A stretch of 48,402 bases of DNA, from assembly GCA_015064745.1 (NCBI GenBank), contig SVRR01000012.1, positions 1 through 48,402 on the forward strand, in the 5' to 3' direction. A model generated the notes under the pieces. That model saw only the letters and a list, made by a program, of their open reading frames with translations, was not told the DNA's origin and ran no database searches. Origin of the DNA: Oscillospiraceae bacterium (GTDB lineage Bacteria > Bacillota > Clostridia > Oscillospirales > CAG-272). The translations under genes were made by a program, and so were the position numbers. Below, piece after piece: positions 1-48,402 of this stretch. The stretch's first letter is position 1, and each line of letters starts with the position of its first letter.

Positions 1-1013
1 ACGCCGATCTCGCCCTGCATAATATCAACCACTCTTTTTACAAGAGGCAATCCGAGTCCGTTTCCTTGCGTTGCGTGCGAGGTATCACCTTGATAGAACT
101 TTTCAAAAATATGCGCCCCCACCTCAGCACTCATTCCGCATCCCGTGTCGGTTACTTTTACGGTAGCGTATTTTTCGTCTGCCGTAAGTACAAGCGAGAC
201 CTTACCACCATCCTCGGTAAACTTGAAGGCGTTTGAAAACAGGTTGTTCCAAACGAGCGAGAGAAGCTCCGCATCGGCAGAGACGTGCACACTCTCGGCA
301 ATATCGGTTTCAATTTCGATATTCTTTCTTTCCCATGTGCTTTCATACTGCAAAAGGCTCTCGCAAAGCTGCTCTCCGAGGTCGAAGGTGGTGGGGTTCG
401 GATAGATCTGCTGATTCTCAAGTCGATTGAGCTTTAATATATTCGTCATCATATCGGCAAGACGGCGCGAAGCATCGGTAATTGCCTTTGCGTACTCGAT
501 GCGCTTTTCTTCGGGCAGATCGGGAGTCTGCAAGAGTGTTCCGTAGTTCTGCATCACGGCAAGCGGCGTTTTCATCTCGTGGGATACATTGGCGATAAAA
601 TCGGTTCGCAGGGTTTCCACGCTCGAAAGCTCCTCTGCCATGGCGTTGATCGATTCTCCGATTTGATTAAAGCCCTCCATGCCCGAGCCGTGCATGTGCT
701 TCACGCGGGCAGAAAAATCGCCGTTCATGATTCTTTGTGCGGCATCCGTGATCATTTTTACGGGTCTATCAACCATGATTCTGCGACGGATAAAATCAGC
801 GGTTTTGAAAAGCACGGTAATGATGACCACGTTGAGAAAGGTGATCTTTGCCGCTTCTGCTATATTGTCTGAGGTATAGGTGAGCCCCATTTCCTTTGAC
901 AATACGTTGAGGAAGAGCATCATACAGCATGAGACAACAAATCCTACCGACAGAAAGAACAACAGGAAGCTGCTAAACTCCCGAAGGAAGCCGCGAAAGC
1001 TCGGCTTTTTCAT
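1..1013 (-). CDS. Sensor histidine kinase (3' end cut by window edge)
   Basis: Membrane sensor kinase that would autophosphorylate and pass phosphate to the response regulator encoded just upstream. Reading the minus strand from the ATG at 1013 gives MKKPSFRGF, two hydrophobic segments (about residues 14-38 and 53-69) with only a short loop between them, a HAMP-like linker, then the H-box FIANVSHEMKTP with the phospho-acceptor His145. Further on are the N-box (WNNLFSNAFKF), the G1 box DTGCGMS and a G2 box NGLGLPLV. About 337 codons are present and only the last part of the ATPase domain is missing. The start ATG overlaps the stop codon of the regulator gene as ATGA, so translation is probably coupled. 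The tiny extracytoplasmic loop suggests membrane or intramembrane sensing; the signal is unknown. Confidence 0.93.
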   Translation of the reverse strand, partial: MKKPSFRGFLREFSSFLLFFLSVGFVVSCCMMLFLNVLSKEMGLTYTSDNIAEAAKITFLNVVIITVLFKTADFIRRRIMVDRPVKMITDAAQRIMNGDFSARVKHMHGSGMEGFNQIGESINAMAEELSSVETLRTDFIANVSHEMKTPLAVMQNYGTLLQTPDLPEEKRIEYAKAITDASRRLADMMTNILKLNRLENQQIYPNPTTFDLGEQLCESLLQYESTWERKNIEIETDIAESVHVSADAELLSLVWNNLFSNAFKFTEDGGKVSLVLTADEKYATVKVTDTGCGMSAEVGAHIFEKFYQGDTSHATQGNGLGLPLVKRVVDIMQGEIG

Positions 1014-1681
1014 TTGATCACCGCCTTATAGCCAAGACCGTGAACGGTCTGGATCTCAAAGGAGTCGCACTCCGAAAGCTTTGCGCGGAGCTTGGTCATA
1101 TACACGTCGACCGTTCTCGTGCTCGTCTGCGTATCCACGTCCCAAAATTCGTCCATCAGCTGTGTGCGCGTAAAGGTCTTTTTGGGGTAGGACAGGAGCT
1201 TGTAAAGAAGGTCGAATTCTCTTGCCGTGAGAGATATTTCCTCACCGTTCAAGGTTGCGCTTCTCTCATCCGCATCCATCACGAATTTGCCAACCTCAAG
1301 GCGACGGCTTGAAGCAATCTTGGAACGGCGAAGAAGCGCGCCGATACGCAGAAACAGCTCGTCAAGATCAATGGGCTTGGTCATATAATCGTCGATACCG
1401 ATGCGGAATCCTCTCTGCTTGGACGCGAAATCGTCACGGGCGGTCATAAACAATATCGGTATATCATTATTGAGCGAACGGACGGTCTTAGCAAACTCAA
1501 AGCCGTCGATGTTCGGCATCATAATATCCGAAACAATACAGTCAAAGGTAGTCTTATACATCTCGTCATATGCGCTTTCCGCATCAAGACAACCGACCGC
1601 TTCATATCCGCTGTTATTCAGAAAAGAACACACGCTGCGGTTCAGATCTCTGTCATCCTCCACAATTAAAATTTTGAACAT
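1010..1681 (-). CDS. OmpR/PhoB-family response regulator
   Basis: DNA-binding response regulator of 223 residues, partner of the overlapping histidine kinase. The receiver domain (about 1-115) has the acidic pair D9/D10, phospho-acceptor D52 in SDIMMP, T80 and K102 in YMTKP. The C-terminal winged helix (about 125-223) ends with the typical VHGLGYKA. I place the start at 1681 because GGAGG lies 8 nt upstream of this ATG and MFKILIVEDD is where the receiver fold begins. The reading frame stays open for another 47 codons upstream, but that stretch runs through a hairpin cluster and does not look coding. The target genes cannot be inferred from this window. Confidence 0.95.
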   Translation of the reverse strand: MFKILIVEDDRDLNRSVCSFLNNSGYEAVGCLDAESAYDEMYKTTFDCIVSDIMMPNIDGFEFAKTVRSLNNDIPILFMTARDDFASKQRGFRIGIDDYMTKPIDLDELFLRIGALLRRSKIASSRRLEVGKFVMDADERSATLNGEEISLTAREFDLLYKLLSYPKKTFTRTQLMDEFWDVDTQTSTRTVDVYMTKLRAKLSECDSFEIQTVHGLGYKAVIK

Positions 1682-1970
1682 ATTTTCATCCTCCAAGGGC
1701 GCATTTTTGCTTTTATAATACAAGTGAAAATGGATAGCTTGCTGATACATTTTCACGACGTATTTCAATATTGCAGCCGCACGAAGTGCGGTTAGCGCGA
1801 CAGCGCCAAGACTTGCTCGCAAGGCTTTCTGCGAATATTATACCTATAGTATAACATAGAAATGTTAAAGTTTTGTTTGTGTTTTCGCCCTTCTCCCAAA
1901 ATCCTCCAATATTTTAGCGTTTTCGGGGCTTGATTTGAACAACACAAACCGCCAAAAGTGTTGATATCAG
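1682..1970. other. Intergenic stretch upstream of the two-component operon
   Basis: No gene is seen here. On the minus strand there are -10-like elements TATAAT (1842-1837) and TATACT (1853-1848) that could serve the response-regulator gene, but neither has a convincing -35 at the right distance, so the promoter is left open. The only other structure is the small hairpin cluster at 1777-1823, listed separately. Confidence 0.5.
1777..1823. repeat. Cluster of three short hairpins
   Basis: Three small inverted repeats follow each other: CCGCAC-GAA-GTGCGG (1777-1791), GCGC-GACA-GCGC (1795-1806) and CTTG-CTCG-CAAG (about 1812-1823). The first has the GAA loop typical of the hairpins in the two longer arrays of this window (4641-4820, 48080-48255). 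It may be a worn fragment of the same element, but the spacer words of the arrays are absent. Confidence 0.45.
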
Positions 1971-2002
1971 AAAAAGGCAACGTCAACTGACGTTGCCTTT
2001 TT
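1971..2002 (-). terminator. Rho-independent terminator of the 82-residue protein gene
   Basis: A-rich/T-rich hairpin: AAAAAGGCAACGTCA pairs with TGACGTTGCCTTTTT across a very short loop. It lies 13 bp past the stop codon of the minus-strand gene at 2016-2264. The symmetric A and T runs would let it work on either strand. Confidence 0.8.
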
Positions 2003-2015
2003 CAAAATGATGCGC

Positions 2016-2264
2016 TTAATTCTTCTTCGCTGCTTCAATGCGCGCATCGGCTGCCGCCTTGCGCTCGTTTGCCGCCGCGATCTGCGCCTCGCGCTCTTCC
2101 TGCATCTTTGCCTGTCTTTGAGAGGGGGACATTTTTGCCTCCTCCCAGTTTGCCTTTGCCTCCGCTTTTGCTGCGGCAAAGTTTGCCTTATCCACCTCGT
2201 GCTGTGCCTTGGTGCTTTCCTTCATGTCACCGAATGCCTTCTTAAAAAATGCCTTGATTCCCAT
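2016..2264 (-). CDS. Small charged helical protein, unknown function
   Basis: An 82-residue protein, MGIKAFFKKAFGDMKES, followed by an Ala/Glu/Lys-rich stretch (about residues 18-80) with no helix breakers except around SPSQ, so probably one long amphipathic or coiled-coil helix. There is no signal peptide and no membrane segment. A good ribosome-binding site (AAGGAG, 10 nt before the ATG) and its own terminator support a real gene. The N-terminal GIKAFFKKAFG could be an amphipathic membrane-surface anchor, which is an inference. I do not recognise the family. It lies 26 bp downstream of a two-TM protein gene and is probably cotranscribed with it. Confidence 0.75.
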   Translation of the reverse strand: MGIKAFFKKAFGDMKESTKAQHEVDKANFAAAKAEAKANWEEAKMSPSQRQAKMQEEREAQIAAANERKAAADARIEAAKKN

Positions 2265-2290
2265 AATAATTTATCTCCTTTTTATTTTTA

Positions 2291-2656
2291 TTACTTATTC
2301 ATAATTTTGTCGCTGAGGCTGAGAATCTCAGCACCGTACTTCTTCTTGCGCGAATTCAAAATTCCTTTATACATCGGATAGGTGAGAAGCGCCATGCCAA
2401 GACCGAGGGCGCCGATCACGATACCGGGAACAAGTGCGCTTGCGATGCCGAGCGTAGCACCAATGTCGGTCATAACAAGGCTCATACCTGCGCCCATAAC
2501 AATGGCGGAAATACTTCCAAAGATGTATGCAAATACGTTTGCGGGACGCTTTACTTTTGCATCAAGCTCACGAAGAGCATCAAGCTCGGAGGGAGTCTTT
2601 TCCATATACTGCGTGCGGATCTTCTGTGCCATAAACTGCTGATCGTTTCTGTTCAT
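2291..2656 (-). CDS. Small two-TM membrane protein, unknown function
   Basis: A 121-residue protein with a soluble N-terminal part (MNRNDQQFMAQKIRTQYMEK), two long hydrophobic segments (about 43-65, AYIFGSISAIVMGAGMSLVM; about 71-95, SALVPGIVIGALGLGMALLTY) and a short basic C-terminal tail. An AAGG site sits 11 nt before the ATG. Topology is probably both ends in the cytoplasm. The segment KTPSELDALRELDAKVKRPA resembles small uncharacterised Clostridia membrane proteins that I cannot name. It precedes the 82-residue helical protein, so the two may work together. Confidence 0.8.
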   Translation of the reverse strand: MNRNDQQFMAQKIRTQYMEKTPSELDALRELDAKVKRPANVFAYIFGSISAIVMGAGMSLVMTDIGATLGIASALVPGIVIGALGLGMALLTYPMYKGILNSRKKKYGAEILSLSDKIMNK

Positions 2657-2779
2657 TTTAGATTACCTTTCTTTGTTTTGATTTTGTAACTGTATTATAC
2701 CGGACGTTTGTTTTTGATTGTTTTGTGAAACGTTTGCGTTTTGCTTCTGAAATGTTTATGATATGTTAGAAAACGATTT

Positions 2780-4345
2780 TTACAGCATCGGTGCAAAAAT
2801 TCTGACTATCGAGCGAATAAACCGAGTAACAAGTCCTGTTTTCAGCATATCGGGCGTTACCTCTATGGATTTTGCCATCGTTCCCTCAATATCTTTTTTC
2901 ATATCCTTAATGGATCCGCACCGATACATCCACACGCCGTTTTCAAAATGGTGAACAAGACTGCGATAATCCAGATTGATCGTGCCGATCATAGCGTACT
3001 CATCGTCTGCGATATAGCTTTTGGCGTGAATGAAGCCGGGCTTGTATTCGTAGATTCTGACACCCGATTTCATCAGACGGTGGTAAAAGCTTCTCGTCAT
3101 ACCGAAAACGAGTTTTTTATCCGGAATATGTGGAACGATGATGCGCACGTCCACGCCGCGCAGGGCGGCGTTTTCAATGCTCTGACACAGATCGTTATCT
3201 ATAATGAGGTAGGGCGTGGTCATATACATATATTTTGTAGCCGAGGCAAGCATATTTTGAATCACGCTCTTTCCAACGCGGCGCTCATACAGGGGAGAGG
3301 GGCCGTCACCGAATGGGATCACATATCCGTCAGCACGTATCTCGTTTTGCTTTGGATAAAGCTCAATTTCTGTTGTGGGCAATTTCTTTACGTTGATGCC
3401 GTAATCTGTGAGGAACAGTCGTGTCAGCTCCCATACGGCCTCACCTTCCAGACGAAGGGCTGTATCCTTCCAATGCCCGAAGCGCTCAATTTTGTTGATA
3501 TATTCATCGGCGATATTCACACCGCCCGTATATCCCACCTTGCCGTCAATGACGCAGATCTTACGGTGGCTACGGTTGTTGAACTCGCTGTCAGCTTGTC
3601 CGCGCAAGCGTGAGAACGGTTTGGCTTCAATGCCGAATTTGCCGAGTTGCTTGTGATAATCGCCGGGAAGCGTACTCATACAGCCGATATCATCGTAAAG
3701 AACTCTGACCGTAACACCCGCGGCGGCTTTGTGCTTCAAAATATCCAATATAGAGTTCCAGAACGTCCCTCCCTCTATAATGAAATACTCTATAAAGATG
3801 AACTTCTCGGCTTTTTCAAGATCGGGGAGCATTGCCTGCCACATATTCTCGCCAAGCGGATAGTAGGTCTGCTTTGTATCCTTAAATAAACTTGCGCCCG
3901 ATATAGAGCATAGCATCTTTGCCTGTGCCGAGGCGTGATCGTTTTCGAGCTCCAACTCACCAAGGATTTCTTCTTGATTTCTTTCATACCGATATTTTTT
4001 CAATTCTTCAAGACGGCGAATGAATTTCTTTCCGAGCTTTCGAGAGTAAAAAAGGAAGTATAGCATAAATCCTGCAATCGGAAGGATCAAAACGAACAAA
4101 AGCCATGGGACTTTGTAATCGGGGTTGTCATCCGAGGCAATGATCTTGATGACACAGAAGATCTCCGTAATAAATGCGGCAATATAAAAATAAGGGATAT
4201 AATAGCAGCACGCAACAACGACGCCGATAATGGCAAGTATCTCAAAAAGCGTAATTAGCACAGCAATGATATAGCGAACGGGAATATAGTTATATTCGCG
4301 CTCTATGGTTTTTGTAGCTGTTTTGACCTTGTATTTCCGTTTCAC
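2780..4345 (-). CDS. cls: Cardiolipin synthase (phospholipase D family)
   Basis: Joins two phosphatidylglycerol molecules to cardiolipin and glycerol at the membrane. The 521-residue protein has three N-terminal hydrophobic segments (about 24-46, 50-70, 80-100) and the two PLD motifs: H260-R-K262-x4-D267 and H440-A-K442-x4-D447. Length and domain order fit bacterial Cls. The start codon is GTG at 4345, with AGGAGG 8 nt upstream; the codon after it begins KRKYK. The gene stands alone, transcribed away from the tmRNA region. A very similar PLD protein of another substrate range cannot be excluded but is less likely. Confidence 0.95.
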   Translation of the reverse strand: MKRKYKVKTATKTIEREYNYIPVRYIIAVLITLFEILAIIGVVVACCYYIPYFYIAAFITEIFCVIKIIASDDNPDYKVPWLLFVLILPIAGFMLYFLFYSRKLGKKFIRRLEELKKYRYERNQEEILGELELENDHASAQAKMLCSISGASLFKDTKQTYYPLGENMWQAMLPDLEKAEKFIFIEYFIIEGGTFWNSILDILKHKAAAGVTVRVLYDDIGCMSTLPGDYHKQLGKFGIEAKPFSRLRGQADSEFNNRSHRKICVIDGKVGYTGGVNIADEYINKIERFGHWKDTALRLEGEAVWELTRLFLTDYGINVKKLPTTEIELYPKQNEIRADGYVIPFGDGPSPLYERRVGKSVIQNMLASATKYMYMTTPYLIIDNDLCQSIENAALRGVDVRIIVPHIPDKKLVFGMTRSFYHRLMKSGVRIYEYKPGFIHAKSYIADDEYAMIGTINLDYRSLVHHFENGVWMYRCGSIKDMKKDIEGTMAKSIEVTPDMLKTGLVTRFIRSIVRIFAPML

Positions 4346-4510
4346 AGCCCTGCCCTCCTAAACAAATTTTCCCGATTTTACACCGCTATTATAGCAAGGG
4401 CTTGTTTTTGAAAGGTTTGACTTTTGTTTGTGTTTTGTTAACGCGAAAATTTTCCCAAAAATTCCTAAAAAAGAGAAACTTCGTGCCTATCATCTTCATC
4501 CAAAAAACAA

Positions 4511-4820
4511 TTTGGCACCGAGGCGTGTGCTTGTCTTGATACGAGGCGTGTGCTTGTCTTGATACAAGTCGGCGTCGCTTCGCTAAAAGAAAAAAGAAAG
4601 GCTTTAACCTTGCATAAATTCTATTATCTACGTACCAAATCAATGCGGAGCATTGTATGGAATCAACACAAAGTGTTGTATGGAATCCGTCGCAGACGGT
4701 ATGGAATCAAGACCGAAGACGGAGAAATACAAGCTATCGCTTGATGCCATACGCGGACGAGCCGCAATTCCATACAATTCGCTATGCGAATTGATGCCAT
4801 ACCAAGCCCTTCGGTCTTGG
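4511..4820. repeat. Hairpin array A (mirror-image mosaic repeat)
   Basis: The gap between cls and the tmRNA terminator holds no gene but a structured element. It opens with TTTGGCACCG, then GGCGTGTGCTTGT, and ends with CTTGGATAAA. Between 4641 and 4820 lie at least seven small hairpins: 4641-4655 (CAATGC/GCATTG), 4664-4678 (CAACAC/GTGTTG), 4687-4699 (CCGTC/GACGG), 4730-4743 (CAAGC/GCTTG), 4753-4765 (GCGG/CCGC), 4775-4793 (CAATTCGC/GCGAATTG) and 4802-4820 (CCAAG/CTTGG). Spacers in the left half read TATGGAAT three times (4656, 4679, 4700); in the right half they read ATGCCATA, ATTCCATA, ATGCCATA (4744, 4767, 4794), which are the reverse complement. The layout matches array B at 48044-48258. 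Confidence 0.85.
4520..4565. repeat. Exact 23-bp tandem duplication in array A leader
   Basis: Two perfect head-to-tail copies (4520-4542 and 4543-4565) of a unit that starts GAGGCGTGTGC and ends GTCTTGATAC. Array B has only one copy of the corresponding GGCGTGTGCTTGT word (48054-48066). The duplication therefore looks recent and specific to array A. Confidence 0.9.
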
Positions 4821-4822
4821 AT

Positions 4823-4858
4823 AAATAAAAAGACGAACCGAAGTTCGTCTTTTTATTT
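4823..4858 (-). terminator. Terminator of the tmRNA gene
   Basis: Perfect stem AAAAAGACGAAC / GTTCGTCTTTTT with a TTCG tetraloop on the minus strand, followed by an AT-rich tail. It begins directly at the encoded CCA end of the tmRNA, so processing and termination are tightly linked. Confidence 0.9.
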
Positions 4859-5252
4859 TGGTGGAGGTGACGGGAATCGAACCCGTGTCCGAAAACCTCT
4901 TGATATGACCTTCTCCGTGGGCAGTCTGTTTTTTGAAATTCCCCCATCGGGACGCGAGCAGACACGCTTGACGGCAGGGTAGCCCTTTTTTGCCTGACGG
5001 GCTCAAGGGCGAAAGACCCGTGCAGGTTCACCGCTTGTTTGACGCTCAGTCCTCCGTCGCGGTCATCGGAGGAGGAACGGGTGGCATAAGAGCCACAGCA
5101 CCGCTAACTGACAGCCCCGAAGGGCGGTCAATTAGGCAGCCATTGCAACAGTTCTGTTGTCGTTTAATTTTAAGGTTGGACATTTTAACGGGATTATCCT
5201 GCCCGCCACGCTTATCATACCGCAAAATCCCCGTCGAAACCATGGCACCCCC
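4859..5252 (-). ncRNA. ssrA: tmRNA (ssrA)
   Basis: One-piece transfer-messenger RNA that rescues stalled ribosomes. The 5' end GGGGGTGCCATGGTTTCGAC and the 3' end GGTTCGATTCCCGTCACC followed by TCCACCA are the tRNA-like halves; GGGGGTG pairs with CACCTCC as a 7-bp acceptor stem with one G-T pair, and CCA is encoded (4859-4861). The tag frame ends NDNRTVAMAA then TAA, a good AA-ending proteolysis tag. The resume codon is not obvious to me: upstream codons in this frame read CCA ACC TTA AAA TTA. Several later helices rich in GC fit pseudoknots PK2-PK4. The length of 394 nt is normal. Confidence 0.95.
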
Positions 5253-5284
5253 ATAAAGAAGGCAGAGAATTTCTCAGCCTTAGT

Positions 5285-5313
5285 AGTATACTTCATTTTT
5301 CTCGGTTTGTCAA
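5285..5313 (-). promoter_or_regulatory. Promoter of ssrA
   Basis: Minus strand: consensus -35 TTGACA (5313-5308), 17-bp spacer, -10 TATACT (5290-5285). Transcription would start about 25 nt before the mature 5' end at 5252, leaving a short leader for RNase P. Confidence 0.9.
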
Positions 5314-5362
5314 GAGGTGATACACGGAAGATAAAAAAACCTGCTTTTTTGCACCATTTTAC

Positions 5363-5389
5363 TTGACAAAAAAGAGGATATGTTATAAT
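5363..5389 (+). promoter_or_regulatory. Promoter of the broken glycosidase gene
   Basis: TTGACA (5363-5368) and TATAAT (5384-5389), both consensus, but the spacer is 15 bp, shorter than the usual 17. It is still intact although the gene behind it is broken. Confidence 0.75.
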
Positions 5390-5398
5390 GAAAGCGTA

Positions 5399-5427
5399 AA
5401 AAATGCCCTAAAAATGCCCTAAAAATG
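5399..5427 (+). repeat. Tandem 11-bp repeat in the glycosidase leader
   Basis: AAAAATGCCCT occurs twice in tandem (5399-5409, 5410-5420) and is followed by a partial third copy AAAAATG (5421-5427). It lies just after the start point of the promoter at 5363-5389, where a repressor or leader element could sit. The role is unknown. Confidence 0.7.
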
Positions 5428-5455
5428 ATAATCTTCAGTGAGGAAAGGAACGACT

Positions 5456-7281
5456 ATGAAAAGCCAAAATAATTATGATTTCAGACGAGAACTTTTGACC
5501 GTTCATGAGCCGAATCTTCGCGATTTTGAAAGAGTACCGCAGTTGCACGAGCTTTGGCTTGCGGAGGGCGCGCATATTCGTATCGCGGCTGATGAGTGCG
5601 CGGTCATTTCGGTTGCCGCAGAGGACTTTTGTGATTATCTCTCCGTTTCCATGGGTGTATCCGCTGCCGTCGTGACTGACGGAAAGGGAAGCGTTACCGT
5701 TCGTCTTGCCAAGGACGCGGGCGTTGACCTCGGTGAGTTTGCCGCGTATAAGGGCTTCCGTATTGAAACGAGCGCTGACGGCATCACCGTTACCGCGCAC
5801 GATGAGCGCGGTGCACAGCAGGCACTCTATTACATCGAAGACCTTATGAACTTTGCGGGCGCACCCTGCCTCGCTTACGGTAAGATCGAAAAGCGCGCCA
5901 TGTACACGCCACAAATGGTACATTCCGCTTATGACATTGATGAAAGGGGCTTACCATCGTCGGCGAGGCGGTCAAATTCCCGAGCCGAGATCCCTCTATT
6001 CCCGAGGGCGTTGCCCCCGGCTGGTGGCCATGTTCCGACTGGCCGCTTTTGCTGGATATGATTCAAAAGGCGGTGTATAAATACCGCCCCGATGCCGAGA
6101 TCATTCTCTCCTCCTACAATTGGGGATTGCAGGATAAGGAGGTTCGCCAAAAGCTGATTGCATCCCTGCCCAAGGGCGTCATTCTCAACTGCGGTTGGGA
6201 GATGTTCGAGTATTACGATCTTGACGGCGTCAAGGAAATGTGCTGTGATTATTCCTTGCGTGTTGTAAAGCCGGGATACTATTTCCGCACCGAAGCGGAG
6301 GCGGCGGTGCGCCACGGCATCGAGCTTCGTACCATCGCCAACACGGGCGGCAAGACTTGGGATTTCGGGGCGATCCCCTATATCCCCGCACCCTACCGTT
6401 GGGCGGAGCGCTTTGAAGCGCTCAGGGAGGCGCATGACAATTGCGGCCTTGAAGGAGTGTTAGACTCCATTCATTACGGGGTTTATCCCTCCTTTATTTC
6501 GGAGATCGCCAAATGGGCGTTTTCGGAGCCGCGAGTTGACCTAAATGCGTTGATTCCGAAGATCCTTGCCATGCATTTCGGCAAAAGAGATATCGAGAAG
6601 ATCGACAGCGCCATGCGCAAATGGAGCGAGGCGCTCGCGAATATGGTTCCCACCACCGAGGATCAGTACGGCGCATTGCGCATCGGCCCTTCGCACCCCT
6701 TGTATGCGGGAAGAAGCATTAAGGAGGGCGTCAGCCCGCCGCAAGACAAATTCGCCATGCATAAAACCACCCCCGGGATGTATAAGAGCGTTTATTTCCG
6801 CTATGCCCACGGGGATGAGAGTCCCGAAGTGCTTCGTATGCCCAAGGAGATTGCCGCGTATGAAAGGGTTTTGGCGTGTATTGAGGATGGACTTGTGCTT
6901 CTTGAGAGTGTCGGTGAAAAGAACAAGGAGCTTTTGCGACTCATCAATATGGGGCACTTTATGCGCCGTAGCATCATAACCGCATTACACACCAAGCACT
7001 ACTATGTGCTTGATCAGGCGCGCATGGCGTCGTATGATAACAACGAGAAAGCGGCAACGATCCGGGATATGATCGCGCTTTTAGAGGAAGAGCGTAAAAA
7101 CGCCGAAGAGACCATTCCTCTCGTGGAATACGACGCATCCTTCGGCTTTGCGCCTTCGATGGAATATGTCACCGACCGTGCGCGCCTTTTGTGGAAGATG
7201 GCGCAGGTGGATGATGAAATCGCGCGTTGTCGCCGTCAAATAGCTTCTCCGACGGCGAGCGATGACGTCTTCTTTCCGTGA
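5456..7281 (+). pseudogene. Family 20-like beta-N-acetylhexosaminidase, internal out-of-frame deletion
   Basis: The first frame starts at the ATG at 5456 (AGGAAAGGA upstream) and codes a typical N-terminal alpha/beta domain ending GAQQALYYIEDLMNF, then MYTPQMVHSAYDIDE. At about 5940-5947 the coding sense moves to the +1 frame, which continues GLTIVGEAVKFPSRDPSIP, PGWWPCSDWP and ends at 7281. In relatives I remember, roughly 80-90 residues of the catalytic barrel lie between these two blocks. They are missing here and the frame is lost: the first frame then stops at 6061. The remaining 440 codons of the second frame are clean. The encoded cytoplasmic enzyme would have trimmed N-acetylhexosaminides. 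A chimeric assembly cannot be excluded. Confidence 0.8.
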
Positions 7282-7329
7282 CCTAACAATAAATTCAAAA
7301 GTGTTTATCCGTATAAGCATTAAAGAGGA

Positions 7330-7357
7330 GGAACAGATGAAAATCTGTTCCTTTTTT
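7330..7357 (+). terminator. Terminator after the broken glycosidase gene
   Basis: GGAACAGAT / ATCTGTTCC stem with a GAAA loop, followed by six T. It separates the glycosidase remnant from the citrate synthase promoter. Confidence 0.9.
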
Positions 7358-7400
7358 AAGTAAAAAACGCAATTTAATACAAAAAAATATACACACACTC

Positions 7401-7429
7401 TTGACAAAATTCACAAAAGCTGATATAAT
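7401..7429 (+). promoter_or_regulatory. Promoter of the citrate synthase-aconitase operon
   Basis: Perfect sigma-A promoter: TTGACA (7401-7406), 17-bp spacer, TATAAT (7424-7429). The GTATAC palindrome just after the -10 (7431-7436) could be part of an operator for the GntR regulator in the operon, which is an inference. Confidence 0.9.
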
Positions 7430-7460
7430 TGTATACAATAATACGAAGGAGGAATGTCTC

Positions 7461-8837
7461 ATGCTTGAAATTTCACCAAAATCGAATTTGCTTGAGCAGA
7501 AATCATACAAATATTCCTTGCAGGACGTGGCAGAGCCGAATCTCTACCGCGACGTGTATCCATACACCGAGGTGCCGAGAATTGCCTTTAACCACCGCCG
7601 CGTGCCGATCGGAATGCCGACGGATATTTGGATCACCGACACCTCCTTCCGTGACGGTCAGCAGTCGGTAGAGCCGTATACGGTGAAGCAGATCGTAGAT
7701 CTCTATAAGCTGATGTCGAAGCTTGGCGGACCTTACGGCATTATTCGCCAGACGGAATTTTTCGTTTACAGTGAAAAGGACCGTGAGGCGATTGCAAAAT
7801 GCCAAGAGCTTGGTCTTAAATTCCCCGAGATCACGACGTGGATTCGCGCGAGCAAGGAGGACTTCAAGCTCGTCCGCAATCTCGGTATCCGCGAAACGGG
7901 AATTCTCGTTTCCTGCAGCGATTACCATATCTTCAAGAAAATGAAGATGTCGCGTTCCGAGTGCATGAATTACTATCTTGCTACGGTTGCCGAGGCGTTT
8001 GAGGCAGGCGTTATGCCGCGTTGTCATCTTGAGGATATTACTCGCGCTGATTTTTACGGCTTTGTCGTTCCCTTTGTCAATGAGCTGATGAGGATGTCCG
8101 AGGATGCGGGTATCCCTGTGCGTATCCGCGCGTGTGACACGATGGGCTACGGTGTACCTTACACGGAGGTTGCGCTCCCCAGAAGCGTGCCCGGCATTAT
8201 TTACGGCTTGCAGCACTATTCCGACGTGCCGAGCGAGATGCTGGAATGGCACGGTCATAACGATTTCTACAAAGCGGTCGCCAATGCTTCCACGGCTTGG
8301 ATGTACGGTGCCTCTGCCGTCAACTGCTCTCTTCTCGGCATCGGGGAGAGAACAGGTAATATTCCGCTTGAGGCAATGGTGTTTGAATACGCCTCCCTTC
8401 GCGGATCTTTGGACGGCATGGATCCTACCGTGATCACCGAGATTGCCGACTATTTCCGCCACGAGATGGGCTATGACATTCCCGTGATGACCCCCTTTGT
8501 CGGCAGAAACTTTAATGTGACCCGTGCGGGTATTCATGCTGACGGGCTTTTAAAGGATCAAGAGATCTACAATATTTTTGATACCGAAAAGCTGCTTGGC
8601 AAAAAGCCGTCCGTGCTTATCGGCAAAGCATCCGGGCTTGCGGGTATCGCGTATTGGATCAACGAAAACTACCGCCTTTCGGCATCGGAGCAGGTTACGA
8701 AGAAGACACCAATCGTGATAGCTCTCAAAGAATGGATCGACAGTGAGTACGCCGACGGCAGACAGACCACGCTCTCGAACATCGAGCTGGAAGAGAAAAT
8801 CGAGGAGCTCTCGGGGGGAGCTTTTAAGAGACTTTGA
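7461..8837 (+). CDS. Probable Re-citrate synthase (isopropylmalate/homocitrate synthase family)
   Basis: A 458-residue enzyme of the DRE-TIM metallolyase group, which condenses acetyl-CoA with a 2-oxo acid. Visible motifs: DTSFRDGQQ (60-68; metal-binding Asp and catalytic Arg) and the metal ligands in HGHNDF (264-269). The protein has a long N-terminal segment (YSLQDVAEPNLYRDVYPY) and the phrase GGPYGIIRQTEFF that I associate with the Re-type citrate synthase of clostridia rather than with LeuA. The next two genes, a GntR regulator and aconitase, support citrate as product, leading to 2-oxoglutarate and glutamate. The start at 7461 is set by AAGGAGG. Homocitrate or isopropylmalate synthase remains possible; no leuCD or lysine genes are adjacent. 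Confidence 0.85.
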   Translation: MLEISPKSNLLEQKSYKYSLQDVAEPNLYRDVYPYTEVPRIAFNHRRVPIGMPTDIWITDTSFRDGQQSVEPYTVKQIVDLYKLMSKLGGPYGIIRQTEFFVYSEKDREAIAKCQELGLKFPEITTWIRASKEDFKLVRNLGIRETGILVSCSDYHIFKKMKMSRSECMNYYLATVAEAFEAGVMPRCHLEDITRADFYGFVVPFVNELMRMSEDAGIPVRIRACDTMGYGVPYTEVALPRSVPGIIYGLQHYSDVPSEMLEWHGHNDFYKAVANASTAWMYGASAVNCSLLGIGERTGNIPLEAMVFEYASLRGSLDGMDPTVITEIADYFRHEMGYDIPVMTPFVGRNFNVTRAGIHADGLLKDQEIYNIFDTEKLLGKKPSVLIGKASGLAGIAYWINENYRLSASEQVTKKTPIVIALKEWIDSEYADGRQTTLSNIELEEKIEELSGGAFKRL

Positions 8838-8852
8838 TAAAGGAGAAGGTGT

Positions 8853-9491
8853 ATGGAACACAAGAATTTATCACTTGCCGACCAGGTGTTTGAACGCTTG
8901 GAAGGGGAAATCTTAAGCGGAAAATATCCGCGTGGCGCGGTGTTGACCGAGCTTGCGCTTTGCACTGATATGGGCGTCAGCCGTACCCCTATCCGCGAGG
9001 CGGCGCACCGTCTTGCGCAGGAGCATCTCGTTGAACTGACTACGAAGGGCATCACCGTTCTTGGCGTGACCGAAAAGGATCTCTCCGATATCTACGATAT
9101 CAGAATGCGTCTTGAGGGAATGGCGGCAGCCTTGGCGGCGAAAAACGCTACCGAGCAGCAGATCAAAGAGATGAAGGATGCCCTTGACCTGCAAGAGTTT
9201 TATGAGGGAAAAAAGGATCCCGAGCATATCCGCTACATGGATAGCCGTTTTCACGATATGCTCTACGCCGCGGCAAACAGCATCGTGCTTTACGATACGT
9301 TGATGCCGCTTCACAAGAAAACGCAAAAATTCCGTAAGGCTTCGGTGGAAAACCACAGCCGTGCCGCGGCATCTCTTGCTGAACATCGGGTGATTCTCCA
9401 AGCGATTGCCGCCCATGATGAGATCGCGGCAGAGAAGGCAATGAGCGAGCACGTTAAAAACGCAAAGAAGCATATCACGAAAGGACAGTAA
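8853..9491 (+). CDS. GntR-family regulator, FadR-like with FCD domain
   Basis: A 212-residue transcription factor. N-terminal winged helix-turn-helix (about 8-72) with the family signature SGKYPRGAVLTELALCTDMGV; the key phrase is GVSRTPIREAAHRL. The C-terminal all-helical FCD ligand domain (about 78-205) has the usual DIYDIRMRLEG and HDMLYAAA segments with the His/Asp metal-site pattern. It sits between the citrate synthase and aconitase genes, 15 bp after one and 1 bp before the other, so it most likely controls this operon in response to a pathway carboxylate such as citrate. The ligand is an inference. Confidence 0.92.
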   Translation: MEHKNLSLADQVFERLEGEILSGKYPRGAVLTELALCTDMGVSRTPIREAAHRLAQEHLVELTTKGITVLGVTEKDLSDIYDIRMRLEGMAAALAAKNATEQQIKEMKDALDLQEFYEGKKDPEHIRYMDSRFHDMLYAAANSIVLYDTLMPLHKKTQKFRKASVENHSRAAASLAEHRVILQAIAAHDEIAAEKAMSEHVKNAKKHITKGQ

Positions 9492-9492
9492 T

Positions 9493-11421
9493 ATGGGACT
9501 TACACTTGCACAAAAGATCATAAAAGCACACCTTGTCAGCGGAGAGATGACGGTCGGAAGCGAGATCGCGCTTCGTATTGACCAGACGCTTACCCAAGAT
9601 GCCACGGGTACGATGGCGTACCTTGAATTTGAAACGATGGGCATTGACCGCGTACGCACCGAAAGAAGCGTTGCGTATATTGACCACAACACCCTGCAAT
9701 CGGGCTTTGAGAATGCGGATGACCATAGATTCATCCAATCTATTGCAAAGAAATACGGCATTTACTTCTCTCGCCCCGGTAACGGTATTTGCCACCAAGT
9801 ACATTTGGAACGCTTCGGCATTCCCGGAAAAACGCTCATCGGCTCGGATAGCCACACCCCCACGGGCGGCGGTATCGGTATGCTTGCCTTCGGTGCGGGC
9901 GGACTTGATGTCGCGGTCGCTATGGGTGGCGGCGCATACTATATCACCATGCCCAAGATGATCAAGGTCAACCTCACGGGTCGTCTTCGCCCCTTCGTGA
10001 CGGCAAAGGATGTTAGCCTTGAAATTCTTCGTATTCTCTCCGTCAAGGGCGGTGTCGGCTCTATCATCGAATGGGGCGGTGAGGGCGTTAAGACGCTCTC
10101 CGTTCCCGAGCGTGCCACCATTACCAACATGGGCACCGAGCTTGGCGCTACCACCTCTATCTTCCCCTCGGACGAGATTACAAGAGCTTTCCTGAAAGCT
10201 GAGGGCAGAGAAGAGGTCTATGTGCCTCTCGCTTCCGATCCCGATGCGGAATACGACCGCGTGATCGATATCGATCTTTCCGCTTTGAAGCCCTTGATCG
10301 CTTGTCCCCATATGCCTGATAACGTTGTAACGGTGGAAAGCCTTAAGGGCACGAAGGTGGATCAGGTCTGCATTGGCTCTTGCACCAACTCCTCGCTCCT
10401 TGACCTTCTCAAGGTTGCGGCACTCTTAAAAGGGAAGACCATTCTCCCCTCAGTCAGTCTCTCTATCTCTCCCGGCTCAAAGCAGGTGCTTGCAATGCTG
10501 TCCGAATGCGGTGCGCTTACCGATATCTTAGCTTCGGGTGCTCGTGTATTGGAGTGTGCTTGCGGTCCTTGTATCGGCATGGGCTTCTCCCCCAATTCCG
10601 CAGGTGTTAGCCTTCGTACCTTCAACCGCAACTTTGAGGGCAGAAGCGGCACAAAGGACGCAAAGGTCTATCTCGTTTCTCCCGAAACGGCAGTCGCCGC
10701 CGCCCTCACGGGTGAGATCACCGATCCTATTCTGCTCGGCGAGATGCCCGAAATCAAGATGCCCGACGCCTTCCGCATCGACGACAGCGCCATTCTTGCG
10801 CCCGCCGACCCCGAAGAAGCCAGGAGCCTTGAGGTTCTGCGCGGTCCCAACATTAAGAAATTCCCCGACAGCGTGCCGTGGACGGACTCTGTGCGTGCCG
10901 AGCTCGTTTTGAAGGTCGGCGATAATATCACCACCGACCATATCATGCCCGCAGGCGCTAAGATCCTTCCTTATCGCTCCAATATTCCTCACCTTTCGCA
11001 GTACTGCTTCGGCGTTTGCGACCCTACCTTCCCCGAAAGAGCAAAGAAGGCGGGGGAGAGCATTGTCGTGGGCGGTGTCAACTACGGTCAGGGCTCGTCG
11101 CGTGAGCATGCCGCGCTCGTACCCCTCTATCTTGGTGTGCGTGCCGTGGTTGCTAAGAGCTTTGCGCGTATTCACGCGGCAAATCTTATTAACGCAGGCA
11201 TTATGCCTCTCACCTTCAAGAATGCCGAGGATTACGACTGTATCGAAGAGGGCGATATGCTTTCTCTTTCCGCCGTTTACGCGGGCATGGACGCGGGTGA
11301 GATCATCCTCCGTGATGAAACGAAGGGCATTGACCTGCCTCTCGTTTGCACCTTTACCGAGCGCCAAAAGGCGATCTTAAAGGCAGGCGGACTGCTTGCC
11401 TATACCAAGGAAAGCAATTAA
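9493..11421 (+). CDS. acn: Aconitate hydratase
   Basis: Converts citrate to isocitrate through cis-aconitate with a [4Fe-4S] cluster. The 642-residue protein has the cluster cysteines C297 (in GSCTNSS), C357 and C360 (CGPC), substrate-binding GSDSHTPTGGG (about 117-127), and a C-terminal swivel domain with NYGQGSSREHAA. The length fits the shorter bacterial aconitase type of about 640-660 residues rather than the 850-900-residue AcnA/AcnB. The ATG lies 1 bp after the GntR stop, with AAGGA upstream, so translation is probably coupled. No isocitrate dehydrogenase gene follows; the operon ends with a terminator. Confidence 0.95.
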   Translation: MGLTLAQKIIKAHLVSGEMTVGSEIALRIDQTLTQDATGTMAYLEFETMGIDRVRTERSVAYIDHNTLQSGFENADDHRFIQSIAKKYGIYFSRPGNGICHQVHLERFGIPGKTLIGSDSHTPTGGGIGMLAFGAGGLDVAVAMGGGAYYITMPKMIKVNLTGRLRPFVTAKDVSLEILRILSVKGGVGSIIEWGGEGVKTLSVPERATITNMGTELGATTSIFPSDEITRAFLKAEGREEVYVPLASDPDAEYDRVIDIDLSALKPLIACPHMPDNVVTVESLKGTKVDQVCIGSCTNSSLLDLLKVAALLKGKTILPSVSLSISPGSKQVLAMLSECGALTDILASGARVLECACGPCIGMGFSPNSAGVSLRTFNRNFEGRSGTKDAKVYLVSPETAVAAALTGEITDPILLGEMPEIKMPDAFRIDDSAILAPADPEEARSLEVLRGPNIKKFPDSVPWTDSVRAELVLKVGDNITTDHIMPAGAKILPYRSNIPHLSQYCFGVCDPTFPERAKKAGESIVVGGVNYGQGSSREHAALVPLYLGVRAVVAKSFARIHAANLINAGIMPLTFKNAEDYDCIEEGDMLSLSAVYAGMDAGEIILRDETKGIDLPLVCTFTERQKAILKAGGLLAYTKESN

Positions 11422-11426
11422 ATCCA

Positions 11427-11453
11427 AAACCGACCGCATTGCGGTCGGTTTTT
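11427..11453 (+). terminator. Terminator of the citrate synthase-aconitase operon
   Basis: ACCGACCGC / GCGGTCGGT stem with an ATT loop and a T run, starting 6 bp after the aconitase stop. Confidence 0.92.
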
Positions 11454-11455
11454 CA

Positions 11456-11484
11456 TTGAAAAAAGAGAGAAATTCGGCTATAAT
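11456..11484 (+). promoter_or_regulatory. Promoter of the acyltransferase gene
   Basis: TTGAAA (11456-11461), 17-bp spacer, TATAAT (11479-11484). It starts 3 bp after the preceding terminator. Confidence 0.85.
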
Positions 11485-11513
11485 ATAAGCAACGAATAAT
11501 GGGAGGATTCCCT

Positions 11514-12791
11514 ATGAAGGTCAAAATAAAGCAAATGAGCTATGACGCGGTCATGGCTTTGCCGCGCCCAAAGCACAAAAAGCCCAAACGCCCCAACATC
11601 CTTTTTCGCACACTTTTAAAGCTTGTATCTCTTCCCGATCTGTGGGCAACGAAATTCCGCTTTCGCCGCATCGGTATGGAAAAGCTCGGCAAGCGTGAGC
11701 CTTGTCTGTACTTGATGAATCACTCAAGCTTTATCGATCTTGAGATCGCCGCAAGTGTCCTTTATCCCCGTGCCTTTAATATCGTTTCCACGTGGGACGC
11801 CTTTATCGGGAAAAGATGGTTGATGCGTAACCTCGGTTGCGTTCCGACCGTGAAATTCGCCTTTGACGTGGGACTTGTGCGAGACATCTTTTACGCCGTG
11901 CGTGAGAAAAAGTGTTCCGTTTTGATTTACCCCGAAGCGGGCTATTCGCTTGACGGTACGGCGACGGTGTTTCCCGATAACTTTGCACAGTTTGTCAAAA
12001 AGCTTGGAATTCCCGTTGCTATGATCCGCACCTACGGCGCCTTTACCCGCGACCCTCTTTATAACAATCTGCAAAGACGTCGCGTGCGCGTAAGTGCCGA
12101 TGTGGAGTATCTCTTTACAGCGGAAGAGATTGCCGAAAAGAGCGAGGAGGAGATCTTTGACCGTATTCGTGAATGCTTTGATTTCGATAATTTCCGTTGG
12201 CAAAGCGAAAACCGGGTGCGGGTAGACGAGCCCTTCCGTGCCGACTATCTGAACCGCGTGCTCTACAAATGTCCGCATTGCTTGAAGGAGGGGGTCACCG
12301 AGGGAAAGGGCATTTACCTCTTCTGCCACGCTTGCGGCGCGAAGTATCGTCTTGATGAATACGGACGCCTGGAAGCCGAGGGGCAAGAAACACTCTTTTC
12401 TTATGTTTCTGATTGGTTTGCATGGCAGAGAAAATGTGTGCGCGAAGAAATTAAGTCAGGGAAGTATTCCTTAGATATCCCCGTGGAGATCGCCATGCAG
12501 GTGGATACCAAGGCGCTGTATTTCGTTGGCGAAGGCCGCTTAACGCACACGACCGACGGCTTTACGCTCACGGGCTGTGACGGTAAGCTCTCGGTAACGC
12601 AAGGTGCCACTCATACCTATTCCGTCAATGCCGATTATAACTTTTATGAGATTGGCGACGTGATATCCTTCGGTAACACCAAGGCGATCTATTATTGCTT
12701 TCCCAAATGCAAAGGAGACTTTGTCGCCAAAACCCGTCTCGCCACAGAGGAGATATACCGTCTCTTGCACAAAAACGGTGCAAATGCGTAA
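11514..12791 (+). CDS. PlsC-like acyltransferase with a C-terminal zinc ribbon
   Basis: A 425-residue protein. Residues about 60-230 carry the glycerolipid acyltransferase fold: NHSSFIDLE (NHx4D motif), then IYPEAGYS in the place of the usual FPEG motif. This suggests transfer of an acyl chain to a lysophospholipid or related acceptor at the membrane. Past this domain is CPHC, a 17-residue gap and CHACGAKYRLDEYGRLE, a four-cysteine zinc ribbon, then about 135 residues that look beta-rich and unrecognised. The start is set by GGGAGG upstream of ATG 11514. It is a single-gene unit between a promoter and a shared terminator. The substrate cannot be told. Confidence 0.87.
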   Translation: MKVKIKQMSYDAVMALPRPKHKKPKRPNILFRTLLKLVSLPDLWATKFRFRRIGMEKLGKREPCLYLMNHSSFIDLEIAASVLYPRAFNIVSTWDAFIGKRWLMRNLGCVPTVKFAFDVGLVRDIFYAVREKKCSVLIYPEAGYSLDGTATVFPDNFAQFVKKLGIPVAMIRTYGAFTRDPLYNNLQRRRVRVSADVEYLFTAEEIAEKSEEEIFDRIRECFDFDNFRWQSENRVRVDEPFRADYLNRVLYKCPHCLKEGVTEGKGIYLFCHACGAKYRLDEYGRLEAEGQETLFSYVSDWFAWQRKCVREEIKSGKYSLDIPVEIAMQVDTKALYFVGEGRLTHTTDGFTLTGCDGKLSVTQGATHTYSVNADYNFYEIGDVISFGNTKAIYYCFPKCKGDFVAKTRLATEEIYRLLHKNGANA

Positions 12792-12794
12792 GAA

Positions 12795-12840
12795 AAAAGA
12801 CCTTGTAAGGGAAATCCTTTGCAAGGTCTTTTCTTTTTTT
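12795..12840. terminator. Bidirectional terminator between the acyltransferase and pyrI genes
   Basis: AAAAGACCTTG pairs with CAAGGTCTTTT around a 16-nt loop, with T-rich sequence on the plus side and A-rich on the other. It lies between two convergent genes, 3 bp from each end. Confidence 0.85.
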
Positions 12841-12842
12841 GA

Positions 12843-13262
12843 TCAATTCTTCGCTTTGCTTTCGCAATAGATGCAGCGATAGGTGCGGTTTTCCGCGTCC
12901 GTCAAGCGGAAAACGTGGGAAAGCTCCTGCTCGGTCGACGTAATGCAACGGGGGTTTTTGCATTTTACAATATCGACAATCTCAAGAGGAAGTCCCGGAT
13001 GATATTTACGCGTAAGAATACCGTTTTCAATAATATTGACAGTTACGTCGGGATCAATATAGCCGAGCGCATCAAGGTCTAAGGGGAGATCAACGTCAAC
13101 CTTAATAATATCCTTTGCCCCCATACGGCGGCTTGCCGCGTTCATGATGATGGCAATGGGGCAGTTCAATTTGTCAAGCCCCAAGAAGCGGTAGATAAGC
13201 ATGCCTTTCCCCGGTGTGATATGGTCAATAACAACACCGTTGCGGATAGAATCAACGTTCAT
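12843..13262 (-). CDS. pyrI: Aspartate carbamoyltransferase regulatory subunit
   Basis: A 139-residue PyrI, the nucleotide-binding subunit that makes aspartate carbamoyltransferase respond to CTP/ATP. The N-terminal allosteric domain (about 1-95) is followed by a zinc domain with C101, C106, C130 and C133, all present. The ATG follows the pyrB stop codon with no gap (TAA ATG), and the Shine-Dalgarno AGGAGG lies inside the end of pyrB. It is the last gene of the pyrimidine operon. Having PyrI implies feedback control at protein level. Confidence 0.97.
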   Translation of the reverse strand: MNVDSIRNGVVIDHITPGKGMLIYRFLGLDKLNCPIAIIMNAASRRMGAKDIIKVDVDLPLDLDALGYIDPDVTVNIIENGILTRKYHPGLPLEIVDIVKCKNPRCITSTEQELSHVFRLTDAENRTYRCIYCESKAKN

Positions 13263-14192
13263 TTACGCTTCCTCCTTTTCTTTGGCTTCAAGCAGCATTT
13301 TTATGAGTGCCATACGGATATACTTGCCACAGAGCACCTGCTTGAAGTAGCAAGCGCGCGCATCGGCATCTACGCCTACCGAGATTTCGTTCACGCGGGG
13401 CAGAGGATGGAGAACAGAGCAGTCCGCCTTTGCCTTTGCCAGCTTTAAGGGGGTGAGGATATAGCTGTCCTTGAGGCGAATATAATCCTGCTCGTTGAAG
13501 AAACGCTCCTTCTGTACGCGCGTCATGTAGAGCACGTCAAGGGAGGAGAGCACTGCTTCAAGGTCGGTCGTCTCCTCGTAGGGGATGGCGTTTCTGTCAA
13601 GCACCTCGTGCTTGATATAGTCGGGGATCTTCAATTCCTCGGGGGAGATAAGAACGAAGCGAATGCCTGCGTAGCGCGCCATGGCGGTAATCAGGGAATG
13701 CACGGTTCTGCCAAACTTTAAGTCCCCACAAAGACCAATCGTCATATCGGTCAAGCGACCTTTTTCACGCTTGATGGTGAGAAGGTCGGTAAGCGTTTGC
13801 GTCGGATGGTTGTGTCCGCCGTCGCCCGCGTTGATGACGGGAACGGAGGCGTTCAGGGAAGCGACCATGGGAGCGCCCTCCTTGAAATGACGCATGACCA
13901 TGATGTCGGCAAAGCAGGAAATGACCTTCGCCGTGTCGGCAACGCTCTCACCCTTTGCGGCAGAGGAGCTTTGCGCCTCGGAAAAGCCGAGCACACCTCC
14001 GCCAAGCTCCATCATCGCCGCCTCAAAGGAAAGACGGGTACGGGTGGAGGGCTCGTAAAAGAGGGTAGCAAGCTTTTTGCCGCGGCATACCTCGCTGTAC
14101 TTTTTGGGATTTGCGATAATGTCCTCTGCGGTAGCGATCAGCGAGTCGATATCTGCTATCGAGAGGTCGTCCATACCGATAAGATGTCTCAT
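13263..14192 (-). CDS. pyrB: Aspartate carbamoyltransferase catalytic subunit
   Basis: Forms N-carbamoyl-L-aspartate from carbamoyl phosphate and aspartate. The 309 residues include the carbamoyl-phosphate motif STRTR (49-53), the HNHPTQ-type loop [12 protein letters not shown] and HPLPR (from H262). The size and motifs are those of the class B enzyme that pairs with PyrI, which is the next gene. It lies 9 bp after pyrE. Confidence 0.97.
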
Positions 14193-14201
14193 AGGGGCAC
14201 C

Positions 14202-14858
14202 TTACGCTTTCGCGCCGTTGACGGCAAGATAATTCTTAATGCGCGTCACGTTCTCTTCGTTTTTGGGATCTGCTTCCAGATATTCAATGATGTCGTAAAC
14301 ATCCACGATAGAGTAAACGGGGAAGCCGAACTGCTCCTCGATTTCCTGCATGGCACCCTTTTCACTTTGTCCCTTTTCCTTGCGGTCTACCATGATAAAG
14401 GTTGCGGCAACCTTCACACCTTCAAGGTGAGAAAGAATTTCCATGCTCTCGCGAATGGCAGTGCCTGCGGTGATAACGTCCTCAATGATGACGACCTCCT
14501 CACCCTCTGTGGGAACGTATCCGACGAAAACGCCGCCCTCACCGTGATCCTTGACCTCCTTGCGGTTGAAGAAGAAGGGAACGTTGAGACCGTTCTTCGA
14601 AAGCGCGACAGCCGCCGAAACGGAAAGGGAAATGCCCTTGTAGGCAGGACCGTAAAGAACAGCGGGCTTTTTGCCCAGCTTTTCAAAATACGCCTTGGCA
14701 TAGAACTCGCCGAGCGTTGCGATATCGTTACCGGTTTTGATCATGCCCGCGTTGATGAAGTAAGGGATCTTTCGTCCGCTTTTTGCGGTGAAGTCGCCAA
14801 ACTTTAAAACGCCTGCACTCTCAAGAAACTGTATAAATTCTCTTTTGTAAGCTTCCAT
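14202..14858 (-). CDS. pyrE: Orotate phosphoribosyltransferase
   Basis: Converts orotate and PRPP to orotidine 5'-phosphate. The 218-residue protein has the PRPP-binding signature VVIIEDVITAGTA (about 125-137) and an N-terminal hood with KSGRKIPYFINAG. The start has GAGAGGAAA upstream. It follows pyrF by 20 bp, so the two enzymes of the last UMP steps are made together but not fused. Confidence 0.96.
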   Translation of the reverse strand: MEAYKREFIQFLESAGVLKFGDFTAKSGRKIPYFINAGMIKTGNDIATLGEFYAKAYFEKLGKKPAVLYGPAYKGISLSVSAAVALSKNGLNVPFFFNRKEVKDHGEGGVFVGYVPTEGEEVVIIEDVITAGTAIRESMEILSHLEGVKVAATFIMVDRKEKGQSEKGAMQEIEEQFGFPVYSIVDVYDIIEYLEADPKNEENVTRIKNYLAVNGAKA

Positions 14859-14878
14859 GGTGGTATTTCCTCTCTTTT

Positions 14879-15577
14879 TTAGTCAACAAATTCCGCGACA
14901 CAGCGGCGGTAAGCGGCAACAGGGTCATCGGCTGCTGTGATCGGACGTCCGACAACGATATAGTCAGAGCCAATCTTCTTTGCTTCGGCAGGCGTCATAA
15001 CGCGCTTTTGGTCGCCTACATCACCGTCCGCAAAGCGAACACCGGGCGTTACGGTAACAAAGCTCTTACCGCAAACATCGTGCACCTTGCCTGCTTCGAG
15101 GGGAGAGCAAACGACGCCGTCAAGACCTGCCTCCATTGCGTTGTGCGCGTAGTGCATGACCACCTTATCAATGGGCTCACGGATGAGAAGGTCGTTCTCC
15201 ATGCTCTCCTGATCGGTGCTCGTCAGCTGAGTAACGGCGATAAGCATGGGGCGCGTGCCGTCGGGACGGGTCAGACCCTCAATAGCCGCCTCCATCATAC
15301 GCTTCGTACCTGCCGCGTGGAGGTTGGTCATATCCACGTCAAGGCGGGAAAGTACAGCCATAGATTTCTTTACCGTGTTGGGAATGTCGTGGAGCTTAAG
15401 GTCAAGAAAGATCTTATGACCTCTCTTTTTGATCTCCTTCACAATGGCAGGACCTTCCGCATAGAAAAGCTCCATGCCGATCTTGACGAAGGGCTTTTCA
15501 TCCTTAAACTGATCAAGGAAGCTGAAAACCGCTTCGGCACTCGCGAAATCGCAGGCAATAATAACGTCTTTTCCCAT
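14879..15577 (-). CDS. pyrF: Orotidine 5'-phosphate decarboxylase
   Basis: Produces UMP from OMP. The 232-residue protein carries the catalytic D59-x-K61-x-x-D64 array in [13 protein letters not shown] and a C-terminal phosphate-binding [11 protein letters not shown]. It matches the short bacterial (group I) form. AAAAGGAG lies 8 nt before the ATG. Confidence 0.97.
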
Positions 15578-15603
15578 GATATATACTCCTTTTTAATGCT
15601 TTA

Positions 15604-16518
15604 TCATACGTGTGCCGCGCCGATGATCTCGGACAGGGATGCAATTTTATACTTTTCCATCGCGGCAGGAAGTGCCTCTATAATATTCTTTGAGGCAAAG
15701 GGGTCGATAAGGTTGGCGGCACCGATCTCCACGGCGGTAGCACCTGTCATCATCATTTCGATGACATCGTCGGCAGAGGAAACACCGCCCATACCCACGA
15801 CGGGAATTTTCACCGCGCTTGATACCTGATATACCATGCGAAGCGCAACGGGGAAGATGGCACTGCCCGAAAAACCGCCCATTTTGTTGGCGATGATGGG
15901 GGCGCGCTTTTTGAGATCAATTCGCATACCGAGCATGGTGTTGATGAGGCTGATGCCGTCAGCGCCCGCCTCCTCGCACGCCTTGGCGATGGAAACGATA
16001 TCGGTAACGTTGGGGGAAAGCTTGATGATAACGGGCTTGGTCGTCACCGCCTTGACGGCTCTCGTGACCTCAGCCGCAGCTTCAGGGCTTGTGCCGAAGC
16101 TCATACCGCCGCCGTGTACGTTCGGGCAGCTGACGTTGACCTCGATCCAGCCGACCTGCTCACATTTGTCGATCTTTTCGCAGGTATAGACGTATTCGTC
16201 GACAGAAAAGCCAGAAACGTTTGCCATGACAGGCTTAGAAAAACATTTTTTAAGCTTTGGCAGTTCCTCGGAAATGACTTTCTCTACGCCCGGGTTTTGA
16301 AGCCCTACGGCGTTGATCATGCCCGCCGTACATTCCGCGATGCGCGGGGTAGGGTTGCCGAAGCGCGGCTCCTTGGTCGTTCCCTTGAAGGAAAACGTAC
16401 CGAGAACGTTGATATCGTAAAGCTCGGCAAACTCATAGCCGAAGCCAAACGTGCCGCTGGCGGGGATCACGGGATTATCAAGAGGAATGCCACAAAGGCT
16501 AACGTTTAATTTTCCCAT
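15604..16518 (-). CDS. pyrD: Dihydroorotate dehydrogenase B, catalytic subunit (class 1B)
   Basis: FMN enzyme oxidising dihydroorotate to orotate; with PyrK it passes electrons to NAD+. The 304 residues start MGKLNVSLCG at 16518, chosen for GGAGGAGA 5 nt upstream and because earlier in-frame codons overlap pyrK. Motifs: IPASGTFGFGYE near the start, VNVSCPNVHGGG (class 1 catalytic cysteine loop), and GMGGVSSADDVIEMM FMN-phosphate binding. The first 13 bp overlap the end of pyrK. Confidence 0.96.
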   Translation of the reverse strand: MGKLNVSLCGIPLDNPVIPASGTFGFGYEFAELYDINVLGTFSFKGTTKEPRFGNPTPRIAECTAGMINAVGLQNPGVEKVISEELPKLKKCFSKPVMANVSGFSVDEYVYTCEKIDKCEQVGWIEVNVSCPNVHGGGMSFGTSPEAAAEVTRAVKAVTTKPVIIKLSPNVTDIVSIAKACEEAGADGISLINTMLGMRIDLKKRAPIIANKMGGFSGSAIFPVALRMVYQVSSAVKIPVVGMGGVSSADDVIEMMMTGATAVEIGAANLIDPFASKNIIEALPAAMEKYKIASLSEIIGAAHV

Positions 16519-17243
16519 AAGATCTCCTCCTTCTTCATGACGGGTCCTTCCTTGCAAATGCGCTTATAGCCTGTAATGGTCTTGCAGGAGCAGCCCATGC
16601 AGGCACCGAAGCCACATCCCATGCGCTCCTCAAAGCTGAACTGTCCCGAGGTAATAGCGGTCTTATGGACTGCTTTCAGCATCGGCTCAGGACCGCAGGT
16701 GAAGAAATAACTGTAGCCCATCTCTTTCATAACATCGGTTACAAAGCCGCGTGTGCCGTAGGAGCCGTCCACCGTTGTTACGGTGACATTTGCCCCCAGT
16801 GCGCGAAATTCGTTTTCGCAAAAGACCTCGTCCTTTGTGTTGAAGCCGAGAATGACAGAGACGCGCTTGCCTTCTGCGATAAGCTTCTTGCAAAGCATGT
16901 ACATCGGAGGCACACCGACACCGCCGCCGAGTAACAGCGGCGCGTCTCCCGCAAGGGAAGTGTCGTAGCCGTTTCCGAGACCCGTAAGCACGTCAAGCGT
17001 TTCGCCTGCCGCCATACGGCTCATCTGCTCCGTTCCCTTGCCCACGACCTTGTAGATGAGGGTCAGCGTATCTTCTATACAGTCACAAACCGAGATGGGA
17101 CGGCGTAAAAACAGACCCTCAAGCTTAATGTTGACGAATTGACCGCAGGCGGTAATATGGGAGGTGTCGCCCGTCAAGACCATTTTGTAGACGGTATCGG
17201 TTAAGGCGATGTTCTCCTTGATGGTAAAGATGGATTGTTTCAT
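16506..17243 (-). CDS. pyrK: Dihydroorotate dehydrogenase B, electron-transfer subunit
   Basis: FAD and [2Fe-2S] subunit that links PyrD to NAD+. The 245-residue protein has an N-terminal FAD domain with RRPISVCD (48-55), a nucleotide-binding domain with LLLGGGVGVPPMY, and four cluster cysteines C210, C215, C218 and C230 in MGCGFGACMGCSC and RIC. Its end overlaps pyrD by 13 bp, consistent with the obligate partnership. It follows carB by 19 bp. Confidence 0.96.
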   Translation of the reverse strand: MKQSIFTIKENIALTDTVYKMVLTGDTSHITACGQFVNIKLEGLFLRRPISVCDCIEDTLTLIYKVVGKGTEQMSRMAAGETLDVLTGLGNGYDTSLAGDAPLLLGGGVGVPPMYMLCKKLIAEGKRVSVILGFNTKDEVFCENEFRALGANVTVTTVDGSYGTRGFVTDVMKEMGYSYFFTCGPEPMLKAVHKTAITSGQFSFEERMGCGFGACMGCSCKTITGYKRICKEGPVMKKEEILWEN

Positions 17244-17262
17244 GATGTTCCTTTTCTATCGC

Positions 17263-20200
17263 TTATGCGTCGATGGTGGAAATGGTCAGAGTGGTCTCCT
17301 CCAAAACGTCAAGCAGAACGCGGACTGTATCGAGAGAAGTGAACATGGTTACGTTGTTTTCGGTTGCGTACTTTCTGATCTCAAAGCCGTCGCGGATGAC
17401 ACCGGAGGAGGAGGGGTCGCTCGTATTGATGACGTAGGCGATGTGACCTTGGCGGAGTGCGTCGGCAATCTCCTCCGAGCCGTCGGAGATCTTTTTCAGC
17501 ACGTGAACACGAATGCCGTTTTCCTTCAAGAATTTCGCGGTTCCCTCGGTTCCTTCCAGGTTAAAGCCAAGGTTGTAGAAGCGGCGGATGAGGGGGAGTG
17601 CTTCTTCCTTGTCGCAATCGGCGATGGTGGCGAACACCGTGCCGTAATTCTGGAGGTGCATGCCCGATGCTTGGAGAGCCTTGAAGAGGGCTCTGTAATA
17701 TTTGTCGTCATAGCCGATGGCTTCACCCGTAGACTTCATCTCGGGAGACAGATAAGCGTCAAGACCGCGAAGCTTGTTGAAGGAGAAGACGGGAACCTTG
17801 ACGTACCATCTCTTCTTTTCCTCGGGATAAAGGGTGAAGATGCCTTGCTCCTTTAAGGACTTGCCGAGAATACACTCGGTCGCGATATCGGCGAGCGAGT
17901 AGCCGGTTGCTTTGGAGAGGAAGGGAACGGTACGGGAGGAACGGGGGTTGACCTCGATGATAAAGACCTCGTCGTTCTTGTCGACGATGAACTGAATGTT
18001 GTAAAGACCGACGATACCGATGCCAAGACCAAGCTTCTTTGCATATTGCAAAATGGTGCCCTTGACCTTGTCCGAGATGGAGAAGGTAGGATATACGCTG
18101 ATAGAGTCGCCGGAATGGATACCCGTTCTTTCTACAAGCTCCATGATGCCGGGCACGAAAACGTCCTGACCGTCGCAGATGGCGTCGACCTCTACCTCTT
18201 TACCGCTGATATACTTGTCTACGAGAACAGGCTTGTCCTCGTCGATCTCAACTGCCGTCTTCAAATAGTGACGGAGCTGCTCCTCGTTGGCAACGATCTG
18301 CATCGCGCGTCCGCCTAAGACGAAGGAGGGGCGAACGAGCACGGGGTAGCCGACCTTTGCGGCAGCGGCAACACCGTCCTCGATCTTGGTTACGGCGCGT
18401 CCCTCAGGCTGGGGAATACCCAGCTCCTTCAAGAGCTTTTCAAAGGCATCGCGGTTTTCGGCTTTGTCGATCGCCTCACAGTCCGTGCCGATGATCTTTA
18501 CGCCGAGATCGTGTAGGGGCTGCGCAAGGTTGATGGCGGTCTGACCGCCGAGAGAGGCAACAACACCGATGGGCTTTTCAAACTCAATGATGTTCATCAC
18601 GTCTTCGGGGGTCAACGGCTCGAAATAGAGCTTGTCCGCCGTGGTGTAGTCGGTCGAGACTGTTTCGGGGTTGTTGTTAATGATGATGGCTTCGTAGCCC
18701 GAATTCTTGATGGTAGTCACCGCGTGCACGGTAGAATAGTCAAACTCAACGCCTTGTCCGATACGGATAGGACCTGCACCGAGAACGACGATCTTCTTCT
18801 TGTCCGTGAGAACGGAAGCGTTCTCGCCCGTGTAGGTGGAGTAGAAGTAGGGAATATATGCGCCCGTGTGGCAGGTGTCCACCATGCGGAATACGGGAAG
18901 AAGCTTATGCTCGTGACGGAACTTCGAAACGTCCGTTTCCGCGCATTTCCACATTCTTGCGACGTATTTGTCACTGAAGCCCATTTTCTTTGCCGCAGTT
19001 AAGGTCGCAAGGTCAAAGGGGTGTGCCTTGAGGCTTTCTTCCATATCCACAATGTTCTTAATTGCTTCGAGGAAGAAGGGGGTGATCTTTGTGATCTCGT
19101 GGATCTCCTCTACCGTCGCGCCGCGGTAAATGAGCTCTGCGATGGCAAAAATGTTGTCATCACGAAATTCGGAAATATAGGTGCGGATATCGTCGTCCGA
19201 CATGTTGTCAAATTTGTGGTGGTAGATATGGTGTACGCCCACCTCAAGAGAACGGATGCCCTTGAGCAGGCATTCCTCCAGGTTGGCACCGATACCCATG
19301 ACCTCGCCCGTTGCCTTCATCTGTGTACCGAGGTGATTGGAGGCGGTGGTGAATTTGTCAAAGGGAAAACGGGGAAGCTTTGCGATCACATAGTCAAGCT
19401 GAGGCTCAAATGCCGCGTTGGTGTTGGCGATCTTGATCTCCTCAAGAGACATACCGACGGCGATCTTTGCCGTAACGCGAGCGATGGGGTAGCCCGATGC
19501 CTTGGAGGCGAGTGCCGAGGAACGGGAAACGCGGGGGTTGACCTCAATGAGATAATATTGGCTCGAATGGGGGTCAAGCGCGAACTGCACGTTACAGCCG
19601 CCCTCGATCTTTAATTCACGAATGATCTTGATTGCGGAATCGTTGAGCATCTTCTTGTCGTGCTCGGAAAGGGTCATAATAGGCGCAACCACGAGGGAGT
19701 CTCCCGTATGAACGCCGACGGGGTCGATGTTCTCCATGCCGCAGATGGTGATGGCGTGGTCGTTCGAGTCACGCATGACCTCAAACTCGATCTCCTTGTA
19801 GCCCTTGACGCTTTTTTCGACAAGCACCTGATGCACGGGAGAAAGCTTGAAGGCGTTAAGACCAATCTCGTAAAGCTCCTCCTCGTTGTTTGCAAATCCA
19901 CCGCCCGTGCCGCCGAGCGTGAAGGCGGGACGGAGCACGACGGGATATCCAATGCGCTCCGCGGCTTTTTTTGCTTCCTCAATGCTGTAAGTGATCTCGG
20001 AGGGGATAACGGGCTCACCGATCTTTTCGCAAAGCTCCTTGAAAAGCTCACGGTCCTCGGCGCGCTCAATGCTTTCACTGCTCGTACCGAGAAGCTCCAC
20101 GCGGCATTCCTTTAAAATACCCTTTTTCTCAAGCTGCATTGCAAGGTTGAGACCGGTCTGGCCGCCGATGCCGGGAAGAATAGCGTCGGGACGCTCGTAT

Positions 20201-20436
20201 CGCAAGATCTTAGCGATATATTCCAGCGTCAAGGGCTCCATATACACCTTGTCCGCTATGGTAGTGTCGGTCATAATGGTAGCGGGGTTGGAGTTGACGA
20301 GGATGACCTCATACCCCTCCTCGCGGAGTGCAAGGCATGCCTGGGTGCCTGCATAGTCGAACTCGGCAGCCTGTCCGATGACGATAGGTCCTGAGCCGAT
20401 GATCATGATTCTTTTCAAGTCTGTTCTTTTTGCCAT
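17263..20436 (-). CDS. carB: Carbamoyl-phosphate synthase large subunit
   Basis: Makes carbamoyl phosphate from bicarbonate, ammonia and two ATP. The 1057-residue protein shows the usual internal duplication: two ATP-grasp halves, each starting with a Rossmann-like segment (GSGPIVIGQAAEFDYAG at about 12; GAGPIRIGQGVEFDYS at about 560) and each with an EVNPR motif, then a C-terminal allosteric domain (about 930-1057). Full length, no frameshift. The glutaminase subunit gene carA is not beside it or anywhere in the window, although it usually precedes carB; it must lie elsewhere or be replaced. Confidence 0.97.
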   Translation of the reverse strand: MAKRTDLKRIMIIGSGPIVIGQAAEFDYAGTQACLALREEGYEVILVNSNPATIMTDTTIADKVYMEPLTLEYIAKILRYERPDAILPGIGGQTGLNLAMQLEKKGILKECRVELLGTSSESIERAEDRELFKELCEKIGEPVIPSEITYSIEEAKKAAERIGYPVVLRPAFTLGGTGGGFANNEEELYEIGLNAFKLSPVHQVLVEKSVKGYKEIEFEVMRDSNDHAITICGMENIDPVGVHTGDSLVVAPIMTLSEHDKKMLNDSAIKIIRELKIEGGCNVQFALDPHSSQYYLIEVNPRVSRSSALASKASGYPIARVTAKIAVGMSLEEIKIANTNAAFEPQLDYVIAKLPRFPFDKFTTASNHLGTQMKATGEVMGIGANLEECLLKGIRSLEVGVHHIYHHKFDNMSDDDIRTYISEFRDDNIFAIAELIYRGATVEEIHEITKITPFFLEAIKNIVDMEESLKAHPFDLATLTAAKKMGFSDKYVARMWKCAETDVSKFRHEHKLLPVFRMVDTCHTGAYIPYFYSTYTGENASVLTDKKKIVVLGAGPIRIGQGVEFDYSTVHAVTTIKNSGYEAIIINNNPETVSTDYTTADKLYFEPLTPEDVMNIIEFEKPIGVVASLGGQTAINLAQPLHDLGVKIIGTDCEAIDKAENRDAFEKLLKELGIPQPEGRAVTKIEDGVAAAAKVGYPVLVRPSFVLGGRAMQIVANEEQLRHYLKTAVEIDEDKPVLVDKYISGKEVEVDAICDGQDVFVPGIMELVERTGIHSGDSISVYPTFSISDKVKGTILQYAKKLGLGIGIVGLYNIQFIVDKNDEVFIIEVNPRSSRTVPFLSKATGYSLADIATECILGKSLKEQGIFTLYPEEKKRWYVKVPVFSFNKLRGLDAYLSPEMKSTGEAIGYDDKYYRALFKALQASGMHLQNYGTVFATIADCDKEEALPLIRRFYNLGFNLEGTEGTAKFLKENGIRVHVLKKISDGSEEIADALRQGHIAYVINTSDPSSSGVIRDGFEIRKYATENNVTMFTSLDTVRVLLDVLEETTLTISTIDA

Positions 20437-20470
20437 GTGCGTTTTTCCTCCGTATATACTAGCGATACTT

Positions 20471-21658
20471 TTAAACTAAGAGAGTGGGGTCAAGATATAC
20501 CGCGTGACCGTCGCGGACGGTGGCGAGGCATTTGCCGTAAAGGCGGGTGCCCGTGAAGGGAGAGCTTTTTCCCATGGAAAGGAATGCGTCGGAATTGACG
20601 GAGTATTCCTCGTCAAGGCGATATACCGTATAGCCGCGGATGGGAATGTCAAAGCGGCGGGCGGGATTTTCGCTCATCATAGCGATGAGTCTCTCAAGTG
20701 GGAGAAGCCCCGTTTTTACAAAGTGGGTATACATAACGGGAAAGGAGGTCTCAAGACCTACGATGCCGTTCAAGCATCTGCCGAAGCCGCGGCTCTTTTC
20801 CTCCTCCGAGTGCGGCGCGTGGTCGGTGGCAATCATATCCACCGTGCCGTCAAGCACGCCCTCGATCAAGGCTAACCTGTCGGCCTCCTCGCGCAAGGGG
20901 GGATTCATTTGGAAACGACCCGTATCGTCCGAGCGCGTTTTGTCCGTTAAGGTTAAATAATGCGGTGCTGTCTCCGCCGTAATGTCCACACCGCTTTTCT
21001 TTGCGTCGCGAATGAGAGAGACGCTTTCCTTGGTTGAAATGTGGCAAACGTGGTATTTTACACCCGTTTCGCTCGCAAGCCTGATATCGCGTTCGATCTC
21101 GCGCCATTCCGCTTCGGGGGAATCCTTGGGGGCTGTACCGTCCTCGCAGTGAGCGGCGACGACCTTGCCGAGCGCCTTTGCCCTTTGCATGGCTTCTTTC
21201 ATCAGTCCCGCATCGTCAACGCCGCGTCCGTCGTCGGAATATCCGCACACGTAGGGCGCCATCGCCTCAATATCGGAAAGCTCACGCCCATTTTCGCCCC
21301 TTGTGATGGAGCCGAAGGGATGCACGTCAATGACGGCATCACGCTCAATAATGCCGAGCTGAAGCTTTAAGGCTTCAAGATTGTCGGGAACGGGATTTAG
21401 GTTTGGCATGGTGCACACAGCGGTGAAGCCGCCGTGCGCCGCCGCGCGGCTGCCCGAAAGAATGGTCTCCTTATAAGAAAAACCCGGCTCACGAAAGTGC
21501 ACATGCACGTCCGCAAAACCGGGAAAAACGAAAAGGGAAGAGCCGTCAACGGAAATAGTATCGGACAAAGAAAAAGGGAACTCCGCCAAAAATGACGACT
21601 CTCCCACAAAAAATTGACCGTTCGAAAATACGTTTGTGTTCTTTAGCGTGGCCTTCAC
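20471..21658 (-). CDS. pyrC: Dihydroorotase (class I)
   Basis: Closes carbamoyl aspartate to dihydroorotate. The 395-residue amidohydrolase has the metal pair H52-x-H54 in DVHVHFREPGF and the ATDHAPHSEEEK segment with the catalytic Asp. The start codon is GTG at 21658, with AGGAGG 9 nt upstream. As the first gene of the operon it follows a near-consensus promoter with only about 30 nt of leader. Confidence 0.96.
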   Translation of the reverse strand: MKATLKNTNVFSNGQFFVGESSFLAEFPFSLSDTISVDGSSLFVFPGFADVHVHFREPGFSYKETILSGSRAAAHGGFTAVCTMPNLNPVPDNLEALKLQLGIIERDAVIDVHPFGSITRGENGRELSDIEAMAPYVCGYSDDGRGVDDAGLMKEAMQRAKALGKVVAAHCEDGTAPKDSPEAEWREIERDIRLASETGVKYHVCHISTKESVSLIRDAKKSGVDITAETAPHYLTLTDKTRSDDTGRFQMNPPLREEADRLALIEGVLDGTVDMIATDHAPHSEEEKSRGFGRCLNGIVGLETSFPVMYTHFVKTGLLPLERLIAMMSENPARRFDIPIRGYTVYRLDEEYSVNSDAFLSMGKSSPFTGTRLYGKCLATVRDGHAVYLDPTLLV

Positions 21659-21696
21659 TTGTATCTCCTCCTCGGCATTTATCTTTAAACTAATTT

Positions 21697-21725
21697 ATCA
21701 TACCATAAAGAACGAAAAATGTCAA
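21697..21725 (-). promoter_or_regulatory. Promoter of the pyr operon
   Basis: Minus strand TTGACA (21725-21720), 17-bp spacer, TATGAT (21702-21697). The leader to the pyrC GTG is about 30 nt, too short for a PyrR-type attenuator, so control is more likely at initiation or through PyrI. Confidence 0.9.
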
Positions 21726-21802
21726 TAGAAAACCGCATTTTTACCCTTGGTAAAATTCCACAAAATTTTTGCTGTTCCTCTCACTCGGTTTGACGCATCA
21801 AG

Positions 21803-21836
21803 GAAGAAGCCGACACGCGAGCGCGTCGGCTTCTTA
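21803..21836 (-). terminator. Hairpin terminator after the LUD gene
   Basis: AGAAGCCGAC / GTCGGCTTCT with a GC-rich inner part CGCGAGCG. It lies 7 bp past the LUD stop codon. The T tract is weak (TTCTTCCTTG), so it may also act as an RNA-stabilising stem. Confidence 0.7.
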
Positions 21837-21842
21837 ATGTAA

Positions 21843-22454
21843 TTAAAAACCGTAATCTCCATCGATCAAAATGACCTTAACGCGTCCCTTTTGACGGGAA
21901 AATCTCGTGCGCACGAGGGATACGCAAATGGTGTCGGGGGAAAGACAGTCCGCGCATTTTCCCGTTTTTTTACAAGGGGTTTGGATGGGGAAGCGCTGTG
22001 CGTTCCTCGGTGCCGCCACTTGTCGCACGCGCGCGTATGCGGTGTCAATATCGGGTGTGATCTTATTGACACCCGCGACGATGATGACGTTGCGCGGACC
22101 GAAGATCAAGGATGCGACACGGTTTCCTGTACCGTCCAGATTGAGAAGCTCGCCGTCCTCGGTGATCGCGTTCGAGCTCATCAAGAACCAATCGGAAAAG
22201 AAATGCGCTTTGGCAAACGCCGCTCTTTCCGAAGGGGGAACCTCGTCTCTGTCGAAAACGAGATATCCGCCATCCTTCAAAGCGGAAACAAGTCCGATCT
22301 CCGCAATGGTCGCCGAGCCGCCCCATGTGATGCTTTCTTCCTTCTTGATCATGGATAGAATAAGCGTGCGGGCATCCTCGGCGTTTTCGACGGTGTATGC
22401 TTCAAAGCCGCGCTTTTCAAGCGCCGCGGCGGTGCGCATTAAAACATCCTTCAT
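21843..22454 (-). CDS. LUD-domain protein (LutC-like)
   Basis: A 203-residue protein with the LUD fold seen in lactate-utilisation subunit LutC and in stand-alone Clostridia proteins. Visible features: TWGGSATIAEIGL, the acidic DRDEVPPSERAAF segment, SSNAITEDGELLNLDGTGNRVASLIFGP and a cysteine-bearing C-terminus CKKTGKCADC-LSPDTIC. The start at 22454 is set by GGGAGAG upstream. There are no lutA or lutB genes beside it, so lactate oxidation cannot be assumed. The CxxxxxCxxC spacing could hold a metal or redox centre (inference). Confidence 0.85.
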   Translation of the reverse strand: MKDVLMRTAAALEKRGFEAYTVENAEDARTLILSMIKKEESITWGGSATIAEIGLVSALKDGGYLVFDRDEVPPSERAAFAKAHFFSDWFLMSSNAITEDGELLNLDGTGNRVASLIFGPRNVIIVAGVNKITPDIDTAYARVRQVAAPRNAQRFPIQTPCKKTGKCADCLSPDTICVSLVRTRFSRQKGRVKVILIDGDYGF

Positions 22455-22520
22455 GTAATCTCTCCCAAATGATTTTTTTAGCAATCGGTATGACCTCGCC
22501 ACAAGTGACCTTCTAAATAT

Positions 22521-22548
22521 ATTATAACAGATTTTGTAAAAATGTCAA
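22521..22548 (-). promoter_or_regulatory. Promoter of the LUD gene
   Basis: Minus strand TTGACA (22548-22543), 16-bp spacer, TATAAT (22526-22521). It is divergent from, and 8 bp away from, the promoter of the next gene. Confidence 0.85.
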
Positions 22549-22555
22549 TAAAAAC

Positions 22556-22584
22556 TTGCACAATCGAAAGAAGTGTGCTATACT
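22556..22584 (+). promoter_or_regulatory. Promoter of the O-antigen-ligase-like gene
   Basis: TTGCAC (22556-22561), 17-bp spacer, TATACT (22579-22584), divergent from the LUD promoter. Confidence 0.8.
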
Positions 22585-22620
22585 GTTTGTGTTAGCAAAA
22601 CATGAAAAGGAGGGAAGCGC

Positions 22621-23961
22621 GTGCTCGATCGTTTCTTTGAAAAAATGCGTGCCTTTTTAAACGGAAAATGGGCATCCGCGGTTTATACCGTCCTTGCCTG
22701 TCTTACCGTTTCTTTTTCCATAGAGAACTATGCCATACCGCTGTTCATTCTTTGGGTTTTGTTCGTTCTTTTGGTCGATAAAAGCTTTTTGAATGTATTT
22801 CTTCCCGTGACCCTTCTTTGCGGCTTTGCCATTCGTACATCGGGGCAGGCGACCTATCTTTTAAACCATCTTTGGCTTGCCATTCCCGTCGTCATCGTTA
22901 TTTTTGTTCACTTTATCCTTTACGGCAAGAGACGGCATCTTCACTTCCTTTGGCAGCATCTTGCCGTCTCGGCGGCTCTTATTCTTGGCGGTTTGTTTCA
23001 CATCTCCGCTTCTGACTATTTTAAGCCTGACGCGCTGTATTACGTATTCTTTTTGGGAATAGGAATGCTGTTCTTTTACGTTTGGTTTCGCAGCGGCGTT
23101 TCCTCAAACGAATACTACGACGTAAAAGAGAAACTTATGGAATGCTTCCTTTTTCTCGGTGTGTTTTGTGCATACAGTATTCTTGATGAGGCTCTTCGCG
23201 TTTTTCTTGCGATCGGTTCTCCCTTCGCGCCCTACGTTTGGTCGAACGATATTTGCGAATTGATGCTGTTTTGTATTCCTGCTGCGTTTTATTATGCGAG
23301 AAAAAGGTATGCGTATCTTTTTTTGGGCGTTTTGTTTTACGCGGCTATGGTGTTTACGCAATCTTATTCCGCCATGTTGTCGGGTGGCATTCTTCTTGTC
23401 CTTTGCTTTGCTTATCTTCTCAAATACCGTGCGTCGTTGCGCATTTATACCGCCGCGATCCTTGGCTTTTTCGTCGTTGTGGCATTTTCTTTTTTTGCGT
23501 ATTTCGTGAAAATGAAGGGCGGGCTGTTTGTTGCCTTTGAAGCTGAAGAAAACGGACGGATCAACCTGATCCGAGAAGCGTGGAAAAACTTCATTTCCGC
23601 CCCTCTGTTCGGTGTGGGAATCGGAGATCCGGGCGCCGGAAACGCTACCTTTATGACCGTTAATTGGACGCATAATATTATTTTCCAAGTTCTCGGAAGC
23701 TTAGGGCTCGTCGGTGCGCTTGCGTATGGATATCAGCTTTATTCCCGTATAAAGACCGTCTTTTTGCGCCCGGATGCCTTTCGGCTTGCCGCAGGACTTT
23801 CTTATCTCGGTCTGTTTCTTATTTCCATGCTTCAGCCGGGAGAGTTTTGCCCCATGCCATACGCTATGATGGCTGTGATGATCTTTACCGTTTTAGAGGT
23901 GACGGACGAGGAAACGCGGGAAAAAACGAAAAATGACGAAAAAACGGGCACTGCTTCTTGA
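22621..23961 (+). CDS. O-antigen ligase/polymerase-like membrane protein
   Basis: A 446-residue integral membrane protein with about ten to twelve hydrophobic segments from residue 20 to 430. A larger outer loop around 300-350 has GRINLIREAWKNFISAPLFGVGIGDPG and TVNWTHNIIFQVLGSLG, the pattern of the Wzy_C/O-antigen ligase family (conserved Arg, then a His-Asn pair). Such proteins join or polymerise lipid-linked glycans at the outer face of the membrane. No glycosyltransferases are adjacent, so the glycan is unknown. Start codon GTG at 22621 with AAGGAGGG upstream. The C-terminal tail is short and charged. Confidence 0.83.
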   Translation: MLDRFFEKMRAFLNGKWASAVYTVLACLTVSFSIENYAIPLFILWVLFVLLVDKSFLNVFLPVTLLCGFAIRTSGQATYLLNHLWLAIPVVIVIFVHFILYGKRRHLHFLWQHLAVSAALILGGLFHISASDYFKPDALYYVFFLGIGMLFFYVWFRSGVSSNEYYDVKEKLMECFLFLGVFCAYSILDEALRVFLAIGSPFAPYVWSNDICELMLFCIPAAFYYARKRYAYLFLGVLFYAAMVFTQSYSAMLSGGILLVLCFAYLLKYRASLRIYTAAILGFFVVVAFSFFAYFVKMKGGLFVAFEAEENGRINLIREAWKNFISAPLFGVGIGDPGAGNATFMTVNWTHNIIFQVLGSLGLVGALAYGYQLYSRIKTVFLRPDAFRLAAGLSYLGLFLISMLQPGEFCPMPYAMMAVMIFTVLEVTDEETREKTKNDEKTGTAS

Positions 23962-23986
23962 CAAGAGAGCAGTCCTTCGCTATAAT
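23958..23986 (+). promoter_or_regulatory. Promoter of the glutamine synthetase gene
   Basis: Perfect TTGACA (23958-23963), 17-bp spacer, TATAAT (23981-23986). The -35 overlaps the TGA stop codon of the upstream gene (23959-23961). Confidence 0.92.
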
Positions 23987-24031
23987 GTTTTATTATAAGA
24001 TGAACTTTTGACAGAAAGCAGGAGTTTTCCC

Positions 24032-26131
24032 ATGATAAATGTTCCCGAAATTTTTGGTACGATGGTCTTTGGCGACAGCGAGATGAAGGCGCGCCTTCCC
24101 GAGGAGGTTTACGTCTCCATCAAAAAGACCATTAAGGATGGCAGAAGCCTAAAGCTTGAAACGGCAAACGTCATTGCGGCAGCGATGAAGGATTGGGCGG
24201 TAGAGAAGGGCGCGACCCATTTCACGCACTGGTTCCAGCCCATGACGGGCATCACCGCGGAAAAGCATGACAGCTTTATCAGCCCCGAGGGTGACGGAAA
24301 GGTTATCATGGATTTTGGCGGTAAGGAGCTCGTAAAGGGCGAATCGGATGCCTCCTCCTTCCCGTCGGGCGGTCTTCGCGCAACCTTTGAAGCAAGGGGA
24401 TATACCGCGTGGGATCCGACATCTTACGCCTTTGTAAAGGATCACGTTCTTTACATTCCCACCGCGTTCTGCTCTTGGGGCGGCGAGGCGCTTGACCAAA
24501 AGACGCCCCTGCTTCGCTCGACCGAAGCTTTAAACAGACAAGCCTTGCGCGTCTTAAAGCTGTTCGGAAATGACGATGTTACCCGTGTGCATACAACGGT
24601 AGGTCCGGAGCAGGAGTATTTCCTTGTGGATGCCGAAATTTATAACCAAAGAAAAGACCTTTTGTATACGGGCAGAACGCTTTTTGGCGCAAAGCCGCCT
24701 AAGGGACAGGAGCTCGGCGACCATTATTACGGTACAATAAAGCCCCGCGTGCAGGCGTTTATGAGAGAGCTTGACGAGGAGCTTTGGAAGGTTGGTGTGC
24801 TTGCCAAGACCGAGCACAACGAGGGCGCGCCCGCACAGCACGAGCTTGCGCCGCTCTTTACTAACGAAAATCTTGCCGCGGATCACAACCAGCTCACGAT
24901 GGAGCTGATGCAGAAGATTGCCAAGCGTCACGGTATGGTTTGTCTTTTGCACGAAAAGCCCTTTGCGGGCGTAAACGGCTCCGGCAAGCACAACAACTGG
25001 TCTATTTCCACGAATACGGGTGTCAACCTCTTTGAGCCGGGCGAAACCCCTCACGAAAACGCGCAGTTTCTTCTGCTTCTTTGCGCCGTTATTCGCGCGG
25101 TGGACGAGTATCAGGAATTGCTCCGCATCTCGGTGGCGAGCGCGGGCAACGATCACCGTCTTGGAGGTGACGAAGCTCCCCCTGCCATCGTTTCCATGTT
25201 TATCGGTGAGGAGCTTGAGGCAATCTTGAAGTCCATTGAGGAGGAAAGCGCGTACGCGGCACACGAACGCACACAGATGCGTATCGGTGTGCACGTGCTT
25301 CCCAAATTCTCCAAGGATACCACAGATAGAAACCGTACCTCTCCCTTTGCCTTTACGGGAAACAAGTTTGAGTTCCGTATGCTGGGCTCGTCCGCTTCGG
25401 TCGCACCGCCCAACGTGATGCTCAACACCGCGGTTGCCGAGGTTCTTTCGGATTTTGCCGATACTCTTGAAGGTGCGGAGAATTTCAACGAAGCGCTTCA
25501 CGCCCTCATTAAGGACACCATCACGGCACACAAGCGTATTATCTTTAACGGTAACGGTTACGACGAGGCATGGGTCGAGGAGGCGGCACGTCGCGGCCTT
25601 GTGAATCATCCCACAACCCCCGATGCCGTCGCGCATTTTGCGGACGATAAATACATCGAGCTTTTTGAAAAGCATCGTGTCTTTTCGCGAGAGGAGATCT
25701 TCTCGCGCCGCCACATCATGCTAAGCAATTATTGTAAAATCAATAACATTGAAGCGCTTACGATGAGCGAGATGGTAGAGCGCGAGTTTGTTCCCGCGAT
25801 CTGTAAGTATACCAAGGTGTTGACTGACAGTATGCTTTCCAAGCGTGCGCTTCGCTTAACCCCCGCGCTTGATACCTCCTACGAGGAGGCGGTCGCGCGC
25901 ACCCTCTCCGAGATCACAGCTCGGGCGCATGCGCAAGCCAAACGGCTCTCTTCTCTCGTTGTGGAGATTCGTGCGGAGCGTGATGTCATCTGCCGCGCCT
26001 CCCGTGTGCGTGACGAGATCTGCCCCTTGATGGAGCTGCTCCGTGCCGACATTGACCAAGCGGAGACGCTTACCGACAGAGCATTCTGGCCTGTTCCCAC
26101 CTACGGTGAGCTGCTTTATGGTGTTAGATAA
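24032..26131 (+). CDS. glnN: Glutamine synthetase type III
   Basis: Assimilates ammonium into glutamine with ATP. The 699-residue length and the sequence KGATHFTHWFQPMTG, EQEYFLVD, NEGAPAQHELAP and KHNNWSIST are typical of the GSIII (GlnN) family, which is about 700 residues against 450 for type I. The N-terminal GSIII domain, the catalytic barrel and the long C-terminal helical part are all complete. ATG 24032 has AGGAG 9 nt upstream. It is the natural next step after the citrate-to-glutamate genes at 7461-11421, though not in the same operon. Confidence 0.97.
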   Translation: MINVPEIFGTMVFGDSEMKARLPEEVYVSIKKTIKDGRSLKLETANVIAAAMKDWAVEKGATHFTHWFQPMTGITAEKHDSFISPEGDGKVIMDFGGKELVKGESDASSFPSGGLRATFEARGYTAWDPTSYAFVKDHVLYIPTAFCSWGGEALDQKTPLLRSTEALNRQALRVLKLFGNDDVTRVHTTVGPEQEYFLVDAEIYNQRKDLLYTGRTLFGAKPPKGQELGDHYYGTIKPRVQAFMRELDEELWKVGVLAKTEHNEGAPAQHELAPLFTNENLAADHNQLTMELMQKIAKRHGMVCLLHEKPFAGVNGSGKHNNWSISTNTGVNLFEPGETPHENAQFLLLLCAVIRAVDEYQELLRISVASAGNDHRLGGDEAPPAIVSMFIGEELEAILKSIEEESAYAAHERTQMRIGVHVLPKFSKDTTDRNRTSPFAFTGNKFEFRMLGSSASVAPPNVMLNTAVAEVLSDFADTLEGAENFNEALHALIKDTITAHKRIIFNGNGYDEAWVEEAARRGLVNHPTTPDAVAHFADDKYIELFEKHRVFSREEIFSRRHIMLSNYCKINNIEALTMSEMVEREFVPAICKYTKVLTDSMLSKRALRLTPALDTSYEEAVARTLSEITARAHAQAKRLSSLVVEIRAERDVICRASRVRDEICPLMELLRADIDQAETLTDRAFWPVPTYGELLYGVR

Positions 26132-26147
26132 TTTTACAGTATAACAA

Positions 26148-26175
26148 ATGCCCGACGGAATTTCCGTCGGGCATT
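26148..26175 (+). terminator. Terminator after glnN
   Basis: AATGCCCGACGGAA / TTCCGTCGGGCATT stem with a tiny loop, 16 bp past the stop. The T run is short. Confidence 0.85.
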
Positions 26176-26274
26176 CAATTTCGATGGCATTTTTGTGAGC
26201 CGCTGCAAGAGAAAAAGATTTTGCGTAAATTTATGCTTGTCCCTTTTAAGATTGAGTTTTTTTTGCAAAAACCC

Positions 26275-26303
26275 TTGACTTTTTTGCAAATCTTTGCTAT
26301 AAT
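26275..26303 (+). promoter_or_regulatory. Promoter of tRNA-Leu
   Basis: TTGACT (26275-26280), 17-bp spacer, TATAAT (26298-26303). The mature tRNA begins 14 bp after the -10. Confidence 0.9.
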
Positions 26304-26316
26304 ACCAAATGTTCAC

Positions 26317-26402
26317 GCCGGTGTGATGGAATGGCAGACGTGACGGACTCAAAATCCGTTGGTAGCGATACCGTATGGGTTCAAGTCCCATCACCGGCAC
26401 CA
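26317..26402 (+). tRNA. tRNA-Leu (anticodon CAA)
   Basis: 86-nt class II tRNA including encoded CCA. Acceptor stem GCCGGTG/CACCGGC, anticodon stem ACGGA/TCCGT with loop CTCAAAA (anticodon CAA, reads UUG), a long variable arm, and GGTTCAAGTCC in the T arm. Confidence 0.96.
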
Positions 26403-26404
26403 AA

Positions 26405-26437
26405 GGGCAGGTTCGCGAGAATCTGCCTTTTCTTTTT
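26405..26437 (+). terminator. Terminator of tRNA-Leu
   Basis: GGCAGGTTC / GAATCTGCC (one G-T pair) with loop GCGA, followed by TTTTCTTTTT, directly after the CCA end. Confidence 0.9.
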
Positions 26438-26445
26438 ACAATACA

Positions 26446-26472
26446 AAAGCAGGCTCTTTCGAGCCTGCTTTG
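26446..26472 (-). terminator. Terminator of the 76-residue protein gene
   Basis: AAGCAGGCTC / GAGCCTGCTT with loop TTTC; on the minus strand it is followed by a T-rich stretch. It lies 37 bp past the stop of the minus-strand gene. Confidence 0.8.
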
Positions 26473-26508
26473 CCTGAGTGCTTATATGGTATGATATCTT
26501 CTCGCGTA

Positions 26509-26739
26509 TTAGATATCGGAAAGATCGCCAAGATCTTCTTCAATAATGACAGCAGGCTCTTCATCATCGGGAATGTCGCACTTTTTTCGGAAATCGTCAA
26601 AGACCTGCTTTCCTTGCTTTACGACGTCGGCGCCCTTTTGAGAAAGAGATTCCGCGGCATCGGCAAGTGCTTCCAGCCCTACGGCAACAGCGCCTACGGC
26701 GAAATAGAGTGCGTTTGCGAAGCTGTTTCTGAAATTCAT
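26509..26739 (-). CDS. Small protein with hydrophobic helix, unknown function
   Basis: A 76-residue protein starting MNFRNSFANALYFAVGAVAVGLEALADAAESLSQKGADVVKQG and ending in a strongly acidic tail (DDEEPAVIIEEDLGDLSDI). Residues about 9-35 form a hydrophobic to amphipathic helix that could sit in or on the membrane. AGGGA lies 9 nt before the ATG at 26739. Own terminator, no obvious partner. I do not recognise the family; the pattern recalls small helical proteins annotated in Clostridia as phasin-like or hypothetical. Confidence 0.75.
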   Translation of the reverse strand: MNFRNSFANALYFAVGAVAVGLEALADAAESLSQKGADVVKQGKQVFDDFRKKCDIPDDEEPAVIIEEDLGDLSDI

Positions 26740-26873
26740 ATCATGTCCCTCCGTACGGTGATTATCTTCTTCTAATAACAGTATATATGAAAAATGCTGT
26801 TTATTCAAGGCGATACCATGAAACTTTTGTGTATTTTTTGTGATAAAAGAGATGGAATTTTTGGTATTATCTA

Positions 26874-26902
26874 TTGCATTTTCCCACTATATGGTGTATA
26901 AT
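26874..26902 (+). promoter_or_regulatory. Promoter of the CvpA-like gene
   Basis: TTGCAT (26874-26879), 17-bp spacer, TATAAT (26897-26902), leaving about 55 nt of leader. Confidence 0.8.
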
Positions 26903-26965
26903 GTAACTAGTGCTTTTTTGAAAAAAATGACATAAAAACTAAGTGATAAATTTGGGAGGTGCTTT

Positions 26966-28405
26966 ATGCAATCGTTTCTTTTAATCGCCGCTTTTGTTTT
27001 TATTGCTTGGGATGTGTTTATGGGATTCCGTCGAGGATTTTTTTCGGCACTTCTCCGATTTGGTTTCATCGGCGTATGCTTTGCTGTGGCTTATTTTGCT
27101 TCGGCACCGCTTTCCGGTATTCTCATGGAGCTCCCTTTGCCGTTTTTGGGAGGACAAACGCTTCATGCGGCGTACGAGGGATATCTCGGCGCCCAAGCAG
27201 GGCTTTCGGATGCTTTGGCACTTTCGGAAGCTGTGGAGCAGCTCGTTTTACATTTGCCCGACGTTCTGCTCTCTGAAATTGATTTTATTGTTCTCTTCGT
27301 GCTTTTACGCTTGCTGACGTTACCCCTTTCTTTCTTTGTTTCGCGTCTTCTTTTCGGAAAGCCTCAGAAGAAGCGTTCGAAAAAGGCTCAAAGCAAAGGA
27401 ACGGCGGAAGGCAATGCGGAGAAAAAAGAGAAGAAATCTCTTGCCGGAACTCTCCGCGGTGCCGGAATGGCAGTCGGATTTTTGCAGGCTGTTGTTTGCT
27501 TTGCCGTGGTGCTTGTTCCTATCTTTGGTATTGTAGAGTTCGGCGAGCGCTTTCACGCATCCTTTGCGGATTCCGAGGAGACCGTCCTTGCCGAAATTTC
27601 CGTTGACATCAAGGAAGGCTTGGTAGACCCTATTAACGCAAGCCCCGTGACAGCGATCAGCGAAGCTGTCGGATTGCGTTCCGCTTGTGTTTCTGTTTTT
27701 CACAATCTTTCTGACACGACGCTCGTTCTTTCAAACGGCGAGCGACAGATCGACTACTTTGAGTATCTTGAATCCATGTTTCCCGCGGTTTCCGCGCTTT
27801 TGAAGCTTTCGGATATTGACCCCGAGCATATGACGACCAAGGACTATGAAAATCTTTCGGTGGTCCTTCAAACGGCACAAAACAACGAGGATATTGCGCA
27901 AGCAGTGCAAGACAGCGTAACGGGTGTCGTTTCCGAGTTCGTTGAGGAAAGCTATCGCGCATCGGCGGACGTCGTGATCAATGTTTTTGCTGACAAGGTC
28001 GTAAATAATAAGCAAACAGTTTCTGCGGAGCAGCTGGAGCACGAGGTCAAGGCGATAGAAAAAACCATGCAGGTGATACAAACGGCAACCTCCGAGTCGG
28101 CAGAGAGCGCGTTCGAAGCGGTAAGCGCGGAGGAGCTCGTCAACGATATTATTAAGACCGAGCATCTTTACGACACGCTCATTGAGGTTTCAAACGACCC
28201 CGAACAGCGTGACGTTTTGGTAAAGGACTTTACCTCCACCGAGGAGCAAAAGGCGGAAATGAAAGCCGAGCTGGATAAATACCGCGCGGAGAGTGTTCAA
28301 GCACGCACGCCGGAGGAGGCAGCGCGAATTCTTGAAATGACGGATGCGATCGCAAACCTGCTTGACCTTTCTCTTGACGAAATTTCCGCAGATCTCCTTC
28401 CTTAA
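26966..28405 (+). CDS. CvpA-family membrane protein with long C-terminal domain
   Basis: A 479-residue protein. The N-terminal part looks like CvpA (colicin V production) proteins: hydrophobic segments at about 3-20, 27-48, 97-125 and 166-190, with the conserved DVFMGFRRGFFSALLRF after the first. A Lys-rich linker (PQKKRSKKAQSKG) lies between the third and fourth. CvpA proteins are usually about 160-200 residues; here about 285 acidic, mostly helical residues follow the last segment, with no motif I recognise. Their role is unknown; they may be outside the membrane. GGGAGG sits upstream of ATG 26966. lysC follows after 40 bp. Confidence 0.75.
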   Translation: MQSFLLIAAFVFIAWDVFMGFRRGFFSALLRFGFIGVCFAVAYFASAPLSGILMELPLPFLGGQTLHAAYEGYLGAQAGLSDALALSEAVEQLVLHLPDVLLSEIDFIVLFVLLRLLTLPLSFFVSRLLFGKPQKKRSKKAQSKGTAEGNAEKKEKKSLAGTLRGAGMAVGFLQAVVCFAVVLVPIFGIVEFGERFHASFADSEETVLAEISVDIKEGLVDPINASPVTAISEAVGLRSACVSVFHNLSDTTLVLSNGERQIDYFEYLESMFPAVSALLKLSDIDPEHMTTKDYENLSVVLQTAQNNEDIAQAVQDSVTGVVSEFVEESYRASADVVINVFADKVVNNKQTVSAEQLEHEVKAIEKTMQVIQTATSESAESAFEAVSAEELVNDIIKTEHLYDTLIEVSNDPEQRDVLVKDFTSTEEQKAEMKAELDKYRAESVQARTPEEAARILEMTDAIANLLDLSLDEISADLLP

Positions 28406-28445
28406 ACAGTATTTCATCATCGAACGATAGAAAGTGATTTTTCCT

Positions 28446-29762
28446 ATGCAAGTAAAAGTACTTAAATTCGGCGGTTCTTCTTTGGCAGATGCCGAGCAAA
28501 TGAAAAAGGTTGCGGCAATCGTGAAAGCCGATCCCGCCTGCCATTACGTGATCCCCTCCGCACCCGGTAAGCGCTTTTCGGGCGACGACAAGGTGACCGA
28601 TCTTCTTTATCGCTGCTATGAGCTCTCCAAAACGGAAGAGGATATCAGCGAGGTTTTTGAGATCATCAAGAACCGTTACCGCGATATTATCAAGGGTCTC
28701 GGCATGGATTACTCTCTTGAAGAGGAATTTGCCAAGATCGAGATGTCCATCGTCAATCATGCGGGACGTGATTACGTTGCCAGCCGCGGCGAATATCTCA
28801 ACGGCCGTATTCTCGCAAACTATCTCGGCTTTAAGTTTATCGATGCCGCTAAATGCATTTTCTTTAAGGAAAACGGTACTTTTGATGCCGAGGCGACGAA
28901 CGAAAGCCTCGCCGCACGTCTGGCAAATTACGAGCACGCCGTAATTCCCGGCTTCTACGGCTCTATGCCAAACGGCACGATCAAGACGTTTTCTCGCGGC
29001 GGATCGGATATTACGGGTGCCATCGTTGCCCGTGCCGCGCGTGCCGATCTTTACGAGAACTGGACGGATGTTTCCGGCTTTTTGATGGCGGACCCCCGTA
29101 TCGTAAACGACCCCAAGCCCATTGACGTTATTACCTACCGTGAGCTGCGTGAGCTTGCTTATATGGGCGCGACCGTGCTTCACGATGAGTCCATTTTCCC
29201 TGTACGCCACGCGGGTATTCCTATCAATATCCGCAACACGAACGATCCCTCTGCCAAGGGTACGATGATCGTCCCGAACATAAAGGATTCTGCCGACAAA
29301 TCCGTTATTACGGGTATTGCGGGAAAGACGGGCATCTCCATTATCTCCCTTGAAAAGGATATGATGAATGCCGAGCTTGGCTTCGGCAGACGCGTTCTTC
29401 AGGTCATTGAAGAAAACGGAATTTCTTTTGAGCATTTGCCCTCGGGTGTCGATACGCTTTCCATTGTATTACACACCGCCGCTATGGAAGGAAAGCGCGA
29501 AAAGGTGCTTGCCGAGCTTCGTCATGCCGTTTCTCCCGATGCCCTCACCATTGAAGACGGATATGCGTTGATCGCCGTTGTCGGACGCCGTATGGTTGCC
29601 GCCAAGGGTACCGCTCAGCGTGTCTTCCGTGCCGTGGCGGATGCCGACATCAACATTAAGATGATCGACCAAGGCTCCTCTGAGATAGATATCATTATCG
29701 GTGTGCGCGAATGCGATTATAAGCCTGCAATCAACGCGATTTATAAAGAGTTTGACGTTTGA
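28446..29762 (+). CDS. lysC: Aspartate kinase
   Basis: Phosphorylates aspartate, the first step to lysine, threonine and methionine. The 438-residue protein begins MQVKVLKFGGSSLAD (nucleotide-binding KFGGSS), has SRGGSDITGAIVARA and NWTDVSGF in the kinase domain (about 1-290) and two C-terminal ACT domains (about 300-438), so it should be feedback controlled. It is not fused to homoserine dehydrogenase. The ribosome-binding site is weak (AGAAAG 10 nt before the ATG at 28446); a GTG at 28434 in the same frame is an alternative start. No lysine riboswitch fits in the 40-bp gap after the CvpA-like gene, so the two may be cotranscribed. Confidence 0.95.
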   Translation: MQVKVLKFGGSSLADAEQMKKVAAIVKADPACHYVIPSAPGKRFSGDDKVTDLLYRCYELSKTEEDISEVFEIIKNRYRDIIKGLGMDYSLEEEFAKIEMSIVNHAGRDYVASRGEYLNGRILANYLGFKFIDAAKCIFFKENGTFDAEATNESLAARLANYEHAVIPGFYGSMPNGTIKTFSRGGSDITGAIVARAARADLYENWTDVSGFLMADPRIVNDPKPIDVITYRELRELAYMGATVLHDESIFPVRHAGIPINIRNTNDPSAKGTMIVPNIKDSADKSVITGIAGKTGISIISLEKDMMNAELGFGRRVLQVIEENGISFEHLPSGVDTLSIVLHTAAMEGKREKVLAELRHAVSPDALTIEDGYALIAVVGRRMVAAKGTAQRVFRAVADADINIKMIDQGSSEIDIIIGVRECDYKPAINAIYKEFDV

Positions 29763-29775
29763 TGCCTGAAATATA

Positions 29776-29826
29776 AAAAAAGCTCTCGCTTCCAAGCTTC
29801 GGCAAGGAAAGCGAGAGCTCTTTTAT
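29776..29826. terminator. Bidirectional terminator between lysC and coaX
   Basis: AAAAAGCTCTCGCTT on one side and AAGCGAGAGCTCTTTT on the other form a long stem around a loop that itself contains CCAAGCTTCGG. It lies between convergent genes and has both A and T runs; its right edge overlaps the coaX stop codon. Confidence 0.85.
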
Positions 29827-30599
29827 TGTGCTTTGCGCTTGTTTCTTTTGTAAATTTCCGAGAGTCCTACGAGCGCAACCGTATCGTCCCGTGTAGTGGC
29901 ATGACGGCAAAAGGGAAGGATAAGCGCTGCTTCTTCGCCCGAGCATACGACCGTGGCGGAGCAAGCCATTTGTTCCTCCATACGCGTGAGCATGCCGTCG
30001 ATCATAGCTGCGGCACCGAAAACAGACCCACATCGCATACTCTCCGCGGTGTTCTTACCGATGACCGATTTTGGCGCTAAGGGGGCGGCGTGCGGTAAAA
30101 GCTCTGCGGATGCCGAAAGCGCCGTAGCGGAAATCGACACGCCGGGAGCGATGGCGCAGCCGAGAAACGCCCCCCTGTCATCCAAGGCGGAAAAGGTTAC
30201 CGCTGTGCCGAAATCGACCAAAATGAGGGGAGGTGTGTAGCTCTTAAGAGCACCGACAGCAGAAGCCACCAGATCGCCGCCAAGCTCCGCGGGGTTTTCG
30301 GTTAGGATCGTAAGTCCCGTTTTAATACCGCTTCCGATAAGGTGGGCGCGGAAGCCGAAAAGCAAGCGCACAGCCTCGCGCAGCGTCTCTGTCAGAGCCG
30401 GAGCAACGGAAGCGAAGATGGCACTGTCAAAATCCTCCTTTTGAAAGCCGTGGAAGGAAAGGATGCTCTGTAAAAGGATGGCGTATTCATCGGCTGTTTT
30501 CGTGGTTGATGCTCCCACGGTGGCGTGCCCCTTGAGGATATCGCCGTCAAAAAAGCCAAACGCGATTTTGTCGTTTCGGATAACAAAGACAAGCAGCAT
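29823..30599 (-). CDS. coaX: Type III pantothenate kinase-like protein with altered motifs
   Basis: 258 residues of the CoaX family, which phosphorylates pantothenate to start coenzyme A synthesis. The second half of the fold is typical: NPAELGGDL (102-110), VDFGTAVTFSALDDRGAFLGCAIAPG (128 on) and KSVIGKNTAESM. But the N-terminal phosphate motif, normally DxGNT, reads VIRNDK at residues 6-11, and the Arg that normally follows Asp109 is Leu. The reading frame is intact. Its ATG overlaps the stop of the ECF transporter gene by one base (TGATG), so the two are translated together. Activity is uncertain; a divergent but active enzyme is possible. Confidence 0.85.
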   Translation of the reverse strand: MLLVFVIRNDKIAFGFFDGDILKGHATVGASTTKTADEYAILLQSILSFHGFQKEDFDSAIFASVAPALTETLREAVRLLFGFRAHLIGSGIKTGLTILTENPAELGGDLVASAVGALKSYTPPLILVDFGTAVTFSALDDRGAFLGCAIAPGVSISATALSASAELLPHAAPLAPKSVIGKNTAESMRCGSVFGAAAMIDGMLTRMEEQMACSATVVCSGEEAALILPFCRHATTRDDTVALVGLSEIYKRNKRKAQ

Positions 30600-31213
30600 C
30601 AGATCTTTCTCACCTTTGTATTGAAATAATCAACAACGCGTGTAAGAACGGTGCCGAGCGCGATGTTGCTTACAAATTCTACAATAAAATTAACACCGAT
30701 CCACGAAAGAAAGAGCATGCCGAGAGGATTTTCGCCGTCAGCCGCGCTTCCTGCCAAAAAGCCGTAAAAAATGGTCATCATACCAAGGGCGAACAGACCT
30801 GTGTTCACAATGGGGGTTACAGCACTCGTCACCACGGATGCCACCGTTTTATTTCCCTTCGATAAAAGCGGGAAGAGAAGTCCTGCAACAAGCCCTGCCG
30901 CGGTGCCCTTCAAAAGGCAAAGCACTGTAGTGCCGAGGGCACTGTATTCCATCATCATAAGAATAAAGCCACCGTCCATGCCCGTAAGCCCCGTGATGTA
31001 GACTACCGCGCTAAAGATAAAGCCCAAAAAGGCACCGGTCAAGGGACCGTAAAGGGCGGCGCCGATAATAATGGGGGTGAGGGCAAGGGTAATAGAAAAA
31101 GGCCCGAACTTAATTACCGTGCAGATAAGCTGCAGCACGATCACCAGTGCCGTTAAGATGGCAAGGGTAGTAAGCTTCAGGGTCTTGTCGTGAAGGGTTT
31201 TGCGCGTATTCAT
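30599..31213 (-). CDS. ECF transporter S-component, probably for pantothenate
   Basis: Substrate-binding membrane subunit of an energy-coupling-factor vitamin transporter, 204 residues with six hydrophobic segments (about 13-33, 38-60, 62-80, 86-115, 120-145 and 165-190). The N-terminal LTTLAILTALVIVLQLI and the GPLTGAFLGFIFSAVVYITG segment are typical of S-components. It would pair with a shared EcfA/A'/T module coded elsewhere. Overlap of its stop with the start of a pantothenate kinase gene makes pantothenate the best guess for substrate; this is inference from context only. The start at 31213 is set by AAGGAG. Confidence 0.82.
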   Translation of the reverse strand: MNTRKTLHDKTLKLTTLAILTALVIVLQLICTVIKFGPFSITLALTPIIIGAALYGPLTGAFLGFIFSAVVYITGLTGMDGGFILMMMEYSALGTTVLCLLKGTAAGLVAGLLFPLLSKGNKTVASVVTSAVTPIVNTGLFALGMMTIFYGFLAGSAADGENPLGMLFLSWIGVNFIVEFVSNIALGTVLTRVVDYFNTKVRKI

Positions 31214-31230
31214 TTTTGTCTCCTTACTGT

Positions 31231-31277
31231 CGCTCCCGCTTAGCGAGATACGGCGTAACGTATTCGGGATTTTCCCG
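31231..31277 (-). promoter_or_regulatory. Structured 5' leader of the ECF/coaX transcript
   Basis: Between promoter and start codon lie three back-to-back inverted repeats: CGGGA/TCCCG (31265-31277), ATACG/CGTAT (31248-31263) and CGCT/AGCG (31231-31245). The last ends 17 nt from the start codon, close to the ribosome-binding site. It does not match a riboswitch I know; it may be a small regulatory fold or simply a structured leader. Confidence 0.4.
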
Positions 31278-31285
31278 TTGTGACA

Positions 31286-31314
31286 AGTATAACACAGGAT
31301 TTTTATAAAATCAA
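31286..31314 (-). promoter_or_regulatory. Promoter of the ECF S-component/coaX operon
   Basis: Minus strand TTGATT (31314-31309), 17-bp spacer, TATACT (31291-31286). The leader is about 65 nt. Confidence 0.8.
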
Positions 31315-31331
31315 GTTTTTTTTGCAAATAC

Positions 31332-31360
31332 TTGCTTTTTTTCTCGACAAGTGATAAAAT
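31332..31360 (+). promoter_or_regulatory. Promoter of trmO
   Basis: TTGCTT (31332-31337), 17-bp spacer, TAAAAT (31355-31360), divergent from the ECF operon promoter. Confidence 0.7.
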
Positions 31361-31394
31361 AGAAGGCGTATAAACACTTTTGGGGAGGATGGAC

Positions 31395-32087
31395 ATGGTA
31401 CTCGAATGTAAGCAGATTGCCTATGCGCAAACCGACTTTGATACCAAATTCGGCGTGCCGCGCCAAAGCGGACGTGTGGATGCCCTCACAGCGCGCATCG
31501 TCTTTCTTCCCAAGTACCGCAACCCCGATGCCTTGCGCGGTATTGAGGGCTTTTCACACCTTTGGCTCATTTGGCATTTTTCCGAGGTGGAAGCGAGGGA
31601 TGAATTTCGTCCTACTGTGCGTCCGCCTCGCCTTGGAGGCAACCGCGTCGAGGGTGTTTTCGCGACACGCTCACCTTACCGCCCGAATCCGATCGGACTT
31701 TCCTGCGTGAAGCTTCTCGGCGTAGAGCATACCGAGAAGGAGGGGGACGTGCTCGTCGTCAGCGGTGCGGATCTTGTGAACGGTACGCCTATCCTCGATA
31801 TTAAACCCTATCTTCCGTTTGCCGATGCACGTCCGGATGCTACGGGCGGCTTTGCCGCACCTCTTGCCGACTACGCGCTTAATGTCGTTTGCGATGAAGG
31901 ACTCCTATCACGCTTGCCGGAGGATAAAAGGGATGCCCTTATTTCTGTTTTGCGGGAGGACCCTCGTCCTGCCTACCAAAACGACCCTGACCGCGTTTAT
32001 GGCTTTCCCTTTGCGGGCTTTGAGATTAAATTTTCGGTTGCGGAAAATACGCTTACCGTTTTGGATATCGTAAAGATCAGATTATAA
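31395..32087 (+). CDS. trmO: tRNA (adenine(37)-N6)-methyltransferase TrmO
   Basis: Adds the methyl group of m6t6A at position 37 of some threonine tRNAs. The 230-residue protein has the TrmO/TsaA beta-barrel signatures: FGVPRQSGRV, GIEGFSHLWLIWHF, RPPRLGG, GVFATRSPYRPNPIGLS (SAM and tRNA binding) and LDIKPYLPFAD. The start is taken as the ATG at 31395, because GGGGAGG lies 6 nt before it, rather than the ATG at 31389, which abuts it. It is 16 bp upstream of rqcH, so the operon joins tRNA modification and ribosome rescue. Confidence 0.93.
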   Translation: MVLECKQIAYAQTDFDTKFGVPRQSGRVDALTARIVFLPKYRNPDALRGIEGFSHLWLIWHFSEVEARDEFRPTVRPPRLGGNRVEGVFATRSPYRPNPIGLSCVKLLGVEHTEKEGDVLVVSGADLVNGTPILDIKPYLPFADARPDATGGFAAPLADYALNVVCDEGLLSRLPEDKRDALISVLREDPRPAYQNDPDRVYGFPFAGFEIKFSVAENTLTVLDIVKIRL

Positions 32088-32103
32088 ATCCCAAGGAGTT
32101 ACT

Positions 32104-33843
32104 ATGGCGTTTGATGCCGGCATGCTTTATGCCGTTTTAGATGAAATTAAAAGAGAATGTCTCGGTCTGCGTGTGGAGAAGATCCATCAGCCGACCAAGG
32201 ACGAGGTCGTGCTTTTTTTGCGCGGCAAGCGGCTTTCGGTCAACCTCGGCTCGGTATGCCCTCGCATTGCCTTAACACAGATAGCAAAGGATAATCCCTT
32301 AAAGCCGCCCATGCTTTGCGTTTTGCTTCGCAAGCATCTTTTAGGTGCCGTGCTTGACGGTGTCACCCAGTGCGGCTTTGACCGTGTCGTTTGCTTATCC
32401 TTCACGGGTGCGGATGAAATGGGCTATGTTTCAAAAAAGCTTTTGTACGCCGAGCTGATGGGGAAGTACAGCAACCTTGTCTTGACCGACGAAAACGGTA
32501 AGATCATTGCGGTGGCGAAGCCTATTGATTTTGCGGATAGCGATATTCGTCAGCTTTTGCCGGGGCTCACCTACACACCGCCGCCTGCCCCCTGTAAGTT
32601 GCTCCCTCTTTCGCTTGGGGAAAAGGATTTTCTTTCCGCCTATGCTTCGTATCCGAGAGAAAAGACGGCAGTCCGCTTTCTAACCGATACGCTGGCAGGC
32701 ACGGCTACCGTGGTTGCCCGAGAGCTCGTCTTTCGCGTGGCGGGCGGTGTTGACGCGCTTCTTTCGGACGTGGATGCGGACACCCTTTTTTCCGTTGTTC
32801 ACGACCATTTTGCGGCGCTTGCAGAGGGAAAGACGAAGCCTGTGATCATGCGCGACGGCGGCGGAGCGCCTGTCGCCTACGGCTATATCGCATATACTCA
32901 CCGAGAGGATTGCACCGCCTCTTACGGGGGGAGCTTTGCTTCTCTTTTTGATGCCTACTTTGGTGAAAAAGATCGCCTTGAGCGCATTCATACGCGCGGC
33001 GCCGATCTCGTGCGTCTCGTTTCTCACGCTGAGTCGCGTCTTACGAAGAAGCTCGCGCTTCTTGAAGAAGAGCTTTTGACCGCCGAAAAAAGCGAGGAAT
33101 ATCGCCGTATGGGAGATCTTATCACGGCAGAGATCTATCGCTTGAAGCGCGGCACCTCCACCTTTGTTGCGACCGATTACACCGTCGACCCTCCCGCATC
33201 CGTTACTGTGTCGTTAGACAGTCGCCTTTCGCCTGCCGCCAACGCGCAAAGGTATTATAAGCTGTATGCAAAGGCAAAGACGGCACGTGAAATGGTGGCT
33301 AAGCAAATAGAGCTTGCGCGGGCAGAGCTTGCCTATATGGAGAGCGTTTCTGCCTTTCTCTCACGTGCCCGGACCGAAGCCGATATCAACGAGATCAGAG
33401 ATGAGCTTTACCGTGCCGGCTACGCCGCGCGCATGAAAAAATACGTACCGGCAAAGTCAATCAAGGCACGCCCCCTCTCTTATACCTCGCCAAGCGGTTA
33501 CCGTGTTCTTTGCGGCAAAAACAACCTGCAAAACGAGCTTCTCACCTTCCGTACCGCCGAGAAGGGAGACCTTTGGTTTCATGCTAAGGGCGTTCCCGGG
33601 TCGCACGTTATCCTCGTTTGCGGCGGTGAAGAGCCCTCCGAAGCGGACTATACCTTTGCCGCGGAGATCGCCGCTTTTCACTCTGCTGCAACGGGCGATC
33701 TGGTGGCGGTAGATTATACCCGTGTCAAAAACGTGAAAAAGCCGCCTGCTTCACATCCCGGCTACGTTACCTATAAAACGAACTATACAGCCTTTGTCCG
33801 CCCGAAGGACGGCGAAGGGGAGAAAGGAAACGAATCGTGGTAG
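32104..33843 (+). CDS. rqcH: RqcH, ribosome-associated quality-control factor (NFACT family)
   Basis: Binds stalled 50S-peptidyl-tRNA complexes and adds alanine tails that mark the nascent chain for degradation. The 579-residue protein has the NFACT-N domain (1 to about 190) with the Asp93-Arg94 pair in GFDRVVCL needed for tailing, helical NFACT-C/M regions with a coiled coil (about 300-440), and the C-terminal NFACT-R domain with SPSGYRVLCGKNNLQNE and HAKGVPGSHVIL. Older annotation calls these fibronectin-binding proteins. The tmRNA gene in this window serves a parallel rescue route. The end overlaps the next gene by 7 bp. Confidence 0.95.
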   Translation: MAFDAGMLYAVLDEIKRECLGLRVEKIHQPTKDEVVLFLRGKRLSVNLGSVCPRIALTQIAKDNPLKPPMLCVLLRKHLLGAVLDGVTQCGFDRVVCLSFTGADEMGYVSKKLLYAELMGKYSNLVLTDENGKIIAVAKPIDFADSDIRQLLPGLTYTPPPAPCKLLPLSLGEKDFLSAYASYPREKTAVRFLTDTLAGTATVVARELVFRVAGGVDALLSDVDADTLFSVVHDHFAALAEGKTKPVIMRDGGGAPVAYGYIAYTHREDCTASYGGSFASLFDAYFGEKDRLERIHTRGADLVRLVSHAESRLTKKLALLEEELLTAEKSEEYRRMGDLITAEIYRLKRGTSTFVATDYTVDPPASVTVSLDSRLSPAANAQRYYKLYAKAKTAREMVAKQIELARAELAYMESVSAFLSRARTEADINEIRDELYRAGYAARMKKYVPAKSIKARPLSYTSPSGYRVLCGKNNLQNELLTFRTAEKGDLWFHAKGVPGSHVILVCGGEEPSEADYTFAAEIAAFHSAATGDLVAVDYTRVKNVKKPPASHPGYVTYKTNYTAFVRPKDGEGEKGNESW

Positions 33844-34391
33844 ACCTTTTATCTTTGCAAAAATATTTTATGCTTGAGCACATCCGTGAGGGAGACGTCG
33901 TGGTGGATTTCACCATGGGGAACGGAAACGACACCCTCTTTTTGAGTGAAACGGTGGGATCGTCTGGCAAGGTTTACGCCTTTGATATTCAAGAGGAGGC
34001 GTTAGACTCCACCCGTGCACATCTTGAAGAGGCAGGTGCTCCCGAAAACTACACCTTGATCTGTGCCTCGCATCACCTTGTGAAGGATTATGTGAAAGAA
34101 CCCATCAAGGCGGGGATGTTTAATCTCGGTTATCTCCCGAGAAGCGGACGCAAGATGGTCACGACCATGCGGGAGACGACCATGCCTGCCGTGGAGGCTG
34201 CTTTGGAGCTGTTGTCGGACGACGGCATTCTTCTCGTTGCCGTTTACCCCGGGCATGAGGAAGGAAATCTTGAAGGGCAGATGCTTGCCGAATATTTTGC
34301 GACGCTTGATCGCCGAAAGATTTGCGTTTCCCGCTTTCAGATCATCAACTCCCCTACCTCCCCCTACTTTTTTATTGCCGAAAAGAAATAA
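33837..34391 (+). CDS. Class I SAM-dependent methyltransferase, YtqB-like
   Basis: A 184-residue Rossmann-fold methyltransferase. The SAM motif is VVVDFTMGNGNDTLFLSE (about 22-39), followed by VYAFDIQEEAL, and NLGYLPRSGR, where the NLGYLP phrase is characteristic of the YtqB/rRNA-methylase group (MraW_2). The likely substrate is RNA, as reported for members acting on tRNA wobble positions, but this is not shown here. Start codon GTG at 33837 inside rqcH with AAGGAAA upstream, so it is translationally coupled to rqcH. Its stop lies 2 bp before the left inverted repeat at 34394. Confidence 0.87.
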   Translation: MVDLLSLQKYFMLEHIREGDVVVDFTMGNGNDTLFLSETVGSSGKVYAFDIQEEALDSTRAHLEEAGAPENYTLICASHHLVKDYVKEPIKAGMFNLGYLPRSGRKMVTTMRETTMPAVEAALELLSDDGILLVAVYPGHEEGNLEGQMLAEYFATLDRRKICVSRFQIINSPTSPYFFIAEKK

Positions 34392-34393
34392 GA

Positions 34394-34432
34394 AAAAAGG
34401 CTGTTGCGATAGAGGCGTACCCTAAAGGACAG
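34394..34432 (+). repeat. Left 39-bp imperfect inverted repeat of the XRE unit
   Basis: Starts AAAAAGGCTGTTGCGATAG and ends TAAAGGACAG. It matches the reverse complement of 35755-35793 at 36 of 39 positions. The arms bound a 1400-bp segment holding one regulator gene. Confidence 0.9.
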
Positions 34433-34457
34433 ATTTACCTACCGCCAGAAAAGACAG

Positions 34458-34486
34458 AAACCTCAGATTGATTTTCTGAGGTTTTT
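34458..34486 (+). terminator. Terminator upstream of the XRE gene
   Basis: AAACCTCAGA / TCTGAGGTTT with a short loop and a T5 run. It would end transcripts from the rqcH operon before they enter the XRE gene. Confidence 0.85.
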
Positions 34487-34529
34487 GTAATATAATTGGG
34501 AATAAGAATTTGACGCTATCACGTTAAAA

Positions 34530-34590
34530 AATGGGGTGGCTTAACAGTCCATTGACAGAAAGTATATGGTCTTGTATAATAATGGGGTGG
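34530..34590 (+). promoter_or_regulatory. XRE gene promoter between two direct repeats
   Basis: TTGACA (34552-34557), 17-bp spacer, TATAAT (34575-34580). The 10-mer AATGGGGTGG occurs just upstream (34530-34539) and again immediately after the -10 (34581-34590), 51 bp apart. Such paired sites around a promoter would suit autoregulation by the encoded DNA-binding protein. Confidence 0.75.
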
Positions 34591-34602
34591 AGGTGGTCGA
34601 AC

Positions 34603-35607
34603 ATGACAGATAAAAAAACATTCGGTTCATTCATAAAAATCAAACGAACCGAGAAAAACTATTCACAAAAAGATTTGGCAGAACTGTTGTTTGTTACCGA
34701 GGGAGCAGTGAGTAAATGGGAGCGAGGCGTGTCCTATCCCGACATCACTATGATTTCTGATATTTGCCGTGTACTTGATATAAGCGAACACGAATTGATT
34801 ACTGCCTCAACCGATACGGACACAAGGAAAATGAAACGAGAGGCACGAAAATTCCGTGTGATCCGCGGAGCTTGGTTTTGGGTTCCGACAATTCTCTATG
34901 CAGCTGCGCTCTTAACTTGTTTTATTTGCAATCTTGCCGTAAATCACACGCTCTCTTGGTTCTTTATCGTATTGACCTCGCTGATTTGTGCATACTCATT
35001 TATCCCGACCTTCACCTTCTTTTTCAATTCCCAAAGGCTACTTGTTTTTTCTGTTTCGACGTATCTTTCGATTTGTCTGCTTTTATTTACCTGCACAGTA
35101 TATACGAATGGATTATCTTGGTTTTTAACGGCTTGTATCGGTATTTTGATCGGTTATGAGGTTATCTTTGTGCCTGTATTTTTATCTCATACCAAAATAT
35201 CACGCTACAAGTTTATGATCTCGTTTGCAGCGGCTTGCGTTTTAACGATTTTACTCTTGCTGAATATTCACATTTGGAATTCCTTCGGTGTCGTTCCCGC
35301 AATATTGCTCGCGTGCTATGCCTTCATACCCGTGATTATTTGCGCCGTCATTTGCGTGCTTCGCTTTGATGCTTTTCTCAAAGCAGGCATTTGTATCGCT
35401 TTCAGTGCGGTTGTGTATTATTTCACGAATTGTGTTGTGGATAAATTATTTGGTACAAATAACAGCTCCTATCAGGTGAATTTTAGCGATTGGCAGCAAT
35501 GCTCAAATGGAAATGTTCATTTAATATGTTTAATATCGCTTTTGTTCATAAGTGTTCTTTTTCTTGGAGTAGGTGTTTTTAGACTTTACAAAAAGAACGT
35601 CCGATAA
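34603..35607 (+). CDS. XRE-family helix-turn-helix membrane protein
   Basis: A 334-residue protein. Residues about 5-70 form a Cro/C1-type helix-turn-helix (FIKIKRTEKNYSQKDLAELLFVTEGAVSKWERGVSYPD). After a basic linker come about seven hydrophobic segments (about 95-320), so it is a DNA-binding domain tethered to the membrane. Clostridia have many such one-component regulators; the signal is unknown. ATG 34603 has GGAGG upstream. It is the only gene inside the inverted-repeat-bounded unit. Its base composition is more AT-rich than the flanking rqcH and nhaC genes, in line with a separate origin. Confidence 0.85.
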   Translation: MTDKKTFGSFIKIKRTEKNYSQKDLAELLFVTEGAVSKWERGVSYPDITMISDICRVLDISEHELITASTDTDTRKMKREARKFRVIRGAWFWVPTILYAAALLTCFICNLAVNHTLSWFFIVLTSLICAYSFIPTFTFFFNSQRLLVFSVSTYLSICLLLFTCTVYTNGLSWFLTACIGILIGYEVIFVPVFLSHTKISRYKFMISFAAACVLTILLLLNIHIWNSFGVVPAILLACYAFIPVIICAVICVLRFDAFLKAGICIAFSAVVYYFTNCVVDKLFGTNNSSYQVNFSDWQQCSNGNVHLICLISLLFISVLFLGVGVFRLYKKNVR

Positions 35608-35621
35608 ATTCCTGTTTATCG

Positions 35622-35652
35622 AAAAGGCTCTTCACATAAGGAGCCTTTTTTA
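35622..35652 (+). terminator. Terminator of the XRE gene
   Basis: AAAAGGCTC / GAGCCTTTTTT with an unpaired loop of about ten bases and a T6 run. Confidence 0.88.
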
Positions 35653-35712
35653 TGTTCATCTATAACTTGTCAATTTTCCTGACAAGCACTGCATCCGTGT
35701 CCACAAATGCAA

Positions 35713-35746
35713 AATACGGCATACCTCTTTCGAGATATGCCGTATT
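35713..35746. other. Strong hairpin near the right inverted repeat
   Basis: AATACGGCATA pairs perfectly with TATGCCGTATT, with extra CTC/GAG pairs inside. Neither side has a good T run, so it is not an obvious terminator. Another inverted repeat, CTTGTCA/TGACAAG, lies at 35667-35687. Purpose unknown. Confidence 0.6.
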
Positions 35747-35754
35747 CTTGAAAA

Positions 35755-35793
35755 CTGTCCTTTAATGTACGCCCCTATCGCAACAGCCTTTTT
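35755..35793 (-). repeat. Right 39-bp imperfect inverted repeat of the XRE unit
   Basis: Read on the minus strand it starts AAAAAGGCTGTTGCGATAG and ends TAAAGGACAG, with three mismatches to the left arm (one G for A, AT for CC). It lies 11 bp past the nhaC stop codon. Confidence 0.9.
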
Positions 35794-35804
35794 GAATGGT
35801 AAAA

Positions 35805-37442
35805 TTATTCTGCAACGACAGTCTTCTTCTTTTGATAGAAGCGAATGCCGAAGAGGGTAGCTACCGTCAGGATAGCACCAACGGGCAGGCAGATCCAAGC
35901 ATTGGGAACAAAGCCTGCGAGAATGTAGCACACGAAGGAAATGCCTGCAACGGTAACTGCATAGGGCAGCTGTGTGGATACGTGATCCACGTGATTGCAG
36001 TTCGCACCTGCCGACGCCATAATGGTGGTGTCGGAGATGGGGGAGCAGTGGTCGCCGCAAACAGCGCCTGCAAGGCAGGCAGAGATGCCGACGAAGAGCA
36101 AAGGATCGTCAATGCCGAACATGCTGGTAACGATGGGAATGAGAATACCGAAGGTGCCCCACGAGGTACCCGTTGCGAATGCAAGCACGCAAGCAACCAG
36201 GAAGATAACTGCGGGCAAGAACTTCGCTGCGGTTTCGGGGAAGGAAGCCATCATGCCTTTGACGTAAACGTCTGCACCGAGAAGTCCGGTCACGTTCTTC
36301 AAAGCGGTGGCAAAGGTAAGGATGAGGATGGCAGGAACCATGGCGATAAAGCCCTTGGCAATGCAGTCCATCGCACCCTGGAAGTTGATAAGACGGCGGC
36401 AGATAAGATAGGCAATGGTAAGAATGAAGGCAAGCAGTGCGCCCCAAGGCAGACCGATGGTTGCGTCGGTGTTACCGAATGCGCCTACGAAGTCACCCTT
36501 GTAGTCGGTGCCGCCCCAAGCGTCGGTGCCGAAGAAGCCGCCAACGTAGAGAAGTGCGAGCACGCAAGCTACGACGAGCACGATAACGGGGATAAGAAGA
36601 TCCCAAAGACGTCCGCGAGGATTGGGGGCTTCGGCAGCTTCGGCGTTTTCACCGAGAATGCCAAGCTCGCCGTTCTGCGCCTTGATCTCAAAGTCAGCCA
36701 TTTTGCCGTAATCAAAGGCAAGAATAGCCATCGTGATGATAAAGACGAAGGTGAGAAGCGAGTAGAAGTTAAAGGGAATCGCGCGAACGAAGAGCTCAAT
36801 GCCCGAAATGGGGAAATCCTCGGGAACGGAACCGGAAACGGCTGCTGCCCAAGAGGAAACGGGTGCGATCATACAGATGGGAGCCGCGGTTGCGTCAATG
36901 ATGTACGCAAGCTTAACGCGGGACATCTTGTGCGTGTCCGTCACGGGAGACATGACCGTACCGACGGTCAAGCAGTTGAAATAGTCGTCAATGAAAATGA
37001 GAACGCCGAGCACGAAGGTGGCGAGATATGCGCCAAGCTTGGTTTTAATGTGCGTCTGTGCCCATCTGCCGAAGGCGGCGGAGGCGCCTGTCTTGTTTAC
37101 GAGAGCGACGAGTGCGCCGAGAAGCACGAGAAATACGAAGATGCCCGCGGTACCGGATGCGGCATTGACGATACCGTCGTTCACAACGGTATCTACGGTA
37201 GCCGCGAAGTTGAATTTAGCGTGCATCATGGCGCCGACGGCGACACCGATGAAAAGGGAAGAATACGCTTCCTTGGTGATCAAAGCAAGTCCGATCGCGA
37301 CCACAGGGGGAAGGAGTGCCCAAAGGGTGTTCGCGAAAGTGAAATCCTCGGGCTTGACTGCGCAAATGATGGCGAGCATCGCGATAACGGCAACACCCAC
37401 ACAAAGCGCAACCAAATTTGCGTTTTTACGTAAAGCCTGCAT
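35805..37442 (-). CDS. Na+/H+ antiporter of the NhaC family
   Basis: A 545-residue inner-membrane transporter with about twelve hydrophobic segments. Typical features of the NhaC/MleN superfamily: GAMMHAKFNF, FIDDYFNCLTVGTVMSPVTD (acidic ion-site region), SSWAAAVSG, and near the C-terminus ATGTSWGTFGILIPI and GAVCGDHCSPISDTTIMAS. A soluble loop (AEAAEAPNPRGR) splits the two halves. It would exchange Na+ for H+; some relatives couple to malate/lactate or other organic ions, so the substrate is not certain. AGAGGA lies before ATG 37442. It is a single-gene unit with its own promoter. Confidence 0.92.
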   Translation of the reverse strand: MQALRKNANLVALCVGVAVIAMLAIICAVKPEDFTFANTLWALLPPVVAIGLALITKEAYSSLFIGVAVGAMMHAKFNFAATVDTVVNDGIVNAASGTAGIFVFLVLLGALVALVNKTGASAAFGRWAQTHIKTKLGAYLATFVLGVLIFIDDYFNCLTVGTVMSPVTDTHKMSRVKLAYIIDATAAPICMIAPVSSWAAAVSGSVPEDFPISGIELFVRAIPFNFYSLLTFVFIITMAILAFDYGKMADFEIKAQNGELGILGENAEAAEAPNPRGRLWDLLIPVIVLVVACVLALLYVGGFFGTDAWGGTDYKGDFVGAFGNTDATIGLPWGALLAFILTIAYLICRRLINFQGAMDCIAKGFIAMVPAILILTFATALKNVTGLLGADVYVKGMMASFPETAAKFLPAVIFLVACVLAFATGTSWGTFGILIPIVTSMFGIDDPLLFVGISACLAGAVCGDHCSPISDTTIMASAGANCNHVDHVSTQLPYAVTVAGISFVCYILAGFVPNAWICLPVGAILTVATLFGIRFYQKKKTVVAE

Positions 37443-37497
37443 AGTAGTCCTCTTTTTGAATTTTTATTTTGATGCGGAAGCATCAGGGAATATATTT

Positions 37498-37526
37498 ATT
37501 ATAGGAAAAAGTGATAGATTTGTCAA
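37498..37526 (-). promoter_or_regulatory. Promoter of the NhaC-type gene
   Basis: Minus strand TTGACA (37526-37521), 17-bp spacer, TATAAT (37503-37498), consensus. The leader is about 50 nt and includes a small TGATGC/GCATCA hairpin (37470-37484). Confidence 0.9.
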
Positions 37527-37567
37527 GCATTCTTGCGAAATTGTCGAAAAAATAAGTAAAATTTATG

Positions 37568-37612
37568 AAAAAGAAGCGAAAAAGCACAATTAAGCACCTT
37601 TCCGCTTCTTTT
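37568..37612 (-). terminator. Terminator of the ligase/ACP operon
   Basis: On the minus strand AAGAAGCG pairs with CGCTTCTT, with an inner GAAAG/CTTTTTC-like extension, followed by five T. About 50 bp past the acyl carrier protein gene. Confidence 0.8.
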
Positions 37613-37660
37613 ATCAAAGTATTAAAGTGTGACGCTTGCGCGCCGTATGTTTAAAAACGA

Positions 37661-37894
37661 TTATTTTCCGACCTTGCTTTCAAGATAGTTTACAACGTCG
37701 CCGACCGTGATCAGCTCACGCAGGTCGTCGTCGTCGATCTCGATGTTGAACTTTTCCTCGCAAAGCAGCACGAGGTCGGCAAGTTCAAGGGAGTTGATAC
37801 CGAGGTCGTTACCGAGGCTGGCTTCGAGCGTGATATCATCGGGGTTTTCGATGTTCAGCTCGGTAACCAAAAGATTTTTGATTTCTTCTAACAT
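37661..37894 (-). CDS. Acyl carrier protein
   Basis: A 77-residue acyl carrier protein. The phosphopantetheine attachment site is Ser35 in GINSLELADL; most fatty-acid ACPs have DSL here, so Asn replaces Asp before the serine. The acidic helix II/III region EEKFNIEIDDDDL is typical. The gene lies 53 bp after an AMP-forming ligase and ends an operon, so this may be a dedicated carrier loaded by that ligase rather than the general AcpP. I therefore leave the symbol empty. The start has AGGAGG upstream. Confidence 0.93.
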   Translation of the reverse strand: MLEEIKNLLVTELNIENPDDITLEASLGNDLGINSLELADLVLLCEEKFNIEIDDDDLRELITVGDVVNYLESKVGK

Positions 37895-37947
37895 GGGAAT
37901 GTCCTCCTGTTGTTTCGTGTGTTTCTTAAAAGTTTATCGTAAAAGGC

Positions 37948-39660
37948 TTATTTTACCTTAAAACGCTTGATTTTTCTCGAACTTGTCTTTTCAAACTCGG
38001 TGAACCGAACCTCAGTCGCCGTCATATGCTTGAAGGAAGGTAGCTTTTTGTTGGTTGCTGTGACGATTGCGGTGAGTATCGTCTCAATTTCTTCATCGGT
38101 CTTTTCGCGGAGTGCCTCGGCATCGCGGTTGGGAACGACGATAGCGGTGATAACGATCTCGTCGCTATCCTCTTTTTGCCGTCCAAGGACGACCGACTCA
38201 AGGATCTCGGGGTTTTTACCCAAATGCTCCTCAAGCTCCTCGGGGAACACGTTTTTACCGTTGGAAAGAATGATAACGTTCTTCTTTCTACCGGTAATAT
38301 AGATATACCCCTTTTTGTCCATATAGCCGATGTCACCGGTGCGGAACCAGCCGTCCTCGGTGAAGACTGCCGCCGTTGCTTCGGGGTTCTTGTAATAGCC
38401 GAGCATGACGTTTTCGCCCTTGACGAGGATCTCGCCCGTTTCCTGTCCGGGGTCGTAATCGATCATGACCTCGCAGTTAAGAACGGGAGTACCCACAGAA
38501 CGGAATTTAACCTTGCCGGGACGGTTGACCGCCACGAGGGGAGAGCACTCGGTGATGCCGTAGCCTTCAAGCACGGTAATGCCGAAATGGTAAAAGTCCT
38601 TGATGATCTCGGGGTTGATGGGAGCGCCGCCGCAAACGATGCTCTTCAAATTGCCGCCGAACGCGGCAGTGATTCTGCCAAAGAGCTTTTCGCGGATATC
38701 GATGCCGACGTCAAGAAGACCCGCGTTCACCTTCATTGCGGCGCGTACCTTCTTTTCCATACCTTGCTTGCGGATTTCTGCCCAGATCTTCTTATGCATC
38801 GTTTCAACGAAGAGAGGAACCATCGCAAGCGCGTTGGGCTTGAATTCCGAAATGTTCTTCAAAACGTGCTTCAAGCTGTCGTTGATGAGAACGGAAGCAC
38901 CGATATTCATCAGCGCCAAATGTCCGCAGGTCATTTCGTAGGTGTGATGCGCGGGGAGGACGGAAACGAAGGTGTTTTCGTCGTCGTACGACATCGAAAG
39001 ACAAGAAGAGTTAGTGGCGGCGGTCAAGTTGCGCTGGGAGAGCATGACACCCTTCGATGTGCCCGTCGTTCCCGAGGTGCAGATGATAGCGCACATCTTT
39101 TCCATATCAAGCTCAATGTGCTGATAGCTGTCGTTGCCTGCCGCAAGCTCCTCGTCACCCATTTTAAGCACGTCCTCGTAGGTGAAGAAGCGCTCGTCGG
39201 GGAAGGGCTCACCGTCGGGGTTGATCGCAACGAAGTAGCGAATGCCGGGAGAACGCTTGGCAATCTCGGCAATGTGCTTGTTCATGCATCCCGTGTAGAA
39301 GAGCGCTTCCGCATCCGTAAACGAGAAGAAGCCATCTAATTCATCGACGGCAATATCTTTGTCTAGGGGAACGATGACGCCGTTACCGTTAACAACGGCA
39401 AGATAAGTGGTGGTATAAGCGGGATGTACCTCTCCCATGACGGCAACGTGACGTCCGAGAAGATCTAGCTTTGCAAGCGCTTGACCCAAACGGTTCATGT
39501 TGGTCCAAAGCTCGTTGAAGGAGCAGGTTTTGATCTCACGATTATCAAAGTAATGATATAGGGTCTTGTCACCGAAAATCTCGGCACAGCCACGCGGCAA
39601 ATCGCGAAGATCTGTAATGTGCTTCGGCGGCTTTGCTTTAAGGTTGTTTACCATTCTCAT
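37948..39660 (-). CDS. AMP-forming acyl ligase (acyl-CoA/acyl-ACP synthetase family)
   Basis: A 570-residue ANL-superfamily enzyme that activates a carboxylic acid with ATP and transfers it to a thiol. Motifs: P-loop TSGTTGTSKG (195-204), GYGITECSPL, GWFRTGDIGYMDKKGYIYITGRKKNVIILSNGKNVFPEELE. The sequence is closest to long-chain fatty-acid ligases. Because an acyl carrier protein gene follows directly, the acceptor may be ACP instead of CoA (inference). The start at 39660 fits GGGAGG 10 nt upstream; an ATG two codons later is possible. Confidence 0.9.
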   Translation of the reverse strand: MRMVNNLKAKPPKHITDLRDLPRGCAEIFGDKTLYHYFDNREIKTCSFNELWTNMNRLGQALAKLDLLGRHVAVMGEVHPAYTTTYLAVVNGNGVIVPLDKDIAVDELDGFFSFTDAEALFYTGCMNKHIAEIAKRSPGIRYFVAINPDGEPFPDERFFTYEDVLKMGDEELAAGNDSYQHIELDMEKMCAIICTSGTTGTSKGVMLSQRNLTAATNSSCLSMSYDDENTFVSVLPAHHTYEMTCGHLALMNIGASVLINDSLKHVLKNISEFKPNALAMVPLFVETMHKKIWAEIRKQGMEKKVRAAMKVNAGLLDVGIDIREKLFGRITAAFGGNLKSIVCGGAPINPEIIKDFYHFGITVLEGYGITECSPLVAVNRPGKVKFRSVGTPVLNCEVMIDYDPGQETGEILVKGENVMLGYYKNPEATAAVFTEDGWFRTGDIGYMDKKGYIYITGRKKNVIILSNGKNVFPEELEEHLGKNPEILESVVLGRQKEDSDEIVITAIVVPNRDAEALREKTDEEIETILTAIVTATNKKLPSFKHMTATEVRFTEFEKTSSRKIKRFKVK

Positions 39661-39719
39661 ATAAGGATGACCTCCCGAACACAACTATAAAGGTTGTATT
39701 GAAAATAAAAGACTAATCT

Positions 39720-39748
39720 ATTATACACGAAAAAGATTTTTTTGTCAA
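39720..39748 (-). promoter_or_regulatory. Promoter of the ligase/ACP operon
   Basis: Minus strand TTGACA (39748-39743), 17-bp spacer, TATAAT (39725-39720), both consensus. Confidence 0.9.
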
Positions 39749-39817
39749 GTATTATTTTTTTAGGCATATATTTCTGTATGAAATCGGAGAAAAAAGGAAG
39801 AGTTTCATGCAAAGGCA

Positions 39818-39847
39818 TTGACTTTTTGGGATGCCTTGTGTTAAAAT
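39818..39847 (+). promoter_or_regulatory. Promoter of the NfeD-like gene
   Basis: TTGACT (39818-39823), 18-bp spacer, TAAAAT (39842-39847). The leader is about 40 nt. Confidence 0.75.
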
Positions 39848-39892
39848 ACCAAGTAGTTGATTTAGTGTATGTGTAACAATGGAGGAAAATAC

Positions 39893-40324
39893 ATGCAATA
39901 TCTTTGGCTGGCTCTTCTTATTCTTTCCGCGCTCCTTGAAGGCCTTTTGACGCGGGGCGTTTTTCTTTGCTTTGTCCCTTCTGCTCTCGTTGCGATGATT
40001 CTCGCCTTCTTTCGTGCTTCCGCATGGATTCAAGTTGGTGTCTTCCTTATTCTTACGGCGCTATCTTTTGTGTTGCTTCGTCCTATCGTGCGCGGTCTTC
40101 TTCGCGCCAAGATGCCTGACGGGTTTTCCGTTGAGTCCGCTATCGGTACGCGCTGCACCGTTGTGGAACGGTTGGATAACCTCGCGGGGCGCGGAGCGGT
40201 AACGGTGAACGGCATGGAATGGGCAGCTCGCACCACCTCGGATGAAATCGTTATCGAGGCGGAGAGCGAGGTCGAGATCATCGCTGTCGAGGGCGTGAAG
40301 TTTATCTGCCGTGCGGTAAAATGA
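39893..40324 (+). CDS. NfeD-family membrane protein
   Basis: A 143-residue protein with three hydrophobic segments (about 3-20, 22-44, 47-68) and a soluble C-terminal OB-fold domain (about 80-143; IGTRCTVVERLDNLAGRGAVTVNGMEWAART). This is the short NfeD form, which in many bacteria works with a flotillin/SPFH-type protein; no such gene is adjacent here. GGAGG lies 7 nt before ATG 39893. Own promoter and terminator. Confidence 0.88.
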   Translation: MQYLWLALLILSALLEGLLTRGVFLCFVPSALVAMILAFFRASAWIQVGVFLILTALSFVLLRPIVRGLLRAKMPDGFSVESAIGTRCTVVERLDNLAGRGAVTVNGMEWAARTTSDEIVIEAESEVEIIAVEGVKFICRAVK

Positions 40325-40330
40325 TTTAAA

Positions 40331-40372
40331 CTTGTAACTTGTAAATTGTAAATTGTAACTTTAAAATTGTAA
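40331..40372 (+). repeat. Six in-phase heptamers, (A/C)TTGTAA
   Basis: Starting at 40331 the heptamers read CTTGTAA, CTTGTAA, ATTGTAA, ATTGTAA, CTTTAAA, ATTGTAA with no gaps. They lie between the NfeD stop codon and its terminator. This may be slippage-generated or a binding array; no function is evident. Confidence 0.75.
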
Positions 40373-40403
40373 AAGGCTGTTCTTTCGAACGGCCTTTTTT
40401 TTT
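40371..40403 (+). terminator. Terminator of the NfeD-like gene
   Basis: AAAGGC-T-GTTC / GAAC-G-GCCTTT stem with loop TTTC and a run of nine T. Confidence 0.9.
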
Positions 40404-40428
40404 GTATTTACAAATTTTGTAGATAAAT

Positions 40429-40469
40429 TTATATAAATCACTTGACAAATTATATAAATGAGGTATAAT
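40429..40469 (+). promoter_or_regulatory. Promoter and operator-like repeats of the RHH gene
   Basis: TTGACA (40442-40447), 16-bp spacer, TATAAT (40464-40469). The 10-mer TTATATAAAT occurs at 40429-40438, just before the -35, and again at 40450-40459 inside the spacer, exactly 21 bp apart (two helical turns). This fits paired sites for a dimeric ribbon-helix-helix repressor; the next gene codes such a protein, so autoregulation is likely (inference). Confidence 0.75.
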
Positions 40470-40496
40470 ATGTATTGGAAGAAGGGAGGAATTCCT

Positions 40497-41144
40497 GTGA
40501 AAAAAAACAATTATTCCTTAATGCTTTCGGAGGGGGTTGTAAATGCGATCGACGCGGAGGCGGCACGGCTCGGTACAAATCGTTCCGCATTGATCAATCG
40601 TATCTTGGCGGAATACGTCTCCTACGTTACCCCCGAAATGCGAATACGTCAAATATTATGCAGTGTCAGGGAAACGCTTGACGGTGCTTTTCGTCGTGAT
40701 GGCGAGGGAGAAAACATCCTTTGTATGACCACAGCGCTTTCTTATCGGTACAACCCTACCGTTCGCTACGCGCTTGAGCTCTATCGAAGCGGCGAAAGTC
40801 TTGGGGAGATCCGCGTTTCGATGCGTACGAAAAACCCCTTGCTTTTAGAAATCTTCGCCGATTTTTGCGCCCATTTTGCCGCCGTAGAGAAGCGGTACAT
40901 GGGAAAGGGCGAGTACGGCTTCGGTGAAGGGCGCTTCATTCGCGTGCTTCGTTTGCGTAAGAATGACGGTATTGCCGATATGATGACGCTTGAAGAGCTT
41001 GGTGGGTACGTAGCGCACTACATCTCTATGCTTGACCGCGCGCTTAAGCTGTATTGCCGATATGCGGCGGATATTGCCGAGGCGCTCTCTGTTCTTGACG
41101 GTGTGTATCGCAAGTATCTTTCCGAAGCAACGGTGCTTTTATAG
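40497..41144 (+). CDS. Ribbon-helix-helix (CopG/Arc-like) protein with helical C-terminal domain
   Basis: A 215-residue protein. Residues about 4-42 (NYSLMLSEGVVNAIDAEAARLGTNRSALINRILAEYVS) form a ribbon-helix-helix DNA-binding unit with the turn LGTNRSAL. About 170 helical residues follow (RIRQILCSVRETLDGAFRR; YALELYRSGESLGEIRVSMRTK) with no known motif; they may bind a ligand or partner. The start codon is GTG at 40497, with GGGAGG 8 nt upstream; the frame stays open upstream through the promoter, which argues against an earlier start. clpB follows after 55 bp with no terminator seen between them. Confidence 0.82.
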   Translation: MKKNNYSLMLSEGVVNAIDAEAARLGTNRSALINRILAEYVSYVTPEMRIRQILCSVRETLDGAFRRDGEGENILCMTTALSYRYNPTVRYALELYRSGESLGEIRVSMRTKNPLLLEIFADFCAHFAAVEKRYMGKGEYGFGEGRFIRVLRLRKNDGIADMMTLEELGGYVAHYISMLDRALKLYCRYAADIAEALSVLDGVYRKYLSEATVLL

Positions 41145-41168
41145 TATGCTTGGCTACCGTGCATACTA
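41142..41168. promoter_or_regulatory. Perfect palindrome between the RHH gene and clpB
   Basis: TAGTATGC (41142-41149) and GCATACTA (41161-41168) form an 8-bp inverted repeat with an 11-nt centre. The first three bases are the stop codon of the RHH gene. There is no T run, so it is not a terminator. It matches neither CIRCE nor the CtsR box. It could be an operator or an RNA processing stem in front of clpB. Confidence 0.6.
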
Positions 41169-41199
41169 GACTTAATTACGAAAGTGGGAGAAAACAGAG

Positions 41200-43788
41200 A
41201 TGAATTTACAAAATATGACGCAAAAAAGCGCGGAGGCGATCCGCGCGGCGCAAAATATCGCCGCAGAGCACGGCAATCAAGATATGCGCGAGGAGCATCT
41301 TCTTTTGGCGCTTCTTTCGGCGGACGGTGGACTCATTCCCTCATTGTTGGATAAAATGGGTGCTTCTACCGCCGCGCTTCGCTCTGCGTGTGAGGCGGCT
41401 GTCGGCAAGCTTCCCAAGATTTCCGGCGTGACGAGCGACCGTATTTATTTGTCGGGCGACCTTGACCGTGCCGTCAGCGCCGCCGAGAACGAGGCGAAGA
41501 AGATGAAGGATGCGTACGTCTCGGTGGAGCATCTGATGCTTGGACTTTTGGCGCACCCGAATGCCGCTGTAAAACGACTGTTTGACGAATACGACGTCAA
41601 GCGGAATGCTTTTCTTGAGGCGCTTCGCACGGTGCGCGGGGCGAGAGGCGTAAATACCGATAACCCCGAGGATACCTACGATGCTCTCAAAAAATACGGA
41701 CAGGATTTGACCGAGCTTGCGAGAACGCAAAAGCTGGAGCCCGTGATCGGCAGGGACGAGGAGATCCGCAACGTCATGCGTATCCTTTCGAGAAAAAGCA
41801 AAAACAACCCTTGTCTTATCGGTGAGCCGGGTGTTGGTAAGACTGCCATCGCGGAGGGACTTGCTTTGCGTATCGCGCGTGGTGACGTACCCGAAAACTT
41901 GAAGGATAAGACCCTTTTTTCCCTTGATATGGGCGCACTTGTCGCCGGCGCAAAGTATCGGGGCGAGTTTGAAGAGCGCTTAAAGGCGGTGCTTGACGAG
42001 ATAAAGAGCGCCGAAGGCGACATCATTCTCTTTATCGACGAGCTGCATACCATCGTCGGCGCAGGAAAAACGGACGGTGCTATGGATGCGGGAAATCTCT
42101 TAAAGCCGCTTCTTGCGCGCGGAGAATTGCATTGCATCGGTGCGACGACACTAGACGAATATCGCAAATATATCGAAAAGGACAAGGCGCTGGAACGCCG
42201 CTTCCAGCCCGTGACCGTACACGAGCCGACGGTGGAGGACACCATCTCCATTCTTCGCGGTATTAAGGAGCGATACGAGGTCTTTCACGGCGTTAAAATT
42301 CAAGATGCCGCCCTCTTGGCGGCGGCAACCCTTTCCGACCGCTATATCACGGACCGTTTTCTTCCCGATAAGGCAATCGACCTCGTCGATGAGGCGTGCG
42401 CCGTCATCCGCACGGAGATGAATTCCATGCCGACCGAGCTTGACGAGATCTCCCGCAGGATCATGCAAGCGGAGATCGAGGTGCTTGCGCTCAAAAAGGA
42501 AACGGATAAACGCTCGCAAGAGCGTCTTGCCGTCATTGAAAACGAGCTTGCCGAGCTTCGTGAGAGCTTTGCCGAAATGAAGGGCAGATGGGAAAAGGAG
42601 AAAAATTCTATCGGAGAAGCACAACGCTTGCGCGAAGAAATTGAGCGCGTAAAGGCGGAAATTGAGAGCGCGAAGAACAAAGGAAATTGGGAAAGGGTGG
42701 CAGAGCTGCAATACGGTGTGTTGCCCGAATTGCAGAAAAAGATAGAAGAAGCGGAAGCGAACGAGGAAAATCAAGCAGCAAAGAATTCGCTTTTGCGCGA
42801 CAAGGTCACGGAAGAGGAAATCGCGCGTATCGTCGGCAGATGGACGGGAATTCCCGTATCCAAGCTGATGGAAGGGGAGAGAGAAAAGCTTCTCCGCCTC
42901 ACCGAGATCCTCCACCGCCGTGTCGTGGGACAGGATGAGGCGGTCACAAGTGTGGCGAACGCCATCTTGCGCTCACGCGCGGGCATTCGTGACGTCCGAA
43001 GACCCGTTGGCTCCTTCCTCTTCCTCGGACCTACGGGCGTGGGTAAGACCGAGCTTGCCAAGGCGCTTGCCGAAGCACTCTTTGACGACGAGGGCGCTAT
43101 CGTCCGCATCGACATGAGCGAATATATGGAAAAGCACGCCGTCTCCCGCTTGATCGGCGCCCCTCCCGGCTATATCGGCTACGACGAGGGAGGACAGCTC
43201 ACGGAGGCGGTGCGCCGCCGCCCTTATTCCGTCGTTCTTTTCGACGAGGTGGAAAAGGCACACCCCGACGTCTTTAACGTCCTTTTGCAGGTGCTTGACG
43301 ACGGGCGCATTACCGACAGCCAAGGACGTACCGTTGATTTCAAAAACACCGTTTTGATCTTAACCTCCAATCTCGGCTCGGATATCATTCTTGACGGTAT
43401 TGAAAACGGCGAGATTACCGAGACGGCAAGGGCAGGTGTTGAGGCACTCCTTCGTCGCTCCTTCCGTCCCGAATTTCTTAACCGTCTTGACGAGGTCGTT
43501 TTCTATAAGCCCTTGACACGTGAGAACGTCACTGCCATTTTGACGCTTTTGACGTCCGACCTTGCCCGCCGTCTCTGTGAACGTGGGCTTGCTTTGGAAA
43601 TTACGGACTCTGCCAAGGAATATATCATAGAAAATGGATTTGATCCTGTTTACGGTGCGCGTCCCTTGAAGCGCTTCCTCAGCGCAAAGGTGGAGACTCT
43701 CGTGGCAAAATATATCATTTCGGAGGATCCCGCCCCCGATACCTGTCTCACCGTCGACCTTGCGGACGGCGTGCTGATGATCCGTTGA
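41200..43788 (+). CDS. clpB: ATP-dependent disaggregase ClpB
   Basis: Hexameric AAA+ chaperone that pulls apart protein aggregates together with DnaK. The 862-residue protein has the Clp N domain (about 1-145), first AAA+ domain with Walker A GEPGVGKT (208-215), the coiled middle domain (about 405-530; KKETDKRSQERLAVIENELAEL), second AAA+ domain with GPTGVGKT (610-617), and a C-terminal D2-small domain. The long middle domain separates ClpB from ClpC/ClpA. ATG 41200 has GGGAG upstream. No HrcA (CIRCE) or CtsR sites are seen, so heat-shock control may differ from the usual Bacillota scheme. Confidence 0.97.
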   Translation: MNLQNMTQKSAEAIRAAQNIAAEHGNQDMREEHLLLALLSADGGLIPSLLDKMGASTAALRSACEAAVGKLPKISGVTSDRIYLSGDLDRAVSAAENEAKKMKDAYVSVEHLMLGLLAHPNAAVKRLFDEYDVKRNAFLEALRTVRGARGVNTDNPEDTYDALKKYGQDLTELARTQKLEPVIGRDEEIRNVMRILSRKSKNNPCLIGEPGVGKTAIAEGLALRIARGDVPENLKDKTLFSLDMGALVAGAKYRGEFEERLKAVLDEIKSAEGDIILFIDELHTIVGAGKTDGAMDAGNLLKPLLARGELHCIGATTLDEYRKYIEKDKALERRFQPVTVHEPTVEDTISILRGIKERYEVFHGVKIQDAALLAAATLSDRYITDRFLPDKAIDLVDEACAVIRTEMNSMPTELDEISRRIMQAEIEVLALKKETDKRSQERLAVIENELAELRESFAEMKGRWEKEKNSIGEAQRLREEIERVKAEIESAKNKGNWERVAELQYGVLPELQKKIEEAEANEENQAAKNSLLRDKVTEEEIARIVGRWTGIPVSKLMEGEREKLLRLTEILHRRVVGQDEAVTSVANAILRSRAGIRDVRRPVGSFLFLGPTGVGKTELAKALAEALFDDEGAIVRIDMSEYMEKHAVSRLIGAPPGYIGYDEGGQLTEAVRRRPYSVVLFDEVEKAHPDVFNVLLQVLDDGRITDSQGRTVDFKNTVLILTSNLGSDIILDGIENGEITETARAGVEALLRRSFRPEFLNRLDEVVFYKPLTRENVTAILTLLTSDLARRLCERGLALEITDSAKEYIIENGFDPVYGARPLKRFLSAKVETLVAKYIISEDPAPDTCLTVDLADGVLMIR

Positions 43789-43793
43789 TTTTT

Positions 43794-43835
43794 AAAACAC
43801 CCGCACAAATTTCGGTGCGGGTGTTGACTTTTTCT
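43794..43835 (+). terminator. Terminator of clpB
   Basis: AACACCCGCAC / GTGCGGGTGTT stem with an 8-nt loop, then GACTTTTTC. Its right side overlaps the -35 of the next promoter. Confidence 0.88.
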
Positions 43836-43852
43836 TCGAACGGGTATATAAT
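43824..43852 (+). promoter_or_regulatory. Promoter of the COG0523 GTPase pair
   Basis: TTGACT (43824-43829), 17-bp spacer, TATAAT (43847-43852). No Zur-like palindrome is visible between it and the start codon at 43882. Confidence 0.85.
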
Positions 43853-43881
43853 TATTTGTTGAAAAGAAAAGGAGTATTATC

Positions 43882-45108
43882 ATGACCAAAATTGATATTT
43901 TTTCGGGCTTTCTCGGTGCGGGAAAGACTACGCTTATCAAAAAGCTGATCACCGAAGCGTATGCCGGTGAAAAGCTTGTTCTTATTGAAAATGAATTCGG
44001 TGAGATCGGCATCGACGGCGGCTTTTTGCAGGATGCGGGCATCCGTATCAATGAGATGAATTCGGGATGCATCTGTTGCTCGCTCGTCGGCGATTTCAGC
44101 CGTGCGTTAGAGCAGGTGCTCGCCGAGTATCATCCCGACCGCGTCCTTATCGAGCCGTCGGGTGTCGGCAAGCTTTCTGACGTTATTCGTGCCGCCAAGA
44201 GCATTGAGACGAAGGATGCCGCCTTGAATGCCTTTATCACCGTGGTAGACGCGAAAAAATGTAAGATGTACGGCAAGAACTTCGGTGAATTTTTCTTCGA
44301 TCAGATCGAGCACGCTTCGACCGTTGTTCTCAGCCACCAAAAGGGTCTCTCCGAGGACAAGCTTTCCGCCGCCGTTCAAATGATCCGCGAGCATAACGAA
44401 ACGGCTACCGTCGTAACGACCTCTTGGGATGAGCTTGACGGCGCTACCATTCTTGCCGCAATGGAGCATACCGACACCGTGGAAGCCGAGCTTGCCCGCC
44501 TGCGTGAAGAGCATGAGCACCATCATGAGCATGAACATCACCATGAGCATCATCACCATCACGACGGAGAAGAATGCCATGATCCGCATTGTGATTGTCA
44601 TGAGCACCATCATGAGCATGAGCATCATCACGAGCATGAGCATGAACACGAGCACGAGCATCATCACCATCACGACGGAGAAGAATGTCACGATCCCCAT
44701 TGTGATTGTCATGAGCACCATCATGAGCACGAACACGAGCACGAGCATCATCACCACCATCACGATGGGGAAGAGTGCCACGATCCCGATTGCTCTTGCC
44801 ACCATCACCACCATGCCGATGAGGTCTTTATCGCGCTTGGCGCGGAAACGGAAAAGACCTTTACTGAGGGCGAGATCAATAGAATCCTCGAAGAGCTCGC
44901 TGAGGATACGATCAGCTACGGTCTTGTGCTTCGCGCAAAGGGTATCGTTCCGACGCCCGATGGCAAATGGATTCATTTTGATTACGTTCCCGGTGAGCCC
45001 GATGTCCGCTTCGGTACTGCCGCCGTTACAGGACGTCTTTGCGTGATCGGATCTCACATCAATAAGCACGCCTTGGAGGAGCTTCTCGGCGTCACCTTGA
45101 AAGGATAA
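43882..45108 (+). CDS. COG0523 (CobW-family) GTPase with three His/Cys metal-binding repeats
   Basis: A 408-residue G3E GTPase of the metallochaperone type that hands metal to client proteins. Walker A GFLGAGKT (9-16), the metal-binding GCICC motif (62-66) and the IEPSGVGK segment (about 91-98) are intact, followed by a CobW C-terminal domain (about 313-408). Between them lies an insert of about 100 residues made almost wholly of His, Glu, Asp and Cys, with DGEECHDPxCxCH at residues 228, 265 and 295. Relatives usually have one short His stretch; three cysteine-bearing repeats is a lot. Zinc is the likeliest metal, but nickel or cobalt are possible. AAGGAG precedes ATG 43882. Confidence 0.92.
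   Translation: MTKIDIFSGFLGAGKTTLIKKLITEAYAGEKLVLIENEFGEIGIDGGFLQDAGIRINEMNSGCICCSLVGDFSRALEQVLAEYHPDRVLIEPSGVGKLSDVIRAAKSIETKDAALNAFITVVDAKKCKMYGKNFGEFFFDQIEHASTVVLSHQKGLSEDKLSAAVQMIREHNETATVVTTSWDELDGATILAAMEHTDTVEAELARLREEHEHHHEHEHHHEHHHHHDGEECHDPHCDCHEHHHEHEHHHEHEHEHEHEHHHHHDGEECHDPHCDCHEHHHEHEHEHEHHHHHHDGEECHDPDCSCHHHHHADEVFIALGAETEKTFTEGEINRILEELAEDTISYGLVLRAKGIVPTPDGKWIHFDYVPGEPDVRFGTAAVTGRLCVIGSHINKHALEELLGVTLKG
44509..44820 (+). repeat. Coding tandem repeats of CAT/CAC/GAG codons
   Basis: Part of the preceding GTPase gene. Blocks of GAGCATGAGCACCATCAT-type sequence alternate with three copies of a 36-bp block coding DGEECHDPxCxC (from 44563, 44674 and 44764). The first two blocks are almost identical at DNA level, pointing to recent duplication; the third has diverged (HDPDCSCH). 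The region is prone to slippage, so its length may differ between strains. Confidence 0.88.
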
Positions 45109-45111
45109 ATC

Positions 45112-46065
45112 ATGGCACAAAAGAAAGAAATTCCCGTTTATCTCTTTACGGGCTTCCTTGAAGCGGGAAAGACCCGTCTCATTCAGGAAACCCTGGAGGA
45201 CGAGCGCTTTAACGCAGGGGAAAGCACCCTCATTCTCCTTTGTGAGGAGGGTGAGGAGGAGCTTGACGTTTCCTCCTTTCCACATCAAAACGTTGTGATC
45301 AAGACGATTGAAAGCGAAAAGGACCTCACCCCTGCCAATCTTGAAAAAATGGCAACCGATGCTAAGGCTGTCCGTGTGCTTGTTGAGTATAACGGTATGT
45401 GGATGCTTGACCTTTTTTATAACGCGCTCCCCGAGGGGTGGCTCGTGTATCAGGAGTTCATGCTTGCCGACGCTTCGACCTTCCTCTCCTACAACGCCAA
45501 TATGCGTCAGCTCACGGCCGATAAGCTTCAGTCCTGTGAGGTGATCGTCTTTAACCGCTATAACGACGCTATCAGCAAGGAAGAGCTCCATAAGATCGTA
45601 CGCGGCTCGTCGCGCAAGGCGGCAATCGGCTTTGAGTATGAAGACGGTACCTTTGAGCAGGATACCATCGAAGACCCCCTGCCTTATGACCTTTCAGCCG
45701 ATGTCGTGGAAATCAGCGACACCGACTACGCCGTCTTTTACCGTGACCTCTCCGAGGAAATGGATAAGTATATCGGTAAAACGATCTCCTTTAAGGGCAT
45801 CGTTGCCAGGGATAAGAGTCTGCCCGATACTCAATTTGTCGTCGGCAGACACGTGATGACCTGCTGTGAAGCCGATATCACCTATCGCGGACTTGCCGTT
45901 AAGGCGAAGGAGCGCGTTCCCCTCGAAACGCGCGATTGGATCACCGTTACAGGCAAGCTTGTGATGGAATACAACAAGATCTACCGTGGCAAAGGCCCCG
46001 TGCTTGAAATGATCTCTTGCGATTACGCAAAAAAACCTGAGCAAGAGGTTGCGACCTTTTTTTAA
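45112..46065 (+). CDS. CobW-like GTPase fused to a YcgQ-like (DUF1980) domain
   Basis: A 317-residue protein. The N-terminal half is a G3E-type GTPase with Walker A GFLEAGKT (14-21), but the CxCC metal motif of its neighbour is absent (CEEGEEELD stands there). The C-terminal third (about 215-317; GKTISFKGIVARD, then QFVVGRHVMTCCEAD with C251/C252, and WITVTGKL) matches my memory of the YcgQ/TIGR03943 domain, which is normally the partner of a YcgR permease. No permease gene is present. The ATG lies 3 bp after the preceding stop, with AAAGGA overlapping it, so the two GTPases are made together. Confidence 0.85.
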   Translation: MAQKKEIPVYLFTGFLEAGKTRLIQETLEDERFNAGESTLILLCEEGEEELDVSSFPHQNVVIKTIESEKDLTPANLEKMATDAKAVRVLVEYNGMWMLDLFYNALPEGWLVYQEFMLADASTFLSYNANMRQLTADKLQSCEVIVFNRYNDAISKEELHKIVRGSSRKAAIGFEYEDGTFEQDTIEDPLPYDLSADVVEISDTDYAVFYRDLSEEMDKYIGKTISFKGIVARDKSLPDTQFVVGRHVMTCCEADITYRGLAVKAKERVPLETRDWITVTGKLVMEYNKIYRGKGPVLEMISCDYAKKPEQEVATFF

Positions 46066-46069
46066 ACTG

Positions 46070-46096
46070 AAAACCCGATCCTAGGATCGGGTTTTT
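46070..46096 (+). terminator. Terminator of the GTPase pair
   Basis: AAACCCGATCC / GGATCGGGTTT stem with a TA centre, followed by T. Confidence 0.88.
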
Positions 46097-46118
46097 CTAC
46101 GTTTAATGCAAGTAACAT

Positions 46119-46484
46119 TTAATAGTCATAACTGACCGTAGATGCGAGAAACAGGAGAATCAAGAAGAAACCTATTGCGATTCCAAATGAAACATTTGCA
46201 ACCGTATTTAATTTGTTGCTGCGATATTTCAAGGCAAAGGCGTTGATGATAGCTGAAATGATTGCAACGGCAATGGAAAAGTATGGAATGCAAGGCTGTA
46301 TGACACGATCAAAGTTTTCAAACATGCTGTGCCAAACGGTGAATTCCACGAGTTTTCCTGTGTATCGGTCAGGCAGAGTGGCAGTATCGCCAAGCATTTT
46401 GATGAACCATAGGGGAATTGTGATGAGTGAAAGAAAAAATTTGCTGATGCAAAAGAAATTTTGTTTCGTGAACGTTTTTCTCAT
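46119..46484 (-). CDS. Small membrane protein, unknown function
   Basis: A 121-residue protein with hydrophobic segments at about 10-30 (FCISKFFLSLITIPLWFI), 66-86 (CIPYFSIAVAIISAIINAFAL) and 97-116 (VSFGIAIGFFLILLFLAS). Between the first two is a soluble loop with LPDRYTGKLVEFTVWHSMFENF. ATG 46484 has AGGAGG 7 nt upstream, so translation should be strong. I do not recognise the family. It is AT-rich like the next lipoprotein gene, and the two may have arrived together. Confidence 0.78.
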   Translation of the reverse strand: MRKTFTKQNFFCISKFFLSLITIPLWFIKMLGDTATLPDRYTGKLVEFTVWHSMFENFDRVIQPCIPYFSIAVAIISAIINAFALKYRSNKLNTVANVSFGIAIGFFLILLFLASTVSYDY

Positions 46485-46618
46485 GAACAACCTCCTTTTT
46501 GCTTTTGTATTTGAAATATGGAGCTTTTTTGCTTTCTCAATATGCCACCTTCCCATTGGGACTGTTTCCTTAAACGAACTTACATTCCATATTTTTTGAA
46601 CGGTTTTGGCAGAAGAAC

Positions 46619-46664
46619 AAAAAAACCTTATAGACTCTGAAAAACTCAGTATTTATAAGGGTCT
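46619..46664 (-). terminator. Terminator of the lipoprotein gene
   Basis: On the minus strand CCTTATA pairs with TATAAGG and inside it CTGA with TCAG, followed by seven T. About 60 bp past the stop at 46724. Confidence 0.82.
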
Positions 46665-46723
46665 TCTTTTTGGCAGAGGGTGTGGGACGTAAAACGACCC
46701 TGCACAAATTAGCGAATGTAAAA

Positions 46724-47944
46724 CTATCTCACTTCCAGCTTTAATGTATTATTCATGTAATCATGGAAATTTTCTAAGACACCATTGAGATGTGCATTTA
46801 ATTCCTTGAGCATTTCACCATTGTCAAGATTCAAATTGTTTATAGAAGAGCGGAACTGAGAAACGGTAACATCAGTATTCCTTGCATCAATGGTGGCAAA
46901 TCCAACAGAATAAGTATTTCCATAATTGCTAATGTGAAAAGAAACATTTGCCTTGTCAAACTCGCCATAGTCTGCAGAAATCTGAATCGACGCATAAGTC
47001 CCAAGAGCGGTTTCAACCTTCTGCAAATAATGTAAGGAACCCGAATCGTAATAACTAAAACTTGTGTTTCTGTCTATGTCCACGCTTATATAATTTGATC
47101 CTATACCATTAGTACCTGTGCTAACTTTATTGCTTTGGTTCTTATATACATCATTGATTAGCGCTTCGAAGTCAATTTCTTTGACATTAATTTTAGCACT
47201 AAATGTAGATTTGTTTCCAGACTCATCAATAAAATCAATGGAAACTGTTTGAATGCCTGAATTGTTAAAAACAATCTTGGATGGAGTTACAACGATATTC
47301 TCCTTTGAGGTGAGATTGTCTGTATAACTGAATACAAAACACGATATATCATATATTTGACCGATGTGGAATTCTGCATTAGTAAGATTGTTGGGAACAA
47401 AATTGGGAGGGGTTTGATCCTCAACAACTCTAATAGACTTAGTGAGCGTAGATTGATTTCCAAGTGAATCTTCAAATATTATTTCTATCGTAATTGTGCC
47501 TGCATTATCGAATACAAACTCGGAGCGAGATACAGTAATTTTATCCTTAGAGCAATAATTATCTTCATAATCGGACACAAAATTAGATAATACATATTTT
47601 TGTCCAACATAAAATTCTGCAGTTTCTAAATGGGCTGCTTCAATGTAGGTAGGAGGAGTAGAATCAATTACGTTCACGAATCTATGTAATTCTTTTACAA
47701 GTTCGCCGCTATCACTGTATAGGTAATATTTTATCTGTTGCTTTCCTAATTTTGTATTGTCAATTTTCCCATCTGTTACCAAAGTGTACTTTTCAGGAAA
47801 AGCAATTCCAGGGTCGGAATATTCAGTGTAGATTTCCAAATTATCTTCAACATTGCCTAAGATGAAAATGTCATTATTGTTGCATCCAACACAAATTAAA
47901 CAAAACATAAATAAGGATATTAGAAGCAATATCACTTTTCTCAT
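46724..47944 (-). CDS. Surface lipoprotein with Ig-like repeats
   Basis: A 406-residue exported protein. The N-terminus MRKVILLLISLFMFCLICVGC is a lipoprotein signal peptide with lipobox CVGC (lipidated Cys21). Residues about 30-260 contain three related beta-sandwich units of about 80 residues, each with a motif like YTEYSDPG, VSDYEDNYCSKD or FSYTDNLTSKEN and ending in a strand such as TKSIRVVEDQTPP; these resemble the HYR/DUF5011-type Ig-like domains of surface proteins. The last 140 residues are unrecognised. The gene is much more AT-rich than the housekeeping genes here and flanked by repeats, suggesting recent transfer. ATG 47944 has AGGAGA upstream. Confidence 0.85.
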   Translation of the reverse strand: MRKVILLLISLFMFCLICVGCNNNDIFILGNVEDNLEIYTEYSDPGIAFPEKYTLVTDGKIDNTKLGKQQIKYYLYSDSGELVKELHRFVNVIDSTPPTYIEAAHLETAEFYVGQKYVLSNFVSDYEDNYCSKDKITVSRSEFVFDNAGTITIEIIFEDSLGNQSTLTKSIRVVEDQTPPNFVPNNLTNAEFHIGQIYDISCFVFSYTDNLTSKENIVVTPSKIVFNNSGIQTVSIDFIDESGNKSTFSAKINVKEIDFEALINDVYKNQSNKVSTGTNGIGSNYISVDIDRNTSFSYYDSGSLHYLQKVETALGTYASIQISADYGEFDKANVSFHISNYGNTYSVGFATIDARNTDVTVSQFRSSINNLNLDNGEMLKELNAHLNGVLENFHDYMNNTLKLEVR

Positions 47945-47985
47945 ATACGTTCTCCTGAAAGAATTAGAATATTTTTAATGGCTTT

Positions 47986-48014
47986 ATTATAGCACATAAT
48001 GCGACAAATCGCAA
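47986..48014 (-). promoter_or_regulatory. Promoter of the lipoprotein gene
   Basis: Minus strand TTGCGA (48014-48009), 17-bp spacer, TATAAT (47991-47986). Confidence 0.8.
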
Positions 48015-48043
48015 GTCATTTCTAAAAAAACATTGTTAAGTCA

Positions 48044-48258
48044 TTTGGCACCGTGGCGTGTGCTTGTTCCTTGTATAATCACGCCGAAGGCGTGGATATC
48101 ATCAATGCGAAGCATTGTATATCACCAACACGAAGTGTTGTATATCATCAAGCCGCAGGGGTATGCACGCTAAAGCGTGATGAGATACAAGGGCGCAACG
48201 CGCCCTTGATGATATACCGACTTGCGTTGGATGATATACCAAGCCTGCGGCTTGGATA
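48044..48258. repeat. Hairpin array B (mirror-image mosaic repeat)
   Basis: Second copy of the element at 4511-4820. It opens with TTTGGCACCG and GGCGTGTGCTTGT and ends CTTGGATAAA. Hairpins: 48080-48094 (CACGCC/GGCGTG), 48103-48117 (CAATGC/GCATTG), 48126-48140 (CAACAC/GTGTTG), 48166-48179 (CACGCT/AGCGTG), 48188-48208 (CAAGGGCGC/GCGCCCTTG), 48217-48230 and 48239-48255 (CCAAGCC/GGCTTGG). Left-half spacers read GATATCAT, TATATCAC, TATATCAT; right-half spacers read ATGAGATA, ATGATATA, ATGATATA, the reverse complement. Most loops are GAA or similar trinucleotides. It is not a gene. Confidence 0.88.
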
Positions 48259-48296
48259 AAGAAAAACCACAGTCGAATTCGACTGTGGTTTTTCTT
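48259..48296 (-). terminator. Terminator of tRNA-Ser
   Basis: Perfect stem AAGAAAAACCACAGTCG / CGACTGTGGTTTTTCTT with loop AATT. It starts at the encoded CCA end of the tRNA and ends at the edge of hairpin array B. Confidence 0.9.
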
Positions 48297-48387
48297 GGCG
48301 GAGAGATAGGGATTCGAACCCTAGATGCAGTATCAGTGCATACACGATTTCCAGTCGTGCGCCTTAGACCAACTCAGCCATCTCTCC
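48296..48387 (-). tRNA. tRNA-Ser (anticodon GGA)
   Basis: 92-nt class II tRNA with encoded CCA (48296-48298) and discriminator G. Acceptor stem GGAGAGA/TCTCTCC, anticodon stem CACGA/TCGTG with loop CTGGAAA (anticodon GGA, reads UCC/UCU), a long variable arm typical of serine tRNA, and GGGTTCGAATCCC in the T arm. The promoter lies beyond the window. Confidence 0.96.
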
Positions 48388-48402
48388 ACGCACGCAAAAG
48401 AG

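Follow-up and report, generated by a model that had tools for sequence, protein, structure and literature searches.

Hairpin arrays with mirrored words in an Oscillospiraceae genome are linked to genes of the IVP/S23 four-helix-bundle family

A REP sequence combines a conserved palindrome with a short tag, likewise conserved, at the base of the palindrome, and the REP, BIME and REPIN elements associated with RAYT are dispersed, oriented hairpin units, often in inverted pairs, that have a partner gene. Avd, the accessory protein of diversity-generating retroelements, forms pentamers of four-helix bundles and belongs to one superfamily with the intervening-sequence protein (IVP, or S23) encoded by 23S rRNA intervening sequences (IVS) of Coxiella, Leptospira and others. 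In the Coxiella IVS, tandem heptamers (GACAGAT) lie just upstream of the S23 ORF, and the same source mentions an old idea that the IVS ORF served mobility and calls both the role of IVP/S23 and the spread of rRNA intervening sequences unclear (PMC4990558). Heptameric direct repeats such as TAACTGA are described from Beggiatoaceae, cyanobacteria and Bacteroidetes, where they are mostly intergenic and often upstream of start codons; horizontal spread was suggested with no mechanism evident, and the main text mentions neither 'helix bundle' nor 'S23' (PMC4679880).

We examined a 48,402-nucleotide stretch of an Oscillospiraceae genome (contig SVRR01000012.1; the window) that carries two hairpin arrays, A (4511–4820) and B (48044–48258), with coordinates verified letter by letter. 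A preliminary description had likened them to REP/BIME mosaics moved by RAYT transposases and proposed a search for a Y1/RAYT gene in the same genomes. The likeness is apt, since these arrays are also dispersed, oriented hairpin units with inverted halves and a partner gene, but RAYT as the agent did not survive the search: Y1 (PF01797) matches are present in 17 of the 59 genomes searched and absent from the host genome (G000; 1.70 Mb in 41 contigs, 89.9% complete), and the partner is an IVP/S23 gene instead of a Y1 transposase. Unlike REP, moreover, the stems vary within and between arrays and the part that is kept is an 8-nt linker word. The arrays work somewhat like REPIN/RAYT systems but, with no Y1 gene in their own genome, are not members. 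With the 23S rRNA IVS they share the protein family PF05635 in gene-bearing copies, and they differ in anatomy and site: hairpins alternate with the words, which are mirrored, arrays without a gene occur throughout the genome, and A and B lie outside RNA genes (tmRNA and tRNA-Ser) rather than inside 23S rRNA. The TAACTGA-type repeats (PMC4679880) are 7-nt direct repeats like the IVP-linked heptamers described below, without the hairpins that separate the words of our arrays. A partnership of the Avd kind was rejected because the host genome has no match to reverse transcriptase (PF00078), which is present in 13 of the 59 genomes.

Both arrays are chains of short, mostly perfect hairpins with 8-mer words between them, and in both the 8-mer of the left half gives way to its own reverse complement in the right half (Table 1). 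The hairpin-and-word portion of array A starts at 4641. Array A lies past the 3' end of the tmRNA gene and array B past the 3' end of tRNA-Ser, in each case with a perfect terminator-like inverted repeat between. The mirroring of words between halves, as first described, was borne out letter by letter and by shuffling of two-base blocks, in which none of 500 shuffles of A and none of 500 of B reached the observed mirror-word score. The opening TTTGGCACCG.GGCGTGTGCTTGT common to both arrays is likewise real, and a BLAST search of the genome with A finds it again in B only. The words within an array, which had appeared to be kept identical, are alike rather than identical: in A, two of the three right words depart from a perfect mirror by one base, and array B has variants in both halves. 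Beyond what had been described, the last hairpin (4802–4820; 48239–48255) matches the central 11-mer (4708–4718; 48149–48159), which is the reverse complement of its loop and 3' arm in A and in B despite their differing sequences. Folding is strong (z-scores of −5.7 for A and −8.0 for B), and minimum-energy folds adopt the suggested long stem with hairpin arms in part only. At the gathering score, an Rfam search of the window matched only the tmRNA and two tRNAs, and a known structured RNA family for the arrays was accordingly rejected.

Table 1. Coordinates of arrays A and B and of their neighbours in the window.
Feature	Position	Strand	Description
Array A, leader	4511–4564	+	24-nt opening common to B; 23-nt exact tandem duplication (4519–4541, 4542–4564)
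Array A, left half	4641–4707	+	Hairpins CAATGC, CAACAC, CCGTC, each followed by word TATGGAAT (4656, 4679, 4700)
Array A, central 11-mer	4708–4718	+	CAAGACCGAAG, reverse complement of the last hairpin's loop and 3' arm
Array A, right half	4730–4801	+	Hairpins, then words ATGCCATA (4744), ATTCCATA (4767), ATGCCATA (4794)
Array A, last hairpin	4802–4820	+	CCAAGCCCTTCGGTCTTGG, ATAAA after it
Inverted repeat, between array A and tmRNA	4823–4858	.	Perfect, A and T runs at its sides; resembles a terminator on either strand
tmRNA gene	4859–5252	-	3' end towards array A
Array B, leader	48044–48067	+	24 nt in common with A
Array B, left half	48080–48148	+	Hairpins CACGCC, CAATGC, CAACAC; words GATATCAT (48095), TATATCAC (48118), TATATCAT (48141)
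Array B, central 11-mer	48149–48159	+	CAAGCCGCAGG, reverse complement of part of last hairpin
Array B, right half	48166–48238	+	Three hairpins; words ATGAGATA (48180), ATGATATA (48209), ATGATATA (48231)
Array B, last hairpin	48239–48255	+	CCAAGCCTGCGGCTTGG, ATAAA after it
Inverted repeat, between array B and tRNA-Ser	48259–48296	.	Perfect, 19 nt; terminator-like
tRNA-Ser (gga)	48296–48387	-	3' end towards array B

Further copies are present both in the host genome, where more arrays or array pieces lie on contigs C8 (two), C22, C37, C14, C10 and C41, and in relatives. A scan of public sequences for the two conserved hairpins gave 40 loci, from records titled Clostridia or Oscillospiraceae in 39 cases and uncultured bacterium in one; for 26 of the 40 the title points to a sample from a herbivore gut. 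In the usual layout of the family, left-word hairpins, at most three or four of them, lead into the central 11-mer, and about three right-word hairpins, the last hairpin, ATAA and a terminator-like hairpin follow. A tRNA on the facing strand follows in 25 of the 32 readable arrays (those of the 40 in which the end of the array could be read together with 100 nt or more of what follows), at a distance of 44 nt or less in 24, and 12 specificities are represented. One terminator-like hairpin was found again in 17 of 277 loci; in most of these it adjoins an array, at tRNAs that differ in specificity, and so it seems to travel with the array.

Arrays without a gene are common. The pattern GTATNNNATC-gap-GTATNNNATC has matches in 34 of the 59 genomes, the host included, with a maximum of 82 in one genome and a single match in all controls together; pairs of the word CAATTCA have matches in 31 of the 59, against 5 in all controls. 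The host genome has one CAATTCA array beside an IVP gene on contig C39 and two elsewhere (C10, C15). Sixteen stretches from four genomes (G026, G028, G032 and G034) have closely similar layouts and different flanks, and some dispersed arrays sit between hairpins that look like terminators. ARAGORN detected no tRNA in 20 stretches from G034, G015 and G000 that hold array islands or other arrays, nor in a second set of 18 array stretches, which speaks against the reading preferred below. Mirrored words recur in many of these copies, so that neither of the conditions named beforehand as refuting the description, a lack of further copies or of mirroring in them, is borne out. One-direction half arrays exist as well, in G034: two of them (L258, L263), with words in a single direction, recur on several contigs. 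An array island in G015 (L268) mixes units of different words.

Six of the 40 scan loci have, at the left end and read away from the array, an ORF that begins M(A/S)(K/N)NYLL (sought among the two longest ORFs adjoining that end). The family is PF05635/TIGR02436, the 23S rRNA intervening-sequence protein, a four helix bundle. A 60-residue piece scored 23.4 bits against PF05635, below the cut-off of 33.8, while the complete protein passes TIGR02436 (four helix bundle protein), and a relative encoded on contig C8 of the host genome passes both models; the protein of locus L061 reaches 70.5 bits with PF05635 and 72.9 bits with TIGR02436 (cut-off 24). The family is present in 47 of the 59 genomes, including the host, and arrays A and B themselves have no IVP gene. 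A solved relative, 2rld (E = 1.1e-15), was deposited with five chains, and for the S23 protein of Xanthomonas a homopentameric assembly of four-helix bundles is quoted in PMC4990558. A defence system was rejected, as PADLOC gave no match for the two IVP proteins searched. A search of viral contigs with IVP protein patterns matched no stretch; in two human faecal phage records (L278, L279) a mirrored-word array precedes an IVP gene, and in L278 a tRNA-like sequence, seen by eye, lies beyond the array.

An array was flagged directly upstream of 55 of the 67 IVP genes of the order, 51 of them through mirrored 7-mers, compared with 0 of 335 shuffles. These 67 are what remained of 73 loci after six with less than 200 bp upstream were dropped; L064 is a repeat of L062, and one flag is open to doubt, that of L223, where the repeat overlaps a tRNA. 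Most of the 12 unflagged regions have degenerate or half arrays by eye. By type of mirror, the 67 regions give reverse complement in 51, plain reverse in 1 and complement in 4. A sigma-70-like promoter lies between array and start codon, within 53 bp of the codon, in 18 of the 67 (17 of 1,340 shuffles), and in several of these 18 the nearest word touches the −35 box.

The word of the array follows the clade of the protein. Words assigned to protein clades are TATATCAT, TATGTAAT/TATGGAAT, CAATTCA, TCATAAC, ATATAAC, ATATCGC, ATTTCAT, AACTTCA and others, and the protein tree requires 14 word changes, where the minimum possible is 11, the shuffled mean is 41.9 and 0 of 200 shuffles are as low. The tree holds 62 proteins, 57 of them labelled (10 by eye, with similar words merged), and is built from few columns, and 30 of its 59 inner branches are open. 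The agreement is in part simple joint inheritance of neighbouring DNA; gene-bearing copies from one clade occur at different tRNAs. Word variation within the TATATCAT family is hardly any, and the pairing of left with right words therefore rests on differences between families. We also compared genomes with and without a matching gene, that is, a full-length IVP of the TATATCAT/TATGTAAT subfamily at 53% identity or more, some of the genomes being incomplete. At least two TATNNNAT-type pattern matches occur in 9 of 11 genomes with and 12 of 25 without such a gene in the host's genus (36 genomes), and in 2 of 4 with and 0 of 19 without outside the genus. The frequency of TATNNNAT-type arrays in genomes without the gene counts against action in trans.

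The hairpin loops have a polarity that tracks the orientation of the word, and the array unit thus has a direction. Among distinct units of the TATATCAT/TATGGAAT arrays, those with left words have loops of the type G..A in 32 cases, T..C in 0 and other in 11, and those with right words have G..A in 3, T..C in 21 and other in 28 (Fisher 1.5e-12, a value that is only a guide because the units are related). Across 51 mirrored arrays, with orientation set per array by majority, loop type agrees with word orientation in 103 loops and disagrees in 3, where coin flips give about 81 of 106. Polarity is unanimous in 33 of the 36 arrays with at least two informative loops, which 0 of 20,000 coin-flip runs equalled. 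When the 46 decided words are read on the G..A-loop strand, TCA is present in 33 and TGA in 1. GNA triloops closed by C-G are exceptionally stable in DNA. Hairpin length varies from 11 to 22 nt and the word is constant at 8, so the words would come into register only with the hairpins folded out; this favours single-stranded DNA or RNA as the working form, and the flip in polarity between halves disfavours a single transcribed strand.

Across the phylum, PF05635 is present in 24 of 119 genomes, the host included, and no mirrored array was flagged at 26 of 30 IVP loci from this set, which led to a test for tandem heptamers. Many IVP genes beyond the order have tandem 7-mers upstream instead, and in other phyla these abut the start codon. 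Among lags 4 to 12, lag 7 was best in 24 of 32 upstream regions; 14 passed the threshold at lag 7 and none at any other lag, as against 11 (lag 7) and 4 (each other lag) of 436 control windows. The test was devised after inspection of the regions, which include near-copies (L107/L119, L111/L121); the 32 exclude two loci of the host's order (L114, L115) and include four added plasmid loci in which heptamers were already visible by eye. These four, plasmids of Bernardetia (L280), Treponema (L281), Nostoc (L282) and Dolichospermum (L283), have tandem heptamers before their IVP genes. The Dolichospermum heptamers (AAATTCC, AATTACG) are reminiscent of short tandem repeats that occur in cyanobacteria, and the Nostoc gene lies between cas2 and cas1. 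Overlapping matches to AGGAGNN arrays number 142 in G154, 8 in G069 and 6 in G101, with none in the five other genomes searched. In G154 and G069 AGGAGNN is the exact word of the genome's own IVP gene and the heptamers also occur away from that gene; G101 has them in tandem at two places, and its own IVP gene has a related word. Five IVP loci lie inside 23S rRNA genes and one lies inside a bacterial RNase P RNA gene (L109:1229–2003), and tandem heptamers also precede genes at such sites.

The arrays are a real and widespread class of repeat with an unexpected partner, undescribed as far as the literature searched shows; titles and the openings of abstracts contained no link between hairpin arrays and IVP genes, in a coverage that lacks bioRxiv and most subscription journals. 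Our preferred reading, to which we give an even chance of being right, is that an IVP gene and its own word array form the two parts of a selfish element, of which A and B are copies without the gene. The cis part would be the array of oriented units, each a short hairpin with a 7–8-nt word, in two inverted halves; the trans part would be the small IVP/S23 four-helix-bundle protein, encoded directly downstream of the array in complete copies, with each protein clade paired to its own word. Shown here are the tie between gene and array, the match of word to clade, the scatter of gene-less arrays, the polarity of the loops and the siting next to stable RNA genes; movement, binding, action in trans and the single-stranded state are inferred. 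A ring of five protein chains, as in the solved relatives, may grip several words of its own array on single-stranded DNA (or RNA) from which the hairpins are extruded, and this grip would help gene-bearing and gene-less arrays alike to be copied to new places. The favoured sites would be those just past the terminators of tRNA and tmRNA genes; related genes lie within 23S rRNA and RNase P RNA genes. We know of no DNA cutting or joining, or other catalytic activity, in the IVP/S23 family, and a helper function would therefore be needed; reverse transcriptase was not found in 46 of the 59 genomes, the host among them. On a bolder view, which we advance tentatively and think somewhat likelier to fail than to stand, IVP/S23 proteins would be the spreaders of short-word arrays across bacteria, heptamers and mirrored hairpin arrays would be two forms of one transposase-less system, rRNA intervening sequences would be its members inside RNA genes, and the word would be an address read in single-stranded form. 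Because gene and array are tied clade by clade, the role of IVP/S23, the spread of the IVS and the spread of the heptamers become testable by one assay of binding and copying.

The chief rival to a selfish element is a regulatory role, in which the IVP protein would bind the words before its own gene and the dispersed arrays would be its regulon targets, as DNA or as mRNA leaders. The position of the array directly upstream of the IVP gene, the promoters in 18 of 67 regions with a word at the −35 box in several, and the heptamers that abut start codons in other phyla are all consistent with such a role. We nevertheless judge it unlikely: the place of the array relative to the promoter is not fixed, being beyond the promoter in those 18 and 10–40 bp from the start codon in others, dispersed arrays lie past tRNA 3' ends or between terminator-like hairpins, and the variable hairpin lengths would spoil helical phasing on duplex DNA. 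The same 18 promoters bear on a further alternative, since they would exclude the array from the IVP mRNA. If the array were instead transcribed into a structured RNA, in which paired words close a series of four-way junctions and which forms an RNP with the IVP protein, the same loop type should prevail all along the one RNA strand, yet polarity flips with the word and on either strand half of the hairpins carry the complement of the G..A loop. These features, together with the lack of an Rfam match, make a structured RNA improbable in our estimation in spite of the strong folding, the match of the central 11-mer to the last hairpin across differing sequence versions and the neighbourhood of stable RNA genes.

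Arrays could also arise passively, as products of replication slippage and template switching at hairpins, processes that would maintain both the likeness and the mirroring of the words, with the IVP gene a bystander or hitchhiker. Hairpins are known to be perfected by template switching, which might mirror words as well, and tandem arrays and mosaics do exist. Such an origin leaves unexplained why one gene family stands behind the arrays, why the words track its clades, why lag-7 repeats occur at IVP genes elsewhere and why one layout recurs at many places, and we regard it as distinctly improbable. Least credible is movement of REP/BIME-type elements by a RAYT (Y1) transposase. The hairpin units are oriented, occur as inverted pairs and are dispersed between genes, which speaks for it, but no Y1 gene was found in the host, where it could lie only in the missing part of the assembly, or in the array-rich genomes G015, G016, G020, G026 and G034, and we consider this reading very improbable.

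Returning to a mobile two-part element, we compared its putative sites among relatives. Array presence varies at both tmRNA and tRNA-Cys. Past the tmRNA (within 420 bp), arrays are present in 3 of 24 same-genus loci (those with at least 300 bp readable, out of 30 fetched), namely in the host genome, G001 and G002, and the word of the G001 array is unlike that of A. The tRNA-Cys site has at least four word types across species (G000, G008, G009 and G176; also G003), and no array in G019. Comparison of the sites yielded no clean empty site, the tRNA-Cys site of G019 being occupied by another insertion, next to which lies an inverted 20-nt copy of the tRNA-Cys end (L155:843–862). Six relatives (L125, L128, L130, L140, L142 and L151) share another module, with a CGGCGaagcCGCCG hairpin, downstream of tmRNA, perhaps a different insertion. 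In four arrays (L037, L042, L047 and L067) the left flank contains, by eye, a fragment similar to the end of tRNA-Gln with its T-arm, which gives the impression that the 3' end of an earlier tRNA was displaced.
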